Source: Terriglobia bacterium (GTDB taxonomy: Bacteria > Acidobacteriota > UBA6911). From it: DNA of 64,000 bases. The DNA is taken from assembly GCA_020072565.1 (NCBI GenBank), contig JAIQGI010000048.1, positions 1 through 64,000 on the forward strand, read 5' to 3'. The position numbers and the translations under genes were made by a program. The notes under the pieces are model-generated. The model saw only the letters and a program-made list of their open reading frames with translations. It was not told the origin of the DNA and searched no databases. Positions 1-64,000 of this stretch are shown piece after piece. The stretch's first letter is position 1. Each line of letters opens with the position of its first letter.

Positions 1-143
1 CGGAGATGGTGATGCCGGGCGACAACGTGAACCTGACGATCAAGCTGATCACGCCGATTGCGATGGAGAAGGGGTTGCGGTTCGCGATCCGCGAAGGCGG
101 CCATACGGTGGGCGCCGGCACCATCGCGGAAATTCTGGAGTAG
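1..143 (+). CDS. tuf: Elongation factor Tu, C-terminal end (partial)
   Basis: Only the last 46 residues are present, read from base 3 to the TAG at 141-143. They form the end of EF-Tu domain 3: the PGDNV turn, the [19 protein letters not shown] strand and the [10 protein letters not shown] terminus, a near-universal ending. EF-Tu is the GTPase that delivers aminoacyl-tRNA to the ribosome. The gene enters from the left edge and is followed by rpmG, tRNA-Trp, secE and nusG, the usual bacterial order after a tuf copy. Confidence 0.95.
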
Positions 144-206
144 CCAGTCGGGCCGGGGAGGCTGCCTGCGCCGGACGGGCTGCAGCGCGCACCGGATGGG
201 AACATC

Positions 207-356
207 ATGCGAGACATCATCACGTTGGAATGCACCAAGTGCAAGAATCGGAACTACACGTCTACCAAAAACAAGAAAACCACTACCGAACGCCTGGAGC
301 TCAAGAAATTCTGCAACCGATGCCGGGCCCATACGGTACACAAGGAATCGAGATGA
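207..356 (+). CDS. rpmG: 50S ribosomal protein L33
   Basis: Encodes 49 residues beginning [17 protein letters not shown]. It has two CxxC pairs (ECTKC near residue 10 and FCNRC near residue 38), so it is the zinc-binding form of L33, a small protein of the large ribosomal subunit near the E site. The length is normal for L33. It lies between tuf and tRNA-Trp, 31 bases before the tRNA, the standard place for it in this cluster. Confidence 0.95.
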
Positions 357-387
357 GGTGGCGCGGCGTTCCCGTAATGACAGGTAC

Positions 388-464
388 AGGCCAGTAGCTC
401 GAATTGGTAGAGCGGCGGTCTCCAAAACCGCATGTTGGGGGTTCGAGTCCCTCCTGGCCTGCCA
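388..464 (+). tRNA. trnW: tRNA-Trp (anticodon CCA)
   Basis: The acceptor stem pairs AGGCCAG at 388-394 with CTGGCCT at 454-460, followed by discriminator G and an encoded CCA at 462-464. The anticodon stem GCGGT/ACCGC (415-419/427-431) closes a seven-base loop whose middle triplet 422-424 is CCA, which reads UGG. The T arm contains GGTTCGAGTCC. Its position between rpmG and secE is the common arrangement for this tRNA. Confidence 0.97.
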
Positions 465-530
465 AAATTTCTGATCCTCGAACCGCGGGCCGCCCGAAAG
501 GGAGACCGCGGATTTCGCGGAGTTGATTTC

Positions 531-758
531 ATGAATCGATTCTTACAGAAAACCAGGGATTTTTTCCGAAACGTTCTTGAGTTCATCAAGGAAACCCGCA
601 AGGAACTCAAAAACGTTTCATGGCCCAATCGGCGCGAGCTGGTTTCCACTACGGTGGTGGTTATCGTTACCGTGTTCTTTTTCGGGGCATTTCTTGCCGT
701 GGTTGATTTCCTGGTCGGTCACCTCATGGCGGCCGTGCTGGCTAAGCTCGCATCCTAG
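531..758 (+). CDS. secE: Preprotein translocase subunit SecE
   Basis: 75 residues starting [12 protein letters not shown]. It is the short single-span form of SecE, which clamps SecY in the inner-membrane SecYEG channel. The conserved amphipathic stretch with the SWPNR motif lies at about residues 30-34, followed by one hydrophobic segment at about 38-65. A longer reading frame opens upstream inside the tRNA, but the ATG at 531 gives the normal SecE length and start. nusG follows after 17 bases. Confidence 0.95.
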
Positions 759-775
759 CCCGAAGGGATTTGCGG

Positions 776-1312
776 ATGGAAGGCGAAAAGAAGTGGTACA
801 TCATCCATACCTACTCCGGATATGAGAGGAAGGTCGCGGAAAGCCTCATGAACCGCATCCAGGCCTACGATTTGGGCGACTGCATCGGTCAGATTCTCAT
901 CCCGACGGAAGACGTCGTGGAAATGAAGAGCGGGAAAAAGGTGGTGACGACGAAACTCACCTTCCCGGGATACATCTTGGTTGAGATGGACATGACAGAC
1001 AAAGCCTGGCATGTCGTGCGGGGGACGCCGAAAGTTACGGGTTTCATCAGCACCGGAAAGAAGCCCACGCCGTTAACCGACGAGGAGATCAACGAGGTCG
1101 TCAACCGGGTGTCGGTGACGGCAGAACAGCCAAAGCCCAAATTCACTTTCGATAGAGGCGACGCGGTCAAGATCATCGACGGGCCTTTCAAGGATTTCAC
1201 CGGAGTGGTTGAGGATGTCAATCCGGACCATAACACTCTCAAGGTGATGCTTACCATCCTGGGGCGGGCGACGCCGGTGGAGCTGGCATCCGAGCAGGTG
1301 GAAAAGGCGTAA
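776..1312 (+). CDS. nusG: Transcription termination/antitermination factor NusG
   Basis: 178 residues, with an N-terminal NGN domain ([18 protein letters not shown]) and a C-terminal KOW domain at about 122-178 ([21 protein letters not shown]). NusG binds the RNA polymerase clamp and links it to Rho or to ribosomal protein S10. The ATG at 776 is chosen because GAAGGGA at 762-768 lies at good ribosome-binding distance; an in-frame TTG at 770 sits too close to that site. It is the promoter-proximal partner of the rplKAJL-rpoBC block. Confidence 0.95.
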
Positions 1313-1318
1313 GGAGTT

Positions 1319-1394
1319 TTAGATTTTGGAATTTGGATTTTGGAATTTGGATTTCGGGTTTCATTCCAAAATCTAAAATCTAAAATCCAAAATG
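1319..1394. repeat. GATTTTGGAATTTGG-type imperfect palindromic repeat
   Basis: The nusG-rplK gap contains iterated TTTGGAATTTGGATTTTGG followed by the complementary ATTCCAAAATCTAAAATC run, so the transcript could fold into a long AU-rich hairpin just before the rplK ribosome-binding region. The same low-complexity motif recurs at about 35823-35860, in each lpxD tandem unit (45421, 45616, 45811) and at 46045-46085. Its function is unknown. It could attenuate transcription or be an inert dispersed repeat. Confidence 0.6.
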
Positions 1395-1407
1395 ACAGAG
1401 GGTTCGA

Positions 1408-1833
1408 ATGGCGAAAAAGATTATCGCAAACGTCAAACTGCAGGTTCAGGCCGGGAAGGCGACCCCGGCACCGCCGGTCGGGTCCGCACTTGGTCCCCAC
1501 GGCCTCAATATCATGGATTTCTGCAAGGCGTTTAACGCCAAGACGGCCAAGCAGGAGGGCTTGATCATTCCGGTTGTGGTGTCGGTCTACAGCGACCGCA
1601 CCTATTCGTTCGTCACCAAGACTCCTCCCGCAGCGGTGCTTCTCAAAAAGGCTGCCAATATTGCCAAGGGTTCCGGCGAACCCAACAAGACAAAAGTCGG
1701 CAAAGTGACTATGAAACAGGTCCGCGAGATCGCCCAGGCCAAAATGCCGGACCTTAACGCATCCACCATCGATGCCGCCGTGAATACCATCCTGGGTACC
1801 GCGCGCAGCATGGGATTGGAAGTCGAGGGATAG
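1408..1833 (+). CDS. rplK: 50S ribosomal protein L11
   Basis: 141 residues, the canonical length. It starts [25 protein letters not shown] and carries the L11 signature [19 protein letters not shown], where proline-rich turns contact 23S rRNA at the GTPase centre. The C-terminal rRNA-binding domain ends in [16 protein letters not shown]. It is first in the L11-L1-L10-L7/L12 series, with rplA following after 33 bases. Confidence 0.97.
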
Positions 1834-1866
1834 CCGGGCCCCGGCCTGGATTTGTGAGGTATCTCA

Positions 1867-2565
1867 ATGCCTAAAGCTGGAAAGAAGTACACGAAGGCCG
1901 TTGCTGCGCGTGAACCGCGTCACTACTCGCTGGAAGATGCGGTGGCGTTGCTGAAGAGGATGGCTTACGCCAAGTTCAACGAAACCGTCGAAGTGGCGAT
2001 GAGGCTGGGAGTCAATCCGAAATACGCCGACCAGATGGTGCGCGGTACCGTGGTGCTGCCTAACGGCCTGGGAAAAAGCAAGAAAGTCATCGTGATTGCC
2101 TCGGGCGAGAAGGTCAAGGAGGCGCGTGATGCCGGCGCCGACGAGGTCGGCGGCGATGACATGGTGGAACGGATTGCCGGCGGCTGGACGGATTTTGATG
2201 CCGCCATCGCCACCCCCGACATGATGCGCAGCGTGGGCAAACTGGGCAAGGTGCTCGGCCCCCGTGGCCTGATGCCGAACCCGAAGACCGGGACCGTAAC
2301 CTTCGACGTCGCGAAGGCCATCAAGGAGATCAAGGCCGGCAAGGTGGAGTTCCGGGTGGACAAGACGGGGATCATCCATGCGCCTTGCGGAAAAGTCCAA
2401 TTTGATGAGAAGAGCCTTTACGAGAATGCCAAGGCGCTCATCGATGCCGTGGTACGGGCCAAGCCCCCGAGCAGCAAGGGCAAATATGTCAGGAGCGTGT
2501 CACTTTCATCGACCATGAGTCCGGGAATCTGGATCGATGCGACGACGCTGGAATCAAAGCAGTAG
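1867..2565 (+). CDS. rplA: 50S ribosomal protein L1
   Basis: 232 residues, full length for L1, the protein of the mobile L1 stalk that moves with E-site tRNA. The conserved [14 protein letters not shown] signature is present at about residues 138-151, and the protein ends in the usual [13 protein letters not shown] segment. The start ATG follows GTGAGGT. In many bacteria L1 represses its own operon by binding the mRNA leader; no obvious L1 target site could be identified by eye here. Confidence 0.97.
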
Positions 2566-2652
2566 GCAGCGGGCGGCCGGCGGCAGGGAGTGAGTATTGC
2601 CGACTGCCATGTTCCGACTGCCAACCGATTTTGGAAAGGCTTCGCAAAGTCT

Positions 2653-3159
2653 ATGAACAGATCAGAGAAGCAGCATGTGGTGGAATCTCTCAGCGAACAG
2701 TTCCGCACGATCAAGAGTCTGTTCCTGATCGATTACCGCGGACTGAAGGTCGTAGATGCAACTGAACTGCGCCGCAAGATCCGGGAATTCGACGGCTCCT
2801 ACGTCGTGGTGAAAAACACTCTCGCGCTGCGGGCAGCCAAGGAAAACGGCCTGGAACAGATCGGCTCCTATCTGGAAGGGCCGACTGCGGTGGCGTTCCA
2901 CCGCCGGGACGTCGTCGGGATGGCCAAGCTTTTGACCGAGATTTCCAAAACCAATCCGAACTTCCAGTTCAAGGCCGCTTTGATCGAAGGCAAAGTGGTG
3001 CCGCCGACTGAGATTCAGAAGATCGCCGCGCTTCCGTCGCGCGAGGTACTGCTGAGCAAGTTGGTCTTCCTCCTCAAGGCGCCTCTGCAGAGGCTGGCAG
3101 GCGCTTTAAAAGCTCCGGCAAGAGATCTGGCCCTGGTGTTGAAACAGGTCAAGAAGTAA
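2653..3159 (+). CDS. rplJ: 50S ribosomal protein L10
   Basis: 168 residues starting MNRSEKQHVVESLSEQF. L10 is the base of the L7/L12 stalk: the N-terminal rRNA-binding domain includes LIDYRGL and VVKNTLALRAAKE, and the C-terminal helix binds L7/L12 dimers. The frame is open back to a GTG at 2590, but homology favours the ATG at 2653 because L10 proteins normally begin just before this conserved helix. The 87-base rplA-rplJ gap is a candidate L10 autoregulatory leader, but no clear kink-turn was resolved. Confidence 0.95.
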   Translation: MNRSEKQHVVESLSEQFRTIKSLFLIDYRGLKVVDATELRRKIREFDGSYVVVKNTLALRAAKENGLEQIGSYLEGPTAVAFHRRDVVGMAKLLTEISKTNPNFQFKAALIEGKVVPPTEIQKIAALPSREVLLSKLVFLLKAPLQRLAGALKAPARDLALVLKQVKK

Positions 3160-3217
3160 GGGCTCTGGAGAGTTCTAGCTATTCATTTCTACCAATCCTC
3201 AAGGGAGTTAACAAAAA

Positions 3218-3607
3218 ATGGCAATTACGAAGAACGATGTTTTGGCGTGGATTGATCAAGCCACGATGCTGGAGATCTCGGACCTGGTGAAGAACCTCGA
3301 GGAGAAATACGGCATCACCGCGGCGGCAGCGATGCCTATGGCCATGGCCGGCGGCCAGGGCGCGGCGGCCGAGGCCAAGCCTGCCGCCGAGGAGCAGACG
3401 GAGTTTTCCGTCGTCCTGGCTGCTGTGGGCGACAAGAAGATCAACGTGATCAAGGCAGTGCGCGAAGTGACCAACCTGGGGCTGAAAGAGGCCAAGGATC
3501 TGGTCGAAGGCGCGCCCAAGCCCCTGAAAGAAGGCGTGACCAAGGAAGAAGCCGCGGCGATCAAGAAGAAGTTCGAGGAAGCCGGAGCCACCGTAGAGAT
3601 CAAGTAA
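3218..3607 (+). CDS. rplL: 50S ribosomal protein L7/L12
   Basis: 129 residues. An N-terminal dimerisation helix (about 1-30) is followed by an Ala/Met/Gly-rich hinge (about 33-60), then the C-terminal factor-binding domain with [20 protein letters not shown]. It recruits translational GTPases to the ribosome. AAGGGAGTT lies upstream as the ribosome-binding site. The gene is followed by a 342-base gap with a long inverted repeat before rpoB. Confidence 0.97.
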
Positions 3608-3639
3608 CGCCCGACGTGTTTCTGCTCTTACTCAAGGAA

Positions 3640-3738
3640 GTGATGAGTCATGAGTGATGAGTCATGAGTGATGGTGGAGCGTTTCCATCATCTGATCATT
3701 GCTTATCACTCACGACTCATCGCTCATGACTCATCACT
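3640..3738. promoter_or_regulatory. Long inverted repeat between rplL and rpoB, possible attenuator
   Basis: The arms at 3640-3674 and 3704-3738 are complementary over 35 bases with three differences and are built from iterated TGATGAGTCATGAG. The 29-base loop region contains TTTCCATCATCTGATCATT. In E. coli the rplL-rpoB gap holds a transcription attenuator, so the position suggests a comparable role, although no T-run follows. Apart from this hairpin the 342-base gap (3608-3949) shows no gene; the rest is unremarkable leader sequence. Confidence 0.6.
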
Positions 3739-3949
3739 GGCAAGGCGAGGTCACTGTGCCGAGGACCAGTAAAGGCAGAAGGCAGAACGCGGAGTCAACA
3801 CCTACCGCCTTCCGACCTGTCCAAACAGATGGCAACCACAGGGCGGCGCTGGTTGCTGCGGGGACTTTCCTGCCCCCACGCGTTTTAGTGCCACGGCACC
3901 CCCAACGAAAGATTGAGAGACAAACAAGTCTGTCGAGGTAAACCAATCG

Positions 3950-8248
<4,299 letters not shown>

Positions 8249-8259
8249 CCGGTTGCCGA

Positions 8260-8300
8260 CATCCGACCCCCGAATGAACGGAGAGGTCGGAGGTCGGATG
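8260..8300. repeat. Short inverted repeat in the rpoB-rpoC gap
   Basis: CATCCGACC at 8260-8268 pairs with GGTCGGATG at 8292-8300, with a second GGTCGG copy inside the loop (8285-8290). There is no T-run, so it is not a classical terminator. It may be an mRNA stem protecting or segmenting the rpoBC transcript. Confidence 0.4.
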
Positions 8301-8349
8301 CGGAACGAGTTATTCGAATTTGAACCTCTAAGATTAGGGGGAAGCACCA

Positions 8350-12549
<4,200 letters not shown>

Positions 12550-12624
12550 GTTCGAAAATTGATCAGGAATCAGAATGAAGGCGGCCAGATCATGGGCGCG
12601 CCCATATCCTTCAGACCGCAAAAG

Positions 12625-12654
12625 AAAAGGCGAGGAGGGATCCTCGCCTTTTTT
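12625..12654. terminator. Rho-independent terminator after rpoC
   Basis: A perfect 12-bp stem (AAAAGGCGAGGA at 12625-12636 against TCCTCGCCTTTT at 12641-12652) with a GGGA loop, running into a T-tract on the + strand and an A-tract upstream. It can act in both directions, which suits its position between convergent rpoC and pilA. Confidence 0.9.
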
Positions 12655-12670
12655 GTTCCCCATCTGAAAC

Positions 12671-12709
12671 GGGGAAGAGCGGCTCCATTCCCCTGGAGCC
12701 GCTCCCCTT
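12671..12709 (-). terminator. Probable terminator downstream of pilA
   Basis: GAGCGGCTCCA at 12677-12687 pairs perfectly with TGGAGCCGCTC at 12694-12704, and outer G/C bases extend the stem. It lies 21 bases beyond the pilA stop codon on the - strand. The T-run is poor (TTCCCC), so termination strength is uncertain. It may mainly protect the abundant pilin mRNA from 3' decay. Confidence 0.55.
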
Positions 12710-12729
12710 ATCAGCCAAACAAGTTGGAA

Positions 12730-13212
12730 TTACTTTTTGCCAATCGGGTCGCCTGCCACGAGTCCAACCGGGTCGGCCGTAGCCGAGGTGTTGTGACCCG
12801 TATAGCGTACTACCTGGTCCGGCCCGATGCCGTAGTTGAAGCGCGCGTACCCCACCTGTGCAGTAGCGGCGATTCCAAACCCTCCGTTGGCGATCTGGTA
12901 AGGTATCGTTGACGGAAGGCCAGGATCCGTGTCCTCTGTGTAAATATAGCCATTGAACCCAGCGGCATTGACGTACCGGCTGTCCAGGAAGTTATTTGTG
13001 ACCAGATCCGCTAGCGTCGTGTAGTTCTGGTTGTTGGTTGAGGAAAAGGCCACCTCGGCCGAGGCCGCGGTGCGGCAGCCTTCAATTCCTGATGCTTCAT
13101 TGGCGGCCATGCGTGAGGTCAGCAAACTGGGAACGGCGATGGCTGCTATGATGGCGATGATCGCCACGACGATCAATAATTCAACGAGCGAAAACCCCTG
13201 TTCGTTCTTCAT
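12730..13212 (-). CDS. pilA: Type IV pilin, major subunit
   Basis: 160 residues. A short leader MKNEQG ends in the prepilin peptidase site before FSLVELLIVVAIIAIIAAIAVPSL, a textbook type IV pilin N-terminal helix with Glu at +5. The C-terminal part is small, with many Thr/Asn/Gly residues and no cysteine pair, so there is no disulfide D-loop. It assembles into extracellular pili for motility or adhesion. A sigma-54 promoter precedes it, AGGAGAGGAG gives a strong ribosome-binding site, and pilR-pilS-pilC-pilT-pilB lie upstream on the same strand. Confidence 0.93.
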   Translation of the reverse strand: MKNEQGFSLVELLIVVAIIAIIAAIAVPSLLTSRMAANEASGIEGCRTAASAEVAFSSTNNQNYTTLADLVTNNFLDSRYVNAAGFNGYIYTEDTDPGLPSTIPYQIANGGFGIAATAQVGYARFNYGIGPDQVVRYTGHNTSATADPVGLVAGDPIGKK

Positions 13213-13265
13213 CTAATTTCTTCTCCTCTCCTGTGGATGGGTGGATGCGTCTCGCTGCTATAAAA

Positions 13266-13281
13266 AGCAATAGGCGTGCCA
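13266..13281 (-). promoter_or_regulatory. Sigma-54 (RpoN) promoter of pilA
   Basis: On the - strand the sequence is TGGCAC-GCCTA-TTGCT, an exact match to the sigma-54 consensus TGGCAC-N5-TTGC with correct -24 GG and -12 GC spacing. Initiation about 12 bases further would give a leader of roughly 40 bases before the pilA ATG. The RpoN-dependent activator PilR is encoded just upstream on the same strand. The remainder of the 394-base gap (13213-13606) shows no gene; a PilR binding site is expected in it but was not identified. Confidence 0.88.
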
Positions 13282-13606
13282 AAAGCGCACGAGACCGAGG
13301 AAATACGATAAGCGGTTTAAAAACAATGTAATAGCGACGTCCATGGAAGCGCTTGTCTCGCCGTGAATTGACCAAAGTGATGATCTCCATCATTTCAGGG
13401 GTGCTGAAAATCATCAACACCAACCTCCGTTCGAACGCCCAGGATTGTCCGGAGCGGCATAGCCGCAAAAAAATCTCAGCGCAGAGATTGCGGAGACCGC
13501 AAAGAAAAAACGGGAGACAAACCCTGCCACACTACTAACGGGCACTTTCATAAACTGAGCGAAAAATTCGTGAAATGTGGGAATGCTCGTGGCGGCCTGG
13601 GTCTCT

Positions 13607-15045
<1,439 letters not shown>

Positions 15046-15046
<1 letters not shown>

Positions 15047-16749
15047 TATTGAACCGCAGGCGGGAGATAGACGGTGACCCCCGTTCCGCGGCCTTTCTCG
15101 CTTTCAAAATGGATTTTCCCCCGGTGTTCTTCGACTATTTGAAAGATGATGCTGAGTCCGAGGCCGGTTCCGCCGGTGAAGTTCGAATGGAACGGCTGGA
15201 AGAGCCCGGCCTTCTCCTCCTCCGTCATTCCGGATCCCACGTCCTGGAACAGGATTTCGGCGCCGCCGCTCCCCATGGTCTTCGCGGCAATGGTCAACGT
15301 GCCGCCCGACGGCATGGCGCGCAGGGCATTCTGAGCCAGGTTCCAGAAGACCTGCTTGAGTTTGTCTGCGTCCCCGAGAACCGGAATCTGCGGGGAGGAG
15401 AGGCTCAGCTCGACCACATGCTTGTTCCGGACCTCCCGGCTGTTCTCCAGCAGCGTGACCGAGTCATGGAGAAGCGGGACCAGATCCAACGGTATGCGCA
15501 CGCAGGGGGCGGGCTTCGCGAACATCAGGAAGTCCTCGACAAACTTGTTCAGGCGATCGCTTTCCCTGGTCAGGATGTCGAAAAGCCGTTCGTCCGTGCC
15601 GGGGAGGCTCAGGTGGGAGCGCAGGATCTCGACCGAACCGCGCATGGCGGCCAGCGGATTGCGGATCTCGTGAGCGATGCCCGCGGCCATGCGCCCGATC
15701 GCAGCCATTCTGTCTTTGATGCGAATCTCCTCCTCGAGGCGTTTGATGTCCGTCAGATCCTGAAACGACACGATGTAGCCGATCAGTTCCCGATCCTGAT
15801 CGAGGAGGGGCGAGACGCTGTAGCCCAGGAAACGCCGTGAGCCGCTGGGAGGCATCAGCCACTCCTCATGCCGCAAAGGGCGGGCATCCCGGAACAGGTC
15901 GGCTCCCTGGATTCTGTTCCACAGCCCGTCGCCGATTACCTCCCGGACCGGCCGGTTCACCGCCGCGGCCCGCGGTTTTTCGGTAAGCTCTTCGGCTGCG
16001 CTGTTGAACAGCGTGATGGAGCCGTTCAGGTCCGTTGTGAACAGGCCGCTGCGGATGCTGCTCACGATGTGCCTTGTGACCCTCTGGAGCTGTTCCAGGG
16101 AATCGATCTTCTGCTCGAGTTCCTCCTGGACGGTGTGCAGGCGCCGCGATAAGTCGGCTCCGAGAAAGGCGACGGAGAAGAATCCGAGCGCATGCAGTGA
16201 AATGCGGAAGGTCAGGTTGTTTAGTGCCGTCGGCCCGGCAGCGACGGCGAGAAGACCCAGAGGGCTGAATGCGATAATGCCTGCATAGAGGATCGTGCTG
16301 AGCGCGGCGCCGATGACGCCGCCGTTTCTTCCCAGATTCAGGCCACAGTATATGATGATCAGCAGGTAAAAAGAGACGAAGGGGCTTTCGCTGCCGTGCG
16401 TGTGTGCGACCAGCACCGACGCGATGCCCAGGTCGACGGCAATCTGCAGGTAGAGCTGGATGGCGGGGCGCCAGCCGCTCCACCACAACGCGAGGTAACC
16501 AAAGGCCAGGGTCACCGAAAAGACGTTGAAAACTGCCACAAAGGGCAACGATCCGAGCCGGTCAGGCAGGATCCCAAGGGGCCGTGCGAGATTGAGACCG
16601 AGGATCAGGATCGCGGTGCGGATGGCGATCAGCCATAGGAGGCGGCGGCTCGGTTCGTCGGTCCGCCCAGGCAGCATGTGCCTGGGGCCGGCGCCCGAGC
16701 GGGTCCATGACTGCAGGATCACCCTCTCAAGAGGAAAAATCTTGGCCAT
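15046..16749 (-). CDS. pilS: Membrane sensor histidine kinase PilS
   Basis: 567 residues. The N-terminal third holds about six hydrophobic segments, typical of PilS, which senses pilin levels in the inner membrane. A PAS-like domain follows (VSSIRSGLFTTDLNGSITLFN), then the HisKA dimerisation helix with phospho-acceptor His in GIAHEIRNPLAAMRGS, and an ATPase domain with N-box NLAQNALRAMP and G-box GTGLGLSII. It overlaps pilR by one base. A 78-base gap with GC-rich inverted repeats separates it from pilC. Confidence 0.9.
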
Positions 16750-16827
16750 GCACTTCCTCTGCCCCGGCAGGCAGCCGGCGGCCGGCAGATGCCACTGCCA
16801 GCCGGCCGCTTGCCTGTTGCCTCATGT

Positions 16828-18039
16828 CTAGCCGCCGGACAAGGCCTGGATGAGTTTGAACAACGGCATGTACATGGAGATGACAATGCCGCCCACGACC
16901 ACGCCGAGGAACACCATCAGCATCGGTTCCAGAATGGTCAGGAAATTGGCCATGATCACATCGACTTCTTCCTCGTAATAGTCGGCGACCTTGACCAGCA
17001 TGGTGTCCAGCTCACCGGTGGACTCGCCCACCGCGACCATCGAAATGACCATCGCCGGGAAGAAATGCGACTGCTTCATCGGCTCGGTCATCGTCTTCCC
17101 CTCTTCTATGTTGCGGCGGACCTGGCGGACCGTATCCTCCAGGATGGCGTTGCCGGCGGTGCGCGCCGTGATGTCCAGGCATTCCAGAATGGCGACGCCG
17201 CTCGACAGCAGAGTCGCCAGGGTGCGGGTAAAGCGAGCGACGCCGATCTTGCGGAAGACCTCCCCGAGCACCGGAATGCGGAGCACGAGCCTGTCGATCA
17301 CGTGCCTGCCCTTATCGGTCCTGTAATAGGAACGCAGGCCGAATGCGCCGGCCACCACCGCCCCAATCATGATGACGATGTAACTCTCCACGAAACTCGA
17401 CAGCGCGAGGACCATGCGTGTCAGCAAAGGCAGCTGGAGGTTGAATCCTTCGAAGAGGGTGCGGAAAACCGGAACCACTTTCCACAGGATGATCCCGACC
17501 ACGAGGACTGCGATCGACATGACCACGCACGGATAGATCAGGGCGGAGCGCAAGGCTCGTTTAAGTTTGACGATCTTTTCGATGAATGTTGCCAGGCGCT
17601 GCAGGATCGTATCCAGGATGCCGCCCGCCTCCCCGGCTGCAATCATGTTGGTGTAGAGCGCATCAAACACTTTGGGATGCCGGGACATGGCGTCCGACAA
17701 TGTGCTCCCGGACTCGACGTCCGTCCGTATCTGCTCGAGCACCAGTTTGAATGCCAGGTTGGCATTCTGCTGCGCCATCGCCTCCAGACACTGCACGAGT
17801 GGCAGCCCGGCATCGAGCATGACGGAGAACTGCCGGGTGAAAATCGCCACTTCGGCTTTGGACACGCTCCTGCGAAAAGAGAAGATCGCCTTCTTCTCCT
17901 TCTTTTCGCGAATCGATATGGGCGCCACCTGCTCGCGACGCAGCAGAATAGCCAGAGCCTGCGGATTGGCGCAGAATCTCTCGCCCATGACACTTTCGTT
18001 GGTGCGGATGTTACGTCCGCGGAATGTGTAAACTGGCAT
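16828..18039 (-). CDS. pilC: Type IV pilus inner-membrane platform protein PilC
   Basis: 403 residues, normal PilC/GspF length. Two T2SSF domains are each followed by hydrophobic segments; signatures include FTRQFSVMLDAGLPLVQCLEAM and FTRTLATLLSSGVAILECLDI. It forms the cytoplasmic-membrane base on which PilB and PilT act to extend and retract the pilus. It is the third gene of pilB-pilT-pilC, 15 bases after pilT. Confidence 0.95.
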   Translation of the reverse strand: MPVYTFRGRNIRTNESVMGERFCANPQALAILLRREQVAPISIREKKEKKAIFSFRRSVSKAEVAIFTRQFSVMLDAGLPLVQCLEAMAQQNANLAFKLVLEQIRTDVESGSTLSDAMSRHPKVFDALYTNMIAAGEAGGILDTILQRLATFIEKIVKLKRALRSALIYPCVVMSIAVLVVGIILWKVVPVFRTLFEGFNLQLPLLTRMVLALSSFVESYIVIMIGAVVAGAFGLRSYYRTDKGRHVIDRLVLRIPVLGEVFRKIGVARFTRTLATLLSSGVAILECLDITARTAGNAILEDTVRQVRRNIEEGKTMTEPMKQSHFFPAMVISMVAVGESTGELDTMLVKVADYYEEEVDVIMANFLTILEPMLMVFLGVVVGGIVISMYMPLFKLIQALSGG

Positions 18040-18054
18040 ATCGGCCTTTCCGGA

Positions 18055-19197
18055 CTAGTGACCGAAGCTCCCCACAGCCTCGGGGCGGCGCGCGCGCGCG
18101 GGCGCCACCGGAGCTGCAGGCGTGTTCAGCCCTACTCCGCGACGAATGAGCTCTTGTAATTCATCCACGTTGGAGGATTTGCCCAGCGCGTCCTCCAGAC
18201 TAATCTGCCGGGTGTGCACCAGATGGGCCAGCGACTGATTGAAAGTCTGCATTTCGAACTTCTCTTGCCCTGTCTGCATGGAACTGTAAATCTGATGGAT
18301 CTTGTCTTCACGAATCAGATTCCGGATGGCGGAGTTCGGAATCATGATTTCCATGGCCATGGCGCGCCCGGTACCATTGGCGCGGGGGATGAGGGCTTGA
18401 CACAAAATGCCTTCCAGCACCAGGCTGAGCTGTGCCCGGATCTGCGGCTGCTGGTTGGCGGGGAAGATGTCGACGATGCGGTTGATGGTAGTGGCCGCGC
18501 TGTTGGTGTGGAGCGTGGCCAGCGTCAGGTGGCCGGTCTCCGCGATGCGCAAGGCCGACTCCACCGTCTCCAGATCGCGCATTTCGCCGATCAGCACCAC
18601 GTCCGGGTCTTCGCGCAATGCGACCCGGAGGGCATCGCCGAACGAGTGGGTATCGTTGTTCACCTCGCGCTGATTCACCAGGCAATTCTTGTGCGAGTGC
18701 AGAAACTCGATCGGGTCCTCGATGGTCAGGATATGTTCGTAGCGCTCGCGGTTGATCTTGTCGATCATGGCCGCCAGTGTGGTCGATTTGCCGCTGCCGG
18801 TCGGGCCGGTGACCAGAATGAGCCCGCGCGGCTTGCCGCACAGCCTCTGCACGACCGGAGGGAGCCCGAGAGCTTCGAAGCTCCTGATCTCAAAGGGAAT
18901 CATGCGGAAGACCGCGCCCACCGCGCCGCGCTGTGTGAAGACGTTGGCACGGAAGCGGCACAGGTCCTTGATGCCGAACGAAAAGTCAAACTCCCACTTT
19001 TCCTCGAACGCGTGCTTTTGCCCGTCCGTCATGACGCTGTAGGCCAGGCGCTTGGTGTCGGCCGGCGTCAGCGCCGGTTGGTCCATGGGGTGCAATTTAC
19101 CGTCGACGCGCAGCTGAGGCGGCGTTCCGATCGTCAAATGCAGATCGGAGGCGCCTGCCTGAATGGCCTTGTGAAGCATTTCTGCCAGTGTGAGCAT
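18055..19197 (-). CDS. pilT: Type IV pilus retraction ATPase PilT
   Basis: 380 residues. It begins MLTLAEMLHKAIQAGASDLHLTIGTPPQLRVDGKL, followed by Walker A GPTGSGKST, the Asp box TIEDPIEFLH, Walker B (REDPDVVLIGEMRD) and the His box GHLTLATLHTNSA. The AIRNLIRE motif needed for retraction is present. PilT is the hexameric motor that depolymerises pili. A low-complexity C-terminal tail (AAPVAPARARRPEA) extends beyond the usual 345-residue core. Confidence 0.96.
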   Translation of the reverse strand: MLTLAEMLHKAIQAGASDLHLTIGTPPQLRVDGKLHPMDQPALTPADTKRLAYSVMTDGQKHAFEEKWEFDFSFGIKDLCRFRANVFTQRGAVGAVFRMIPFEIRSFEALGLPPVVQRLCGKPRGLILVTGPTGSGKSTTLAAMIDKINRERYEHILTIEDPIEFLHSHKNCLVNQREVNNDTHSFGDALRVALREDPDVVLIGEMRDLETVESALRIAETGHLTLATLHTNSAATTINRIVDIFPANQQPQIRAQLSLVLEGILCQALIPRANGTGRAMAMEIMIPNSAIRNLIREDKIHQIYSSMQTGQEKFEMQTFNQSLAHLVHTRQISLEDALGKSSNVDELQELIRRGVGLNTPAAPVAPARARRPEAVGSFGH

Positions 19198-19212
19198 TTG
19201 ACCCTCTCTTCC

Positions 19213-20946
19213 TCAGTTGAGTACCGTCTCGCGCAACACCTCGTCGAGCGTGGTGACTCCACCTTTGATTTTGTTCAATCCGCTCTGGCGCAGGGTGAGC
19301 ATCCCCTCCTCGACTGCCTTGCGCTTGATCTCACGCGCGGAGGCTCCCACGAGAATCAGTTCCTGGATTTCTTCGGATACCTCCATCACTTCGTACAGGC
19401 CGAGGCGGCCTTTGTATCCGGTCCCGTTGCACGTCTTGCAGCCCTCCCCCTTGAAGGTCTGTATGTTCTTGGCCTCTTCCGGGCTGAATCCGAGGTTGAT
19501 CAGGACCTGCAGGGGGGTCTTGACCTCGGCCTTGCAATCGTTGCAGATCTTCCGGATCAGCCGCTGGGCACAGATCAGATGCACAGACGTGGCCACAAGA
19601 AATGGTTCGATGCCCATGTTGAGCAGGCGCGAGACCGTGGAGGGTGCGTCGTTGGTGTGAACCGTGGACAGAACAAGATGCCCCGTCAGGGCGGCCTTGA
19701 TTGCGATTTCCGTGGTTTCAAAATCACGGATTTCACCCACGAGTATGATGTTCGGATCCTGGCGCAGAAAGGACCGCAAAGCGGCGGCGAAAGTCAGCCC
19801 GATCTGCTCCTTGATCTGAACCTGGTTGATGCCGCGAAAGTTGTACTCGACGGGATCCTCCGCCGTCATGATGTTGGTCTCCGGCGTGTTCAGGCGATTC
19901 AGAGCCGCATAGAGCGTGGAGGTTTTCCCGCTGCCCGTGGGGCCGGTCACCAGCACCATGCCATAGGGCTTCAGGATTCCGGTTTCGACGCGCTTCAGGG
20001 AAGCCTCTTCAAACCCCAGCTTGCTCATATCGAGCGGCAGGTTGTCCCGGTCGAGGATGCGCATGACGATCTTTTCCCCGAACAGCGTCGGCAGCGTCGA
20101 AACGCGATAGTCGATCTCCTTCTTTTTGGTGTGGAAGGTGGTGCGGATCTTGATGCGCCCGTCTTGCGGCAGGCGCTTTTCGGAGATGTCCATCTTGGCC
20201 ATGATCTTGATGCGGGATGTGATGGCATCTTTGAGGCGCAACGGCGGATTCATCATGTTGTACAGGATGCCGTCGATGCGGAAGCGGATGCGGAAGTCCC
20301 TCTCGTACGGCTCAATATGGATGTCGCTGGCCCCCTTTTTGAGGGACTCCGACAGGATCAGGTTTACCAGCTTGATGATGGGCGCTTCTTCGCTGGAGCG
20401 CTGCAACTCATCGATCGAGACCTCGTCATTCTCTTCGGTCCCGGTCTCGAGGTTTAGCTCGAAGCTCTCTTTCTCGCCCTGAGCGATCTCCTCGTACACC
20501 TTCTTGAGTTCGATCGAGTGGGGTGTGCCGTAGTACTTCTCGAGGGCTTCCAGAATGGACGTCTCGGAGGCCACCACCGGCTCGACGTTGAATCCCGTCA
20601 TGAACTTGATGTCGTCCATGGCAAAAACGTTCGTGGGATCCACAGTCGCGATCGTCAGCGTGCTGCCCACCCGGCTCAACGGCACGATCATGTACTTCTG
20701 AGCCGTTTCGACCGGGATGAGCTTGATGACGGACGGATCTATTTCGAAGTAGGCGAGGTTGATCGAAGGCACGCCATACTGCTTGCTGAGGATGGAGGTG
20801 ATGTCGTCATCCTGAACGAAGCCCAGAGTGATCAGAATCGATCCGAGTCGGCCGCCGTGCTGGCGCTGGTGCTTGAGTGCAGCCTCCAGCTGTTCGCTGG
20901 TAATGTAGTTCTCTTTGATCAGGAGTTCGCCAATTTGGGACAGCAT
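19213..20946 (-). CDS. pilB: Type IV pilus assembly ATPase PilB
   Basis: 577 residues. The N-terminal MshEN-type region (MLSQIGELLIKENYITSEQLEAALKHQRQ) can bind cyclic-di-GMP in related ATPases. The core has Walker A GPTGSGKTSTLYAALN, Walker B (RQDPNIILVGEIRD) and GHLVLSTVHTNDA. A tetracysteine zinc site is present (CNDC ... CKTC). PilB drives pilus extension. It starts two bases after the UbiA-family gene, so the operon runs ubiA-like, pilB, pilT, pilC, pilS, pilR. Confidence 0.96.
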   Translation of the reverse strand: MLSQIGELLIKENYITSEQLEAALKHQRQHGGRLGSILITLGFVQDDDITSILSKQYGVPSINLAYFEIDPSVIKLIPVETAQKYMIVPLSRVGSTLTIATVDPTNVFAMDDIKFMTGFNVEPVVASETSILEALEKYYGTPHSIELKKVYEEIAQGEKESFELNLETGTEENDEVSIDELQRSSEEAPIIKLVNLILSESLKKGASDIHIEPYERDFRIRFRIDGILYNMMNPPLRLKDAITSRIKIMAKMDISEKRLPQDGRIKIRTTFHTKKKEIDYRVSTLPTLFGEKIVMRILDRDNLPLDMSKLGFEEASLKRVETGILKPYGMVLVTGPTGSGKTSTLYAALNRLNTPETNIMTAEDPVEYNFRGINQVQIKEQIGLTFAAALRSFLRQDPNIILVGEIRDFETTEIAIKAALTGHLVLSTVHTNDAPSTVSRLLNMGIEPFLVATSVHLICAQRLIRKICNDCKAEVKTPLQVLINLGFSPEEAKNIQTFKGEGCKTCNGTGYKGRLGLYEVMEVSEEIQELILVGASAREIKRKAVEEGMLTLRQSGLNKIKGGVTTLDEVLRETVLN

Positions 20947-20948
20947 AG

Positions 20949-21839
20949 CTACGACGCCCGGTGCCAGAGGATATCTATTCCTGTAATGACCAGCAGAAGA
21001 ATGCTGATCCAGCCATTGATCGTGAAAAAGGCCGCGTTGACGCGGCTCAAGTCAGCCGGTTTTACCAGGCTGTGTTCGTAGGCAAGCAGTAAGGTAACCA
21101 ATCCGAGACCTGCGAGGCTCAGGACGCCCAGGCCTACTTTTAAGAACAGCAGGGCGAGCAGGATCACCATGAAAGCATGGAGAAATCCGGAGATCCAGAG
21201 TGCACGCACGATGCCGAAGCGCTTGGGGATCGAATAGAGCTGCTCCGCCTGGTCAAACTGCACATCCTGGCAGGAGTAGATAATGTCGAAGCCAGCAACC
21301 CAGAGGAGCACGGCGAGCCCAAGGAGGAGTGGGTCCGCCTCAAGTGTCCCCCGGACAGCTACCCATGCCCCAATGGGCGCGCACGCCAGCGACAGGCCCA
21401 GGAAAAAGTGAGTCCCCCAGGTAAACCGCTTCATATAGGAATACAACAGTACGATCGCCAGGGCCACGGGACTCAGCTTGAGTGCCAGCGGGTTGAGCAT
21501 GGCGGCCGCGAACACGAACACGGCCGAGGAAATGAGGACGAACACCACGACGAAACCCCTCGTGAGCTGCTTCCTGGGCAACGCGCGACCGGTTGTGCGC
21601 GGATTCCTGGCGTCGAACGGAAGATCCACCAGGCGGTTGAAAGCCATCGCCGCGCTCCGAGCCCCGACCATGGCCAACAGAATCCAGCCGATCTGGGCGA
21701 TATCCGGAAGGCCCTGCGCCGCGAACAGGGCGCCCAGAAATGCGAACGGCAGCGCGAAAAGTGTGTGCTCGATCTTGATCATCTCCAGCGTGGTTATCAG
21801 TCTCTTCAACAAGAAAGTACCCCGGAGGCAGTCCCCCAT
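20949..21839 (-). CDS. UbiA-family prenyltransferase, probably MqnP-type (menaquinone via futalosine)
   Basis: 296 residues with about eight membrane segments. The first aspartate-rich motif is [15 protein letters not shown] and the second is [12 protein letters not shown], which position Mg2+ and the prenyl diphosphate. The NPRTTGR stretch and QDVQFD resemble the putative 4-hydroxybenzoate polyprenyltransferase subgroup now assigned to MqnP rather than E. coli UbiA or MenA; this assignment is from memory of the family. The start is an ATG; a second Met lies further in. It is unexpectedly the first gene of the pilBTC operon. Confidence 0.8.
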
Positions 21840-22367
21840 TGACCAGTTATGGCAGGATGCCGCGAAATCTCATCAAGCCGAGCGTCCCCTCTGCTGGCCA
21901 GGAGGAGGGGCACCGATACCTCTGCATATTTATCGGCATAAAAACGGCGTTGATAAAGAGTTTTTGACTAATGGTCAAATCTAACAAAACAAAGGAATAA
22001 TATCAGCCGGGCCAATCCCCGTGCGAGCCCGTTCCGCCACCACGGGCAGGCGCCCCTATTGTTTCGCAACCAGCGGATCTATTTCAAGCAACCTCCTCAG
22101 CGCCGCCCGTGTGATCCCGGTGGCGACGAAGCCTCACTCGCCCAGGGCGGGACAGGTGTCGGCGCACCTCCTTCGAAGTGCGAAAAATGCTTGCCAGTGG
22201 GCGCGGAATGGCAGGTAAAATGACCGCGCGCTTCGCGGCGTCCGATTCATTGATTCCGTGACAAGACCTCAGCGATCTGGGTACCATCCCGAGTTTGCCG
22301 TGGTTATTCCTTGCAAAGCGGCGGCCTGTTCGCTAGCCTGAATTCCTTTTAGAATGAGGAGACGCCC
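21840..22367. other. Divergent intergenic region without recognisable gene
   Basis: 528 bases between the - strand prenyltransferase operon and the + strand hyuB operon. Short open frames exist, but none shows a family motif or a convincing ribosome-binding site. An AT-rich patch at about 21930-22010 stands out from the GC-rich surroundings and is the best place to look for the two divergent promoters. GAATGAGGAG just before 22368 serves hyuB. Confidence 0.6.
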
Positions 22368-23969
22368 ATGTCGCCACCACGCAGGTACGATCCGATACGG
22401 ATGGAGATCTTCAAGTCCCTCTACGCCTCGGCTGCCGAGGAGATGGGTGTAACCCTGCGCCGCACCGCGTTTTCGCCGAACATCAAGGAGCGGCGCGACT
22501 ACTCCTGTGCCGTATTTGATGCCGATGGGCAATTGGTCGCGCAGGGCGATCATATGCCCGTGCACCTCGGATCGATGCCGATGTCGGTGCGCGCGGCCGT
22601 TCAGGCCGTGACCATGGGACCCGGCGATATCGTGGTCCTGAACGATCCCTATGAAGGTGGCACCCATCTGCCTGACATCACCCTTGTCAGCCCGGTTTTC
22701 GAGCCGGGCTCCCGGAGGCGCAGATTGCTTTTCTATGTCGCCAATCGTGCACACCACTCCGATGTCGGGGGCATGACACCGGGCTCGATGCCGCTGAGCA
22801 CCGAGATATTCCAGGAGGGGCTCCGCATCCCGCCGGTCAAACTGTTCTCGGCCGGAAAGCGGGTGGATGAGGTTTTCCGGCTGATTCTGGCCAACGTCAG
22901 GACGCCACGCGAACGCGAGGGGGACATCACGGCTCAGATCGCGGCCAACCGAACCGGGGAGCGCCGCCTGTTGCACATCACCGGCCGTTACGGAGCGAAA
23001 GAAGCCCTCGCCTACGCCGGCCACCTGCAGGATTATGCCGAGAATATGGTCCGTGCCCTCCTGCGGCAGATTCCCGAGGGAACATACTCTGCCGAGGATT
23101 TCCTGGATGACGATGGCATCAGCCGCCGTCCCGTGAAGCTCGCCGCACGCATCAGCGTCGGCGACGGGAAGCTCGAAGTCGATTTCGCGGGCACGGATCC
23201 CCAGGTCACGGGGAGCGTCAATGCGGTCCGGGCCATCACCGAATCCGCCGTCTACTATGTCGTGCGCGCGCTCATCCCCGAATCGATCCCTGCCAGTTCC
23301 GGCGTGCTGCGCCCCATCAGCATCAAAACTCCGGAAAGGAGCCTGGTTGATGCACGCTTTCCCGCGGCAGTTGCGGCGGGAAACGTCGAGACCTCCCAAC
23401 GCATCGTCGACGTGCTGCTGAAGGCGTTTGCCCAGGCTGTGCCGGAACGTATTCCCGCCGCCAGCAGCGGCACCATGAACAATCTCACGCTGGGCGGCAT
23501 CAATCCGCGGGATGGGCAGGTCTTTTCCTATTATGAGACCGTCGGCGGGGGCATGGGAGCGTGTGCTTCAAAGGATGGGAACAGCGGCATCCACACCCAC
23601 ATGACAAATTCACTGAACACACCCGTGGAGGCGCTCGAGTACGCGTTCCCCTTCAGAGTGCGTCGCTATTCACTTCGGCCCAACACCGGCGGCAGGGGAG
23701 CGCACCGGGGCGGCGACGGCATTGTGCGCGAGATCGAGTTGCTGACGGACGCCGACGCCACGATTCTCTCCGATCGCCGACACTTCCGCCCTTACGGTCT
23801 GATGGGGGGCGAGGCGGGCAAGCCCGGGCGAACCAGGGTGACGGACCAGCGCCATGCAAAACTCCTGTCTTCCAAGTGCCGCTTCAAGGTCAGGGCAGGC
23901 GGGCATATCGTTGTCGAAACTCCGGGCGGGGGCGGCTGGGGGCCGCGGCGCGGGAGAGTGAAGGGATGA
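22368..23969 (+). CDS. Hydantoinase/oxoprolinase B-type subunit (HyuB family)
   Basis: 533 residues. Family landmarks include DPIRMEIFKSLYASAAEEMG at the N-terminus, RDYSCAVFD, GDIVVLNDPYEGGTHLPDI, the VANRAHHSDVGG metal-site region and GGGWG at the end. HyuB proteins normally pair with an ATP-dependent HyuA subunit to open hydantoins, 5-oxoproline or caprolactam; no hyuA lies beside it. GAGGAG precedes the ATG. Its stop overlaps the start of the next gene (ATGA). The substrate is unknown; the racemases downstream suggest an amino-acid-derived cyclic amide. Confidence 0.88.
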   Translation: MSPPRRYDPIRMEIFKSLYASAAEEMGVTLRRTAFSPNIKERRDYSCAVFDADGQLVAQGDHMPVHLGSMPMSVRAAVQAVTMGPGDIVVLNDPYEGGTHLPDITLVSPVFEPGSRRRRLLFYVANRAHHSDVGGMTPGSMPLSTEIFQEGLRIPPVKLFSAGKRVDEVFRLILANVRTPREREGDITAQIAANRTGERRLLHITGRYGAKEALAYAGHLQDYAENMVRALLRQIPEGTYSAEDFLDDDGISRRPVKLAARISVGDGKLEVDFAGTDPQVTGSVNAVRAITESAVYYVVRALIPESIPASSGVLRPISIKTPERSLVDARFPAAVAAGNVETSQRIVDVLLKAFAQAVPERIPAASSGTMNNLTLGGINPRDGQVFSYYETVGGGMGACASKDGNSGIHTHMTNSLNTPVEALEYAFPFRVRRYSLRPNTGGRGAHRGGDGIVREIELLTDADATILSDRRHFRPYGLMGGEAGKPGRTRVTDQRHAKLLSSKCRFKVRAGGHIVVETPGGGGWGPRRGRVKG

Positions 23970-25075
23970 TCCACATCCAGTCGGTGCAGCTGCGTGAGAT
24001 CCACCTGCCCCTGGTTCACTATTTCGAGACCAGCTTCGGGCGCACCTGCAATCGGAGGATCATCCTCCTCACGGTGAGGACCCAAGACGGCGCCGGCTAT
24101 GGCGAGTGCACGGCAGGGGAGGAGCCGAGCTACAGCAGCGAAACGACGGAAACTGCCTGGCACATTCTGTCGGATTTCATCATCCCGCGCCTGTTGGGGC
24201 GGGACCTGGAGGACGCGCGGGCCGTAGCTCCGATCCTGGACCCGATCCGCGGACACCGCATGGCGAAGGCTGCGCTTGAGACGGCCGCCTGGGACCTGGA
24301 AGCCCGCATGCGGGGTGTTCCGCTCAGCAGGCACATCGGCGGCGTGCGCAACGAAATCTCCTGCGGCGTGTCCATCGGCATCCAGGCGAGCATCGAAGCC
24401 CTGCTGGAAAATGTACGCCGGGAGGTGGCGGCAGGATATCGCCGGATCAAGATCAAGATCAAGCCGGGCTGGGAGATCGAGCCGCTGCGGCGCATTCGCG
24501 CCGAATTTCCCGACTTTCCTCTGATGGTGGATGCCAACTCTGCATTTCACCTGACCGACATTCACCTGTTGCGCCGGCTCGACCAGTTCAACCTGATGAT
24601 GATCGAGCAGCCGCTTGCCTGTGACGACATCGTCGACCACGCCGTCCTGCAGAAGGAGATCGAAACGCCGATCTGCCTGGATGAGTCGATCCACAGCGCG
24701 GAAGACGCCTGCAAAGCAGTGGAAATGGGCAGCTGCCGCATCATCAACGTCAAGCTTGGGCGCGTGGGCGGTTACAGCGAGGCAATCAAGATCAATGATT
24801 ACTGCACGCGCCTCGCGATCCCCATCTGGTGCGGCGGCATGCTTGAGAGCGGAGTCGGCAGAGCGCACAATATCGCCATGTCTTCGCTCTCCGCGTTCAC
24901 GCTCCCGGGGGATGTTTCGGCCAGCAAGCGCTACTTCGCCGAAGACACCGTTCAGCCGCCTGTGACTGTGACGCCTGAGGGAACCATTCGCCTTACCGAC
25001 AGGCCGGGAATCGGTTACGATTTGGACTGGGAACGGATCCAGCGCGCCACCATGCGGATCAGAGACTTCAAATAG
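23966..25075 (+). CDS. Enolase-superfamily N-acylamino-acid racemase / o-succinylbenzoate synthase
   Basis: 369 residues. The KIKIKPGW motif supplies the first catalytic lysine. Metal ligands lie in MVDANSAF, EQPL and LDES, and the second lysine in NVKLGRVGG. WCGGMLESGVGRAHN is the hallmark of the MenC type 2/NAAAR branch. Such enzymes dehydrate SHCHC to OSB in menaquinone synthesis or racemise N-acyl amino acids; sequence alone does not decide. Operon neighbours (HyuB upstream, an amino-acid racemase downstream) and a futalosine-type prenyltransferase nearby favour racemase activity. Start ATG overlaps the hyuB stop. Confidence 0.87.
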   Translation: MIHIQSVQLREIHLPLVHYFETSFGRTCNRRIILLTVRTQDGAGYGECTAGEEPSYSSETTETAWHILSDFIIPRLLGRDLEDARAVAPILDPIRGHRMAKAALETAAWDLEARMRGVPLSRHIGGVRNEISCGVSIGIQASIEALLENVRREVAAGYRRIKIKIKPGWEIEPLRRIRAEFPDFPLMVDANSAFHLTDIHLLRRLDQFNLMMIEQPLACDDIVDHAVLQKEIETPICLDESIHSAEDACKAVEMGSCRIINVKLGRVGGYSEAIKINDYCTRLAIPIWCGGMLESGVGRAHNIAMSSLSAFTLPGDVSASKRYFAEDTVQPPVTVTPEGTIRLTDRPGIGYDLDWERIQRATMRIRDFK

Positions 25076-25132
25076 CAGAGTGAGTGAACGCATTCAAGCC
25101 CGCCACCGCTGCAGCAGAGAAGGAGAAACAAC

Positions 25133-25837
25133 ATGCCGGATCGCGTAATCGGAATCTTGGGTGGGATGGGGCCGGAAGCCACCGTCGACTTTTTCCGGGA
25201 AATCATTCAACTTACCCCTGCAAAGAAAGATCAGGAGCACATACCGATTCTAATCTATTCGGATCCCCGGGTTCCCGAGCGGACCGGTGCGATTCTTCAT
25301 GGCGGGGAAGATCCGACCCCTTACCTGGTCAAGGCTGCCGTGACACTGGAGACCGCAGGTGCCGGAATCCTGGCCATGCCGTGCAACACCGCACATTATT
25401 ATTTGCCCAGGTTGAGGCCGGAGGTGAGCATCCCAATCCTAGATATGATCGAAGAGACGTACCTGAGCACGCGTACCCGGATCGGGGATGCTCAAGCCGT
25501 TGGGCTGTTGGCGACGAAGGGAACGATCCTGAGCGGAGTCTATCGCGACGTATTTGGGCGGCACGGTATGGAAGTGCTCGTGCCGGATCCGGGCGATCAG
25601 GAGAGCATTCAGCAGGCCATTTTCCAGATCAAGGCCGGCAGCTACGATCGCACACGGCAGGAGACTTTTGAGCGGATCGGTGCCGCGCTCGTGGCGCGGG
25701 GGGCAATGGCCGTCATTCTGGGGTGCACTGAGATCCCCCTGGGATTTAATGCCGGCCGCGTGGATTATCCGGTTGTGAACGCCACGCGCGTGCTTGCCCA
25801 GGCAGCCGTCGATTGGGCGCTCAGGAGAAGAGAATGA
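25133..25837 (+). CDS. Aspartate/glutamate racemase family protein
   Basis: 234 residues, beginning RVIGILGGMGPEATVDFF, the standard aspartate-racemase opening. Two catalytic cysteines are visible, in AMPCNTAHYY (about residue 83) and LGCTEIPL (about residue 194), so it should be a cofactor-independent two-base racemase. It probably interconverts L- and D-Asp or a related amino acid. AAGGAG lies just upstream of the ATG. It overlaps the next gene by four bases. Confidence 0.9.
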   Translation: MPDRVIGILGGMGPEATVDFFREIIQLTPAKKDQEHIPILIYSDPRVPERTGAILHGGEDPTPYLVKAAVTLETAGAGILAMPCNTAHYYLPRLRPEVSIPILDMIEETYLSTRTRIGDAQAVGLLATKGTILSGVYRDVFGRHGMEVLVPDPGDQESIQQAIFQIKAGSYDRTRQETFERIGAALVARGAMAVILGCTEIPLGFNAGRVDYPVVNATRVLAQAAVDWALRRRE

Positions 25838-26445
25838 GCCCGGGCCCCACCCGCTGCCTGCTCCTCGATCTCGGCATGGTTCTTATCGACTTGAATTACG
25901 GGACCCTCGGCGAGAAGATGAAGGCGCTTACGGGGCTCGAACCCCCGCAACTCCAGGTTATGCTCACGGCGGATGGCCTCGTGCAGAGATTCGAAACAGG
26001 AAAGCTCGAAGGAACGCAATTCTATCATGAGGTGTGCCGGCGCATCGGAATCTCTGTACCCTGGCCGGACTTCCTGGAGGCATGGGACTCCGTACTCGGG
26101 CAGCCCATGATTCCCGATGAACTGCTCGCCGTGCTGGCGCGCAAAATCCGCATGTGGGTCATCTCCAATACCAACGAGTTTCACTTTGATTTTTTGGCAC
26201 GCCACTTCAGTTTTTTACGCCATTTCGAAGGCTTCGTGCTCTCCCACGAGGTGGGCGCGCTCAAGCCTGATGCCCGGATTTTTCTCAGTGCCTTGGAAAA
26301 GATGCAGACGAGCGCTTCCGAAGTGCTGTTTGTGGACGACCAGGAAGCGAATGTGAAGGCCGCTCAGGATCTGGGTATCGGTGCCTTTCAATTCCTGAAT
26401 TCCGGCCAGTTCGCTGCAGAACTGAAATCCAGAGGACTCTACTGA
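25834..26445 (+). CDS. HAD-superfamily hydrolase (YihX-like)
   Basis: 203 residues. Motif I is LLDLGMVLIDL, with the nucleophile Asp but Gly at the usual second Asp, as in YihX-type members. Motif II is VISNTN, the motif III lysine is in ALKPDARIF, and motif IV is LFVDDQEANV. It likely dephosphorylates a small phosphorylated metabolite. The ATG overlaps the racemase stop in ATGA, making it the fourth gene of the hyuB operon. A strong terminator follows. Confidence 0.85.
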   Translation: MSPGPTRCLLLDLGMVLIDLNYGTLGEKMKALTGLEPPQLQVMLTADGLVQRFETGKLEGTQFYHEVCRRIGISVPWPDFLEAWDSVLGQPMIPDELLAVLARKIRMWVISNTNEFHFDFLARHFSFLRHFEGFVLSHEVGALKPDARIFLSALEKMQTSASEVLFVDDQEANVKAAQDLGIGAFQFLNSGQFAAELKSRGLY

Positions 26446-26462
26446 AACCGAAGCCGCCACGA

Positions 26463-26526
26463 CCAACACCGGGAACACGAGGGTTCAATTCGTGTTCCCG
26501 GTGTTCTTGGTGGCCCGGGTTTTTTA
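26463..26526 (+). terminator. Terminator of the hyuB operon
   Basis: ACACCGGGAACACGA at 26466-26480 pairs perfectly with TCGTGTTCCCGGTGT at 26490-26504, leaving a nine-base loop. A T-run at 26520-26525 follows after a short GC spacer. It closes the four-gene operon. Confidence 0.75.
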
Positions 26527-26564
26527 CCGGACATCGAGAAATAGCCGGTTCGAGGTTCCGCCCG

Positions 26565-26660
26565 TGTCCGGATTGCTCATGAATGAATGGCAAAAATGGA
26601 TCTCTGGACGCCGAAAAACGCAGACGGCCGCCGGCAGTTTTGATTTTGCGGATCGGATGC
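26565..26660 (-). repeat. Inverted-end dispersed repeat, copy A (partial)
   Basis: In reverse orientation this shows the right-end signature (TCCGGATTGCTCATGAA) followed by GGATCTCTGGACGCCGAAAA and ACGCAGACGG, closely matching copies C and D. The far end is missing; it runs directly into the stop codon of the Spy-like gene at 26661. Confidence 0.7.
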
Positions 26661-27149
26661 TCAGCGGCCCGATTTTTTCACCGGCGGTGGTGCCGAACCG
26701 GCAGCGGCAGCGTCGTTCTTTGCCTTCTGCTGGCGCTGGCGTTCGGAGATCATTTCGACCTTCTGCTGCTGTTCCGGCGAGAGCAGGTTCTTGATCTGGA
26801 GACGCATTAAGAATGTACCGCGCTCGAGGCTCAGCCTCGCCTGCTGAAGTGCTTCAAACACCTTCATGGCGGCAGCCTCGTCGATCGAATCCTTAGCCAG
26901 AAGTTCCGAAAGGTCCAATTGAAGTTTCTTGAACTCTGCCTGCTGGTCGATCAGGTTTCTGCTGTTCTGCGTCCACACGGCATCTATCTTCGATTGCTGC
27001 TCCGGGGTGAGCCTGAGTTCCTGGATGATGCGTTTGTTCGTCCACCACTTGCCCAGGGGAATGTCCTTTAATACTCCCTGGGCCAGAGCGCCCTCAACCA
27101 TGAACAAGGCAAGGAGACCGATCCAGGCAATGCTGATTCGCTTCCTCAT
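26661..27149 (-). CDS. Spy/CpxP-like periplasmic LTxxQ protein
   Basis: 162 residues starting MRKRISIAWIGLLALFMVEGALAQ, a signal peptide with cleavage likely after ALA. The mature part is helical and charged, with two LTxxQ-type motifs (RLTPEQQSKID and LLSPEQQQKVE), the mark of Spy/CpxP chaperones and CnrX/ZraP-type metal sensors. The ATG at 27149 overlaps the end of the anti-sigma gene. Third gene after an ECF sigma factor and its anti-sigma, it is probably the periplasmic sensing or effector partner. The C-terminal tail AAAAGSAPPPVKKSGR is disordered. Confidence 0.8.
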   Translation of the reverse strand: MRKRISIAWIGLLALFMVEGALAQGVLKDIPLGKWWTNKRIIQELRLTPEQQSKIDAVWTQNSRNLIDQQAEFKKLQLDLSELLAKDSIDEAAAMKVFEALQQARLSLERGTFLMRLQIKNLLSPEQQQKVEMISERQRQQKAKNDAAAAGSAPPPVKKSGR

Positions 27150-27703
27150 AACAAAGGCTCCTTCTTTTTCAATTTGACGGCCGGCCTCGACCGCGATGCT
27201 TCCGGGCCCGGAGTATCCAAAGCTGTAACAGGCCATGAGTCGTAGGCGGAGAGAGCATCGGCAGCCGAATATTGCAGTGTCTGTTCCAGATCATCCAGGA
27301 ACTGCTCATCCCAGCGATCATGATTGGCCGTGATGTTCTTCCCCGGCTCAGGAGACTGTGGGGGCTGGCGCAATTGCCCGCCCTTTGTCAACAACACCGC
27401 CGCAAGCAAGGCACAGCCCGCCAACGCCACCCACTGCCATCGCAGGGCAGGCAGCCGGTTCCACAACCCACCGGGCGCCACCTCCCCAGCCTGAAGCCTG
27501 GCTTTGATCCTGAAAAGGAAGTCCGCAGAGGGCTCCACGGTCGGATGACAGCCAAGAGCGCTCCAGGTGCGCTCGAGCTCCTCTTCCAGCCTGGCGCATT
27601 CGGCGCAGGCACTCAGGTGATCCGCCAGCAGATGCTCGTCGTGAATACTGATGTCCTGCGATGCCTTCTGCGCCAGCATCCGGCGCGCACGATTGCAGCG
27701 CAT
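27146..27703 (-). CDS. Zinc-finger anti-sigma factor, membrane-anchored
   Basis: 185 residues. The N-terminus has an anti-sigma zinc motif, H29-x3-C33-x2-C36 (HLSACAEC), and one hydrophobic segment at about 90-107 (WVALAGCALLAAVLL) separates a cytoplasmic sigma-binding domain from a periplasmic tail. The ATG directly abuts the sigma-factor stop codon, so the two are translationally coupled. It probably sequesters the sigma factor encoded just upstream until an envelope signal arrives. Confidence 0.85.
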   Translation of the reverse strand: MRCNRARRMLAQKASQDISIHDEHLLADHLSACAECARLEEELERTWSALGCHPTVEPSADFLFRIKARLQAGEVAPGGLWNRLPALRWQWVALAGCALLAAVLLTKGGQLRQPPQSPEPGKNITANHDRWDEQFLDDLEQTLQYSAADALSAYDSWPVTALDTPGPEASRSRPAVKLKKKEPLL

Positions 27704-28309
27704 TTAAATCCTTCCTTTCTGCAGATAAGGGAGAATCCGGTCGCGCACATGCAGCTTGCCGCGGTGGATGTAGGTCTTGACCGCCGCCTCCGTGCAATCC
27801 ATGATCCCTGCTATCTCTTTGTAGCTCAAATCCTCATAGCGCCTGAGTACCAGGGCTACCCTCTCGTTCCGCGGCAGCGAGCTGATCGCGCGGCGGATAA
27901 CGATTCCCAATTCGGAGGAAACCAGCTGTCGTTCGGCATCCGGTTCCGGATCGCGGAGTCTCTCTTCTTCGGCAGCGGAGTCCTCATGGGAATTGTTGTT
28001 GCGGGTCCAGAAACGCATGCGACGCTTCCGGTCTGCCTCCTTCAGGCTCAGATTGGTTGCGATCCTGTATATCCAGGCAGCGAACCTCGCCCGCGGTTCA
28101 TAACCGTGACGAGCCTTGTAGATCCTGAGGAAGACTTCCTGCGCCAGTTCTTCAGCTTCCGCTGAGTTATTGACAATTTTGTAAATAAAATTGACAATAG
28201 GCTTGTGATACTTGTCCAGAAGCTGATCAAATGCCTCAGAGTTACCGTGCTGAAAAGCAACCATCAGTGCCGCATCCGAATCGATCGAATCCATGGGCTC
28301 ATCAACCAT
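27704..28309 (-). CDS. ECF-type RNA polymerase sigma factor
   Basis: 201 residues. Region 2 is at about 25-95 (FDQLLDKYHKPIVNFIYKIV, EELAQEVFLRIYKA, FAAWIYRIATNLSLKE), a polar linker follows, and region 4 is at about 140-190 (SLPRNERVALVLRRYEDLSYKEIAGIMDCTEAAVKTYIHRGK). Region 3 is absent, as expected for ECF factors. It is first in a three-gene operon with a zinc anti-sigma factor and a Spy-like protein. Divergent from the histidine kinase at 28444. Confidence 0.93.
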   Translation of the reverse strand: MVDEPMDSIDSDAALMVAFQHGNSEAFDQLLDKYHKPIVNFIYKIVNNSAEAEELAQEVFLRIYKARHGYEPRARFAAWIYRIATNLSLKEADRKRRMRFWTRNNNSHEDSAAEEERLRDPEPDAERQLVSSELGIVIRRAISSLPRNERVALVLRRYEDLSYKEIAGIMDCTEAAVKTYIHRGKLHVRDRILPYLQKGRI

Positions 28310-28443
28310 TAATGAAAACCTTGGGCGGAACAGAAAGTTTCAGGATATGAACCTTTTCAGTCAGGATGACTTCCTTTCATCAGAGTATCCGGGGGTGCGG
28401 ATGGGCTATCCGGCCGGTGCCGGGAGGATACAAAAGCGCATCG

Positions 28444-30618
28444 ATGGCAAACACTGACGTTCGCATAGGTTCACATTTTGTCGCCTTCAGGAGTGTGCGC
28501 AACAAGCTGCTGGTCCTGATGATCGTGCTCTCGCTACTGCCGCTGATGGGGATTTCCGTGTTTTCCTACTTCGTCGGCAGCAGACAGATCGCGGAAGACC
28601 GGATCCAGTTGGTTCTCAAGAACAAGGCTCAGGACACCGCCGACAAGATCGACATTATGCTCCGCAGCCAGAAGCAGGAGGTGGCGTCCATGGCCACCAC
28701 TTTCTCGCTGATCTACCCGTCGCTTGGCGAGCAGGCTCGCGGGAGCATGGTTCCGCTGCTGAACAACTTCTGCCTCTACAACGAAGTCTATGACATCTTA
28801 GCCGTTCTGGACAATCGGGGAAAGATCGTCGCCATAAACACGGTGAATCGGTTCGGTCAACGGCTCCTGTCGCCGGATCGCATCGGTGAGGACATCACCG
28901 AGTATCCGGCTGAGAAGGAGCTATTTACCAAGTCCATCCGTGGTGAGGTTTCGCAGCACGATTGGTACCAGTCCATGCTGGTCCAGAAATTATATGACTA
29001 TCGGAACGAAGACGTGAGCTATCAGTACAACGTCGCGTTTTCCGAGCCCATGAGCAATCCCTCGACCCATGAGATTATCGGGGTTTGGATCGGCATCATC
29101 AACTGGTCCTACATTCAGGGCATTCTCGACAGCGTGGAGCCGGATCTTGCTAACCAGGGCCTCAGGACCGGATACGCCTTCATGTATGCGAAGGACATCA
29201 ACACGATCATCGGGCACAAATACCGGTTGAACAGGGCCGATATTGAGCCGCAGTCCTATCCGCCCAACGCCCAGAATCTTTACAACACGCGGATCATCCA
29301 GGATCATGGATTGAAGAACCTGCACGATGCGATCGTGCTGCAGGAGCGCACCTTCGCTTACGAGTTTCCCGCCGGCAACAAGAAGGAATCAGGGATCGCC
29401 CCGATTGCCGACACCTCCCTCGGCTGGATCGTCGGCGTGGGCGTGGACGAAACCGACATCTTCCGCCCGATCAAGAACCTGAGCTGGTGGCTGGCCGGCG
29501 CGACCCTGCTGCTTACCATCCTGGTGGTGATTTTCACGTTCCTGGTTGCACAGGGGATCACGGTGCCGCTCAAGAACCTGATCCACACTGCCCAGACCAT
29601 CGCTCAGGGAAACCTGGCACAACGGGTGCTGATACGATCGTCCGATGAAGTGGGAATTCTCGGTGCGACGTTTAACGATATGGCGGGCGCCCTCGAGGCC
29701 CGCGAGAATCAGCTTCAGGAGCTCAACCGCAACCTCGAAGACATGGTGCGCCAGCGCACCAGGGAGTTGGAAAGCTCCCACGAGGCGCTCAAGAAGGCCT
29801 ACCTGGATCTTCAGAATACCCAGGAACAGCTCGTTCACACCGAGAAAATGGCCTCCCTGGGACAACTGGTGGCGGGGATTGCCCACGAGATCAAAAACCC
29901 GCTCAACTTCATTTACGGCAATACCAGCTTTCTCTCCGACTACACGCGCAAGCTTCAGGCCCTGCTGGAGGCGTATGACGGTATGCCGAGCCTGTCGCCG
30001 GAGGATCGCGCCCGGATCACCGGCATCAAGGAGAGTATCAACTACAACTTCATCCGGGAAGACCTGCCCACCCTGATCGATAATTTCACGGAGGGCGCCA
30101 GCCGGATCAACAACATCGTTTCCGATTTGCGTACCTTCTCGCGCATGGACAGCTACACGATGTCCGAGATTGACGTGCACGCCTCGATCGAGATCTCGCT
30201 CAACCTGCTTCGCAACCAGTACAAAGAACGCGTCGAGATCCACCGGGAGTACGGCGAAATCCCCAAAGTCCAGGGCTATTCAGGGAAGCTCAGTCAGGTG
30301 TTCATGAACCTGCTCTCGAACGCTTTCCACGCCATCGGCGACAAGGGCGATGTGTGGATTCGCACCCGGGCCGCTGACGGGGTGGTCCAGGTAGAGATCC
30401 AGGACAACGGCCACGGCATCCCTCGCGAGAACCTGAAGCGCATTTTCGAACCCTTTTTCACGACCAAGGCGGTCGGCCAGGGAACGGGACTCGGCCTGAG
30501 CATCAGCTATGGCATCGTCGAGCAGCACCACGGGAGAATCTTCGTCGCAAATGCTCCGGGCGGCGGCTCCATCTTCACCGTGCGCCTGCCGATCTTCCAG
30601 GAGAAGGCTGAACAGTGA
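28444..30618 (+). CDS. Cache/HAMP sensor histidine kinase
   Basis: About 724 residues from the ATG at 28444; the frame is open back to another ATG at 28366, so the start is not certain. One membrane segment near residues 24-46 and another near 360-380 enclose an extracytoplasmic Cache-type sensory domain. HAMP and a coiled coil follow (ENQLQELNRNLEDMVRQRTRELESS). The kinase core has GIAHEIKNPLNFIYGN (phospho-acceptor His), N-box NLLSNAFHAIGD and G-box GTGLGLSISYG. It overlaps the response-regulator gene, with which it must form a pair. Confidence 0.9.
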   Translation: MANTDVRIGSHFVAFRSVRNKLLVLMIVLSLLPLMGISVFSYFVGSRQIAEDRIQLVLKNKAQDTADKIDIMLRSQKQEVASMATTFSLIYPSLGEQARGSMVPLLNNFCLYNEVYDILAVLDNRGKIVAINTVNRFGQRLLSPDRIGEDITEYPAEKELFTKSIRGEVSQHDWYQSMLVQKLYDYRNEDVSYQYNVAFSEPMSNPSTHEIIGVWIGIINWSYIQGILDSVEPDLANQGLRTGYAFMYAKDINTIIGHKYRLNRADIEPQSYPPNAQNLYNTRIIQDHGLKNLHDAIVLQERTFAYEFPAGNKKESGIAPIADTSLGWIVGVGVDETDIFRPIKNLSWWLAGATLLLTILVVIFTFLVAQGITVPLKNLIHTAQTIAQGNLAQRVLIRSSDEVGILGATFNDMAGALEARENQLQELNRNLEDMVRQRTRELESSHEALKKAYLDLQNTQEQLVHTEKMASLGQLVAGIAHEIKNPLNFIYGNTSFLSDYTRKLQALLEAYDGMPSLSPEDRARITGIKESINYNFIREDLPTLIDNFTEGASRINNIVSDLRTFSRMDSYTMSEIDVHASIEISLNLLRNQYKERVEIHREYGEIPKVQGYSGKLSQVFMNLLSNAFHAIGDKGDVWIRTRAADGVVQVEIQDNGHGIPRENLKRIFEPFFTTKAVGQGTGLGLSISYGIVEQHHGRIFVANAPGGGSIFTVRLPIFQEKAEQ

Positions 30619-32027
30619 AAAAATACGATTTGCTCCTGATTGACGACGAGCCCGCGAACCTGCAGAAGATGCACCGTACCTTTGTGGATCAGTACACTGT
30701 GCACCTGGCACAGACCGGGGAGGAAGCCCTGCAGATCCTGAAATCCCACCCGATCGACGCCGTGATCACCGATCAGAAGATGCCCAACATGACCGGTATC
30801 GAGTTCCTCGACGCGGCCCGCAAAGATCACCCCGACCTCGTGCGCATCATTCTCACGGGGTACGCCGAAGTGAATGATCTGATCGCCGCAATCAACGCCA
30901 GCAAAGTTCACAAGTACATCACCAAGCCGTGGGCGCCCGATGACCTGCGCATGGCGGTGCGGGAAGCCCTGGAGAAGCGTGAGCTGCAGCGCGAAAACGA
31001 ACGCCTTGCCGCCGAGCTTCAGGAAGCCAATGAACGCTTGCGTTCAGAGAACATCATTCTGCGCCGGAAGGCGGAACTGGAAGATCGTTCCCAGGCCATC
31101 ATCTATGGCAGTGCCGAGATGGAGAACATCCTCAAGCTGCTGCGCCGGGTGACCGGAACGGAGACCACCGTCCTGATTCAGGGGGAGACAGGGACAGGGA
31201 AGGAGCTCGTCGCACGTTTTATTCACAACGAGAGCAACCGTCGCGACCGGATCTTCATACCCGTGAACTGTGGAGCTATCCCCAGAGAACTGGTCGAGAG
31301 CGAGTTCTTCGGTCATGCCAAAGGCGCCTTCACCGGCGCCAGCCTCGATAAAAAGGGCTTTTTCGAGATGGCCGACGGGGGAACCATCTTCCTGGATGAG
31401 ATCGGCGAGGCGCCTGCCGAACTGCAGGTCAAGCTGTTGCGGGTCATCCAGGAAGGAGAAATCATGCCTGTCGGGTTTCACCAGCCCAAGAGCGTCGATG
31501 TCCGCCTCATCGCCTCGACCAACCGGGACCTGCGCGCCGAAGTCGATGCCGGTCGCTTCCGCCAGGACCTCTATTTCCGCATCAATGTCTTTTCCGTGAC
31601 CATCCCGCCGCTGCGCGAGCGCACTAAAGACATCCTTCCGCTCGCGGAATATTTCCTGAAGCAGTTTTCCATCAGGCTGAACCGGAAGATCGGCCACTTC
31701 AAGATGGAAACACGGAATCTGCTGGAGGCCTACAGCTGGCCGGGCAACGTGCGCGAATTGCAGAACGAGATCGAGAGGCTCGTGCTGCTGGCTGAACTCG
31801 AAAAGGAGATCGGTCCGGAATTCCTCTCTGACCACATCCGGCAGCGCCAGAGGTCTTCCCCTCCTCCAGATGGAAACCTCAAGATTGCCGTGCAGAATCT
31901 CGAGGAAGAAATGATCCGCAACACCATGGAGCGATTTCAACACAACAAATCACGTGTAGCCCGTGCCCTGGGCATCAGCCGCCAGTCGCTGCTCGAAAAA
32001 CTCAGACGCATGCACCTGCCCGCCTGA
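30615..32027 (+). CDS. NtrC-family sigma-54 response regulator
   Basis: 470 residues from a GTG overlapping the kinase stop. The receiver domain has phospho-acceptor Asp in AVITDQKMPNMTG, and a coiled-coil linker follows. The AAA+ domain has GETGTGKE, the sigma-54 loop GAFTGA, Walker B IFLDEIGE and WPGNVRELQNE. The C-terminal Fis-type helix ends HNKSRVARALGISRQSLLEKLRRMHL. It activates sigma-54 promoters when phosphorylated by the upstream kinase. No sigma-54 site was recognised in the immediate neighbourhood, so targets are probably elsewhere. Confidence 0.92.
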   Translation: MKKYDLLLIDDEPANLQKMHRTFVDQYTVHLAQTGEEALQILKSHPIDAVITDQKMPNMTGIEFLDAARKDHPDLVRIILTGYAEVNDLIAAINASKVHKYITKPWAPDDLRMAVREALEKRELQRENERLAAELQEANERLRSENIILRRKAELEDRSQAIIYGSAEMENILKLLRRVTGTETTVLIQGETGTGKELVARFIHNESNRRDRIFIPVNCGAIPRELVESEFFGHAKGAFTGASLDKKGFFEMADGGTIFLDEIGEAPAELQVKLLRVIQEGEIMPVGFHQPKSVDVRLIASTNRDLRAEVDAGRFRQDLYFRINVFSVTIPPLRERTKDILPLAEYFLKQFSIRLNRKIGHFKMETRNLLEAYSWPGNVRELQNEIERLVLLAELEKEIGPEFLSDHIRQRQRSSPPPDGNLKIAVQNLEEEMIRNTMERFQHNKSRVARALGISRQSLLEKLRRMHLPA

Positions 32028-32100
32028 TCGCAATACGTCGAAGTCAGGAGCCATCCAGGTGGAACTTGTCACTTTTGATACCATTTTGCTGTCTAACAAA

Positions 32101-32129
32101 TTGACACACATATCTTGTTGTTTTATAGG
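32101..32129 (+). promoter_or_regulatory. Sigma-70-type promoter upstream of the second ECF sigma gene
   Basis: TTGACA at 32101-32106 and TATAGG at 32124-32129 are separated by 17 bases. The -35 box is perfect and the -10 box matches at four of six positions. The region is AT-rich against a GC-rich background. Initiation here would leave a leader of roughly 155 bases before the sigma gene at 32296. The remaining gap (32028-32295) holds nothing else I can identify. Confidence 0.6.
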
Positions 32130-32295
32130 GACTTAACAAAATGGCTGCTAACCTTGCCCACGAAATGTACAGTTGCTGCTTTTCGAGGGTTTCGCGCGTA
32201 ATCGCATAAATCGCTGAGATGATTGATCTTATCTCAATGATCCCTTCGGATCGGGATTGGCCCTCGGTTTGCTTTAGAAGGGGTGACTGTTGTTT

Positions 32296-32937
32296 ATGTT
32301 CGGGGGTTCGCGAGGGAATATGGAAACGACGGAAAGATTGGATCAAGAAGAGGTGGGATCGAGGCTGCTGAATCGCTGCCGCAGGGACGATCCCGAAGCC
32401 TGCAACGCGCTCCTGGCGCTCTATAACCGAAGGATTTTCAACACCGCCTTCCGCATCCTGGGAGAGGAGTCGTGGGCGGAGGATGCGCTTCAAGAGACGC
32501 TTATCAACATCTATCGTGGCATCACCCGCTTCAGGGGGGCTTCCAAGATTTCGACCTGGGTAAGCCGGATCACAGTGAATGTATGCCTGGGAATGATTCG
32601 GAAAGGGCGCAACAAGCGCTTTGTCGCGCTGGATGAAGACACGGCTGCGAGGGAGTTTCCAGCCAGCCCAACCCCATATGTCGACCCGCTCAGGTATACG
32701 ATGACCAGCGAATTGAAGGCGTTCGTGGAAGAAGTTTTTGTGCGCATGTCCGAAAAGCAGGGGGTTGTAGTACGACTGCACGACATGGAAGGAAACACCA
32801 TCCCGGAGATCGCCCGCATCCTGCACTGCCCGGTTGGGACCGTGAAGTCCCGCCTCTTCTATGGGAGACAGGAGTTCAAGGATATTTACAATGCACTGAC
32901 CGGCAACGGAGCTCTTGCCCCGAACAGCGCCAACTGA
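32296..32937 (+). CDS. ECF-type RNA polymerase sigma factor (second)
   Basis: 213 residues from ATG 32296 with AAGGGG upstream; ATG 32320 is an alternative with GAGGGA very close. Region 2 (LLALYNRRIFNTAFRILGEESWAEDALQETLINIYRGI, ISTWVSRITVNVCLGMIRK) and region 4 (MSEKQGVVVRLHDMEGNTIPEIARILHCPVGTVKSRLFYGRQ) are clear. No anti-sigma gene is adjacent, so control may be at the level of its own promoter or by an unlinked partner. A dispersed repeat and then a hairpin terminator follow. Confidence 0.88.
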   Translation: MFGGSRGNMETTERLDQEEVGSRLLNRCRRDDPEACNALLALYNRRIFNTAFRILGEESWAEDALQETLINIYRGITRFRGASKISTWVSRITVNVCLGMIRKGRNKRFVALDEDTAAREFPASPTPYVDPLRYTMTSELKAFVEEVFVRMSEKQGVVVRLHDMEGNTIPEIARILHCPVGTVKSRLFYGRQEFKDIYNALTGNGALAPNSAN

Positions 32938-32945
32938 CAGGCTTT

Positions 32946-33060
32946 AGCCTGAATTATTCATGAAGCGCACGCCGACTAAGGCCGAACGGTCGGCGGCGGT
33001 CAGCGTTTTTCCGCGTCCAAAATTGCATTTTGGTCGCACATTCATGAATAATCCGGGTCA
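32946..33060 (+). repeat. Inverted-end dispersed repeat, copy B
   Basis: 115 bp. The left end is GCCTGAATTATTCATGAA and the right end TTCATGAATAATCCGGG, giving near-perfect terminal inverted repeats. The interior holds only the short core GGTCAGCGTTTTTCCGCGTCC and GCATTTTGGTCGCAC, identical in sequence to the right half of copy F. It sits just after the ECF sigma stop codon. Confidence 0.85.
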
Positions 33061-33081
33061 GCGAGCGGACCGCCGATACCC

Positions 33082-33123
33082 CGAAGACCTCAGGGCTTTT
33101 ATGGCTCTGAGGTCTTCGCTGTT
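33082..33123 (+). terminator. Hairpin terminator between the ECF sigma factor and the Mo-hydroxylase
   Basis: CGAAGACCTCAG at 33082-33093 pairs perfectly with CTGAGGTCTTCG at 33107-33118, with a 13-base loop and a short downstream TTTT. It lies between convergent genes and could serve both strands. Confidence 0.65.
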
Positions 33124-33149
33124 TTGGCGGTTGTTTGCAGGGGACAGTA

Positions 33150-35309
33150 TCAGGCTTTTTTTAACGCCTCTTTGATTCTTTCGGGAGTCATCGGGAATTG
33201 ATACAGGCGGGCGCCGCTCGCGTCGAAGATCGCATTGGCGACGGCCCCACCCAGGGGCACGATGGCAGGTTCGCCCCCACCCTTGGGTGCCAACTCGTCA
33301 TTCTTCACCAGAATCGCTTCAATTGCGGGCACTCCCGAAAAGTGGGGAATTTCATAGGTGTCAAAATTGGTGGTAAAGATCTGGCCCCCCTTGAAGCTGA
33401 TGTCTTCCGACAGGGTGTATCCCAATCCCATGGTGATGCATCCTTCCATCTGCATCTTGGCACCCTCGGGATTGACGGCAAAGCCCATATCCTGGGCACA
33501 TACGACGCGCTTCACCTTTACTTTCCCGCTGGCTTTGTCGACTGCGACCTCGACAATTTGCGCAACATAAGTCTCGGCGTCGATGCCGCAGGCGATGCCA
33601 TAACCGCGGCCGCTGGGAGCAGCTGCCTTTTTCCATGGGAATTGGTCCGCCGCCGCCTGGAGTACCGTCCGCATTCTCAGGTCGGAGGTGTTGTTCAGGC
33701 GGAATTCCAGCGGATCCATCTTGGCGCTTGCTGCCATGATGTCGATCTGCGACTCGCGCGCAAAGACGTTCACCGGCGCACCCGGGGCTCGCCAGGCGCC
33801 GGTGCCGAAAGGATGAACGCTGCCGCCGCCTCCCATGCCCTGGCCATAGACCCTGATAATACTGTTGGGAACATCGTAGAACTGCTCGGAGCTTCTCGCT
33901 CCCGCGGCATAGACATTGTAGTCCCACAGACAGATCTTGCCTGCAGCGGTGATGCCTGATTTGATCTTGACGACCCCAGCCGGCCTGTAAGTATCGTAGA
34001 AGAACTCCTCCGCCCGGCTGAACATCACCTGCACGGGTTTTCCGGTGATTTTCGCCAGTCTTGCCGCCTCAACCGCCTGCGGGGCGGGATTCTTGCCGCC
34101 GAAACCGCCGCCGACGAATGGGGTGATGACCCGGACATTCTCGGGTGTGAAACCGAGAGCCTGAACTATTTGTCGCTGGTTCGGGAAGGGACCCTGGGTG
34201 GAAATCCAGACCGTCGCCTTTCCGCCTTCGATCTTTGCCAGAGCAGTATGAGTTTCGATAGGCGCATGGGCGCCGTAGGCCGTTACATACTTACCCTCGA
34301 ATACCGTTGCAGCGGCTTTCTCCCCTGCGGTGAGATCGCCTCTGGCATCGTTCTCCTGAGCTCGAGGGCTCGATTTGAGGATGTGGTCGAATATCGTCAG
34401 ATTGTCGACCGCCGGCACGGGGATATTAAATTCGGCCTTGATGCTTGCGAGAGCCTTTTCTGCGGCTTCGGGATCCTGATGGAGCACCGCGATCAGACCT
34501 TCCTGGTTGACCACGATGATCCCGGGCATTTTCTCTGCCGCCGAGGTATTGACGCTCTTCAGAGTGGCGCCGTGTGCCGGCGGGCGCAGGATCCGTGCAT
34601 ACAGCATACCCGGCTCGCGCATGTCTCCCGCATACTTTGCCTTGCCCGTGACTTTCGCCACGGCATCGGTTCGTTTTGTCGCTTTGCCCATGAGGGTCGG
34701 GTGGGCGGGCGGGGCCTGGAACTTGGTTGCCGACAATGGGGCGGCCTGCGTCTTGCGCATGATTTTCTGGCCCTTGGCCAGCTGTGCGAACGTCACCCGG
34801 GTTTTCTTGTCGGCGGTAACAAAGACGGCTCCGGCCTCCACGCTGAGTTTCTCTTTCGGAGTCTTGAGCTGTTCCGCCGCCAGGTCGAGCAGGATGTCCC
34901 GGGCTTCGGCTGCTGCGGCCCTCACCCACGGACCGAAGAAGCGAGTCGACATCGATCCATAGGTCCCGCTGTCGGGCGGGCACAGATCCGTATCACCCAT
35001 GACCATGTCGATCGATTCGAGCGCCACACCGAGCTCGTCGGCCGCTTCCTGGGCGAGTGATGTGACGACTCCTTGTCCCATCTCGATCTTTCCCGAATAA
35101 ACCGTCACCCTGCCATTCTCGCCGATCTTCAGATAGGCGTTCAGATCGGCCGGATAGCTTGGCCCCCGCTGCCCCAACAAGACCGCTTCGTCGAGCGTGA
35201 ACCATACGATGATGCCTCCGCCCACGAGCTTGAAGAAGTCGCGCCTGTCCAGGGAGAGTCCGGATGCCGAATCTGGCGTTTCGAAAACCTTGGATTTTTC
35301 ATCTCCCAT
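33150..35309 (-). CDS. Molybdenum hydroxylase large subunit (isoquinoline 1-oxidoreductase/aldehyde oxidase type)
   Basis: 719 residues. The N-terminus has a Tat-type signal (SLDRRDFFKLVGGGIIVWF), so the folded cofactor-loaded enzyme is probably exported. Molybdopterin-binding motifs include GKIEMGQGVVTSLAQ, GGGFGGKN and GAWRAPG; GEPAIVPLGGAVANAI near the C-terminus carries the catalytic-type Glu. It would hydroxylate N-heterocycles or aldehydes with electrons passed to the FeS subunit encoded upstream. The ATG at 35309 lies nine bases after the small-subunit stop. No FAD subunit, cytochrome c or maturation factor is adjacent. Confidence 0.9.
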   Translation of the reverse strand: MGDEKSKVFETPDSASGLSLDRRDFFKLVGGGIIVWFTLDEAVLLGQRGPSYPADLNAYLKIGENGRVTVYSGKIEMGQGVVTSLAQEAADELGVALESIDMVMGDTDLCPPDSGTYGSMSTRFFGPWVRAAAAEARDILLDLAAEQLKTPKEKLSVEAGAVFVTADKKTRVTFAQLAKGQKIMRKTQAAPLSATKFQAPPAHPTLMGKATKRTDAVAKVTGKAKYAGDMREPGMLYARILRPPAHGATLKSVNTSAAEKMPGIIVVNQEGLIAVLHQDPEAAEKALASIKAEFNIPVPAVDNLTIFDHILKSSPRAQENDARGDLTAGEKAAATVFEGKYVTAYGAHAPIETHTALAKIEGGKATVWISTQGPFPNQRQIVQALGFTPENVRVITPFVGGGFGGKNPAPQAVEAARLAKITGKPVQVMFSRAEEFFYDTYRPAGVVKIKSGITAAGKICLWDYNVYAAGARSSEQFYDVPNSIIRVYGQGMGGGGSVHPFGTGAWRAPGAPVNVFARESQIDIMAASAKMDPLEFRLNNTSDLRMRTVLQAAADQFPWKKAAAPSGRGYGIACGIDAETYVAQIVEVAVDKASGKVKVKRVVCAQDMGFAVNPEGAKMQMEGCITMGLGYTLSEDISFKGGQIFTTNFDTYEIPHFSGVPAIEAILVKNDELAPKGGGEPAIVPLGGAVANAIFDASGARLYQFPMTPERIKEALKKA

Positions 35310-35317
35310 GATATGCC

Positions 35318-35779
35318 TCACTTTTTGGCAACACTTTCGATTGCTTCGACGATGCGTTTATGAGTGCCGCAACGGCACAGATTCTGTTCCATGCCGTCAA
35401 TGATCTGGGCTCGGGTGAGCTTCGGATTCTTCAACATCAATCCGTAGGCGGTCATGATCATGCCGGGCGTGCAGAAACCGCATTGCAGAGCATCGTGCTC
35501 GGCGAATGCTTTCTGGAGTGGATGCAGGTTGCCGTTGGTCTCCAATCCTTCGATGGTAACGACCTCCTTGCCCCGCACCTCTTTCACAGGAAGCTGGCAA
35601 GAGCGCATCGCTTCCTTGTTGACTACTACCGTGCATGCACCGCACAAGCTCGCGCCGCAGCCGAACTTCGTTCCCGTGAGATTCAGGTCCGTACGCAGCA
35701 CCCATAACAGCATTCGGTCGCCTTCGACCTCCAGCTTGGTGGGCTTGCCGTTGAGTCGAAAATCAATGATTTCTTTCAT
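35318..35779 (-). CDS. Molybdenum hydroxylase [2Fe-2S] small subunit
   Basis: 153 residues, full length for the CoxS/IorA family. The N-terminal plant-type ferredoxin cluster is in GCGASLCGACTVVV plus the later RSCQLP cysteine. The C-terminal helical domain holds the second cluster in QCGFCTPGM and NLCRCGTH. It passes electrons from the molybdenum site of the large subunit. ATG 35779 is chosen because MKEIIDFRLNG is the normal start; the frame extends upstream without homology. It has no signal, so it probably travels with the Tat-bearing large subunit. Confidence 0.93.
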   Translation of the reverse strand: MKEIIDFRLNGKPTKLEVEGDRMLLWVLRTDLNLTGTKFGCGASLCGACTVVVNKEAMRSCQLPVKEVRGKEVVTIEGLETNGNLHPLQKAFAEHDALQCGFCTPGMIMTAYGLMLKNPKLTRAQIIDGMEQNLCRCGTHKRIVEAIESVAKK

Positions 35780-36013
35780 AGGCGTCTCTTCTTTGATAGA
35801 TGGTTTGGCTGGCAAGCGATTGTAACAGATTTTGGAATTTGGAATGCGGATTTTGAACTGAAAAATCTTTCACTCCTTCACGGCGCCGATCGTCGATGCA
35901 AACCCGCAAACCGGGTTCCAGGATCCAAGATCCGGAGCGCCTTCGTTTTACTTCCGGGGAATCAGGCATCATGGTAGAATTCTTATTCTCTTGCACGAGG
36001 TGGATTCTGCTCT

Positions 36014-36907
36014 ATGTCATTGGATTCTCAAGTATTCGGCGCGCAGCCTGACCATCCCGGAAGGATCAAACATCTGTTTCTCCGCCCCATATCCTCCGCC
36101 CCGGTCCAGGAGTATGCCCCTCATTTCTTCGTGGAAGCCAGAATCGATTTTGCCGACGTGCGGTCGGGCTACCATATGACTTGCGGATTGAACAACATAC
36201 TGGACATAGGACCATTGGATGAGGACCTGCTCTGGACCCCTGACATGGTGCGGACCGTGGATCCGGCAGCCCTCCAGACCTCGAAGCCGGAGCAGGCGAA
36301 GCTGCGCAGCCTGCCCGAATTCGTAACCGAAGAACTTCTGTCCCGGATCGAGACCCAATATCTCGCTTACGTGCTGCGTCATGCCGAGGCACGGGTCTAC
36401 CGCAACTTCGCCCTGAACATTTACTCCCACCCCGGCGAGACCCTGGAGGATTTTCAGGCCCGTTGCCTGGATGGTTTCACTGAATCCTTCCGCGGCGAGT
36501 TGGAGGTGTTGCGCGAGGTGGCCAACCGGCGGCTCGCGCGCATCGAGCAGAAGTTCGTCGGCCGTGGCAAGGAGGGAGAGTTCGTTACGGACCGCAAGCA
36601 GGCTCGGGCCCGAAGCAGACTTCATGCGGCAGCCGAGAGGATCGCCGAGCTTTTTCTGAAGACAGGGCTGACGGCCCAGACCCTGGACGCGCCCGGGCTG
36701 CACTCTCCGGACCCGTCGCAGCCGGACCTGGATCAGTCTCTCGAGACGCTCGAGACGGAGGCGCGCGTGGACATCCGAAGGCTGGTGAACTCCTATCAGG
36801 AGAGAGTGGGCAACATTGATGAGTACATCATTCATCCCGGCCTCAGAGACCTTCATCTGGTCAGGACGTGCGTGCTGTGGATGCCGGTGGAGGTGCCGGG
36901 ATCATGA
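36014..36907 (+). CDS. Conserved protein of unknown function upstream of mnmA
   Basis: 297 residues, largely helical and charged, no signal peptide or membrane segment. The middle contains [26 protein letters not shown] followed by a long charged helix. This resembles, from memory, the C-terminal region of bacterial DUF87/HerA-like ATPases, where a PGE-x2-EDF motif recurs, but the ATPase domain is absent here. Its stop overlaps the mnmA start in ATGA, so the two are cotranslated. I cannot assign a function; a link to tRNA modification is possible only by position. Confidence 0.7.
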
Positions 36908-38022
36908 CGCGTGGCCGCGTGGCGGTGGCGATGAGCGGCGGTGTGGACAGTTCTGCAGCCGCCGCGGTTTTGAAGGAAGAGGGCTACGATGTCGTCGGTT
37001 TTTCCATGCAATTGTACGATCAGAGGCGCAACGGGCCCGAGGAAGATGTGCGACGGTCCGGACGCTGCTGTGCGCTCGACGATCTCTATGACGCCCGGCA
37101 GGTCGCGTCCCGGCTCGGCATCCCGCATTACGTCGTCAACTTCGAGCATGAATTCGAGCAGTTGGTCGTGCAATCCTTCATCGAAGACTACCGCAACGGT
37201 CTTACCCCGTCACCGTGTGTTCTCTGCAACTCGCGCATGAAGTTCGATCACCTGGTGAAACTCGCGGCGAAAGTTGAGGCCGGCCATGTGGCCACCGGAC
37301 ACTACGCGCGTGTCACGCGCGACGAACAAACCGGCAGGTACCTGCTCCTGAAGGGGCTCGATCTCGAGAAGGATCAATCCTATTTCCTGTTCGAGTTGCG
37401 CCAGGAGCAACTGGCCCGAGCCATGTTCCCGCTCGGCGGGCTCGACAAGGCGTCGGTGCGGCAGATCGCGCGCCGATACGGCCTGGAAGTGGCCGAAAAG
37501 GCCGAAAGCCAGGAGATCTGCTTCGTGTCGGATGGGGACTACGCCAGTTTCGTCGAGAGGCATCTCCGCGAAGAAGGGGGCCGGAGGGAATCCTTCGCGG
37601 GCGAAATTGTCGACCCGGAAGGCAGGGTGGTGGGAACTCATCCGGGCATCCACCATTATACGATCGGGCAGCGGCGCGGGCTGGGCATCGCGCACTCCGC
37701 TCCCTTGTATGTGATCGACCTTCAGCCGCGCGAGAAACGAGTGATCGTGGCGGAGCGCTCCCGGCTGGCCAAGAGCGTTTTCCGCGCCGAGCGCGCGAAC
37801 TGGATTGCCGTTCCCGAACCGGCCGAACCCCTGCGTGCGGCCGTTAAAATCCGGTCGCGGCACGCGGAAGCTCCAGCCACCGTCACGCCTAGCGCCGGCG
37901 GTTCCGTGCAGGTCGAATTCGATGTTCCACAGATGGCAGTTACCCCGGGGCAGGCTGCCGTGTTTTATCAGGGCGACAGGGTACTCGGCGGCGCATGGAT
38001 CACTCGCGACAACGGTTCTTAG
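36904..38022 (+). CDS. mnmA: tRNA-specific 2-thiouridylase MnmA
   Basis: 372 residues, normal length. The ATP pyrophosphatase loop is SGGVDSS at 11-17. Catalytic cysteines are in PCVLCN (C108) and [20 protein letters not shown] marks the tRNA-binding central region. MnmA puts sulfur on U34 of tRNA-Lys, -Glu and -Gln. The ATG overlaps the stop of the preceding unknown gene; upstream in-frame codons lie inside that gene and are not needed. lpxB follows after about 30 bases. Confidence 0.95.
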
Positions 38023-38052
38023 GCACCTTGGGATTCTGTGAATCATTCCAAC

Positions 38053-39210
38053 ATGGAAGAGCGTTCCATTCTGGTTGTGGTCGGAGAAACGTCCGCGGAT
38101 CGCTACGGGGCGAATCTGGTCCGGAAGCTGCGGATGCTGCGCGGTGAGCGGCCCTTGAGGGTTTTCGGTACCGGCGGGGACGAGATGCAGGCGGCCGGAG
38201 TCGAGATTCTGTGTCACATCCGCAACCTTGCCAGCATCGGAGTGCGCGAGGCGGTCCACCACCTGCGCGATTATTATCGGACCTTCCGGCTGCTCACAGA
38301 GACCTGCCGTCAAAGGCGCCCTTCCGCAGCCGTACTGATGGATTTTCCCGACTTCAACCTCCGGCTTGCGAAAAGACTGAAACGCCTGGGCATAAAAGTT
38401 ATCTATTACATCAGCCCGCAGCTGTGGGCGTGGCGGAGTGGCCGGGTCAGGATCGTTCGGCAGTATGTGGACCGCATGCTGGTCATCCTGCCGTTTGAAG
38501 AAGAGTATTATCGGGTGCGGGGAGTAAACGTGGAATTCGTCGGGCATCCTATTCTGGAAGACTTTGACGCCACCAGCGATCGGGAAAGCTTTCTCTCCGA
38601 GCTTGGACTGAATCCCTTTCTCAGGACGATCGCCCTGCTGCCCGGAAGCCGGCGCGTGGAGGTCGAGCATATGCTCCCCACGTTCCTGCAAGCATCACGG
38701 CGGATTTTGCGCCGTCTGCCGGCGCAGTTCCTGGTCTCCGTGGCGCCGGATATCGATCCAGGCCAGGTGGCCAGGATCGCCTCCAGAATATTGGGGGAAG
38801 ATGGCGACCGGATGCAATTCCGTATGGTTTCCGCTTCAGCGCGAACCATCCTGGCCAACTCGGATTTCGGATTCATCAAGTGCGGCACGAGCACCCTGGA
38901 GGCGGCGCTGGTGGGGACTCCGTTCCTGATTGCGTACCGGGTTTCTCCCTTGAACTGGAGTGTGGGAAATATATTGATTCGCAGTCGCTACAAGGGGCTG
39001 GTAAACTTGATTGCCAAGGAAGAGATTGTCCCGGAGTACCTGCAGGGGAAAGCAACCCCCGAGGCACTTTCCCGTGCAGCCCTGGAATACCTGGAACAGC
39101 CTGAAAAGGCCGCCACAATGAGGGCGCGTCTGGCTGCGGTCCGCAGTATGCTGGGCTCACGTTGCGCTTCCGACAGGGCCGCTGCTCTGGTGGCGGGGTA
39201 CCTGGAGTGA
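38053..39210 (+). CDS. lpxB: Lipid-A-disaccharide synthase
   Basis: 385 residues. Recognised by GETSADRYGANLVRKL near the start, GVRE, the DFPDFNLRLAK segment, YYISPQLWAWR and FVGHPILEDF, then LLPGSRRVEVEHMLPTFL and GTSTLEAALVGTPFLIAYR. LpxB condenses UDP-diacyl-GlcN with lipid X on the inner membrane face. ATG 38053 (MEERSILVVVGE) fits the family start; a GTG at 38038 is also in frame. lpxD is 5 kb downstream rather than adjacent. Confidence 0.93.
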   Translation: MEERSILVVVGETSADRYGANLVRKLRMLRGERPLRVFGTGGDEMQAAGVEILCHIRNLASIGVREAVHHLRDYYRTFRLLTETCRQRRPSAAVLMDFPDFNLRLAKRLKRLGIKVIYYISPQLWAWRSGRVRIVRQYVDRMLVILPFEEEYYRVRGVNVEFVGHPILEDFDATSDRESFLSELGLNPFLRTIALLPGSRRVEVEHMLPTFLQASRRILRRLPAQFLVSVAPDIDPGQVARIASRILGEDGDRMQFRMVSASARTILANSDFGFIKCGTSTLEAALVGTPFLIAYRVSPLNWSVGNILIRSRYKGLVNLIAKEEIVPEYLQGKATPEALSRAALEYLEQPEKAATMRARLAAVRSMLGSRCASDRAAALVAGYLE

Positions 39211-39215
39211 AAAGA

Positions 39216-41228
39216 ATGCAAATGCGAATGGTAGGCAAACGCTTATTGCTTGTTTCAACACTGGTGTTCGGTCTGGGCACCGGCCTCTATCCCCAGGCCA
39301 GGAGACCGGCTTCCGCGGTTCCCCAAATCAGTGTCGGGAACTACACGATTCAACTGACTCTCGATCCCGACCCCCACGAAATGAAAGCGGTTGCAACCGT
39401 CAAGTTCAACGTGGTCCAGTCCACCGACGTGGTCGTGTTTCAGCTCAGCGAAAATCTGTCGGTGCTCAAGGTTACGGACGAACGCGGGGGAAACCTGGAT
39501 TTCACCCAGGACGATCCTGGTCCCGGCAGCATCGCGATTCACTTTCCCAAGGCGCTCAACGACGGAGAGAGTACCGTAATCAAACTGGAATACAACGGCG
39601 GGTTTGACCTGGACCGCTACAGCCGCAACTTCACGCGCGATCAGGGCAGCGCCTATATCGGCATCGAGGGCACCTATCTTCTCTATCCGGCCAGGTGGTT
39701 TCCGATCAACAAACTGTTCGGCGATCGCCCCACGGTGAGCGTCGAGGTGACCGTGCCCCTCGGTATGACCGCTGTCGGCCCGGGCGCTCAGATGCCGATT
39801 GTGACGCATGACGTCACAGAGACATTCGGCTGGTCGTCACAGCTGCCGGTGATGGCGGCCTCGGTCGTGGCGGGCCGATACTTCGAGCGCAAGGCTCAGT
39901 TCGACAAGTTGACGATCGACACTTTCGCCCGCGAGGATCACATCGAGGCCATCCGCAAGACTGCCGAAGCATTGGTGAAGCCGCTGGAGTACTATCAGCA
40001 GCTCTGGGGCGACTCGGCGACGGGGAAGAGCTACCGGCTGGTCGAAGTGGACGACAGGCTTGCCCTGGCTCCGGGTACCTTGGGTACGATTTTCGTCACT
40101 CACAAGGAATTGTCCGGTTCCACACCGCCTATGCGTGAGCTTGCCCGGCGCGCTGCCTATCAATGGTGGATGGATACGGTCGGAGTCCGCAGTGCCAATG
40201 ACCTCTGGCTGGCGGACGGCATGGCTTATTACTCGGCCGCCCTTTTCCTCGGCCAGAGCAACGGCCCTGAAGCCTTGAGAAACGAGATCGACAATCTTGC
40301 CGTCCTGGGCCTGAAGTACGAGTCCAAGAGCGCGATTCGTGACGCTGTCGGCCTCGGGTACGGAACCGAATTTTATCAATCGATCGTCGCGGGGAAAGGG
40401 GCATACGTGCTGAACATGCTCCAGGGTATGCTGGGTCCGGAGAAGTTTGCCGGTCTCCTCCAGCAGTATGCCAAACAGTTTGCCGCCACCGGCGGCTCGA
40501 CCGCCAGTTTTCAAAAGCTGGCGGAACAGGTTTATGGCAAGGAGCTGGCGTGGTTCTTTGCCGAATGGATCGATACGATCGGAGTGCCCAACCTGCAGGT
40601 GGATTACAAGATATATAAGACCCGGGATGGTTTCCGGGTTTCCGGGAGCGTGACACAGGATCGAGACCTTTTCCGCATGCCGCTGGAGATTGAGGCCCAG
40701 GGCGAGGGAAAGACCGAACGCGCCACCATCGAGCTCAACGGCAAGTCGACTCCTTTCGACGTTAATACCTTTTCGTGGCCCCAAAAGGTGATTCTCGATC
40801 CGGACAGCAAGCTCCTGCGCGACTCCGAGGAGCTCCAGTTCAAAGTGCAGCTCACACTCGGGAGCGAACTCAAGGAAAAGAACGACTACGTCGGCGCCAT
40901 CCGCGCTTACGAACAGGCCCTCAAACTATTCCCGAGAAAATCGATTGCGCATTTCCGGCTGGCGGAAGTGTTTTTCGAACAGATGAACCTCCAGGCGTCG
41001 GCGAACACGTTCCGCGACGCACTGAATGGGGACAAGGACCCGAAGTGGATCGAGGTCTGGTGCTACGTCTATATCGGGAAGATCTACGATATTCTCGGCC
41101 AACGTCAGCGCGCACTGGCGGAGTATAACAAAGCCCTCAACACCAAGGACAATACCAACGGCGCCCAGGATGAAGCCAAAAAATGGCTGGCTGTTCCGTA
41201 CACTCGAGACACGACGGTAGGAAAATAA
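39216..41228 (+). CDS. M1-peptidase-like protein lacking the zinc motif, with TPR region
   Basis: 670 residues with a signal peptide (MVGKRLLLVSTLVFGLGTGLYPQA). An M1-type beta-sandwich domain (about 30-240) is followed by the peptidase-fold region. Where active M1 enzymes have HExxHQWW it reads ARRAAYQWW at about residues 310-318, and the later WLxEGFA is WLADGMA, so both histidines and both glutamates are lost. The C-terminal 120 residues look like tetratricopeptide repeats (RKSIAHFRLAEVFFEQMNL). Probably an exported non-catalytic binding protein. It begins five bases after lpxB. Confidence 0.8.
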   Translation: MQMRMVGKRLLLVSTLVFGLGTGLYPQARRPASAVPQISVGNYTIQLTLDPDPHEMKAVATVKFNVVQSTDVVVFQLSENLSVLKVTDERGGNLDFTQDDPGPGSIAIHFPKALNDGESTVIKLEYNGGFDLDRYSRNFTRDQGSAYIGIEGTYLLYPARWFPINKLFGDRPTVSVEVTVPLGMTAVGPGAQMPIVTHDVTETFGWSSQLPVMAASVVAGRYFERKAQFDKLTIDTFAREDHIEAIRKTAEALVKPLEYYQQLWGDSATGKSYRLVEVDDRLALAPGTLGTIFVTHKELSGSTPPMRELARRAAYQWWMDTVGVRSANDLWLADGMAYYSAALFLGQSNGPEALRNEIDNLAVLGLKYESKSAIRDAVGLGYGTEFYQSIVAGKGAYVLNMLQGMLGPEKFAGLLQQYAKQFAATGGSTASFQKLAEQVYGKELAWFFAEWIDTIGVPNLQVDYKIYKTRDGFRVSGSVTQDRDLFRMPLEIEAQGEGKTERATIELNGKSTPFDVNTFSWPQKVILDPDSKLLRDSEELQFKVQLTLGSELKEKNDYVGAIRAYEQALKLFPRKSIAHFRLAEVFFEQMNLQASANTFRDALNGDKDPKWIEVWCYVYIGKIYDILGQRQRALAEYNKALNTKDNTNGAQDEAKKWLAVPYTRDTTVGK

Positions 41229-41287
41229 AACAGGTAGTAATGGGATCCCGGCGTAATTGGATGGCGATTGGAATAAGACCAGGAAAT

Positions 41288-41383
41288 TGGCCGCCGACAA
41301 AATCAAGACGGTCGGCGTCCGTCTGCGTTTTTCCGCGTCCAGAGATCCATTTTTTCATTCACCCATGAATAATCCCGGATAAG
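41288..41383 (+). repeat. Inverted-end dispersed repeat, copy C (left end missing)
   Basis: About 96 bp: GGTCGGCGTCCGTCTGCG, TTTTTCCGCGTCCAGAGATC and the right end CATGAATAATCCCGG. It ends only three bases before the next start codon at 41387, so it must supply or displace the 5' untranslated region of that gene. The left terminal repeat is not present. Confidence 0.8.
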
Positions 41384-41386
41384 CGC

Positions 41387-41923
41387 ATGTCTTCCTGGGA
41401 GACAATTGCACAGAAAATACGCGTGCCACTGTGCAGAATCGGGGTGGTGGTTTTTCTGTTCATGCACCCGTCGCGGCAGTCTCTCGTGGTCGGAGGCGCG
41501 GTCGCCGCTCTCGGGGCGCTTCTCCGGCTTTGGGCTGCCGGGCATATCGACAAGGGCAAGTCTCTGGCCACCGGCGGGCCATATGCCATGACGCGCAATC
41601 CGCTCTATCTCGGATCCCTTATCATGGCACTCGGAGTGCTTCTTGCCGGGCAGGTATATTGGCTCCTGCTGCCGTTTGGCATCCTCTATATCGCGCTTTA
41701 CTATCCAGTCATGAAGAAAGAGGAGCAGGATCTGTTGCAGGGCTACGGGGAAGGATTTCTTGAGTATGCCGGGCGGGTTCCCAGGTTCTTCCCGAACTTC
41801 AAGGCGGCTCCCATACGTTCGTCCTCTTTCCTCTGGTCGCGCGTCAAACGGAATCGGGAGCATCGCCACCTGCTGGTCCTCGCACTCGCTGAGATATTTC
41901 TCATCGTGAGGAGCTTTCTGTAA
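41387..41923 (+). CDS. Integral-membrane methyltransferase (ICMT/PEMT-like)
   Basis: 178 residues with four or five hydrophobic segments. The family signature GPYAMTRNPLYLGSLIMALG is followed by the second conserved block (KKEEQDLLQGYGEGFLEYAGRVPRFFP), the S-adenosylmethionine-binding region of isoprenylcysteine/phospholipid methyltransferases. In bacteria such proteins methylate lipids or other small membrane substrates; the substrate here is unknown. It lies upstream of a lipid-enzyme-like radical SAM gene. Confidence 0.78.
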   Translation: MSSWETIAQKIRVPLCRIGVVVFLFMHPSRQSLVVGGAVAALGALLRLWAAGHIDKGKSLATGGPYAMTRNPLYLGSLIMALGVLLAGQVYWLLLPFGILYIALYYPVMKKEEQDLLQGYGEGFLEYAGRVPRFFPNFKAAPIRSSSFLWSRVKRNREHRHLLVLALAEIFLIVRSFL

Positions 41924-42156
41924 GGCCGGCAAGAATTTCAATAGACGAGATGTGGAAAAGTTGTTAAGGTGTTCTGCTGAGTTCCGTGCGGCTTTGAGGT
42001 GTCCGGGAACCGCGGCATTCGGCGACGGACTCCGGACTTCCGGGAAATAGCGAGCATATAAAGCTAATCGGGCCCGTCGATTCGGCGCATGTAACCGGAT
42101 TCCGGCTACTGAACACAGGCGGCCGGTCACAACCGGCACAGATCACAGCAGGGTGT

Positions 42157-44118
42157 ATGTACACAGATCATATTGTCCGCGAGGAGCGCGAGCGCAGCCC
42201 GCTATGGACATGGGCCGGCTCGTCCCTGGTAAGAGGGGCGTCGGACCTTCTCTGGCGCGCCTTCCAGACAGTCAACCGGCACATTCCCGAAGGCCGGCTT
42301 CCGCATCCCCGATGGGCCCCTGACCGGATTCCCAAAAACCGCCAGCGCACCTCACCTCCCCTTGGATTTCCTAGGGTCACCGACTCGCTTTGCCCGCACT
42401 GCATCCCGGAGGCGCGCGCCAAAATCGTGAAGGGCGAGCTTGACCCAGCTGCAGTCATCAACGGCCATCTCGGGGAAATCAGAGCCGAGCTTTTCGAGGA
42501 GAATGGCCGCATCCTCATGCGCAAGGTGTGCGAGAAGCACGGTCCCTTCGAAGATGTGCTTTCGACCAATCCGGCTTTTACACGCCGCATCGAAAACCTG
42601 TTTTTCGGCAGGGATTTCGAAATTGCCGACGACGCGGGCATCCATTGCCACGGGCCTTCCTCGATCAAGTACGGCCGGGGTACCGTGCTTACGGTCGACC
42701 TGACGAACCGCTGCAACATGATGTGCGGCCCCTGCTTCATGGACGCCAACCAGGTCGGGTATGTCCACGAACCGAGCTTCGAGATCGTCAAGGCGATCCT
42801 GGATCGTGCGGTTTCGTTCAAGCCGCGGCGCCAGGTGATCATCCTGTTCTCGGGCGGCGAGCCGACACTTTCTCCGTTTTTTCTCGAATCGGTCGCCTAT
42901 GCCAAAAAGCTCGGCTTCTACAGGATTCTGGCGGCTACCAACGGGATCCGGTTTGCCCAGAGCGAGGAATTTACGCGCCAGGCTCGCGAGGCCGGGCTGC
43001 ATGGAACGTATCTGCAGTTCGATGGCGTCACGAACGAGAAAAACCAGCATCGTGGTGTAGCCAACCTGCTCGACGTCAAGCTGCAGGCAATAGAGAACAC
43101 CGCCCGGGTCGGAATGAAAACCACACTCGTGGCCACGATCGTGAACGGGATTAATAACGACGCGATCGGATCCATCGTGAATTTTGCCGTCAGGAACATC
43201 GACAAGGTGCAGACCGTCGTGTTACAGCCCATCTCTTTCTCGGGCAGGGACGAGGAAGTTGACGACCAGACCCGCTACGCACAGCGCTATCCACTGTCTC
43301 AGATGGTCGAGGACCTGAAAACCCAAATGCACGGGGATTGGGAACCGATGAGAGACTGGTTTCCGCTGTCCACCTACAGTGCGATGACGAACGTGATGGA
43401 CATTCTCCAGGGCCCGGACGCGCCGTGGGGTTGGAGCGCATGCAATTGCCATCCCGATTGTGGTGTGACCAGTCTTCTGGTGGTCAACCGCCGTACGCAT
43501 GAATGGACACCGCTGTCCAAATTCGTGGACTTCGAGCGGTTTACCCGGGACGTGATCAGCATTGCCGACGGCGCGCGGGGAAAAACGCTGACTTCAGCCC
43601 AGCTGGCGCTGGCCATCTTGCGCAACTACAAGGCGAAGGAAGCTCCGGCGGGATTCCCCCTGTCCCGTATCATCAGTCTGCTCAAGCCCAGCTCGGAAAG
43701 ACCCGACAGCGACAGGAATGACCGGATGAAGATACACTCCGGCCAGGATGACTGGCGTGTGCTATGCGTTGAAGGAATGCTGTTCCAGGACCTGTGGACC
43801 TACGATTTCCGGCGCACGGAAATGTGCGTGATTCCTTACGGAACCGAGGAAGGGGAAGTATCGTTTTGCGCTTACAACACGGGCGTCGGATGGCGCCAGA
43901 TTATCGAAAACAGGCACAAAACGGCAACACTGACCGAGTGGCACAATACGAAAGGCCGGCACAGGATCTATGCCAAGGGTAGGGCCGTGGAGCTGGAATC
44001 CACAAGTCATACCCTGCTGTTACCTGAGGCAGAGGCCGGCTCGAAATGCCCCGCATGCAGCCCGGAGCTTCCTGGAAAAGAGAAGGAAATTGTGCCGGCC
44101 AGCAAGTCGGCCACATAA
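42157..44118 (+). CDS. Radical SAM protein, tetraether-synthase (MJ0619/Tes)-like architecture
   Basis: 653 residues. The radical SAM cluster motif is C186-x3-C190-x2-C193 (DLTNRCNMMCGPCFMDAN), followed by the SAM-binding SGGEPTLSP. An N-terminal rubredoxin-like segment holds C79-P-H-C82 and, after an acidic stretch, VCEKHGPFEDV, the pattern seen in the MJ0619 family. Further clustered cysteines occur in CNCHPDC (429-435) and KCPACS at the C-terminus, suggesting auxiliary metal sites. Members of this family join lipid tails to make membrane-spanning lipids, or methylate pterins; the assignment here is by pattern only. Neighbours are a membrane methyltransferase and lpxD. Confidence 0.75.
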   Translation: MYTDHIVREERERSPLWTWAGSSLVRGASDLLWRAFQTVNRHIPEGRLPHPRWAPDRIPKNRQRTSPPLGFPRVTDSLCPHCIPEARAKIVKGELDPAAVINGHLGEIRAELFEENGRILMRKVCEKHGPFEDVLSTNPAFTRRIENLFFGRDFEIADDAGIHCHGPSSIKYGRGTVLTVDLTNRCNMMCGPCFMDANQVGYVHEPSFEIVKAILDRAVSFKPRRQVIILFSGGEPTLSPFFLESVAYAKKLGFYRILAATNGIRFAQSEEFTRQAREAGLHGTYLQFDGVTNEKNQHRGVANLLDVKLQAIENTARVGMKTTLVATIVNGINNDAIGSIVNFAVRNIDKVQTVVLQPISFSGRDEEVDDQTRYAQRYPLSQMVEDLKTQMHGDWEPMRDWFPLSTYSAMTNVMDILQGPDAPWGWSACNCHPDCGVTSLLVVNRRTHEWTPLSKFVDFERFTRDVISIADGARGKTLTSAQLALAILRNYKAKEAPAGFPLSRIISLLKPSSERPDSDRNDRMKIHSGQDDWRVLCVEGMLFQDLWTYDFRRTEMCVIPYGTEEGEVSFCAYNTGVGWRQIIENRHKTATLTEWHNTKGRHRIYAKGRAVELESTSHTLLLPEAEAGSKCPACSPELPGKEKEIVPASKSAT

Positions 44119-44161
44119 CTGCGCCGTTGACCGCCGAATACTCGAGAACCCGTTCGCACAT

Positions 44162-44354
44162 TTAACCCGAATTATTCGTGAAGCAGAACCGAACGCCGGC
44201 GAAAGGCAACAGAATTGGACGCAGATAAGCGCTGGCGCCTGCGGCGCGGCAAAAGCTCCTGCACGCCGACCAAGACCGAACGGTCAGCGTCCGTCTGCGT
44301 TTTTCAGCGTCCAGAGATCCATTGATGCCATTCATTCATGAATAATCAGGGTTG
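44162..44354 (+). repeat. Inverted-end dispersed repeat, copy D
   Basis: 193 bp with left end AACCCGAATTATTCGTGAA and right end TTCATGAATAATCAGGGTT. Interior modules in order: GCAGAACCGAACGCCGG, CGCTGGCGCCTGCGGCGCGG, CACGCCGACCAAGACCG, CGGTCAGCGTCCGTCTGCG, TTTTTCAGCGTCCAGAGATC. It fills the gap between the radical SAM gene and lpxD (44119-44373), leaving about 20 bases before the lpxD ATG. Confidence 0.9.
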
Positions 44355-44373
44355 ATTGGGTTGAGCCTGCAAA

Positions 44374-45420
44374 ATGATCTATACCGTATCCGAAATCGCT
44401 GCTTTGTTGGGCCTCGAGTTCCGTGGCGACGGCAGCCGCCGGCTTAGCAGGGTCTCCAGCTGGGAGAGTGCTGACGACACCGCCCTGGTATTTCTCGAAC
44501 GGGAACGGAAAGCCGACCCGATCGCCGCCGGACTTCGTGCCGGCTGCGTGCTGGCGCCCCCCGATTTCGTGCCTGTCGCTGGCAATGCAATTCTCTCCGG
44601 CAATCCCAAGCTGGACTTTGCACGGGCCGCCGCCTTGCTCACCGCCCCGGAGCCCGCCTCCGGCCGTCGACACCCGAGCGCTGCTATCTCTCCTGAAGCC
44701 GTAGTCGCCGGCGATGTCGACCTCGGGCCATTCGTTGTGATCGGCGCCCGCGCCCGGATATTCGGAGGATGCATCCTGCATGCGGGCGTGGTGATCGGGG
44801 ATGACTGCGTATTGGGTGAGCAATGCACCCTTCACCCGAACGTGGTGTTGTATCCGGGATCCATTCTGGGTGACCGGGTTGTGCTCCATGCCGGTGTTGT
44901 CGTAGGCGGCGACGGGTTCGGATATGTTTTCGACGGCCGCACCCAGATCAAGTTTCCACAGGTCGGTGGGATTATCATCGAAGACGACGTCGAGATAGGT
45001 TCCAACACCACACTCGACAGAGGATCGCTGGGTGTGACCCGCATCGCCGCCGGTGCGAAGATCGACAACCTGGTGCAGATCGCACACAACGTTCAGATCG
45101 GACGGGGAGTGGTCATAGCGGCCCAGACCGGCATTTCCGGCAGCACCGTGATCGAGGATTACGCCGTGATCGGCGGGCAGGTCGGGTTTGGGGATCACGC
45201 CCACGTCCAGAAGGGCGTAGTGATCGGCTCGAAGGCAGGCGTACTCCCCGGCAAGATCGTCCGCGCCGGAGAAGTGTATTGGGGAGTTCCCGTGCGCCCG
45301 CTGCGCGAATACAAACGCCTCAACGCGCTTTTCGGCAGGCTGCCCGAACTGAAAGCCGACATCGATTCCCTGAAGGAGGCCGTCGCCAAACTCGAGAAAG
45401 CGCTCCTGGAGAATGAATAG
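44374..45420 (+). CDS. lpxD: UDP-3-O-acylglucosamine N-acyltransferase
   Basis: 348 residues. The N-terminal uridine-binding domain is followed by a left-handed beta-helix of hexapeptide repeats (about 100-310). GGDGFGY and the catalytic His238 in IAHNVQIG are conserved, and a C-terminal coiled-coil helix (ELKADIDSLKEAVAKLEKALL) makes the trimer. LpxD adds the N-linked acyl chain in lipid A synthesis. The last 94 bases of the gene are repeated twice more downstream in tandem (45522 and 45717). Confidence 0.96.
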   Translation: MIYTVSEIAALLGLEFRGDGSRRLSRVSSWESADDTALVFLERERKADPIAAGLRAGCVLAPPDFVPVAGNAILSGNPKLDFARAAALLTAPEPASGRRHPSAAISPEAVVAGDVDLGPFVVIGARARIFGGCILHAGVVIGDDCVLGEQCTLHPNVVLYPGSILGDRVVLHAGVVVGGDGFGYVFDGRTQIKFPQVGGIIIEDDVEIGSNTTLDRGSLGVTRIAAGAKIDNLVQIAHNVQIGRGVVIAAQTGISGSTVIEDYAVIGGQVGFGDHAHVQKGVVIGSKAGVLPGKIVRAGEVYWGVPVRPLREYKRLNALFGRLPELKADIDSLKEAVAKLEKALLENE

Positions 45421-45871
45421 GATTTTGGATTTTGGAATTTGGATTTTGGATTTGTGGGATCGTTGATCCGGGCTCGCTCAAGATTGGTGACGGGAGATTC
45501 CAAATCCGCAATCCAAAATGCTTTTTTCGGCGGACTGCCCGAACTGAAAGCCGATATCGATTCCCTGAAGGAGGCCGTCGCCAAACTCGAGAAAGCGCTC
45601 CTGGAGAATGAATAGGATTTTGGATTTTGGAATTTGGATTTTGGATTTGTGGGATCGTTGATCCGGGCTTGCTCAAGATTGGTAACGGGAGATTCCAAAT
45701 CCGCAATCCAAAATGCCTTTTTCGGCAGACTGCCCGAACTGAAAGCCGATATCGATTCCCTGAAGGAGGCCGTCGCCAAACTCGAGAAGGCGCTCCTGGA
45801 GAATGAATAGGATTTTGGATTTTGGATTTTGGATTTGGGGGATCGTAGATCAGGGCGCGCTCAAGATTGTT
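45327..45871. repeat. 195-bp tandem triplication of the lpxD 3' end
   Basis: Three units start near 45327, 45522 and 45717, and the landmark GAATGAATAG recurs at 45411, 45606 and 45801, exactly 195 bases apart. Each unit contains the last 94 bases of lpxD including the TAG, the GATTTTGGATTTTGGAATTT stretch, a GATCGTTGATCCGGGC palindrome and ATTCCAAATCCGCAATCC. Only the first is joined to the lpxD reading frame. The third unit is broken at 45871 by another repeat and resumes at about 46036. Confidence 0.92.
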
Positions 45872-46035
45872 GATAATCACGAAATATGGTGACAGAAACA
45901 AAATTTCCCGCCCCGAAGGGGCGGAAAGAGAATAGCCCCGGGCGTGAGCCCGGGGTTGTGGGCAGGTGAAGAAGGAGCCCTGAAGGGGCGACCCATCCAT
46001 CCTCGGAATAGCGTCACTATAATATCTGGTCCTCA
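45872..46035. repeat. GATAATCA-type 164-bp repeat, intact copy
   Basis: Begins GATAATCACGAAATATGG and ends ATAATATCTGGTCCTCAA, with weakly complementary ends (GTGAC near the left against GTCAC near the right). The interior has hairpins CGCCCCGAAGGGGCG and CCCCGGGCGTGAGCCCGGGG. A second copy lies at 49971-50597, split by a 450-bp insertion. This copy interrupts the third lpxD tandem unit: CTCAAGATTG on the left and GTAACGGGAGATTCC on the right are continuous in unit 2. Confidence 0.88.
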
Positions 46036-46103
46036 AGAGTAACGGGAGATTCCAAATCCGCAATCCAAAATCCGCAATCCAAAATCAAGAGAGTTCCGAC
46101 CTG

Positions 46104-46838
46104 ATGTGTGATGTAGCCGAGCTCCAGCAAATCTGCCGCTCCGCGTTGCAGTCTTTTACCAGTTTCTTCGGTGACAAGGAAATTGTGGCGGAATTCTATC
46201 CCTACATCGGGCTGACGCACACGATCCGGCGCCGGGATTCGGCGTGGGTGATTCGCATCAGCGACCATTGCAGTCGGGCACCCCGGGCGGTTCTGGAAGC
46301 GATCGTCCTGCTGCTCGCGTGCAAGGTTTTGAGGAGAAAGCCCTCCTCCCAAGCGTTGCAGATATACGAACGTTTCCGTCAGGACCCGGAGGTCGAACGG
46401 CGTGTTCATGCGCGGCGCCGGCAACGAGGAAGGAAGCAGATCGGCGAGGCGCTGGGGAAATGCCATTCTCTTGCAGAGATCTATGGCGAGCTGAACCGGC
46501 TGTATTTCAACAATCAGGTGGAAATTCGAAAACTGGGTTGGGGAACCCGCAGAAGCTGGAACCGGCTGGGACACTACGATCCAGTCCATCACACGATCAC
46601 GATCAGCCCGGTCCTCGACACTCCCAATGTCCCCAAATCAGTCGTATCGTATCTGCTCTACCACGAGATGCTGCACACTCTGTTCAACGGAATCCCGACG
46701 ACCCAGAAGAAACGATACCACTCACGGGAGTTTAACCGGGCCGAAAGAGCCTTCCCCGACCATGCAGCAGTCAGGAGATTTCTGACCCGGTTCTGTCAGA
46801 CCCGCGGCAAAGGCGTGTTTGACCCGGATAATTCGTGA
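46104..46838 (+). CDS. SprT-like zinc metallopeptidase domain protein
   Basis: 244 residues. HEMLH at 187-191 (SYLLYHEMLHTLFNG) is a zinc-peptidase HExxH motif, followed by a downstream His/Glu-rich segment (YHSREFNRAERAFPDH) as in SprT-like/WLM proteins. The N-terminal half is basic and helical. The role is unknown; SprT-type domains often process DNA-protein crosslinks, but this family is not characterised. The last residues and TGA stop come from the end sequence of repeat copy E, so the original C-terminus may have been replaced. Confidence 0.72.
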   Translation: MCDVAELQQICRSALQSFTSFFGDKEIVAEFYPYIGLTHTIRRRDSAWVIRISDHCSRAPRAVLEAIVLLLACKVLRRKPSSQALQIYERFRQDPEVERRVHARRRQRGRKQIGEALGKCHSLAEIYGELNRLYFNNQVEIRKLGWGTRRSWNRLGHYDPVHHTITISPVLDTPNVPKSVVSYLLYHEMLHTLFNGIPTTQKKRYHSREFNRAERAFPDHAAVRRFLTRFCQTRGKGVFDPDNS

Positions 46839-47146
46839 ATGTGCGACCGAAATGCAGTTTTAGACGCGGAAAAACGCTGACCGCCGCCGACCATCCGATC
46901 CTGGTCAGCGTGTTGGAGCTTTTGCCGTCCTGCTTGCCCGGAACGGGCTGTCGAACGCTCGCATGACCAGAGGACCTGGTCCCAGACGAACACTCTGGAG
47001 CGCTCGACAGCCCGTTCCGGGCAAGCACGACCAGCGCGAAGCGCTGGCGCCTGCGGCGCGGCAAAAGTTCCTGTCCGCGTTTATCAGCGTCCAATTTTTT
47101 TGCTTTTCATCGGCGTGCGGTTCTGCTTCATGAATAGATCAGGTTA
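46820..47146 (-). repeat. Inverted-end dispersed repeat, copy E (long form)
   Basis: 327 bp in reverse orientation. The end GACCCGGATAATTCGTGAA overlaps the stop of the SprT-like gene, and the other end is TTCATGAATAGATCAGGTT. Besides the shared modules it carries an extra internal inverted repeat with 24-base arms at 46931-46954 and 47004-47027 (TGCTTGCCCGGAACGGGC). The same inner module is in copy G. With the following 140 bases it fills the gap to the next gene. Confidence 0.88.
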
Positions 47147-47172
47147 AAGCGGAATGAGCGGCCATGGAACAT

Positions 47173-47206
47173 GCGAAATGCACCAAACATTTTGCGTGCA
47201 TTTCGC
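47173..47206. promoter_or_regulatory. Inverted repeat upstream of the Cys-rich protein gene
   Basis: GCGAAATGCA at 47173-47182 pairs with TGCATTTCGC at 47197-47206, with a second weaker dyad (GTTTCGA...TCGAAAC) at about 47246-47272 nearer the gene. The region is AT-rich and is the only promoter space for the gene at 47289. It could be an operator or a transcript hairpin. Confidence 0.4.
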
Positions 47207-47288
47207 CTGTTTCATGGTTTCATTATTGTTGTGATATAAACTGTGTTTCGACATGGTTTGAAAATCGAAACAGAGAAGCGGAATCGCG

Positions 47289-47930
47289 ATGAAATGTATT
47301 GTATGCAACCAGCGGAAGGGCCGAAGATCCTGCCCGGCAAAGCAGGCGGCAATCTGCCCACAGTGCTGCGGCGAGAAGCGGATTCTCGAAATCGATTGCC
47401 CGGAGAGTTGTGAATATCTGAAGATCGGCAGGAATCACGAAGCCAACCAGGAGGGTTTGCGCCATTACCGTGCCGCCGATCCGTTGGAGCAGGGGAAAAG
47501 GGCCCGAATCCTGGCGGACTTCGAAATGGTGTTTGTCGACCTGCAGACGCTGATCGCGGCCGCGCGCCAGTCCATGCGCGATCTTACGGACGCGGACGTG
47601 GCGGAGGCGCTGGATTGCCTATTAAAGACGTTGCGCACGGAGGAACGCGGGGTGCTCTATGAGACGACTACAGGCAACCTGCGGGCGGATGGCCTGCGCA
47701 GGCAATTCAGCAGCTTGATCGAATCCTACCGTTACCCTAAGGAAGCCGACCATCCACGCATCCATCTGAAAGATGCCATCGAGTGCCTCGATGTGCTGCG
47801 GGCTGTGGTCGCGAGTCATGTGGAGGCCGGGCCGTCCTCGCTCAGCTTCGTCGAGTTTCTAGTTCGGCACCTGCCCCGGAGCGCCAGGGTCGGGCCGGCA
47901 CAGCCATCCATTATTATCCCGGGTCGATAG
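47289..47930 (+). CDS. Cys-rich zinc-finger protein of unknown function
   Basis: 213 residues. Eight cysteines lie in the first 41 residues: CIVC, SC, CPQCC and CPESCEYL (C3, C6, C15, C23, C26, C27, C37, C41), pointing to one or two bound zinc ions. The rest is helical and soluble with no membrane segment. I recognise the CPxSCxYL pattern from uncharacterised proteins in related bacteria but know of no function. AGAGAAG lies upstream of the ATG. It precedes the heptose kinase gene by 40 bases and may share its transcript. Confidence 0.75.
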   Translation: MKCIVCNQRKGRRSCPAKQAAICPQCCGEKRILEIDCPESCEYLKIGRNHEANQEGLRHYRAADPLEQGKRARILADFEMVFVDLQTLIAAARQSMRDLTDADVAEALDCLLKTLRTEERGVLYETTTGNLRADGLRRQFSSLIESYRYPKEADHPRIHLKDAIECLDVLRAVVASHVEAGPSSLSFVEFLVRHLPRSARVGPAQPSIIIPGR

Positions 47931-47969
47931 CAGCGGCCCCGCTTGCTGCGGAATGAGAGCGTTGAACCT

Positions 47970-48986
47970 ATGGTGCTGGCTCGATTCAATTGCCATCCGG
48001 GAAAGCTGGCCGCGGCGGTGGGCCGGTTCCGGAAAAAGAAAGTCCTGGTGCTCGGCGATGTCATGTTGGACCGGTTTGTCTGGGGCTCGGTCAGCCGCAT
48101 CAGCCCGGAAGCGCCGGTGCCGGTTGTCGAGATCCGGGAGGAAACGGCCTGCCTGGGTGGCGCCGCAAATGTAGCCGCCAACATCAGCAGCCTGGGCGGC
48201 GAACCCTTTCCGCTCACGATCGTGGGGAACGATGCGGAGGGCGAACAACTGCGCGCCGGGTTTCGTCAGCTCGGCGCGTCCGTGAGCGGAGTTCTGATCG
48301 ATAAGGACCGGGCAACCAGCGTCAAAACGCGCATCATCGCGCATCATCAGCAGGTGTGCCGCACCGACCGCGAGGACAGGAGCCCGCTCGCTCCGGAACT
48401 GCAGCGCCGAATCGTGGACTGGTTCCGGACCCACCTGGATGCTATGGATGCGGTGGTGGTCTCCGACTACGCCAAAGGATTCATCACGCTTTCGCTCCTG
48501 AAAAAGATCCTGCCCCTGGCCAAATCCGCCCAGAAAATCGTCTGCGTCGATCCCAAGTTGAGGAATCTTGCGGCCTATCGGCCTGCCACCGTGATTACCC
48601 CCAACCTTGCCGAAGCAGAGCGCGCCGCAGGAATAAACATAAGCGACGAGAAAACCCTGGTGCGGTCCGGCAAAAAAATCCTGCGGCAGACCGGGATCGA
48701 TCATCTGCTGGTAACACGAGGCGAGCACGGCATGGCTCTCTTCGAAGGGGATTCGAATTCGAAGGTGACACAAATCCCAACGCTTGCGCGTGAGGTGTTC
48801 GACGTCACCGGCGCCGGCGATACCGTCATTTCCACCCTTTGTCTCGGCCTGGTCAGCGGTCTGTCAATCCTGGAGGCCGCGATCCTGTCGAACATAGCGG
48901 CAGGCATTGTGGTCGGCAAGCTGGGCACGGCCTCGGTAACCCCCGAAGAACTGCTCTCCGGGATCCGTCAGATTTCTGAGCTCTGA
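47970..48986 (+). CDS. hldA: D-glycero-beta-D-manno-heptose-7-phosphate kinase (PfkB family)
   Basis: 338 residues. It matches the kinase half of HldE/RfaE: VLVLGDVMLDRFVWGSVSRISPEAPVPVV, CLGGAANVAANI, VVSDYAKGF, TPNLAEAE and the catalytic DVTGAGDT near residue 280. The adenylyltransferase half is missing, so this is the stand-alone HldA/RfaE1 type and needs a separate HldC. It supplies heptose for the LPS core, consistent with the family 9 glycosyltransferase 2 kb away. ATG 47970 is preferred; a TTG at 47943 is in frame. Confidence 0.9.
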   Translation: MVLARFNCHPGKLAAAVGRFRKKKVLVLGDVMLDRFVWGSVSRISPEAPVPVVEIREETACLGGAANVAANISSLGGEPFPLTIVGNDAEGEQLRAGFRQLGASVSGVLIDKDRATSVKTRIIAHHQQVCRTDREDRSPLAPELQRRIVDWFRTHLDAMDAVVVSDYAKGFITLSLLKKILPLAKSAQKIVCVDPKLRNLAAYRPATVITPNLAEAERAAGINISDEKTLVRSGKKILRQTGIDHLLVTRGEHGMALFEGDSNSKVTQIPTLAREVFDVTGAGDTVISTLCLGLVSGLSILEAAILSNIAAGIVVGKLGTASVTPEELLSGIRQISEL

Positions 48987-48996
48987 CTCCTTCGGC

Positions 48997-49197
48997 TTAA
49001 CCTGAATTATTCATAAAGCAGAAGCGCACGCCCGTGAAAAGCGACAAAATTGGACGCGGATCAGCGCGAGGCGCTGGCGCCTGCGGCGCGGCAAAAGCTC
49101 CTGCACGCCGACCAACACCGAACAGTCGGCGCCGGTCAGCGTTTTTCCGCGTCCAAAACTGCATTTTGGTCGCACATTCATGAATAATCCGGGTCAA
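48997..49197 (+). repeat. Inverted-end dispersed repeat, copy F
   Basis: 201 bp, left end TTAACCTGAATTATTCATAA, right end TTCATGAATAATCCGGGT. It has the same module order as copy D, but the right part carries the GCATTTTGGTCGCAC variant shared with copy B. It starts about ten bases after the heptose kinase stop and separates it from the convergent VIT gene. Confidence 0.9.
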
Positions 49198-49242
49198 TCG
49201 TCAATTCGTCGACCTCTGCGGAAGTCGGAGGTCGGAAGCCGA

Positions 49243-49938
49243 TTATGCGATGGCTCTGGCGATGGCGAACGCAGCAGCAGCAGCGAGGCCGCCTATTAAA
49301 GTTGTCTGGATTGAGCTGCGCAGAGGCTTCGCCCCAGTGAAGTGGCCTTTGATGTAGCCGAACAGCGCCAGCGCACCGATGGTGACTGCCACCGAGACAG
49401 TCAGCCCTGTCCCGACATTGGCCAGAAAAATATAGGGGCTGAGGGGAATAAGACCGCCGGCGATATATGCGCCGGCGATCGTGAGCCCGCTGGTCAGGGC
49501 GCGGGCGGGGTCCGGCTTTTCGAGGCCGAGTTCGAAACGCATCATGAAATCCACCCAGGCTTTGGGCTTGCGGGTCAGGGCGGCGACAATCGGTTCTGCT
49601 TCCTCTGCCGTCAGGCCGTATTTCTCGAGGACCTCGCGGACTTCATTCTGCTCATCCTCCGGGATCTCGCGAACCTCAAGATGTTCACGCGCCTCTTCGC
49701 TGGCATAATGTTCCGCGTCACTCCTGGCCGCGAGGTAGCCTCCCAATCCCATTGCGATCGAGCCGGCGGCGATTTCGGCGAAACCCGCAGTGACCACGAT
49801 GTTTGAGGCCGAGACTGCGCCCGACAGGCCGGCTGCCAGCGCGAAAGGAACCGTCAGTCCATCCGACATTCCGATCACAACATCCCTGACCGTTTCAGAA
49901 GCGGTGAAGTGACGCTCGACATGGGGAGTTTGTGGCAT
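49243..49938 (-). CDS. VIT1/CCC1-family iron/manganese transporter
   Basis: 231 residues. The N-terminal VVIGMSDGLTVPFALAAGLSGA and the second segment (AGFAEIAAGSIAMGLGGYLAARSDAEHY) are diagnostic of vacuolar iron transporter family proteins. A cytoplasmic acidic domain (EEAREHLEVREIPEDE) that binds metal lies between helices 2 and 3, and three more helices follow. It probably exports or sequesters Fe2+ or Mn2+ across the inner membrane. AGGAGGA precedes the ATG. Confidence 0.9.
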   Translation of the reverse strand: MPQTPHVERHFTASETVRDVVIGMSDGLTVPFALAAGLSGAVSASNIVVTAGFAEIAAGSIAMGLGGYLAARSDAEHYASEEAREHLEVREIPEDEQNEVREVLEKYGLTAEEAEPIVAALTRKPKAWVDFMMRFELGLEKPDPARALTSGLTIAGAYIAGGLIPLSPYIFLANVGTGLTVSVAVTIGALALFGYIKGHFTGAKPLRSSIQTTLIGGLAAAAAFAIARAIA

Positions 49939-49970
49939 AGTCCTCCTTGAGAATCAGTGATGAGCCATCT

Positions 49971-50050
49971 GATAATCATGAAATATAGTGACAGAAATAA
50001 GATTCCCCGCCTCGAAGGGGCAGAAATAGAATAGCACCGGGCGTGAGCCC
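49971..50050. repeat. GATAATCA-type repeat, second copy, left part
   Basis: GATAATCATGAAATATAGTG through CACCGGGCGTGAGCCC matches 45872-45955 with scattered differences. It stops inside the CCCCGGGCGTGAGCCCGGGG hairpin, exactly at the edge of the 450-bp cassette. The right part resumes at 50501. Confidence 0.88.
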
Positions 50051-50500
50051 CATAGGCGTTAACTCAAGGTAACACTCGCTGACGGACCTGGACGTGGACC
50101 TAGACTTGGACGTGGACTTGGACCTCGCCCCGGATGTTCTCATGCTCGGCACATTTTCGAGAGCATCCTAACGGCGGAGAGAAGGAGTTCGTCCGCTTCC
50201 TGACACTGCCCCGGCCCATGGCATAGAAGCGGCGCTGGTCCGGGCCAGTGCTCTTTCCTGATCCCTCGGTGATATTCAGCGGAATGGAAAGGGATGCACG
50301 GCGAAGCTGGTAGGACATAGCCGGGTATCGTGGCGGCAGACTGTCGGCAATTCCGGCTGCAAATGGCAAGAAGCGGACTGCGGCTTGATAAACATCGAGC
50401 TTGCGCAAGTTCACGCCCCACAAGATAGTCGAAGTCCAGGTCCAAGTCGAGGTCCAAGTCCACGTCCACGCAGAGGCGGGTAGTTAAGTTAACGCCTATG
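50051..50500. mobile_element. 450-bp cassette with 13-bp terminal inverted repeats and 12-bp target duplication
   Basis: The ends are CATAGGCGTTAAC (50051-50063) and its perfect complement GTTAACGCCTATG (50488-50500). The bases just outside are direct repeats GGGCGTGAGCCC (50039-50050 and 50501-50512), present once in the uninterrupted paralogue at 45872-46035. Inside are arrays of GGACNT hexamers on both flanks that are mutually complementary (50109-50127 with 50448-50466, 19 bp), enclosing a broken four-helix-bundle gene. No transposase is present, so mobility would need a factor in trans or a self-acting RNA/protein mechanism. Confidence 0.82.
50140..50423 (-). pseudogene. Four-helix-bundle (23S rRNA intervening-sequence-like) protein, frameshifted
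   Basis: On the - strand LRKLDVYQAAVRFLPFAAGIAD, AMSYQLRRASLSIPLNITEGSGK and RRFYAMGRGS match the IVP/avd-like four-helix family. After GRGS (about 50205) the frame fails, but the next frame continues QEADELLLSAVRMLSKM, the expected last helix, and stops at 50140-50142. A one-base indel explains this. There is no clear ATG; GTG or TTG near 50414-50423 may have been used. It is the only coding content of the 450-bp cassette. Confidence 0.75.
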
Positions 50501-50597
50501 GGGCGTGAGCCCGGGGTTGTGGGCAGGTGGAGAAGGAGCCCTGCAGGGGCGACACATCAATCCTTGGAATAGCGTCACTATAATATCTGGTCCTCAA
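50501..50597. repeat. GATAATCA-type repeat, second copy, right part
   Basis: GGGCGTGAGCCCGGGG through ATAATATCTGGTCCTCAA matches 45944-46035 closely. With 49971-50050 it reconstructs one complete 164-bp repeat once the cassette and one GGGCGTGAGCCC copy are removed. The last 50 bases before the glycosyltransferase stop (50601-50650) contain ACTCATGACCCATGACTC, similar to the rplL-rpoB repeat arms. Confidence 0.85.
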
Positions 50598-50650
50598 ATG
50601 ATTGATGAGCGCAAAATCATGCGACTTGCCGGTTCGGATATTCACACTCC

Positions 50651-51760
50651 TCACTCATGACCCATGACTCCTCGCTTGAGAAACCGATCGCACGCATCCA
50701 TGACTAATTCCACGGGTATGTCATCGATGCACCTTGGTGTGCCGAAGGCGGTACAGGTGTACCCGGGGCAGGGCATGCAGGGCAGCTCCAGCCCGACCGA
50801 TTCATACTCCGTTTCCCAGGGATGCCAGTCGCGATAGTCCGAGGAACCCCATACGACCACCAGAGGCCTGCCCAGCGCCGCGGCGGCATGGGTCGGCCCG
50901 CTGTCATTGCCGATGAACAGCCGACAACCCTCGATCAGGGAAAACAGCTCATCGAGTCCGAGGTCGGACCAGTAACGGTGCGCATAATGCGCGTTCCGGC
51001 CAATGTCGAGCAGAACTTGAGCTTCCCGGAGACCAGCGGTAAAAATCACAGGGAGCGCGTAGCGCTCATGCAGCCGGTCGGCCAGGCCGGCAAATTTTTC
51101 TTCCTTCCATTGCTTGGACGGCAGGGTCGCCGTCGGATGAATCACCAGATACCCGGAGGATCCGATCCCGGAGGAAACCAGGCGCTCCCTTATTCGGGCG
51201 CGCACACCATCGTCCAGAAACAGCTTCCCTCGTGGTCTTGCCGGTATGGGAAGATCCAGCCAACGCAGAAGCGTGAGCTGATCTTCCACGGTGTGAAGAT
51301 CAGAACGCTGCCACACGACCTGGGGGTTGGGGATCAGAGCGTTGTAGACCCAACCCTGGCGATATTTCTCCTGACCGATTCTGAGGCCGGCGCAGCTGGC
51401 AAGGGTAAAGAGCGACGATGTGGTGCCGCCGTGCAGATTGACCACTGCGGAGTACCGGCGCCTGCAGATTTCAAGGCAGGTACGGATGCGCGGCCATCCC
51501 TCTCCTTCCGGCACTTTCCGTGGCCTCAGGATCAGCGTTTCATGCACGGCCGGGTGCCTGGAAAACACGGCGGCGTACTGCGCCTCTACCAGCACATCGA
51601 TCTGCAGGTCGGGGCGCCACGCGTGGAGCGCTTCCAGCAGAGGCAGCGCGAGAATGGAGTCGCCCAAAGATCTCAGACGGATAATGAGGAGCCGCGGAAT
51701 GTGTTCCAGCTGCAGGCGCAGCGCGCGCATGCGTTCGGCGTGGGAAATCGAATTTGGCAA
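50651..51760 (-). CDS. Glycosyltransferase family 9 (ADP-heptose:LPS heptosyltransferase-like)
   Basis: 369 residues, GT-B fold. IPRLLIIRLRSLGDSILALPLLEAL at the N-terminus and LFIGNDSGPTHAAAALGRPLVVVWG in the C-terminal nucleotide-sugar-binding domain are diagnostic of WaaC/WaaF-type enzymes. It likely adds a heptose to the LPS core, consistent with a heptose kinase nearby. Start may be ATG 51760 or 51730 (MRALRLQLE). The last codons fall in a repeat-like ATGAGTCAT sequence. Confidence 0.88.
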   Translation of the reverse strand: MPNSISHAERMRALRLQLEHIPRLLIIRLRSLGDSILALPLLEALHAWRPDLQIDVLVEAQYAAVFSRHPAVHETLILRPRKVPEGEGWPRIRTCLEICRRRYSAVVNLHGGTTSSLFTLASCAGLRIGQEKYRQGWVYNALIPNPQVVWQRSDLHTVEDQLTLLRWLDLPIPARPRGKLFLDDGVRARIRERLVSSGIGSSGYLVIHPTATLPSKQWKEEKFAGLADRLHERYALPVIFTAGLREAQVLLDIGRNAHYAHRYWSDLGLDELFSLIEGCRLFIGNDSGPTHAAAALGRPLVVVWGSSDYRDWHPWETEYESVGLELPCMPCPGYTCTAFGTPRCIDDIPVELVMDACDRFLKRGVMGHE

Positions 51761-51858
51761 GATGAGCTGTCTTTCCTGTCAGGTCGCGAGATCAGAAAAA
51801 ATCCTCGCCAGGGAATTCACCGATGCCGGAGAAATCGGTGAATTCCGTGACTGGCGGG

Positions 51859-52050
51859 CTAACGCCTGGCCTGCTCCTCATCCTCTTCGATCTTTGCTTC
51901 ATCGATGAGCATCACCGGGATGTCATCGCGGATCGGATAGACACGATGACACTTGATGCACTTGAGCCCACTGCCGTCGGGCGTCAGACGAACTTCCTCC
52001 TTGCATAGGGGACAAGCCAGTATCTCGAGCAGTTCCTTACTGATGGCCAT
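51859..52050 (-). CDS. Trm112/YcaR-like zinc-ribbon protein
   Basis: 63 residues. The N-terminal LLEILACPLCKEEV and the later LKCIKCHRVYPIRDDIPVML supply the four zinc cysteines and the YPIRDxIPVML signature of the UPF0434/Trm112 family. Eukaryotic Trm112 activates methyltransferases; the bacterial role is unclear, often near lipid A genes. It lies 20 bases after plsY and is last in the yacG-plsY operon. Confidence 0.88.
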   Translation of the reverse strand: MAISKELLEILACPLCKEEVRLTPDGSGLKCIKCHRVYPIRDDIPVMLIDEAKIEEDEEQARR

Positions 52051-52070
52051 AAAGCCTCCAAATCATGCGG

Positions 52071-52679
52071 CTATCCTGAACGATCCCCGAGCGCAAATTT
52101 GTGCTCTTTGCCCGAAAGGAGCCGTCGGATGTTTTGATGATGCTTGGCAACGATGAGCGCCGACCCGATCACGGCCGACCAGAAGACAATGGAGGGCTTA
52201 TGATAAAGATAGACCCACAGCGGATATGCCGCCGTGGCCAGGATCGATGCCAGCGAGACATAGCGAGTCAAGGCGGTAGTCAGCAGGAACACGATCATGG
52301 TTGTTCCCGCGGCCGCCGGAGTAAGCGCCAGATAGGCACCGAATCCCACAGCGACTCCCTTGCCGCCTTTGAAGCCAAGGAAGACCGTAAAGACGTGACC
52401 CAGAATGGAAGCCACTGCGGCGGCAGCCTGCCAACGGACATCGCCGCCCAGCCACCCCGCTGCCACGACTGCCAGATAGCCCTTGCCCGCATCCATCAGG
52501 AAGGTGAGGATGCCGATCGCGCGGCTCTTGCGGAACACGTTCGTGGCGCCGATATTCCCGCTGCCGGCCTTGCGGATGTCCGCGCCGGTGGTAGTCTTCA
52601 CCAGCACGTAACCGAATGGGATGGAGCCAAGGAAGTAGCCCAGGATTGGGATCAGATATTCGGGTTTCATCGCCGTCAT
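52071..52679 (-). CDS. plsY: Acyl-phosphate glycerol-3-phosphate acyltransferase PlsY
   Basis: 202 residues with about five membrane segments. Three conserved loops are visible: GSIPFGYVLVK, SGNIGATNVFR with GKGYLAV, and GFKGGKGVAVGFG. PlsY makes lysophosphatidic acid from acyl-phosphate, the first step of phospholipid synthesis. The ATG at 52679 overlaps the thpR stop in ATGA; MKPEYLIPI at 52670 is an alternative start. Confidence 0.95.
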   Translation of the reverse strand: MTAMKPEYLIPILGYFLGSIPFGYVLVKTTTGADIRKAGSGNIGATNVFRKSRAIGILTFLMDAGKGYLAVVAAGWLGGDVRWQAAAAVASILGHVFTVFLGFKGGKGVAVGFGAYLALTPAAAGTTMIVFLLTTALTRYVSLASILATAAYPLWVYLYHKPSIVFWSAVIGSALIVAKHHQNIRRLLSGKEHKFALGDRSG

Positions 52680-53236
52680 TCACCCTTCAGCTCGATCTTC
52701 TCCAGCACGGTATAAAGAGCCCCCTGCGGCCTCAGCGTGCTTTGATAGACGTTGAATTCTCTCGCAACGAATGCATGTTCCAGCGCACTGCCGATTTTAA
52801 TATAGTCCAGAAGGGGCTGCAAATTCGTTTTGCCCCGGACTCTGCCCAGGGTCAGATGGGGCTGGAAAGGGCGCTCTTCGGGAGCAAAGCCGGCGCCCAG
52901 ACAGGCCGATTCCACCCTCTGCTGAAGCGCTTCCAGCATCGGCAGGTCCCCTTCGAGGCCGCACCAGATCACCCGGGGATTGCGCAGGTTGGGAAATCCG
53001 CCCACACCGTGCAACCGAAGCGCCATGGGGCGCTGCAATGCGGCAGCCTCATGCAGCAGCCTTACCAGGGGGGGCAGGGCCGCCGGGTCGATCTCTCCCA
53101 GAAACTTCAGGGTCAGATGGATGGACGAGACTGCAGTCCACCTGACGTCTGCCCGGAATGAACGCAACCTTGTCTGCAGCTCTTCGAGCTGCGCTCGCGC
53201 TTCAGATGAAAGCGGAATGGCAATGAACGTCCTCAT
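52676..53236 (-). CDS. thpR: RNA 2',3'-cyclic phosphodiesterase ThpR
   Basis: 186 residues, starting MRTFIAIPLSSEARAQLEELQ. The two catalytic HxTx motifs are HLTLKFLG (about 43) and HLTLGRVR (about 130), making it a 2H phosphoesterase of the LigT/ThpR family that opens 2',3'-cyclic phosphates on RNA. The true ATG at 53236 overlaps the cinA stop in ATGA; the longer open frame upstream lies inside cinA. Confidence 0.92.
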   Translation of the reverse strand: MRTFIAIPLSSEARAQLEELQTRLRSFRADVRWTAVSSIHLTLKFLGEIDPAALPPLVRLLHEAAALQRPMALRLHGVGGFPNLRNPRVIWCGLEGDLPMLEALQQRVESACLGAGFAPEERPFQPHLTLGRVRGKTNLQPLLDYIKIGSALEHAFVAREFNVYQSTLRPQGALYTVLEKIELKGE

Positions 53237-54480
53237 GCTGTCGTCTCCGCCGGCATCAGGAACCTGCGCAGGTGCCCGAGCGCAAAGGTGGTCGCGAGCT
53301 CGCGTACCGTGTCCCGGTCTCCCGGAAAGATCCGCCTGATATGAATGCAACGTGCTGCATCGGCCAGCCCGAAATAGACAAGGCCCACGGGCTTGTGCTC
53401 CGAACCTCCATCGGGGCCCGCAATACCGGTGACCGAAAGTCCTATGCTGCTATGCGCTGCCACGCGCGCCCCGCGGGCCAGCGCCTCTGCCACTTCGGCG
53501 CTTACCGCGCCGTGGCGTTGCAGCAGCTCGCGCGGGACCCGGCATAGTTCCTCTTTCAGCTCGTTACTGTAGCAGATGATGCCACCTCGAAAATAGTCCG
53601 AGCTCCCGGGAACCCTGGTAATCGTTGAACCGATCAGGCCCGCAGTGCAGGATTCCGCAACGGCAAGAGTGCGACCGGAATGACGCAGCATTTGCCCTAC
53701 CACCGCTTCCAACGTCTCTTCCGCCGCCGTGAACACGATGTCACCCAGTTCGGACCGGATCCTGTGCGCGAGTTCCTCAAGATCGGAAGCATCCACACCA
53801 TGAGCGCGCCATTTTTGCAGCCGGACGGAAATGCACCCTTTGGCCGCCAGGATGGTCGTCTGAATCTGAGGATAGCTCTTGTATATCGGGGCGATCCGGC
53901 TGTCTACCTCGGACTCGGGCAAACCCTGAAGGCCGAATGTTCTCTTCTCCAGGCGCCTTGCGCTCCCTATCTTCAACGCTCGCGGAAGAACCTGAGATTC
54001 AAACATGGCTTGCAGCTCACGCGGCGGCCCCGGCAGGAGGACAATCGAAGCGCCTTTCTCCTCAATCCACATGCCGGGGGCGGTGCCCACCGGATTATCC
54101 AGTATTTCCGCACCTTCGATGACTTCCGCCTGCCTCTCGTTGATTTTGGCCATGCGGTAGCCGCGCAGGGCGAACCTGCGCCGCAGGCCATCGAGAATGA
54201 CCTCGTTGGGCGCCAGAGGACGGCCGAGCGCTTTTGCCGTGGCCGCGCGGGTGAGATCATCCTCCGTCGGCCCGAGGCCCCCGCAGAGCACAATCAGCCG
54301 TGAGCGCTGCAGTGCAACCCGCAGCAGCTTCTCGATATCCTCCGTGTTATCGCCCACGACCGTCTTCAGCCGCACTTCGAGGCCGGCTTCGTTCAGCTTT
54401 TCTGTCAGATAAAGAGAGTTGGTGTCCAGGCGGTCGGGGCTGAGAAGTTCGGATCCGATCGCGATGATTTCCGCTTTCAT
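53233..54480 (-). CDS. cinA: CinA family protein (nicotinamide-nucleotide amidase / ADP-ribose pyrophosphatase)
   Basis: 415 residues from MKAEIIAIGSELL. The N-terminal MoCF/COG1058 domain has GGLGPTEDDLT and LPGPPREL; the C-terminal amidase domain (about 255-410) has VAESCTAGLIGSTIT and SVTGIAGPDGGSEHKPVG. The enzyme deamidates nicotinamide mononucleotide in NAD recycling. An in-frame ATG at 54507 overlaps the pgpA stop and could be an alternative start. Confidence 0.93.
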   Translation of the reverse strand: MKAEIIAIGSELLSPDRLDTNSLYLTEKLNEAGLEVRLKTVVGDNTEDIEKLLRVALQRSRLIVLCGGLGPTEDDLTRAATAKALGRPLAPNEVILDGLRRRFALRGYRMAKINERQAEVIEGAEILDNPVGTAPGMWIEEKGASIVLLPGPPRELQAMFESQVLPRALKIGSARRLEKRTFGLQGLPESEVDSRIAPIYKSYPQIQTTILAAKGCISVRLQKWRAHGVDASDLEELAHRIRSELGDIVFTAAEETLEAVVGQMLRHSGRTLAVAESCTAGLIGSTITRVPGSSDYFRGGIICYSNELKEELCRVPRELLQRHGAVSAEVAEALARGARVAAHSSIGLSVTGIAGPDGGSEHKPVGLVYFGLADAARCIHIRRIFPGDRDTVRELATTFALGHLRRFLMPAETTA

Positions 54481-54503
54481 GGCATGCCCCGAGAAGCCGT
54501 CGT

Positions 54504-54971
54504 TCATCCGTGCAGGAGCCGGTTGGCAAGGTGGAGTACGATATTGGCATACACACCGGCCAGCAGGTCGTCGGCCATGATGCCCACGCCGTTCTTCAGC
54601 GGCTCGAGCCTGCGGATGGGGTATGGTTTCCAGATATCAAACAGGCGAAAGAGAAATGTCCCGGCGACGAGATTAAAAAAACTGATCGGCAGAAACAACA
54701 GAGCTGTGAGCTGACCCGCGACCTCGTCGATTACCACCACATGTGGGTCCTCCTGACCCAAGCTGCGGCTGGTGCGGGCGGAGGTGATTATGCCGGCGGC
54801 TGTAATCAAGCAGATTACGCTCAGGTGCAGCTCCGGCAGAATCCGGAAATAGATCCGATAGATCAGGTAGTAGGCTAGAGTGGTAGCCAGAGAGGCATAG
54901 GTTCCGGGAGCGCCGGGGATCATTCCGATGTAACAGCCGGTGGCCAGGAAGAGAGAGATGCGTTCCCTCAT
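54504..54971 (-). CDS. pgpA: Phosphatidylglycerophosphatase A
   Basis: 155 residues, multi-span membrane protein. [16 protein letters not shown] near the start, [20 protein letters not shown] in the middle and [16 protein letters not shown] with IMADDLLAG at the end are the PgpA signature blocks with Mg2+-binding acidic residues. It makes phosphatidylglycerol from its phosphate. It overlaps yacG by four bases and lies in a lipid operon with plsY. Confidence 0.95.
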
Positions 54972-55159
54972 GAATCTCCAGATTCTTTAGGTGGATCCGC
55001 CGGCTTGTCTTCCTCTTGATCTTTCACTGTCGGGATGCTGTAAGAACCCGACAGCCAGTTTCCCAGATCCAAGAGCTTGCAGCGCTCGCTGCAGAATGGC
55101 CGGAAAGGATTGTCTTCGAGCCGGGTTTCCTTCCCGCACTTGGGACACTTTATCTTCAT
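54968..55159 (-). CDS. yacG: DNA gyrase inhibitor YacG / zinc-binding protein
   Basis: 63 residues. The zinc site is KCPKCGKE ... [16 protein letters not shown], followed by YSIP, exactly the YacG pattern; the acidic Pro-rich tail is variable. YacG binds GyrB and blocks DNA binding in E. coli. First gene of the operon that continues to pgpA through an ATGA overlap. Confidence 0.93.
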
Positions 55160-55169
55160 AAGACACTGA

Positions 55170-55498
55170 TTAACCCGAATTATTCGTGAAGCAGAACCGA
55201 ACGCCGGTGAAAGGCAACAAAACTGGACGCGGAAAAGCGCTGGCAGGAGCTCTTGCCGTCCTGCTTGCCCGGAACGGGCTGTCGAGCGCTCCAGAGTGTT
55301 CGCCCGGGACCAACTCCTCTGGGCGTACGAGCGTTCGACAGCCCGTTCCGGGCAAGCACGACCAGCGCGAAGCGCTGGCGCCTGCGGCGCGGCAAAAACT
55401 CCTGCACGCCGACCAAGACCGAACCGTCAGCGTCTGTCAGCGTTTTTTCGCGTCCAAAAGTTTCTCTTGATCGCATATTCATGAATAATCCGGGTTAA
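55170..55498 (+). repeat. Inverted-end dispersed repeat, copy G (long form)
   Basis: 329 bp with the cleanest ends: TTAACCCGAATTATTCGTGA on the left and TTCATGAATAATCCGGGTTA on the right, complementary at 18 or 19 of 20 positions. It contains the modules of copy D plus the inner inverted repeat (24-base arms at 55262-55285 and 55335-55358) seen in copy E. It begins ten bases upstream of the yacG ATG, so the yacG promoter must be within or beyond the repeat. Confidence 0.92.
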
Positions 55499-55506
55499 GT
55501 TATACA

Positions 55507-55880
55507 GAACGACATAAATTCTGCCGTATGCCGGGCAGCTGTATGTTGTCTGAATTCCGTGAGGCACGCATAAGAACCGGGAAGCGACTCTTCGTGCACG
55601 CCAGTGTGATTTTGTGGTCATTCAGGCCCGAAGAACGACATAAATTCTGCCGCATGCCGGGCAGTCGTATGTTGTCTGAATTCCGTGAGGCACGCATAAG
55701 AACCGGGAGGCGACTCTTCGTGCCCGCCAGTGTGATTTTATGGTCATTCGGGCCCGAAGAACGACATAAATTCTGCCGCATGCCGGGCAGTCGTATGTTG
55801 TCTGAATTCCGTGAGGCACGCATAAGAACGGGGAAGCGACTCTTCGTGCCCGCCAGTGTGATTTTGTGGCCATTCAGGCC
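55507..55880. repeat. 126-bp direct tandem repeat, three units
   Basis: GAACGACATAAATTCTGCCG starts at 55507, 55633 and 55759, giving exact 126-base spacing. Each unit contains CCGGGCAGTCGTATGTTGTC, GAATTCCGTGAGGCACGC, AAGCGACTCTTCGTGC and ends in CATTCGGGCCCGAA. Units 2 and 3 are nearly identical; unit 1 differs slightly more. Because 126 is a multiple of three, artificial open frames with 42-residue repeats appear on both strands. Confidence 0.9.
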
Positions 55881-56060
55881 CGAAGGGCCGGCAATGAATA
55901 GGCCCGGCCGTAAGGCCGGGATAAAGATAGCAGAGAGACGGAGCGCCGAAGGCGCGGCACCTGAAAACTCAATAGTGCCGCGCCCTCGGCGCTCGATTTT
56001 CATCCGGAATGGAATCCCGGCCTTACGGCCGGGCCTACGAACTGTCGGCCCTTCGGGCCT
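55876..56060. repeat. 185-bp three-tier nested palindrome
   Basis: Outer arms AGGCCCGAAGGGCCG (55876-55890 and 56046-56060) are perfect complements. Middle arms at 55900-55922 and 56014-56036 match over all 23 bases (AGGCCCGGCCGTAAGGCC core). Inner arms 55941-55960 and 55975-55994 match at 19 of 20. Every arm also contains its own small hairpin (GGCC-x-AAGGGCC type). The whole could extrude as a cruciform. The remaining gap to 56211 shows no gene. Confidence 0.88.
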
Positions 56061-56211
56061 CAAAACCATTGTTTCAAGACACACCCATAACTTGTCGCAC
56101 GCCCGAAATGATCTTTCGCTCGAGGCATTATTTATAACGCTCTGTATAAAATGAATGGGGGCGTGAATGCTCACGTCCTGCTCCTCGTTCCGGGCCCGGG
56201 TTCGCATTTGA

Positions 56212-57555
56212 TTATCGCACCAGGGTGCCGAGAAGATCATGCTCCAGTGCCTGCGTGATCCGAATGACCCGGAATTCTCCGGCATTCACCTCTCCGACTT
56301 CCGAGTCGTTGATGAGGCAGACGCCGTCGATCTCGGGGGCCTGGGATTCGAGGCGACCCTGGAGCAGGAGTTCGCTTTCCTGCGACGGCCCTTCCACCAG
56401 CACCGGCAGCTCCCTCCCGACCAGATGCCGATTTTTCGTCGCCGCGATCGCGGCCTGTTGCTCCATCAACTCCCGCCGGCGTCGTTCGGCAGTACGCGCG
56501 GGCACCTTTCGGGTCAGTTCGTACGAGAGCGTATCCTCCTCATCTGAATAGCTGAAAACGCCCAGCCGGTCGAACTCCATGTCGCGGCAAAATTCCTTCA
56601 GCTCCTGAAAGTCTTCTTCGGTTTCGCCGGGATGCCCCACGATCATGGTGGTCCGGAACGTCACTCCCGGAATGCCGGTGCGAATTCGTTCGATCATCCG
56701 CTCAAGGCTTTTGCGGTTGCCTCCACGCCTCATCGATTTGAGAACGCGGGCGCCGGCGTGCTGCAGCGGCATGTCGATGTATTTGCAGATCTGCCCATAG
56801 GAGTTGATCACCTCCACGAGCCGATCGCTCACCAGATCCGGATAGACATAGAGAAATCGAAGCCAATGGATGCCTTCAACCCCGGCGAGCGCCTCCAACA
56901 GGCGGGCCAGCCCGTCGCCGATTCCCAGGTCAAGCCCGAAGCTGGTTGTGTCCTGCGAGACCAGAGTGATCTCTTTGACCCCCTGCGCCGCAAGGCCGCG
57001 CGCTTCCTCCACCAGCGATTCGATTTTCCGGCTGCGGAAGGGCCCGCGCAGCTTAGGAATTATGCAGAAAGAGCAGGTGTGGTCACACCCTTCGGCGATC
57101 TTGATGTAGGCGGTATAGGCCGGCGTGGCCAGGACTCGCGGTGTTGTGTGATCGTAGAGATAATAGTCGGCGTTGCTGCGCCCGAACGAAGTCGGCGGCA
57201 ATACGGGATCCCCCGCGACGGCCTGCGTGATCTGCTGCAGCTGGTTCGTCCCAAGGATGGCGTCGACCTCGCCGAGATCGGACTGAATTTCCTTCGGATA
57301 GCGTTCAGCCATGCAACCGGTGACAATCAGTCGCCTGCATGCACCCGTCTTCTTCAGCTCTGCCGCTTCGAGTATGGTGTCGATGGATTCTTTTTTTGAG
57401 CTTTCGATGAAACTGCACGTGTTGATGACGACGATCTCGGCTTCGGCCGTATCAGTTGTGATGGTATGCCCCGCTTTCTGCAGCAAGCCGAGCATGACCT
57501 CGCTGTCGACCAGGTTTTTGGGGCACCCCAGACTGATGAATCCGATCTTTGCCAC
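56212..57555 (-). CDS. rimO: Ribosomal protein S12 methylthiotransferase RimO
   Basis: 447 residues. The N-terminal UPF0004 domain starts KIGFISLGCPKNLVDSE with cysteines also in INTCSF and VTGCMAERY. The radical SAM motif is CDHTCSFC, with IPKLRGPFRSR, and a TRAM domain closes the protein. GCPKN and PKLRGPFRSR distinguish RimO from MiaB. It methylthiolates an Asp of ribosomal protein S12. The start ATG is the family start; an upstream extension is not needed. Confidence 0.93.
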   Translation of the reverse strand: MAKIGFISLGCPKNLVDSEVMLGLLQKAGHTITTDTAEAEIVVINTCSFIESSKKESIDTILEAAELKKTGACRRLIVTGCMAERYPKEIQSDLGEVDAILGTNQLQQITQAVAGDPVLPPTSFGRSNADYYLYDHTTPRVLATPAYTAYIKIAEGCDHTCSFCIIPKLRGPFRSRKIESLVEEARGLAAQGVKEITLVSQDTTSFGLDLGIGDGLARLLEALAGVEGIHWLRFLYVYPDLVSDRLVEVINSYGQICKYIDMPLQHAGARVLKSMRRGGNRKSLERMIERIRTGIPGVTFRTTMIVGHPGETEEDFQELKEFCRDMEFDRLGVFSYSDEEDTLSYELTRKVPARTAERRRRELMEQQAAIAATKNRHLVGRELPVLVEGPSQESELLLQGRLESQAPEIDGVCLINDSEVGEVNAGEFRVIRITQALEHDLLGTLVR

Positions 57556-57716
57556 TCAACCGCTCCCGAGCCCGGGCGCCTCAATGCCACGGGACAATGA
57601 ATACTAGGCCTTCCGCCCGACTCGTTCAAGTGGCACCCCCGGGGACAAGCAGGATACCAAGACCGCCACGGCTCCCGAAGAGGCAGTTCAGGAGTCTCCC
57701 TGGCGTCCAGCCCGGA

Positions 57717-57868
57717 GTATTTATGGATGTGGGATCAAGATGCAGTTTTGGACGCGGAAAGACGCTGACCTTCGCCGACCGTTCGATCTCGGTCGGCGTG
57801 CAGGAACTTTTACCCGCGTCCAATTCTTTTGCTTTTCACGGGCGTGCGGCTCTGCTCCATGAATAATT
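57717..57868 (-). repeat. Inverted-end dispersed repeat, copy H
   Basis: Reverse orientation, about 150 bp. GATGCAGTTTTGGACGCGG, AAAGACGCTGACC, CGGTCGGCGTGCAGGAAC, GCTTTTCACGGGCGTGCGG and the end CATGAATAATTC are shared with copies E and F. The end near 57717 has decayed. Together with the short rimO leader it fills the 312-base gap between rimO and the transglutaminase gene, and it touches the latter's stop at 57868. Confidence 0.82.
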
Positions 57869-60054
57869 CACGCCCGGCGGTTTTCTTTTTGCGGGGTGCG
57901 CAGCAACCGGAGCAACTCGCGCGCATTGGCGGCGTCGGCTTCCTGGGTCACCTTTCCGAAACGGACCCGATTGTAAAGAGCCGTGAGCGAAGCCAGAGCT
58001 GCGCCGAACGGCTCACCCGCGAGGTTCCGGGAAAACTCCAGAGGTGTCTGGCTGTTCCTTCGCTGCCAGCCATGGCTTTGCAGCACGTCGATGGCCTCCC
58101 CATAAAAGCTGATGACTTCCGCGCGCTGGTCCCTCCTGATGCGTGTGCGCCCCACCACGCGCCGAAGCCGGCGCATGAGCAGGCGTGGGCGCCTCGACAG
58201 GAACGCAACCGTCAGGAGAAGCGCCACCGTAAAGATTGCGAGGATTACCGGCAGGATGACGGCCCGTTGGGGCGAGTGCAGGCTGCTTAGCTGCGCGACG
58301 AAGCTCCGGCCGGCTGCGCCGGCATACTCCCGGGCCGACAGTTGGAAGGCTTGAAGCATACCACCCCCTGCCCGGATGAGGCGGGATTGCTTCCGCAGGT
58401 CATAGCTGACCACGTGCTCCGACCACCAGAGGTCGCAGGAATCCCCAAACCTCGTGATCGTCTTCCAGAATGCCGGCGTCTGAGGCTCCGATCCGGCCGG
58501 CGTGGGATCGAACTCAATCCAGCCGTAGGGGGGAAACCAGGCTTCGACCCAGCTGTGGGCGTTGTACTGGCGCACCGTCCAATGATCGGACAAGCTGTTA
58601 TATTCTCCAGCTCGAAAGCCGTTGACCAAGCGCGACGGAATGCCGAGCTGCCGGAGCATGACGGCCATCGCCGTGGCGAAGTACTCGCAGTGTCCTCGAC
58701 GCACATCAAAAAGAAACATTGCCAGCGGATCGGCGCTGTTCGGCGTGCCCTTGAGCTCGAGGCTGTATCCATACGCGGTGCGGAGGTAGCTCTCGAGCGC
58801 CCGAGCCTTGGCAAAGCCTGTTACCGCCTCGGCGGTCACGCGCTGTGCCAGTTCCGCTACGCGCGGGTCTTCCTGCGGCAGCTGGAGGCAGCATGCCTCG
58901 ACCTCTCGCGGCGGCCTGCCGGAATGAGGCGCGATCAGCGCCGGATCGGGCCGGGTGATATCGGACACGACTGAATAGCGGATCGCGCTCTTTCTCTGCG
59001 TGAGCGAGTAGATGTTGTCGGAACCGTCGCGCTCGAGCCACCCCAGATCGGGCGAGACCGCCAGCACTTTGTGACTTCCGAAGACAATGTCCGTCGAGAT
59101 CGGCTCCAGCAGGAACGTCTGCACCAGGACATTCGTTCCTTGCGTGGTTTGCTCCAGCTTGTAATAACCTGCCTGCGTTGGGATCCGATTGCGGTCGGAG
59201 CGGCTTCGGCTCCAGGACCTGCCGTCGAAATGGTCCAAAGCGATGCCGCGCCATTTCAAGTCAGGCGGCTGCTGCGCTAGGGGAGCATCGACTTGAACTT
59301 TCATCACCAGCTCGTTTGATTCCTGGATGCGGCCTATGTCTCCGAGTTCGACCGTTTCGGAGAAACCGCTGATGATCGCCGGCCGGCCGGCGGGGTAGTG
59401 ATGGACCCCGAGGGATACCCGCGGAAGAAGAAAGAAGAGCGGAACCGCGAGGATAGCGATCGACACGGAAAACAGCAGCGTGAGAGCTCCCATGGCCTTC
59501 GAGGGAAAACCGGCGAAGAGCTCGAACCCGGTCCCTCTCAGGCTCCTGGGAATGACGACCGGCTGAATCACTCCGCCTTCCCGGGCACGCGCGCTGCTGC
59601 GCTTCATTTCGAACAGCGTGAGCGAGCTGAGAGCGGCACAGAGAAACAGAAACAGGCAAAGCAGGAATACAGCATGGCTGGTCAGCACCGCGGCTGTGAG
59701 GAGCACACCGAAGCTGAGAAGATAGAGATAGACGTTGTCTCGATCCTCCTGGCGGGTGAGGAGCTTGACGGCGGCAGCAAAGAGCATCAGGTGCAGCGTG
59801 CTCAACAAGAGTGAGTGCGAAAGCAGAATGAGGTCCAGGTACCAGGCCGGCAGACCCGCAAGCAGGACTCCCCGCCACGCCCAGGCCGGAAGGGCACGCC
59901 GGAGCCGGGCGGTATCGATGAACCAGCCGGCCAGGAGCACGGAGCCAAGCAGCGCGAGAACGATGGGATTGAGCGCCCCGGTCGCAGCGGCGGCCAGGAA
60001 TCCCGATGCGACCAGGAGGTAGATGGACAGTTTGTAACAGCCAGCGAAGCTCAT
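57868..60054 (-). CDS. Membrane transglutaminase-like protein (TgpA type)
   Basis: 728 residues. About six N-terminal membrane segments (DUF3488-like, residues 1-220), then an extracytoplasmic transglutaminase-like domain with catalytic Cys in RRGHCEYFATAMA, His in YNAHSWVEAW and Asp in WIEFDPTP, one more membrane segment near 615-635 and a cytoplasmic DUF4129-like tail. Such proteins occur with MoxR and DUF58 genes, as here, and probably cleave or cross-link envelope proteins. The stop abuts repeat H. Confidence 0.9.
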   Translation of the reverse strand: MSFAGCYKLSIYLLVASGFLAAAATGALNPIVLALLGSVLLAGWFIDTARLRRALPAWAWRGVLLAGLPAWYLDLILLSHSLLLSTLHLMLFAAAVKLLTRQEDRDNVYLYLLSFGVLLTAAVLTSHAVFLLCLFLFLCAALSSLTLFEMKRSSARAREGGVIQPVVIPRSLRGTGFELFAGFPSKAMGALTLLFSVSIAILAVPLFFLLPRVSLGVHHYPAGRPAIISGFSETVELGDIGRIQESNELVMKVQVDAPLAQQPPDLKWRGIALDHFDGRSWSRSRSDRNRIPTQAGYYKLEQTTQGTNVLVQTFLLEPISTDIVFGSHKVLAVSPDLGWLERDGSDNIYSLTQRKSAIRYSVVSDITRPDPALIAPHSGRPPREVEACCLQLPQEDPRVAELAQRVTAEAVTGFAKARALESYLRTAYGYSLELKGTPNSADPLAMFLFDVRRGHCEYFATAMAVMLRQLGIPSRLVNGFRAGEYNSLSDHWTVRQYNAHSWVEAWFPPYGWIEFDPTPAGSEPQTPAFWKTITRFGDSCDLWWSEHVVSYDLRKQSRLIRAGGGMLQAFQLSAREYAGAAGRSFVAQLSSLHSPQRAVILPVILAIFTVALLLTVAFLSRRPRLLMRRLRRVVGRTRIRRDQRAEVISFYGEAIDVLQSHGWQRRNSQTPLEFSRNLAGEPFGAALASLTALYNRVRFGKVTQEADAANARELLRLLRTPQKENRRA

Positions 60055-61268
60055 AGCTCGTCGAAATAGATCACATAGGAGGAGCGCCAGATTGACGCCG
60101 GGAAGGTTCCCCTCGGCCTCGAGGTCAGAAAGATCTTGAATACCTTGTCGGACATTATCCGCGCCAACTGATCTTTCTCCAGACCTGTAGAAAATTGCTT
60201 GTTCAAATCGGCTTCAGTCTCCGTCAAAGCCCGGCCGCCGGAATCTGCGCCGGCGGCAGGTTCGCATTTGACCACCGCGAGCGAGCGCAAGATGCGGTAC
60301 AGGTGTTCGATGCCAGTGCCGCGCGCAACATATTCGCCGGGAGTGAGGTATTCGAACTCCGCGCCTTCGCGGACAAAATGCGCTGCCAGGCTGGCAGCAA
60401 GGGAGATCGCCCCCTCGAACTGATCTGAAGATTCAGCCTGCGGAGAGTGAATCGCCGTGTCCAGGATGAGGCAGAACTCGCTCTCTTCATCGCGCGCATA
60501 CTCGCGCGCCATCAGCTTGCCTGTTTTGGCTGTCGCCTTCCAGTGGATCAGGCGCGCGCTTTCCCCTTCGCGATAGGTGCGGATCGCATAAAGACTCTCG
60601 CCCTGTCCGGGACGCTTCCCTTCCAGCCTTCCAGGCAAGAAGGGGAGCAGGTGGAAATCGGAGGAGATTTCGCGGATCGAAGGATAAACCAGGACCTCGC
60701 CACTCACAGAAACGCGCTCGCCACGGCAGAAAAATCCGAAAGGGAACCGGGTGGAGAGGCGTAGGCCGTCAAGGAGGTATTTGCCTCGGCGCGCAAAAGT
60801 TTGTGAGATCAGCTCTGCACGCGCCTCTCCGGGCGGAATCGCCGAAAAATAAGCCGGGTGGTGCAATACCGGGGTTTCTCCGCCGGCACGGGAAGGGGAA
60901 TCGGAGTTCCAGAACTTGAGCATGCGGAAGAGCCCGGGGCGACGGCGGGTGCGGATGAGGGAGAGGTCCTCGACCAGGATCGAGAACGACGGGAACCACC
61001 GCTTCCGGTTCTTCAGTGAGATCTTGATGGAAACGGTTTCTCTTTCGAAAACATTCTGCGGCACCTGCAGGGAAACAAAAAGCGAACGCAACGAGAGGCG
61101 CGCGAAGATGCCGGAGGCGACCGCAGCCGAGAGAAGTGTCGCCAGGATCAGGTACAGGAGGTTGTTACCCGTGTTGACGGCGGCCAGCGCAATCAGGAAA
61201 ACCGAAAGGATGTAAACGCTGCCTGCGCGCGTGATGCTGAAAGAAAAGGGGGAACGCCAGCGGCTCAA
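60051..61268 (-). CDS. DUF58 domain protein
   Basis: 405 residues. Two hydrophobic segments near the N-terminus (SVYILSVFLIALAAVN and LLYLILATLLSAAVASGIFA), then the DUF58 block GESARLIHWKATAKTGKLMAREYARDEESEFCLILDTA, a partial von Willebrand-like fold. Members work with MoxR ATPases in envelope or complex maturation. It overlaps the transglutaminase gene by four bases and follows moxR. Confidence 0.9.
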   Translation of the reverse strand: MSRWRSPFSFSITRAGSVYILSVFLIALAAVNTGNNLLYLILATLLSAAVASGIFARLSLRSLFVSLQVPQNVFERETVSIKISLKNRKRWFPSFSILVEDLSLIRTRRRPGLFRMLKFWNSDSPSRAGGETPVLHHPAYFSAIPPGEARAELISQTFARRGKYLLDGLRLSTRFPFGFFCRGERVSVSGEVLVYPSIREISSDFHLLPFLPGRLEGKRPGQGESLYAIRTYREGESARLIHWKATAKTGKLMAREYARDEESEFCLILDTAIHSPQAESSDQFEGAISLAASLAAHFVREGAEFEYLTPGEYVARGTGIEHLYRILRSLAVVKCEPAAGADSGGRALTETEADLNKQFSTGLEKDQLARIMSDKVFKIFLTSRPRGTFPASIWRSSYVIYFDEL

Positions 61269-61289
61269 ATCTACCTCCGGACGTCCGCA

Positions 61290-62243
61290 TCAAAGCGGGA
61301 TCTCGATGCCCTGAAGGATCTCAGCAAGGATTTCCTCGGCTTCTTCACTGCGTTTGCCGGGGGAGGCATACTTTGCGCTGACGATCACCCTGTGGGATAG
61401 TGCCGGCAGTGCCAGCCGCTTGATGTCGTCGGGAATGCAGTAGTCCCGCCCCTCGTAATAAGCGAGGGCCTGAGCCGCGCGATGAAGGGCCAGCGAGCCG
61501 CGCGGACTCACCCCGGCGAGCAGAAACTCGGAACGCCTCGTGGCCTCCACAATCGCCAGGATGTAGTCGAGCAGCGACTCATCCAGGCGGACCTCGGTCA
61601 CGGCCTGTTGAACCTCGAGAATGTCACGGGCCTGCAGTACCGGCGCGATCTGCTCGACGCTCGGCCGGCCATTTGGCCGCCGCAGGATCTCCTTCTCCGC
61701 TTCGACCTCCGGATACCCCATGCGAATGCGCAACATGAAGCGATCGAGCTGGGATTCGGGCAGGGGATAGGTACCGTGGTGCTCGATCGGGTTTTGCGTA
61801 GCCACGACCATGAACGGACGAGGCAGGGAGTAGGTTTGGTTGTCGACGCTGATTTTCCCTTCGCTCATGGCTTCGAGCAGCGCGCTCTGGGTTTTGGGGG
61901 TCGTGCGGTTGATTTCGTCGGCCAGAACCACGTTCGCAAAGATCGGGCCGCGGCGAAACTCGAAGGCCTGCTCGGACTGGTTGAACACGGAAATGCCGAG
62001 GATATCCGAGGGCAGAAGATCGCTCGTAAACTGAATCCTGCGGAAGGTGCAATCGAAGGCCTGTGCCAGCGACCGTGCCAGCGTTGTTTTCCCCACGCCC
62101 GGCACATCCTCGATCAACAGATGGCCTTCGGCGAGCAGTGCTACCAGAGCCAGCTTGACTGGCTCGGATTTTCCCAGCACGACGGTTTCAATCGCCTGCT
62201 GCAGCTTGCGGAGCTTAGGTTCGAGATCAATGGCCGCGGACAT
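61290..62243 (-). CDS. MoxR-family AAA+ ATPase
   Basis: 317 residues. Walker A is GVGKTTLA, Walker B VVLADEINRTTPKTQSALLEAM, sensor VVATQNPIEHHGTYPLPESQLDRFMLRI, and the C-terminal lid holds SPRGSLALHRAAQALAYYEGRDYCIPDDI. MoxR ATPases act as chaperones for metal insertion or complex assembly with VWA/DUF58 partners. First gene of the moxR-DUF58-transglutaminase operon, ten bases after ruvB. Confidence 0.93.
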   Translation of the reverse strand: MSAAIDLEPKLRKLQQAIETVVLGKSEPVKLALVALLAEGHLLIEDVPGVGKTTLARSLAQAFDCTFRRIQFTSDLLPSDILGISVFNQSEQAFEFRRGPIFANVVLADEINRTTPKTQSALLEAMSEGKISVDNQTYSLPRPFMVVATQNPIEHHGTYPLPESQLDRFMLRIRMGYPEVEAEKEILRRPNGRPSVEQIAPVLQARDILEVQQAVTEVRLDESLLDYILAIVEATRRSEFLLAGVSPRGSLALHRAAQALAYYEGRDYCIPDDIKRLALPALSHRVIVSAKYASPGKRSEEAEEILAEILQGIEIPL

Positions 62244-62253
62244 GGTTCACCCT

Positions 62254-63285
62254 TCAAAACAGGTTCTTCTGGCTGCTGGGCGGCAGAATCTTGAAATGCT
62301 CGTATGCCTTGCGTGTAGCCATCCGCCCGCGCGGGGTTCGATCCAGGAAACCGATCTGGATGAGGTAGGGCTCGTAGATATCCTCGATCGAATCCTCGTC
62401 CTCGCTGATCGCGGCGGAGAGGGCGCCCACCCCCACGGGTCCGCCGTTGTATTTCTCCAGGATCGTGAGCATGAGCTTGCGATCGATCTCGTCAAACCCG
62501 TACGTGTCCACGTCCATCATGGTCAATGCGGCCATCGCCACGGGGCGCGTGATGCGGCCATCGGACTTGACCTCGGCGTAATCGCGCACGCGCCGGAGCA
62601 GGCGGTTCGCGATGCGCGGTGTGCCGCGGCAGCGCGAGGCAATCTCGTTCGCGCCGTGGTCATCGATTTCCACCCCGAGCAATGCCGCGGATTGATGGAC
62701 AATGATCGCCAGCTCCTGGTGGCTGTAAAAATCCAGGCGATGGATGATCCCGAAGCGGCCGCGCAGGGGCGCGGTAATCAGGCCGGCGCGCGTCGTCGCC
62801 CCGATGAGCGTGAATCGTTGCAGCGGCATCTTGATGCTGCGGGCGCCCGGGCCCTCCCCGATCATGATATCGATGTAGAAGTCCTCCATCGCCGGGTAGA
62901 GGATTTCCTCGATGGCCGGATGCAGGCGATGGATTTCGTCGATGAACAGAATATCGTTTTTCTTCAGATTGGTCAGCAGGGCCGCCAGATCGCCCCGCTT
63001 CTCAATGACCGGCCCGCTGGTCGTCCGGATGTTCACGTTCATTTCGTTGGCGATCACCGTGGCCAGGGTCGTTTTTCCCAGCCCGGGCGGGCCATACAAA
63101 AGCACGTGGTCGAGCGCCTCCTTGCGCCTGGTCGCCGCCCGGATGCTGATTTCGATGTTTTCTTTGACTTTGTCCTGCCCGATGTACTGCTTCAGGTGCT
63201 GAGGACGGAGGCTCAGCTCAAAAGACTGCTCCTCGGTACGGGCGACCGGGCTCAGGAGAGTGTGGTGAGAACTCTGTTCCGTCAT
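62254..63285 (-). CDS. ruvB: Holliday junction branch-migration helicase RuvB
   Basis: 343 residues. Walker [12 protein letters not shown], Walker [35 protein letters not shown] and the winged-helix C-terminus ([20 protein letters not shown]) are all canonical. RuvB hexamers pull DNA through the RuvA-bound junction. It follows ruvA after 23 bases. Confidence 0.97.
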
Positions 63286-63308
63286 TGCAGTACGCCAGGT
63301 TGAGGCCG

Positions 63309-63914
63309 CTATCCGGCCAGCATTTGCAGTGTGTGCCTGAGCAGCCCCTCAAAGGAGCGCTCTATATTTCCAGAGCGGAGGACGGCCGCAAGTGCCTTCT
63401 CCGCTCCGGCCCTCGGATACCCCAGATTGACCAGGGCGGAGAGCACGTCTTCCTGCAGCCCACCGGCGCCGCGGGATGCGCCGGCCGCCCGCTGCTGCTC
63501 CGGCAACAGGAACGGCGTGATCTGGCTCTTCAATTCCAGGACCAGTCTCTCCGCAGTCTTCCGCCCGATCCCTGGGATTGCGGTGAGCCGCGTCAGGTTG
63601 CCGTCGGCAATCGCCTGCGCCAACTCCTCTACTTTGGCGCCGGACAGAATCGAGACGGCCAGCCTGGGGCCGATGCCGCTGATGGAGATTAGCTTGAGGA
63701 AGAGGTCCTTTTCCCGCTGCGTGCAGAACCCGAACAATGCGAGCGCATCCTCCCGCACGTGGGTGTGCACCTTGAGCGATATCTCGTTCCCTTCCTCGGG
63801 GAGCTCGTAGAAGCTCGTGAGCGGGATGGATACCTCGTAGCCGACCCCCTGGACGTCGACCAGGACCAGGTTCGGTTTCTTATGGAGAAGTTTGCCTCTG
63901 AGTTGACCTATCAT
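63309..63914 (-). CDS. ruvA: Holliday junction-binding protein RuvA
   Basis: 201 residues from [28 protein letters not shown]. Two helix-hairpin-helix motifs ([13 protein letters not shown] and [17 protein letters not shown]) bind junction DNA, and a C-terminal three-helix domain ([21 protein letters not shown]) contacts RuvB. The ATG at 63914 gives the family start; the frame extends 13 codons further without homology. ruvC may lie beyond the right edge; nothing is recognisable in the last 86 bases. Confidence 0.96.
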
Positions 63915-64000
63915 TCGCAGACTGCCGCTTTCCTTAAAAACGGAGGTAAACATAACATAAAACCGAGGGAAGAATCATGCTCCTTGGATCGCGAAGCCAA

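Follow-up and report, generated by a model that had tools for sequence, protein, structure and literature searches.

The closest described system to the protein examined here is the radical SAM enzyme GDGT-MAS/Tes, represented by MJ0619 (7TOL, 7TOM; NF045702). The C-terminal cluster of GDGT-MAS, [4Fe-4S]C, is the site of a C–S intermediate, and a pterin activity of MJ0619 could not be reproduced by Lloyd et al. 2022 (PMC9433317). Bacterial Tes homologues were proposed for brGDGTs by Zeng et al., who reported Tes homologues in Acidobacteria using loose thresholds (PMC8941075). Furthermore, the membrane-spanning lipid synthase Mss was reported with the Tes architecture, and the glycerol ester reductase Ger has an architecture with two activation domains (PMC13274423).

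The window (the whole stretch of 64,000 nucleotides analysed) carries an open reading frame at positions 42157–44118 (+), and its coordinates, as listed in the first-pass annotation, were confirmed: it starts with ATG and encodes a Tes-like radical SAM protein of 653 amino acid residues. Because homologues with 62–73% identity were present in dozens of genomes, it is not a chance reading frame. Among the NCBIfam models, the best match was Tes (NF045702; 292 bits, residues 75–589), below the curated cut-off of 450 bits; no match to this model was found in the T. maritima control genome at E ≤ 1e-20. The closest solved structure by sequence was GDGT-MAS MJ0619 (PDB 7tol; phmmer, E 1.5e-60), with 28% identity over 508 columns (BLASTP). 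An AF2 model was built from 53 homologues (pTM 0.86, mean pLDDT 82) and compared with known structures by Foldseek; 7tom and 7tol were matched over the whole length (7tom: TMt 0.87, 548 columns, E 8e-34), whereas the next-best structures matched the SAM domain only (TMq 0.28). By its modelled fold, the window protein is thus a radical SAM protein of the Tes/GDGT-MAS type. The likeness to MJ0619/Tes that had been proposed from motifs was upheld for the family, the solved structure and the fold, but the score falls short of the family cut-off and the protein lies on a separate long branch. TrsS (NF045646) has related N-terminal and SAM domains, and this part was the best-matching stretch of that model; however, the score was 200 bits against a cut-off of 490, and the match does not reach the window protein's C-terminal domain. 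The window protein shares the Gln/Ser/Arg loop (Q357, S360, R364) with MJ0619 and differs from it by an added N-terminal helix, a C-terminal extension and a further cysteine, C429. The helix (residues 23–42; 42223–42282, +), predicted to be amphipathic (hydrophobic moment 0.59, shuffle p 0.004), precedes the Tes-matching region and is taken as a gain of the clade.

In the tree, the window protein and its relatives (Groups I and II) were separated from standard Tes by a long branch with support of 100. Group I, which contains the window protein, formed one clade (support 100), and Group II comprises the remainder of the larger clade and is not one branch; since long branches are present, the split from Tes is more secure than the deep placement. 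Group I was found in Pyrinomonadaceae, including P. methylaliphatogenes K22, and in the family of the window's organism. Group II proteins share about 50% identity with the window protein and are distributed more widely, in many Acidobacteriota and in Myxococcota (Sorangium, Minicystis), and a Group II lineage from Calditrichota, Gemmatimonadota, Latescibacterota, Desulfobacterales and KSB1 MAGs grouped with Group I. At E ≤ 1e-20, the window protein matched in 217 of 396 Acidobacteriota genomes, a count that takes in standard Tes and TrsS-like relatives; standard Tes was present in 38 of the 396 (10%), and the Tes-like clade in about half of those sampled. The genome of the window itself contains Group I and standard Tes, without Group II. 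A search for HGD-D proteins gave no useful separation of the groups. In several Acidobacteriota, further relatives (loci L214–L222) scored between Tes and TrsS; these share with Tes the N-terminal part and the SAM domain, and retain the C-terminal cluster ligands only in part. Given that acidobacterial Tes homologues were reported by Zeng et al. with loose thresholds (PMC8941075), the clade was probably seen earlier under the name ‘Tes homologues’.

To locate the metal sites, ligand positions from Lloyd et al. 2022 (PMC9433317) were mapped through an alignment of 123 sequences, after an offset of 20 residues in the PDB chain numbering had been corrected. Conservation was scored across 88 proteins of the clade (36 of Group I, 52 of Group II) and in 28 standard Tes of Acidobacteriota. 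The rubredoxin-like segment described in the first-pass annotation was recovered as CPHC...CEKHG, with C79, C82, C125 and H128 (42391–42540, +), corresponding to Tes C9, C12, C33 and H36, and it lies within a Pfam HMPTM zinc ribbon (Zn_ribbon_HMPTM, over cut-off) at residues 72–136. Its three cysteines were present in 36/36 Group I and 52/52 Group II proteins, and the histidine in 35/36 (with one gap) and 52/52. The radical SAM motif was likewise as described, CNMMCGPC with C186, C190 and C193 (42712–42735, +), with a Radical_SAM match over cut-off (PF04055, E 1e-16), and the CX3CX2C cysteines were invariant in all 88. Of the two extra cysteine clusters pointed out earlier, CNCHPDC (43441–43461, +; C429/C431/C435) was retained: C435 is a [4Fe-4S]C ligand (MJ C338) and C429 is clade-specific. 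The other ligands of this cluster are M541 (MJ M439), C557 (MJ C455) and C571 (MJ C470), at 43777–43869 (+), and all four were invariant in the 88 proteins; the labile Met439 is named in PMC9433317, and the three cysteines were assigned from conservation. The second cluster, KCPAC, is private to the tail of the window protein (CPAC, 44047–44058, +), and was rejected as a metal site for want of conservation across the family; of the 36 Group I proteins, just 3 carry a CxxC of any kind in the tail.

A different result was obtained for the N-terminal auxiliary cluster. Tes C73/C77/C80/H83 are replaced by G161/H165/S168/K171 in the window protein, with an HxHG motif where [4Fe-4S]N has been lost (42631–42669, +). 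These four ligands, with H83 taken as the histidine because it is the sole one conserved there in standard Tes, are gone in all proteins of the clade (kept in 0/88) and present in 28/28 standard Tes of Acidobacteriota. The presence of all four metal sites, which had been proposed as a check, was therefore not observed, and the window protein falls outside standard Tes, in a separate clade that lacks [4Fe-4S]N. In addition, the adenosine-binding arginine MJ R210 is replaced by Gly in Group I. The loss of the cluster, together with the change at R210, may have altered the chemistry. At the lost-cluster site (residues 159–171), D159, H163 and H165 are nearly invariant and could bind another metal.

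The gene neighbours named earlier (lpxB, a membrane methyltransferase and lpxD) were all recovered. lpxB (38038–39210, +; TIGR00215, 275 bits) is the only copy in the genome, and lpxD (44374–45420, +; TIGR01853, 303 bits) is a second copy. Between lpxB and the Tes-like gene lies an M1-peptidase-like/TPR protein gene (39162–41228, +), whose position is conserved in family f1, followed by a PEMT/ICMT-like methyltransferase gene (41387–41923, +; PF04191, E 2.6e-8). A longer reading frame at 41303–42139 (−) was rejected as the methyltransferase, having no family match. Further downstream are genes for the LPS core, a heptose-7-phosphate kinase (HldE domain I; 47943–48986, +; TIGR02198, over cut-off) and a GT9 heptosyltransferase (50651–51760, −; PF01075, E 2e-32). 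Elsewhere in the window, a molybdopterin hydroxylase large subunit is paired with a [2Fe-2S] subunit (33150–35815, −), and two long tandem reading frames encode 1432 and 1399 amino acid residues (3950–12549, +).

The lipid context suggested from these neighbours is real and, more specifically, a lipid A context, but it is conserved in Group I alone. When linkage was defined as lpxA, lpxD or lpxB within 10 kb, using ORF-based gene calls outside the window and only loci with enough flank, it was observed at 20 of 30 Group I loci versus none of 26 Group II loci. On the tree, this pattern took three changes, and none of 500 shuffles was equally low; it was read as a single gain in the ancestor of Group I and two later losses, with two sub-branches retaining the gene without the linkage. 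Gene order is lpxB–M1–PEMT–gene–lpxD in the family of the window, lpxB, lpxD, lpxA, gene in Pyrinomonas, and OmpH–LpxD–LpxC/FabZ–...–LpxB–gene in a basal Group I member, L117. The last is a doubtful, putative Planctomycetota MAG (L117:2355–10592), in which the gene is codirectional with, and 3′ of, a lipid A cluster of OmpH, LpxD, LpxC/FabZ, a MocA-type oxidoreductase and LpxB. In the window, G188 and Pyrinomonas, lpxB is single-copy and adjoins the Group I gene; at three loci (L095–L097) the linkage is weaker, with lpxD alone at 4.5–6.5 kb. Because the linkage persists despite rearranged gene orders, a functional tie is suggested, although the linkage does not name the substrate. No lipid context was shared among the neighbours of Group II or of the sister clade. 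In the literature searched, no report of the missing [4Fe-4S]N cluster or of the lpx linkage was found, and nothing relevant on diabolic acid with LPS or on dicarboxylic lipid A with membrane-spanning chains.

Two named genomes of iso-diabolic acid producers were compared. P. methylaliphatogenes K22, which produces iso-diabolic acid (PMC4644332), contained Group I and Group II without standard Tes (E ≤ 1e-20). Chloracidobacterium validum, another producer according to the literature, with a genome of two chromosomes (PMC12816986), contained Group II without standard Tes or Group I; two further relatives in it matched the Tes model solely in its N-terminal and SAM portion. As C. validum has Group II and Pyrinomonas has both groups (and so cannot separate I from II), this comparison of two genomes suggests Group II as the source of the bulk diacid, and a shared or special role is left to Group I.

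Taken together, the window protein is best read as a candidate radical SAM enzyme of the Tes fold that couples lipid tails into ester-bound diacids, with a probability of roughly 0.65. C–C coupling of acyl tails is its likely reaction, the one also proposed for Mss, and the protein may possibly be tied to lipid A. The coupling reading is favoured since only GDGT-MAS matches the whole model and since the ligands of the rubredoxin site, the SAM cluster and [4Fe-4S]C, M439 among them, have been retained. We infer the chemistry, the substrate and the functional meaning of the lipid A linkage from homology with GDGT-MAS and from gene context. By analogy, the SAM cluster would generate a 5′-deoxyadenosyl radical that abstracts a hydrogen from an acyl chain at its terminal carbon; this carbon would be bound to one of the sulfides of [4Fe-4S]C (C435, C557 and C571, with M541 as the labile ligand). 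A second SAM radical acting on a second chain would then allow the two chain ends to be joined, giving a dicarboxylic chain of the kind seen in iso-diabolic acid that is ester-bound and spans the membrane. Unlike Tes, the enzyme would operate without the N-terminal auxiliary cluster, and the added amphipathic helix probably docks it on the membrane.

The first-pass annotation had proposed another tetraether/brGDGT synthase acting on ether lipids, to which the Tes fold, the C-terminal cluster and the proposal of Zeng et al. (PMC8941075) would lend themselves. In the same genome, however, contig 20 encodes a standard Tes (62578–64044; 568 bits) with all four metal sites, sharing the superfamily and about 32–35% identity with the window protein, and instead of lpx genes its direct neighbour encodes a Ger-like protein of 1032 amino acid residues with two BcrAD/BadFG stretches and DUF2229. 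This Tes/Ger-like pair (contig 20, 59183–64203; L054:5184–10204), also observed in the congeneric genome G322, is likely the tetraether (brGDGT) gene pair and fits that role better. With such a natural candidate present, the window gene probably does something other than tetraether synthesis; the neighbourhood of Group I showed no Ger-like gene, and neither the NF045702 cut-off nor [4Fe-4S]N was matched, so that a tetraether role is unlikely. The contig 20 Tes beside Ger could by itself handle all tail coupling in this genome. It is also improbable, although the loss of a whole cluster, the clade-specific C429 and the changed R210 speak for it, that the scaffold was kept for a different radical chemistry on lipid tails, such as methylation, desaturation or cyclisation, as no [4Fe-4S]C ligand, the labile Met included, varies among the 88 proteins. 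On the family and fold scores, the reading as a peptide maturase or pterin methylase, named as the outcome that would count against a Tes assignment, was rejected and is given very little credence: the name of the HMPTM ribbon derives from an earlier annotation of such proteins, but matches to MoaA, PqqE and SkfB were limited to the SAM domain, Tes was the top family and structure match, and the pterin activity of MJ0619 was not reproduced (PMC9433317).

A narrower form of the coupling reading, held tentatively, is that Group I is specific to lipid A or its precursors and joins two lipid A tails, or a lipid A tail and a neighbouring lipid, giving LPS-bound diacids. The confinement of the lpx linkage to Group I, the position of the basal L117 gene after OmpH, LpxD, LpxC/FabZ and LpxB, and the adjoining single-copy lpxB argue for it. 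Moreover, in Acidobacteria iso-diabolic acid is set free when the post-extraction residue is hydrolysed (PMC13274423), which fits LPS-bound chains. On the other hand, genomic linkage does not equal substrate, the linkage was lost in two sub-branches that retained the gene, and C. validum, with Group II and without Group I, likewise produces iso-diabolic acid. That Group I would be a Tes-fold coupler of lipid A tails, yielding LPS with joined chains of the iso-diabolic type, is put forward a little more cautiously still; if true, it would account for some of the iso-diabolic acid that cannot be extracted from Acidobacteria.

Group II genes were observed in Sorangium, Minicystis and Byssovorax (L156, L165 and L148), which predicts tail-coupled diacids in Polyangiaceae; we know of no report of these. 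Recent surveys reportedly used a 30% identity filter; at 28% identity to the archaeal Tes, the window protein would lie below this limit. A large share of the fatty acids of Acidobacteria is iso-diabolic acid, the likely building block of brGDGTs, which underlie a widely used palaeothermometer; to our knowledge, the enzyme that forms it in aerobic Acidobacteria has not been established. The Tes-like clade is a compact candidate, being present in about half of the sampled Acidobacteriota and in two producers without standard Tes, and it makes the origin of acidobacterial membrane-spanning fatty acids testable. The absence of [4Fe-4S]N offers a natural experiment on the role of that cluster, and the link between Group I and lipid A genes hints at a location for such chains that had not been considered, the LPS.
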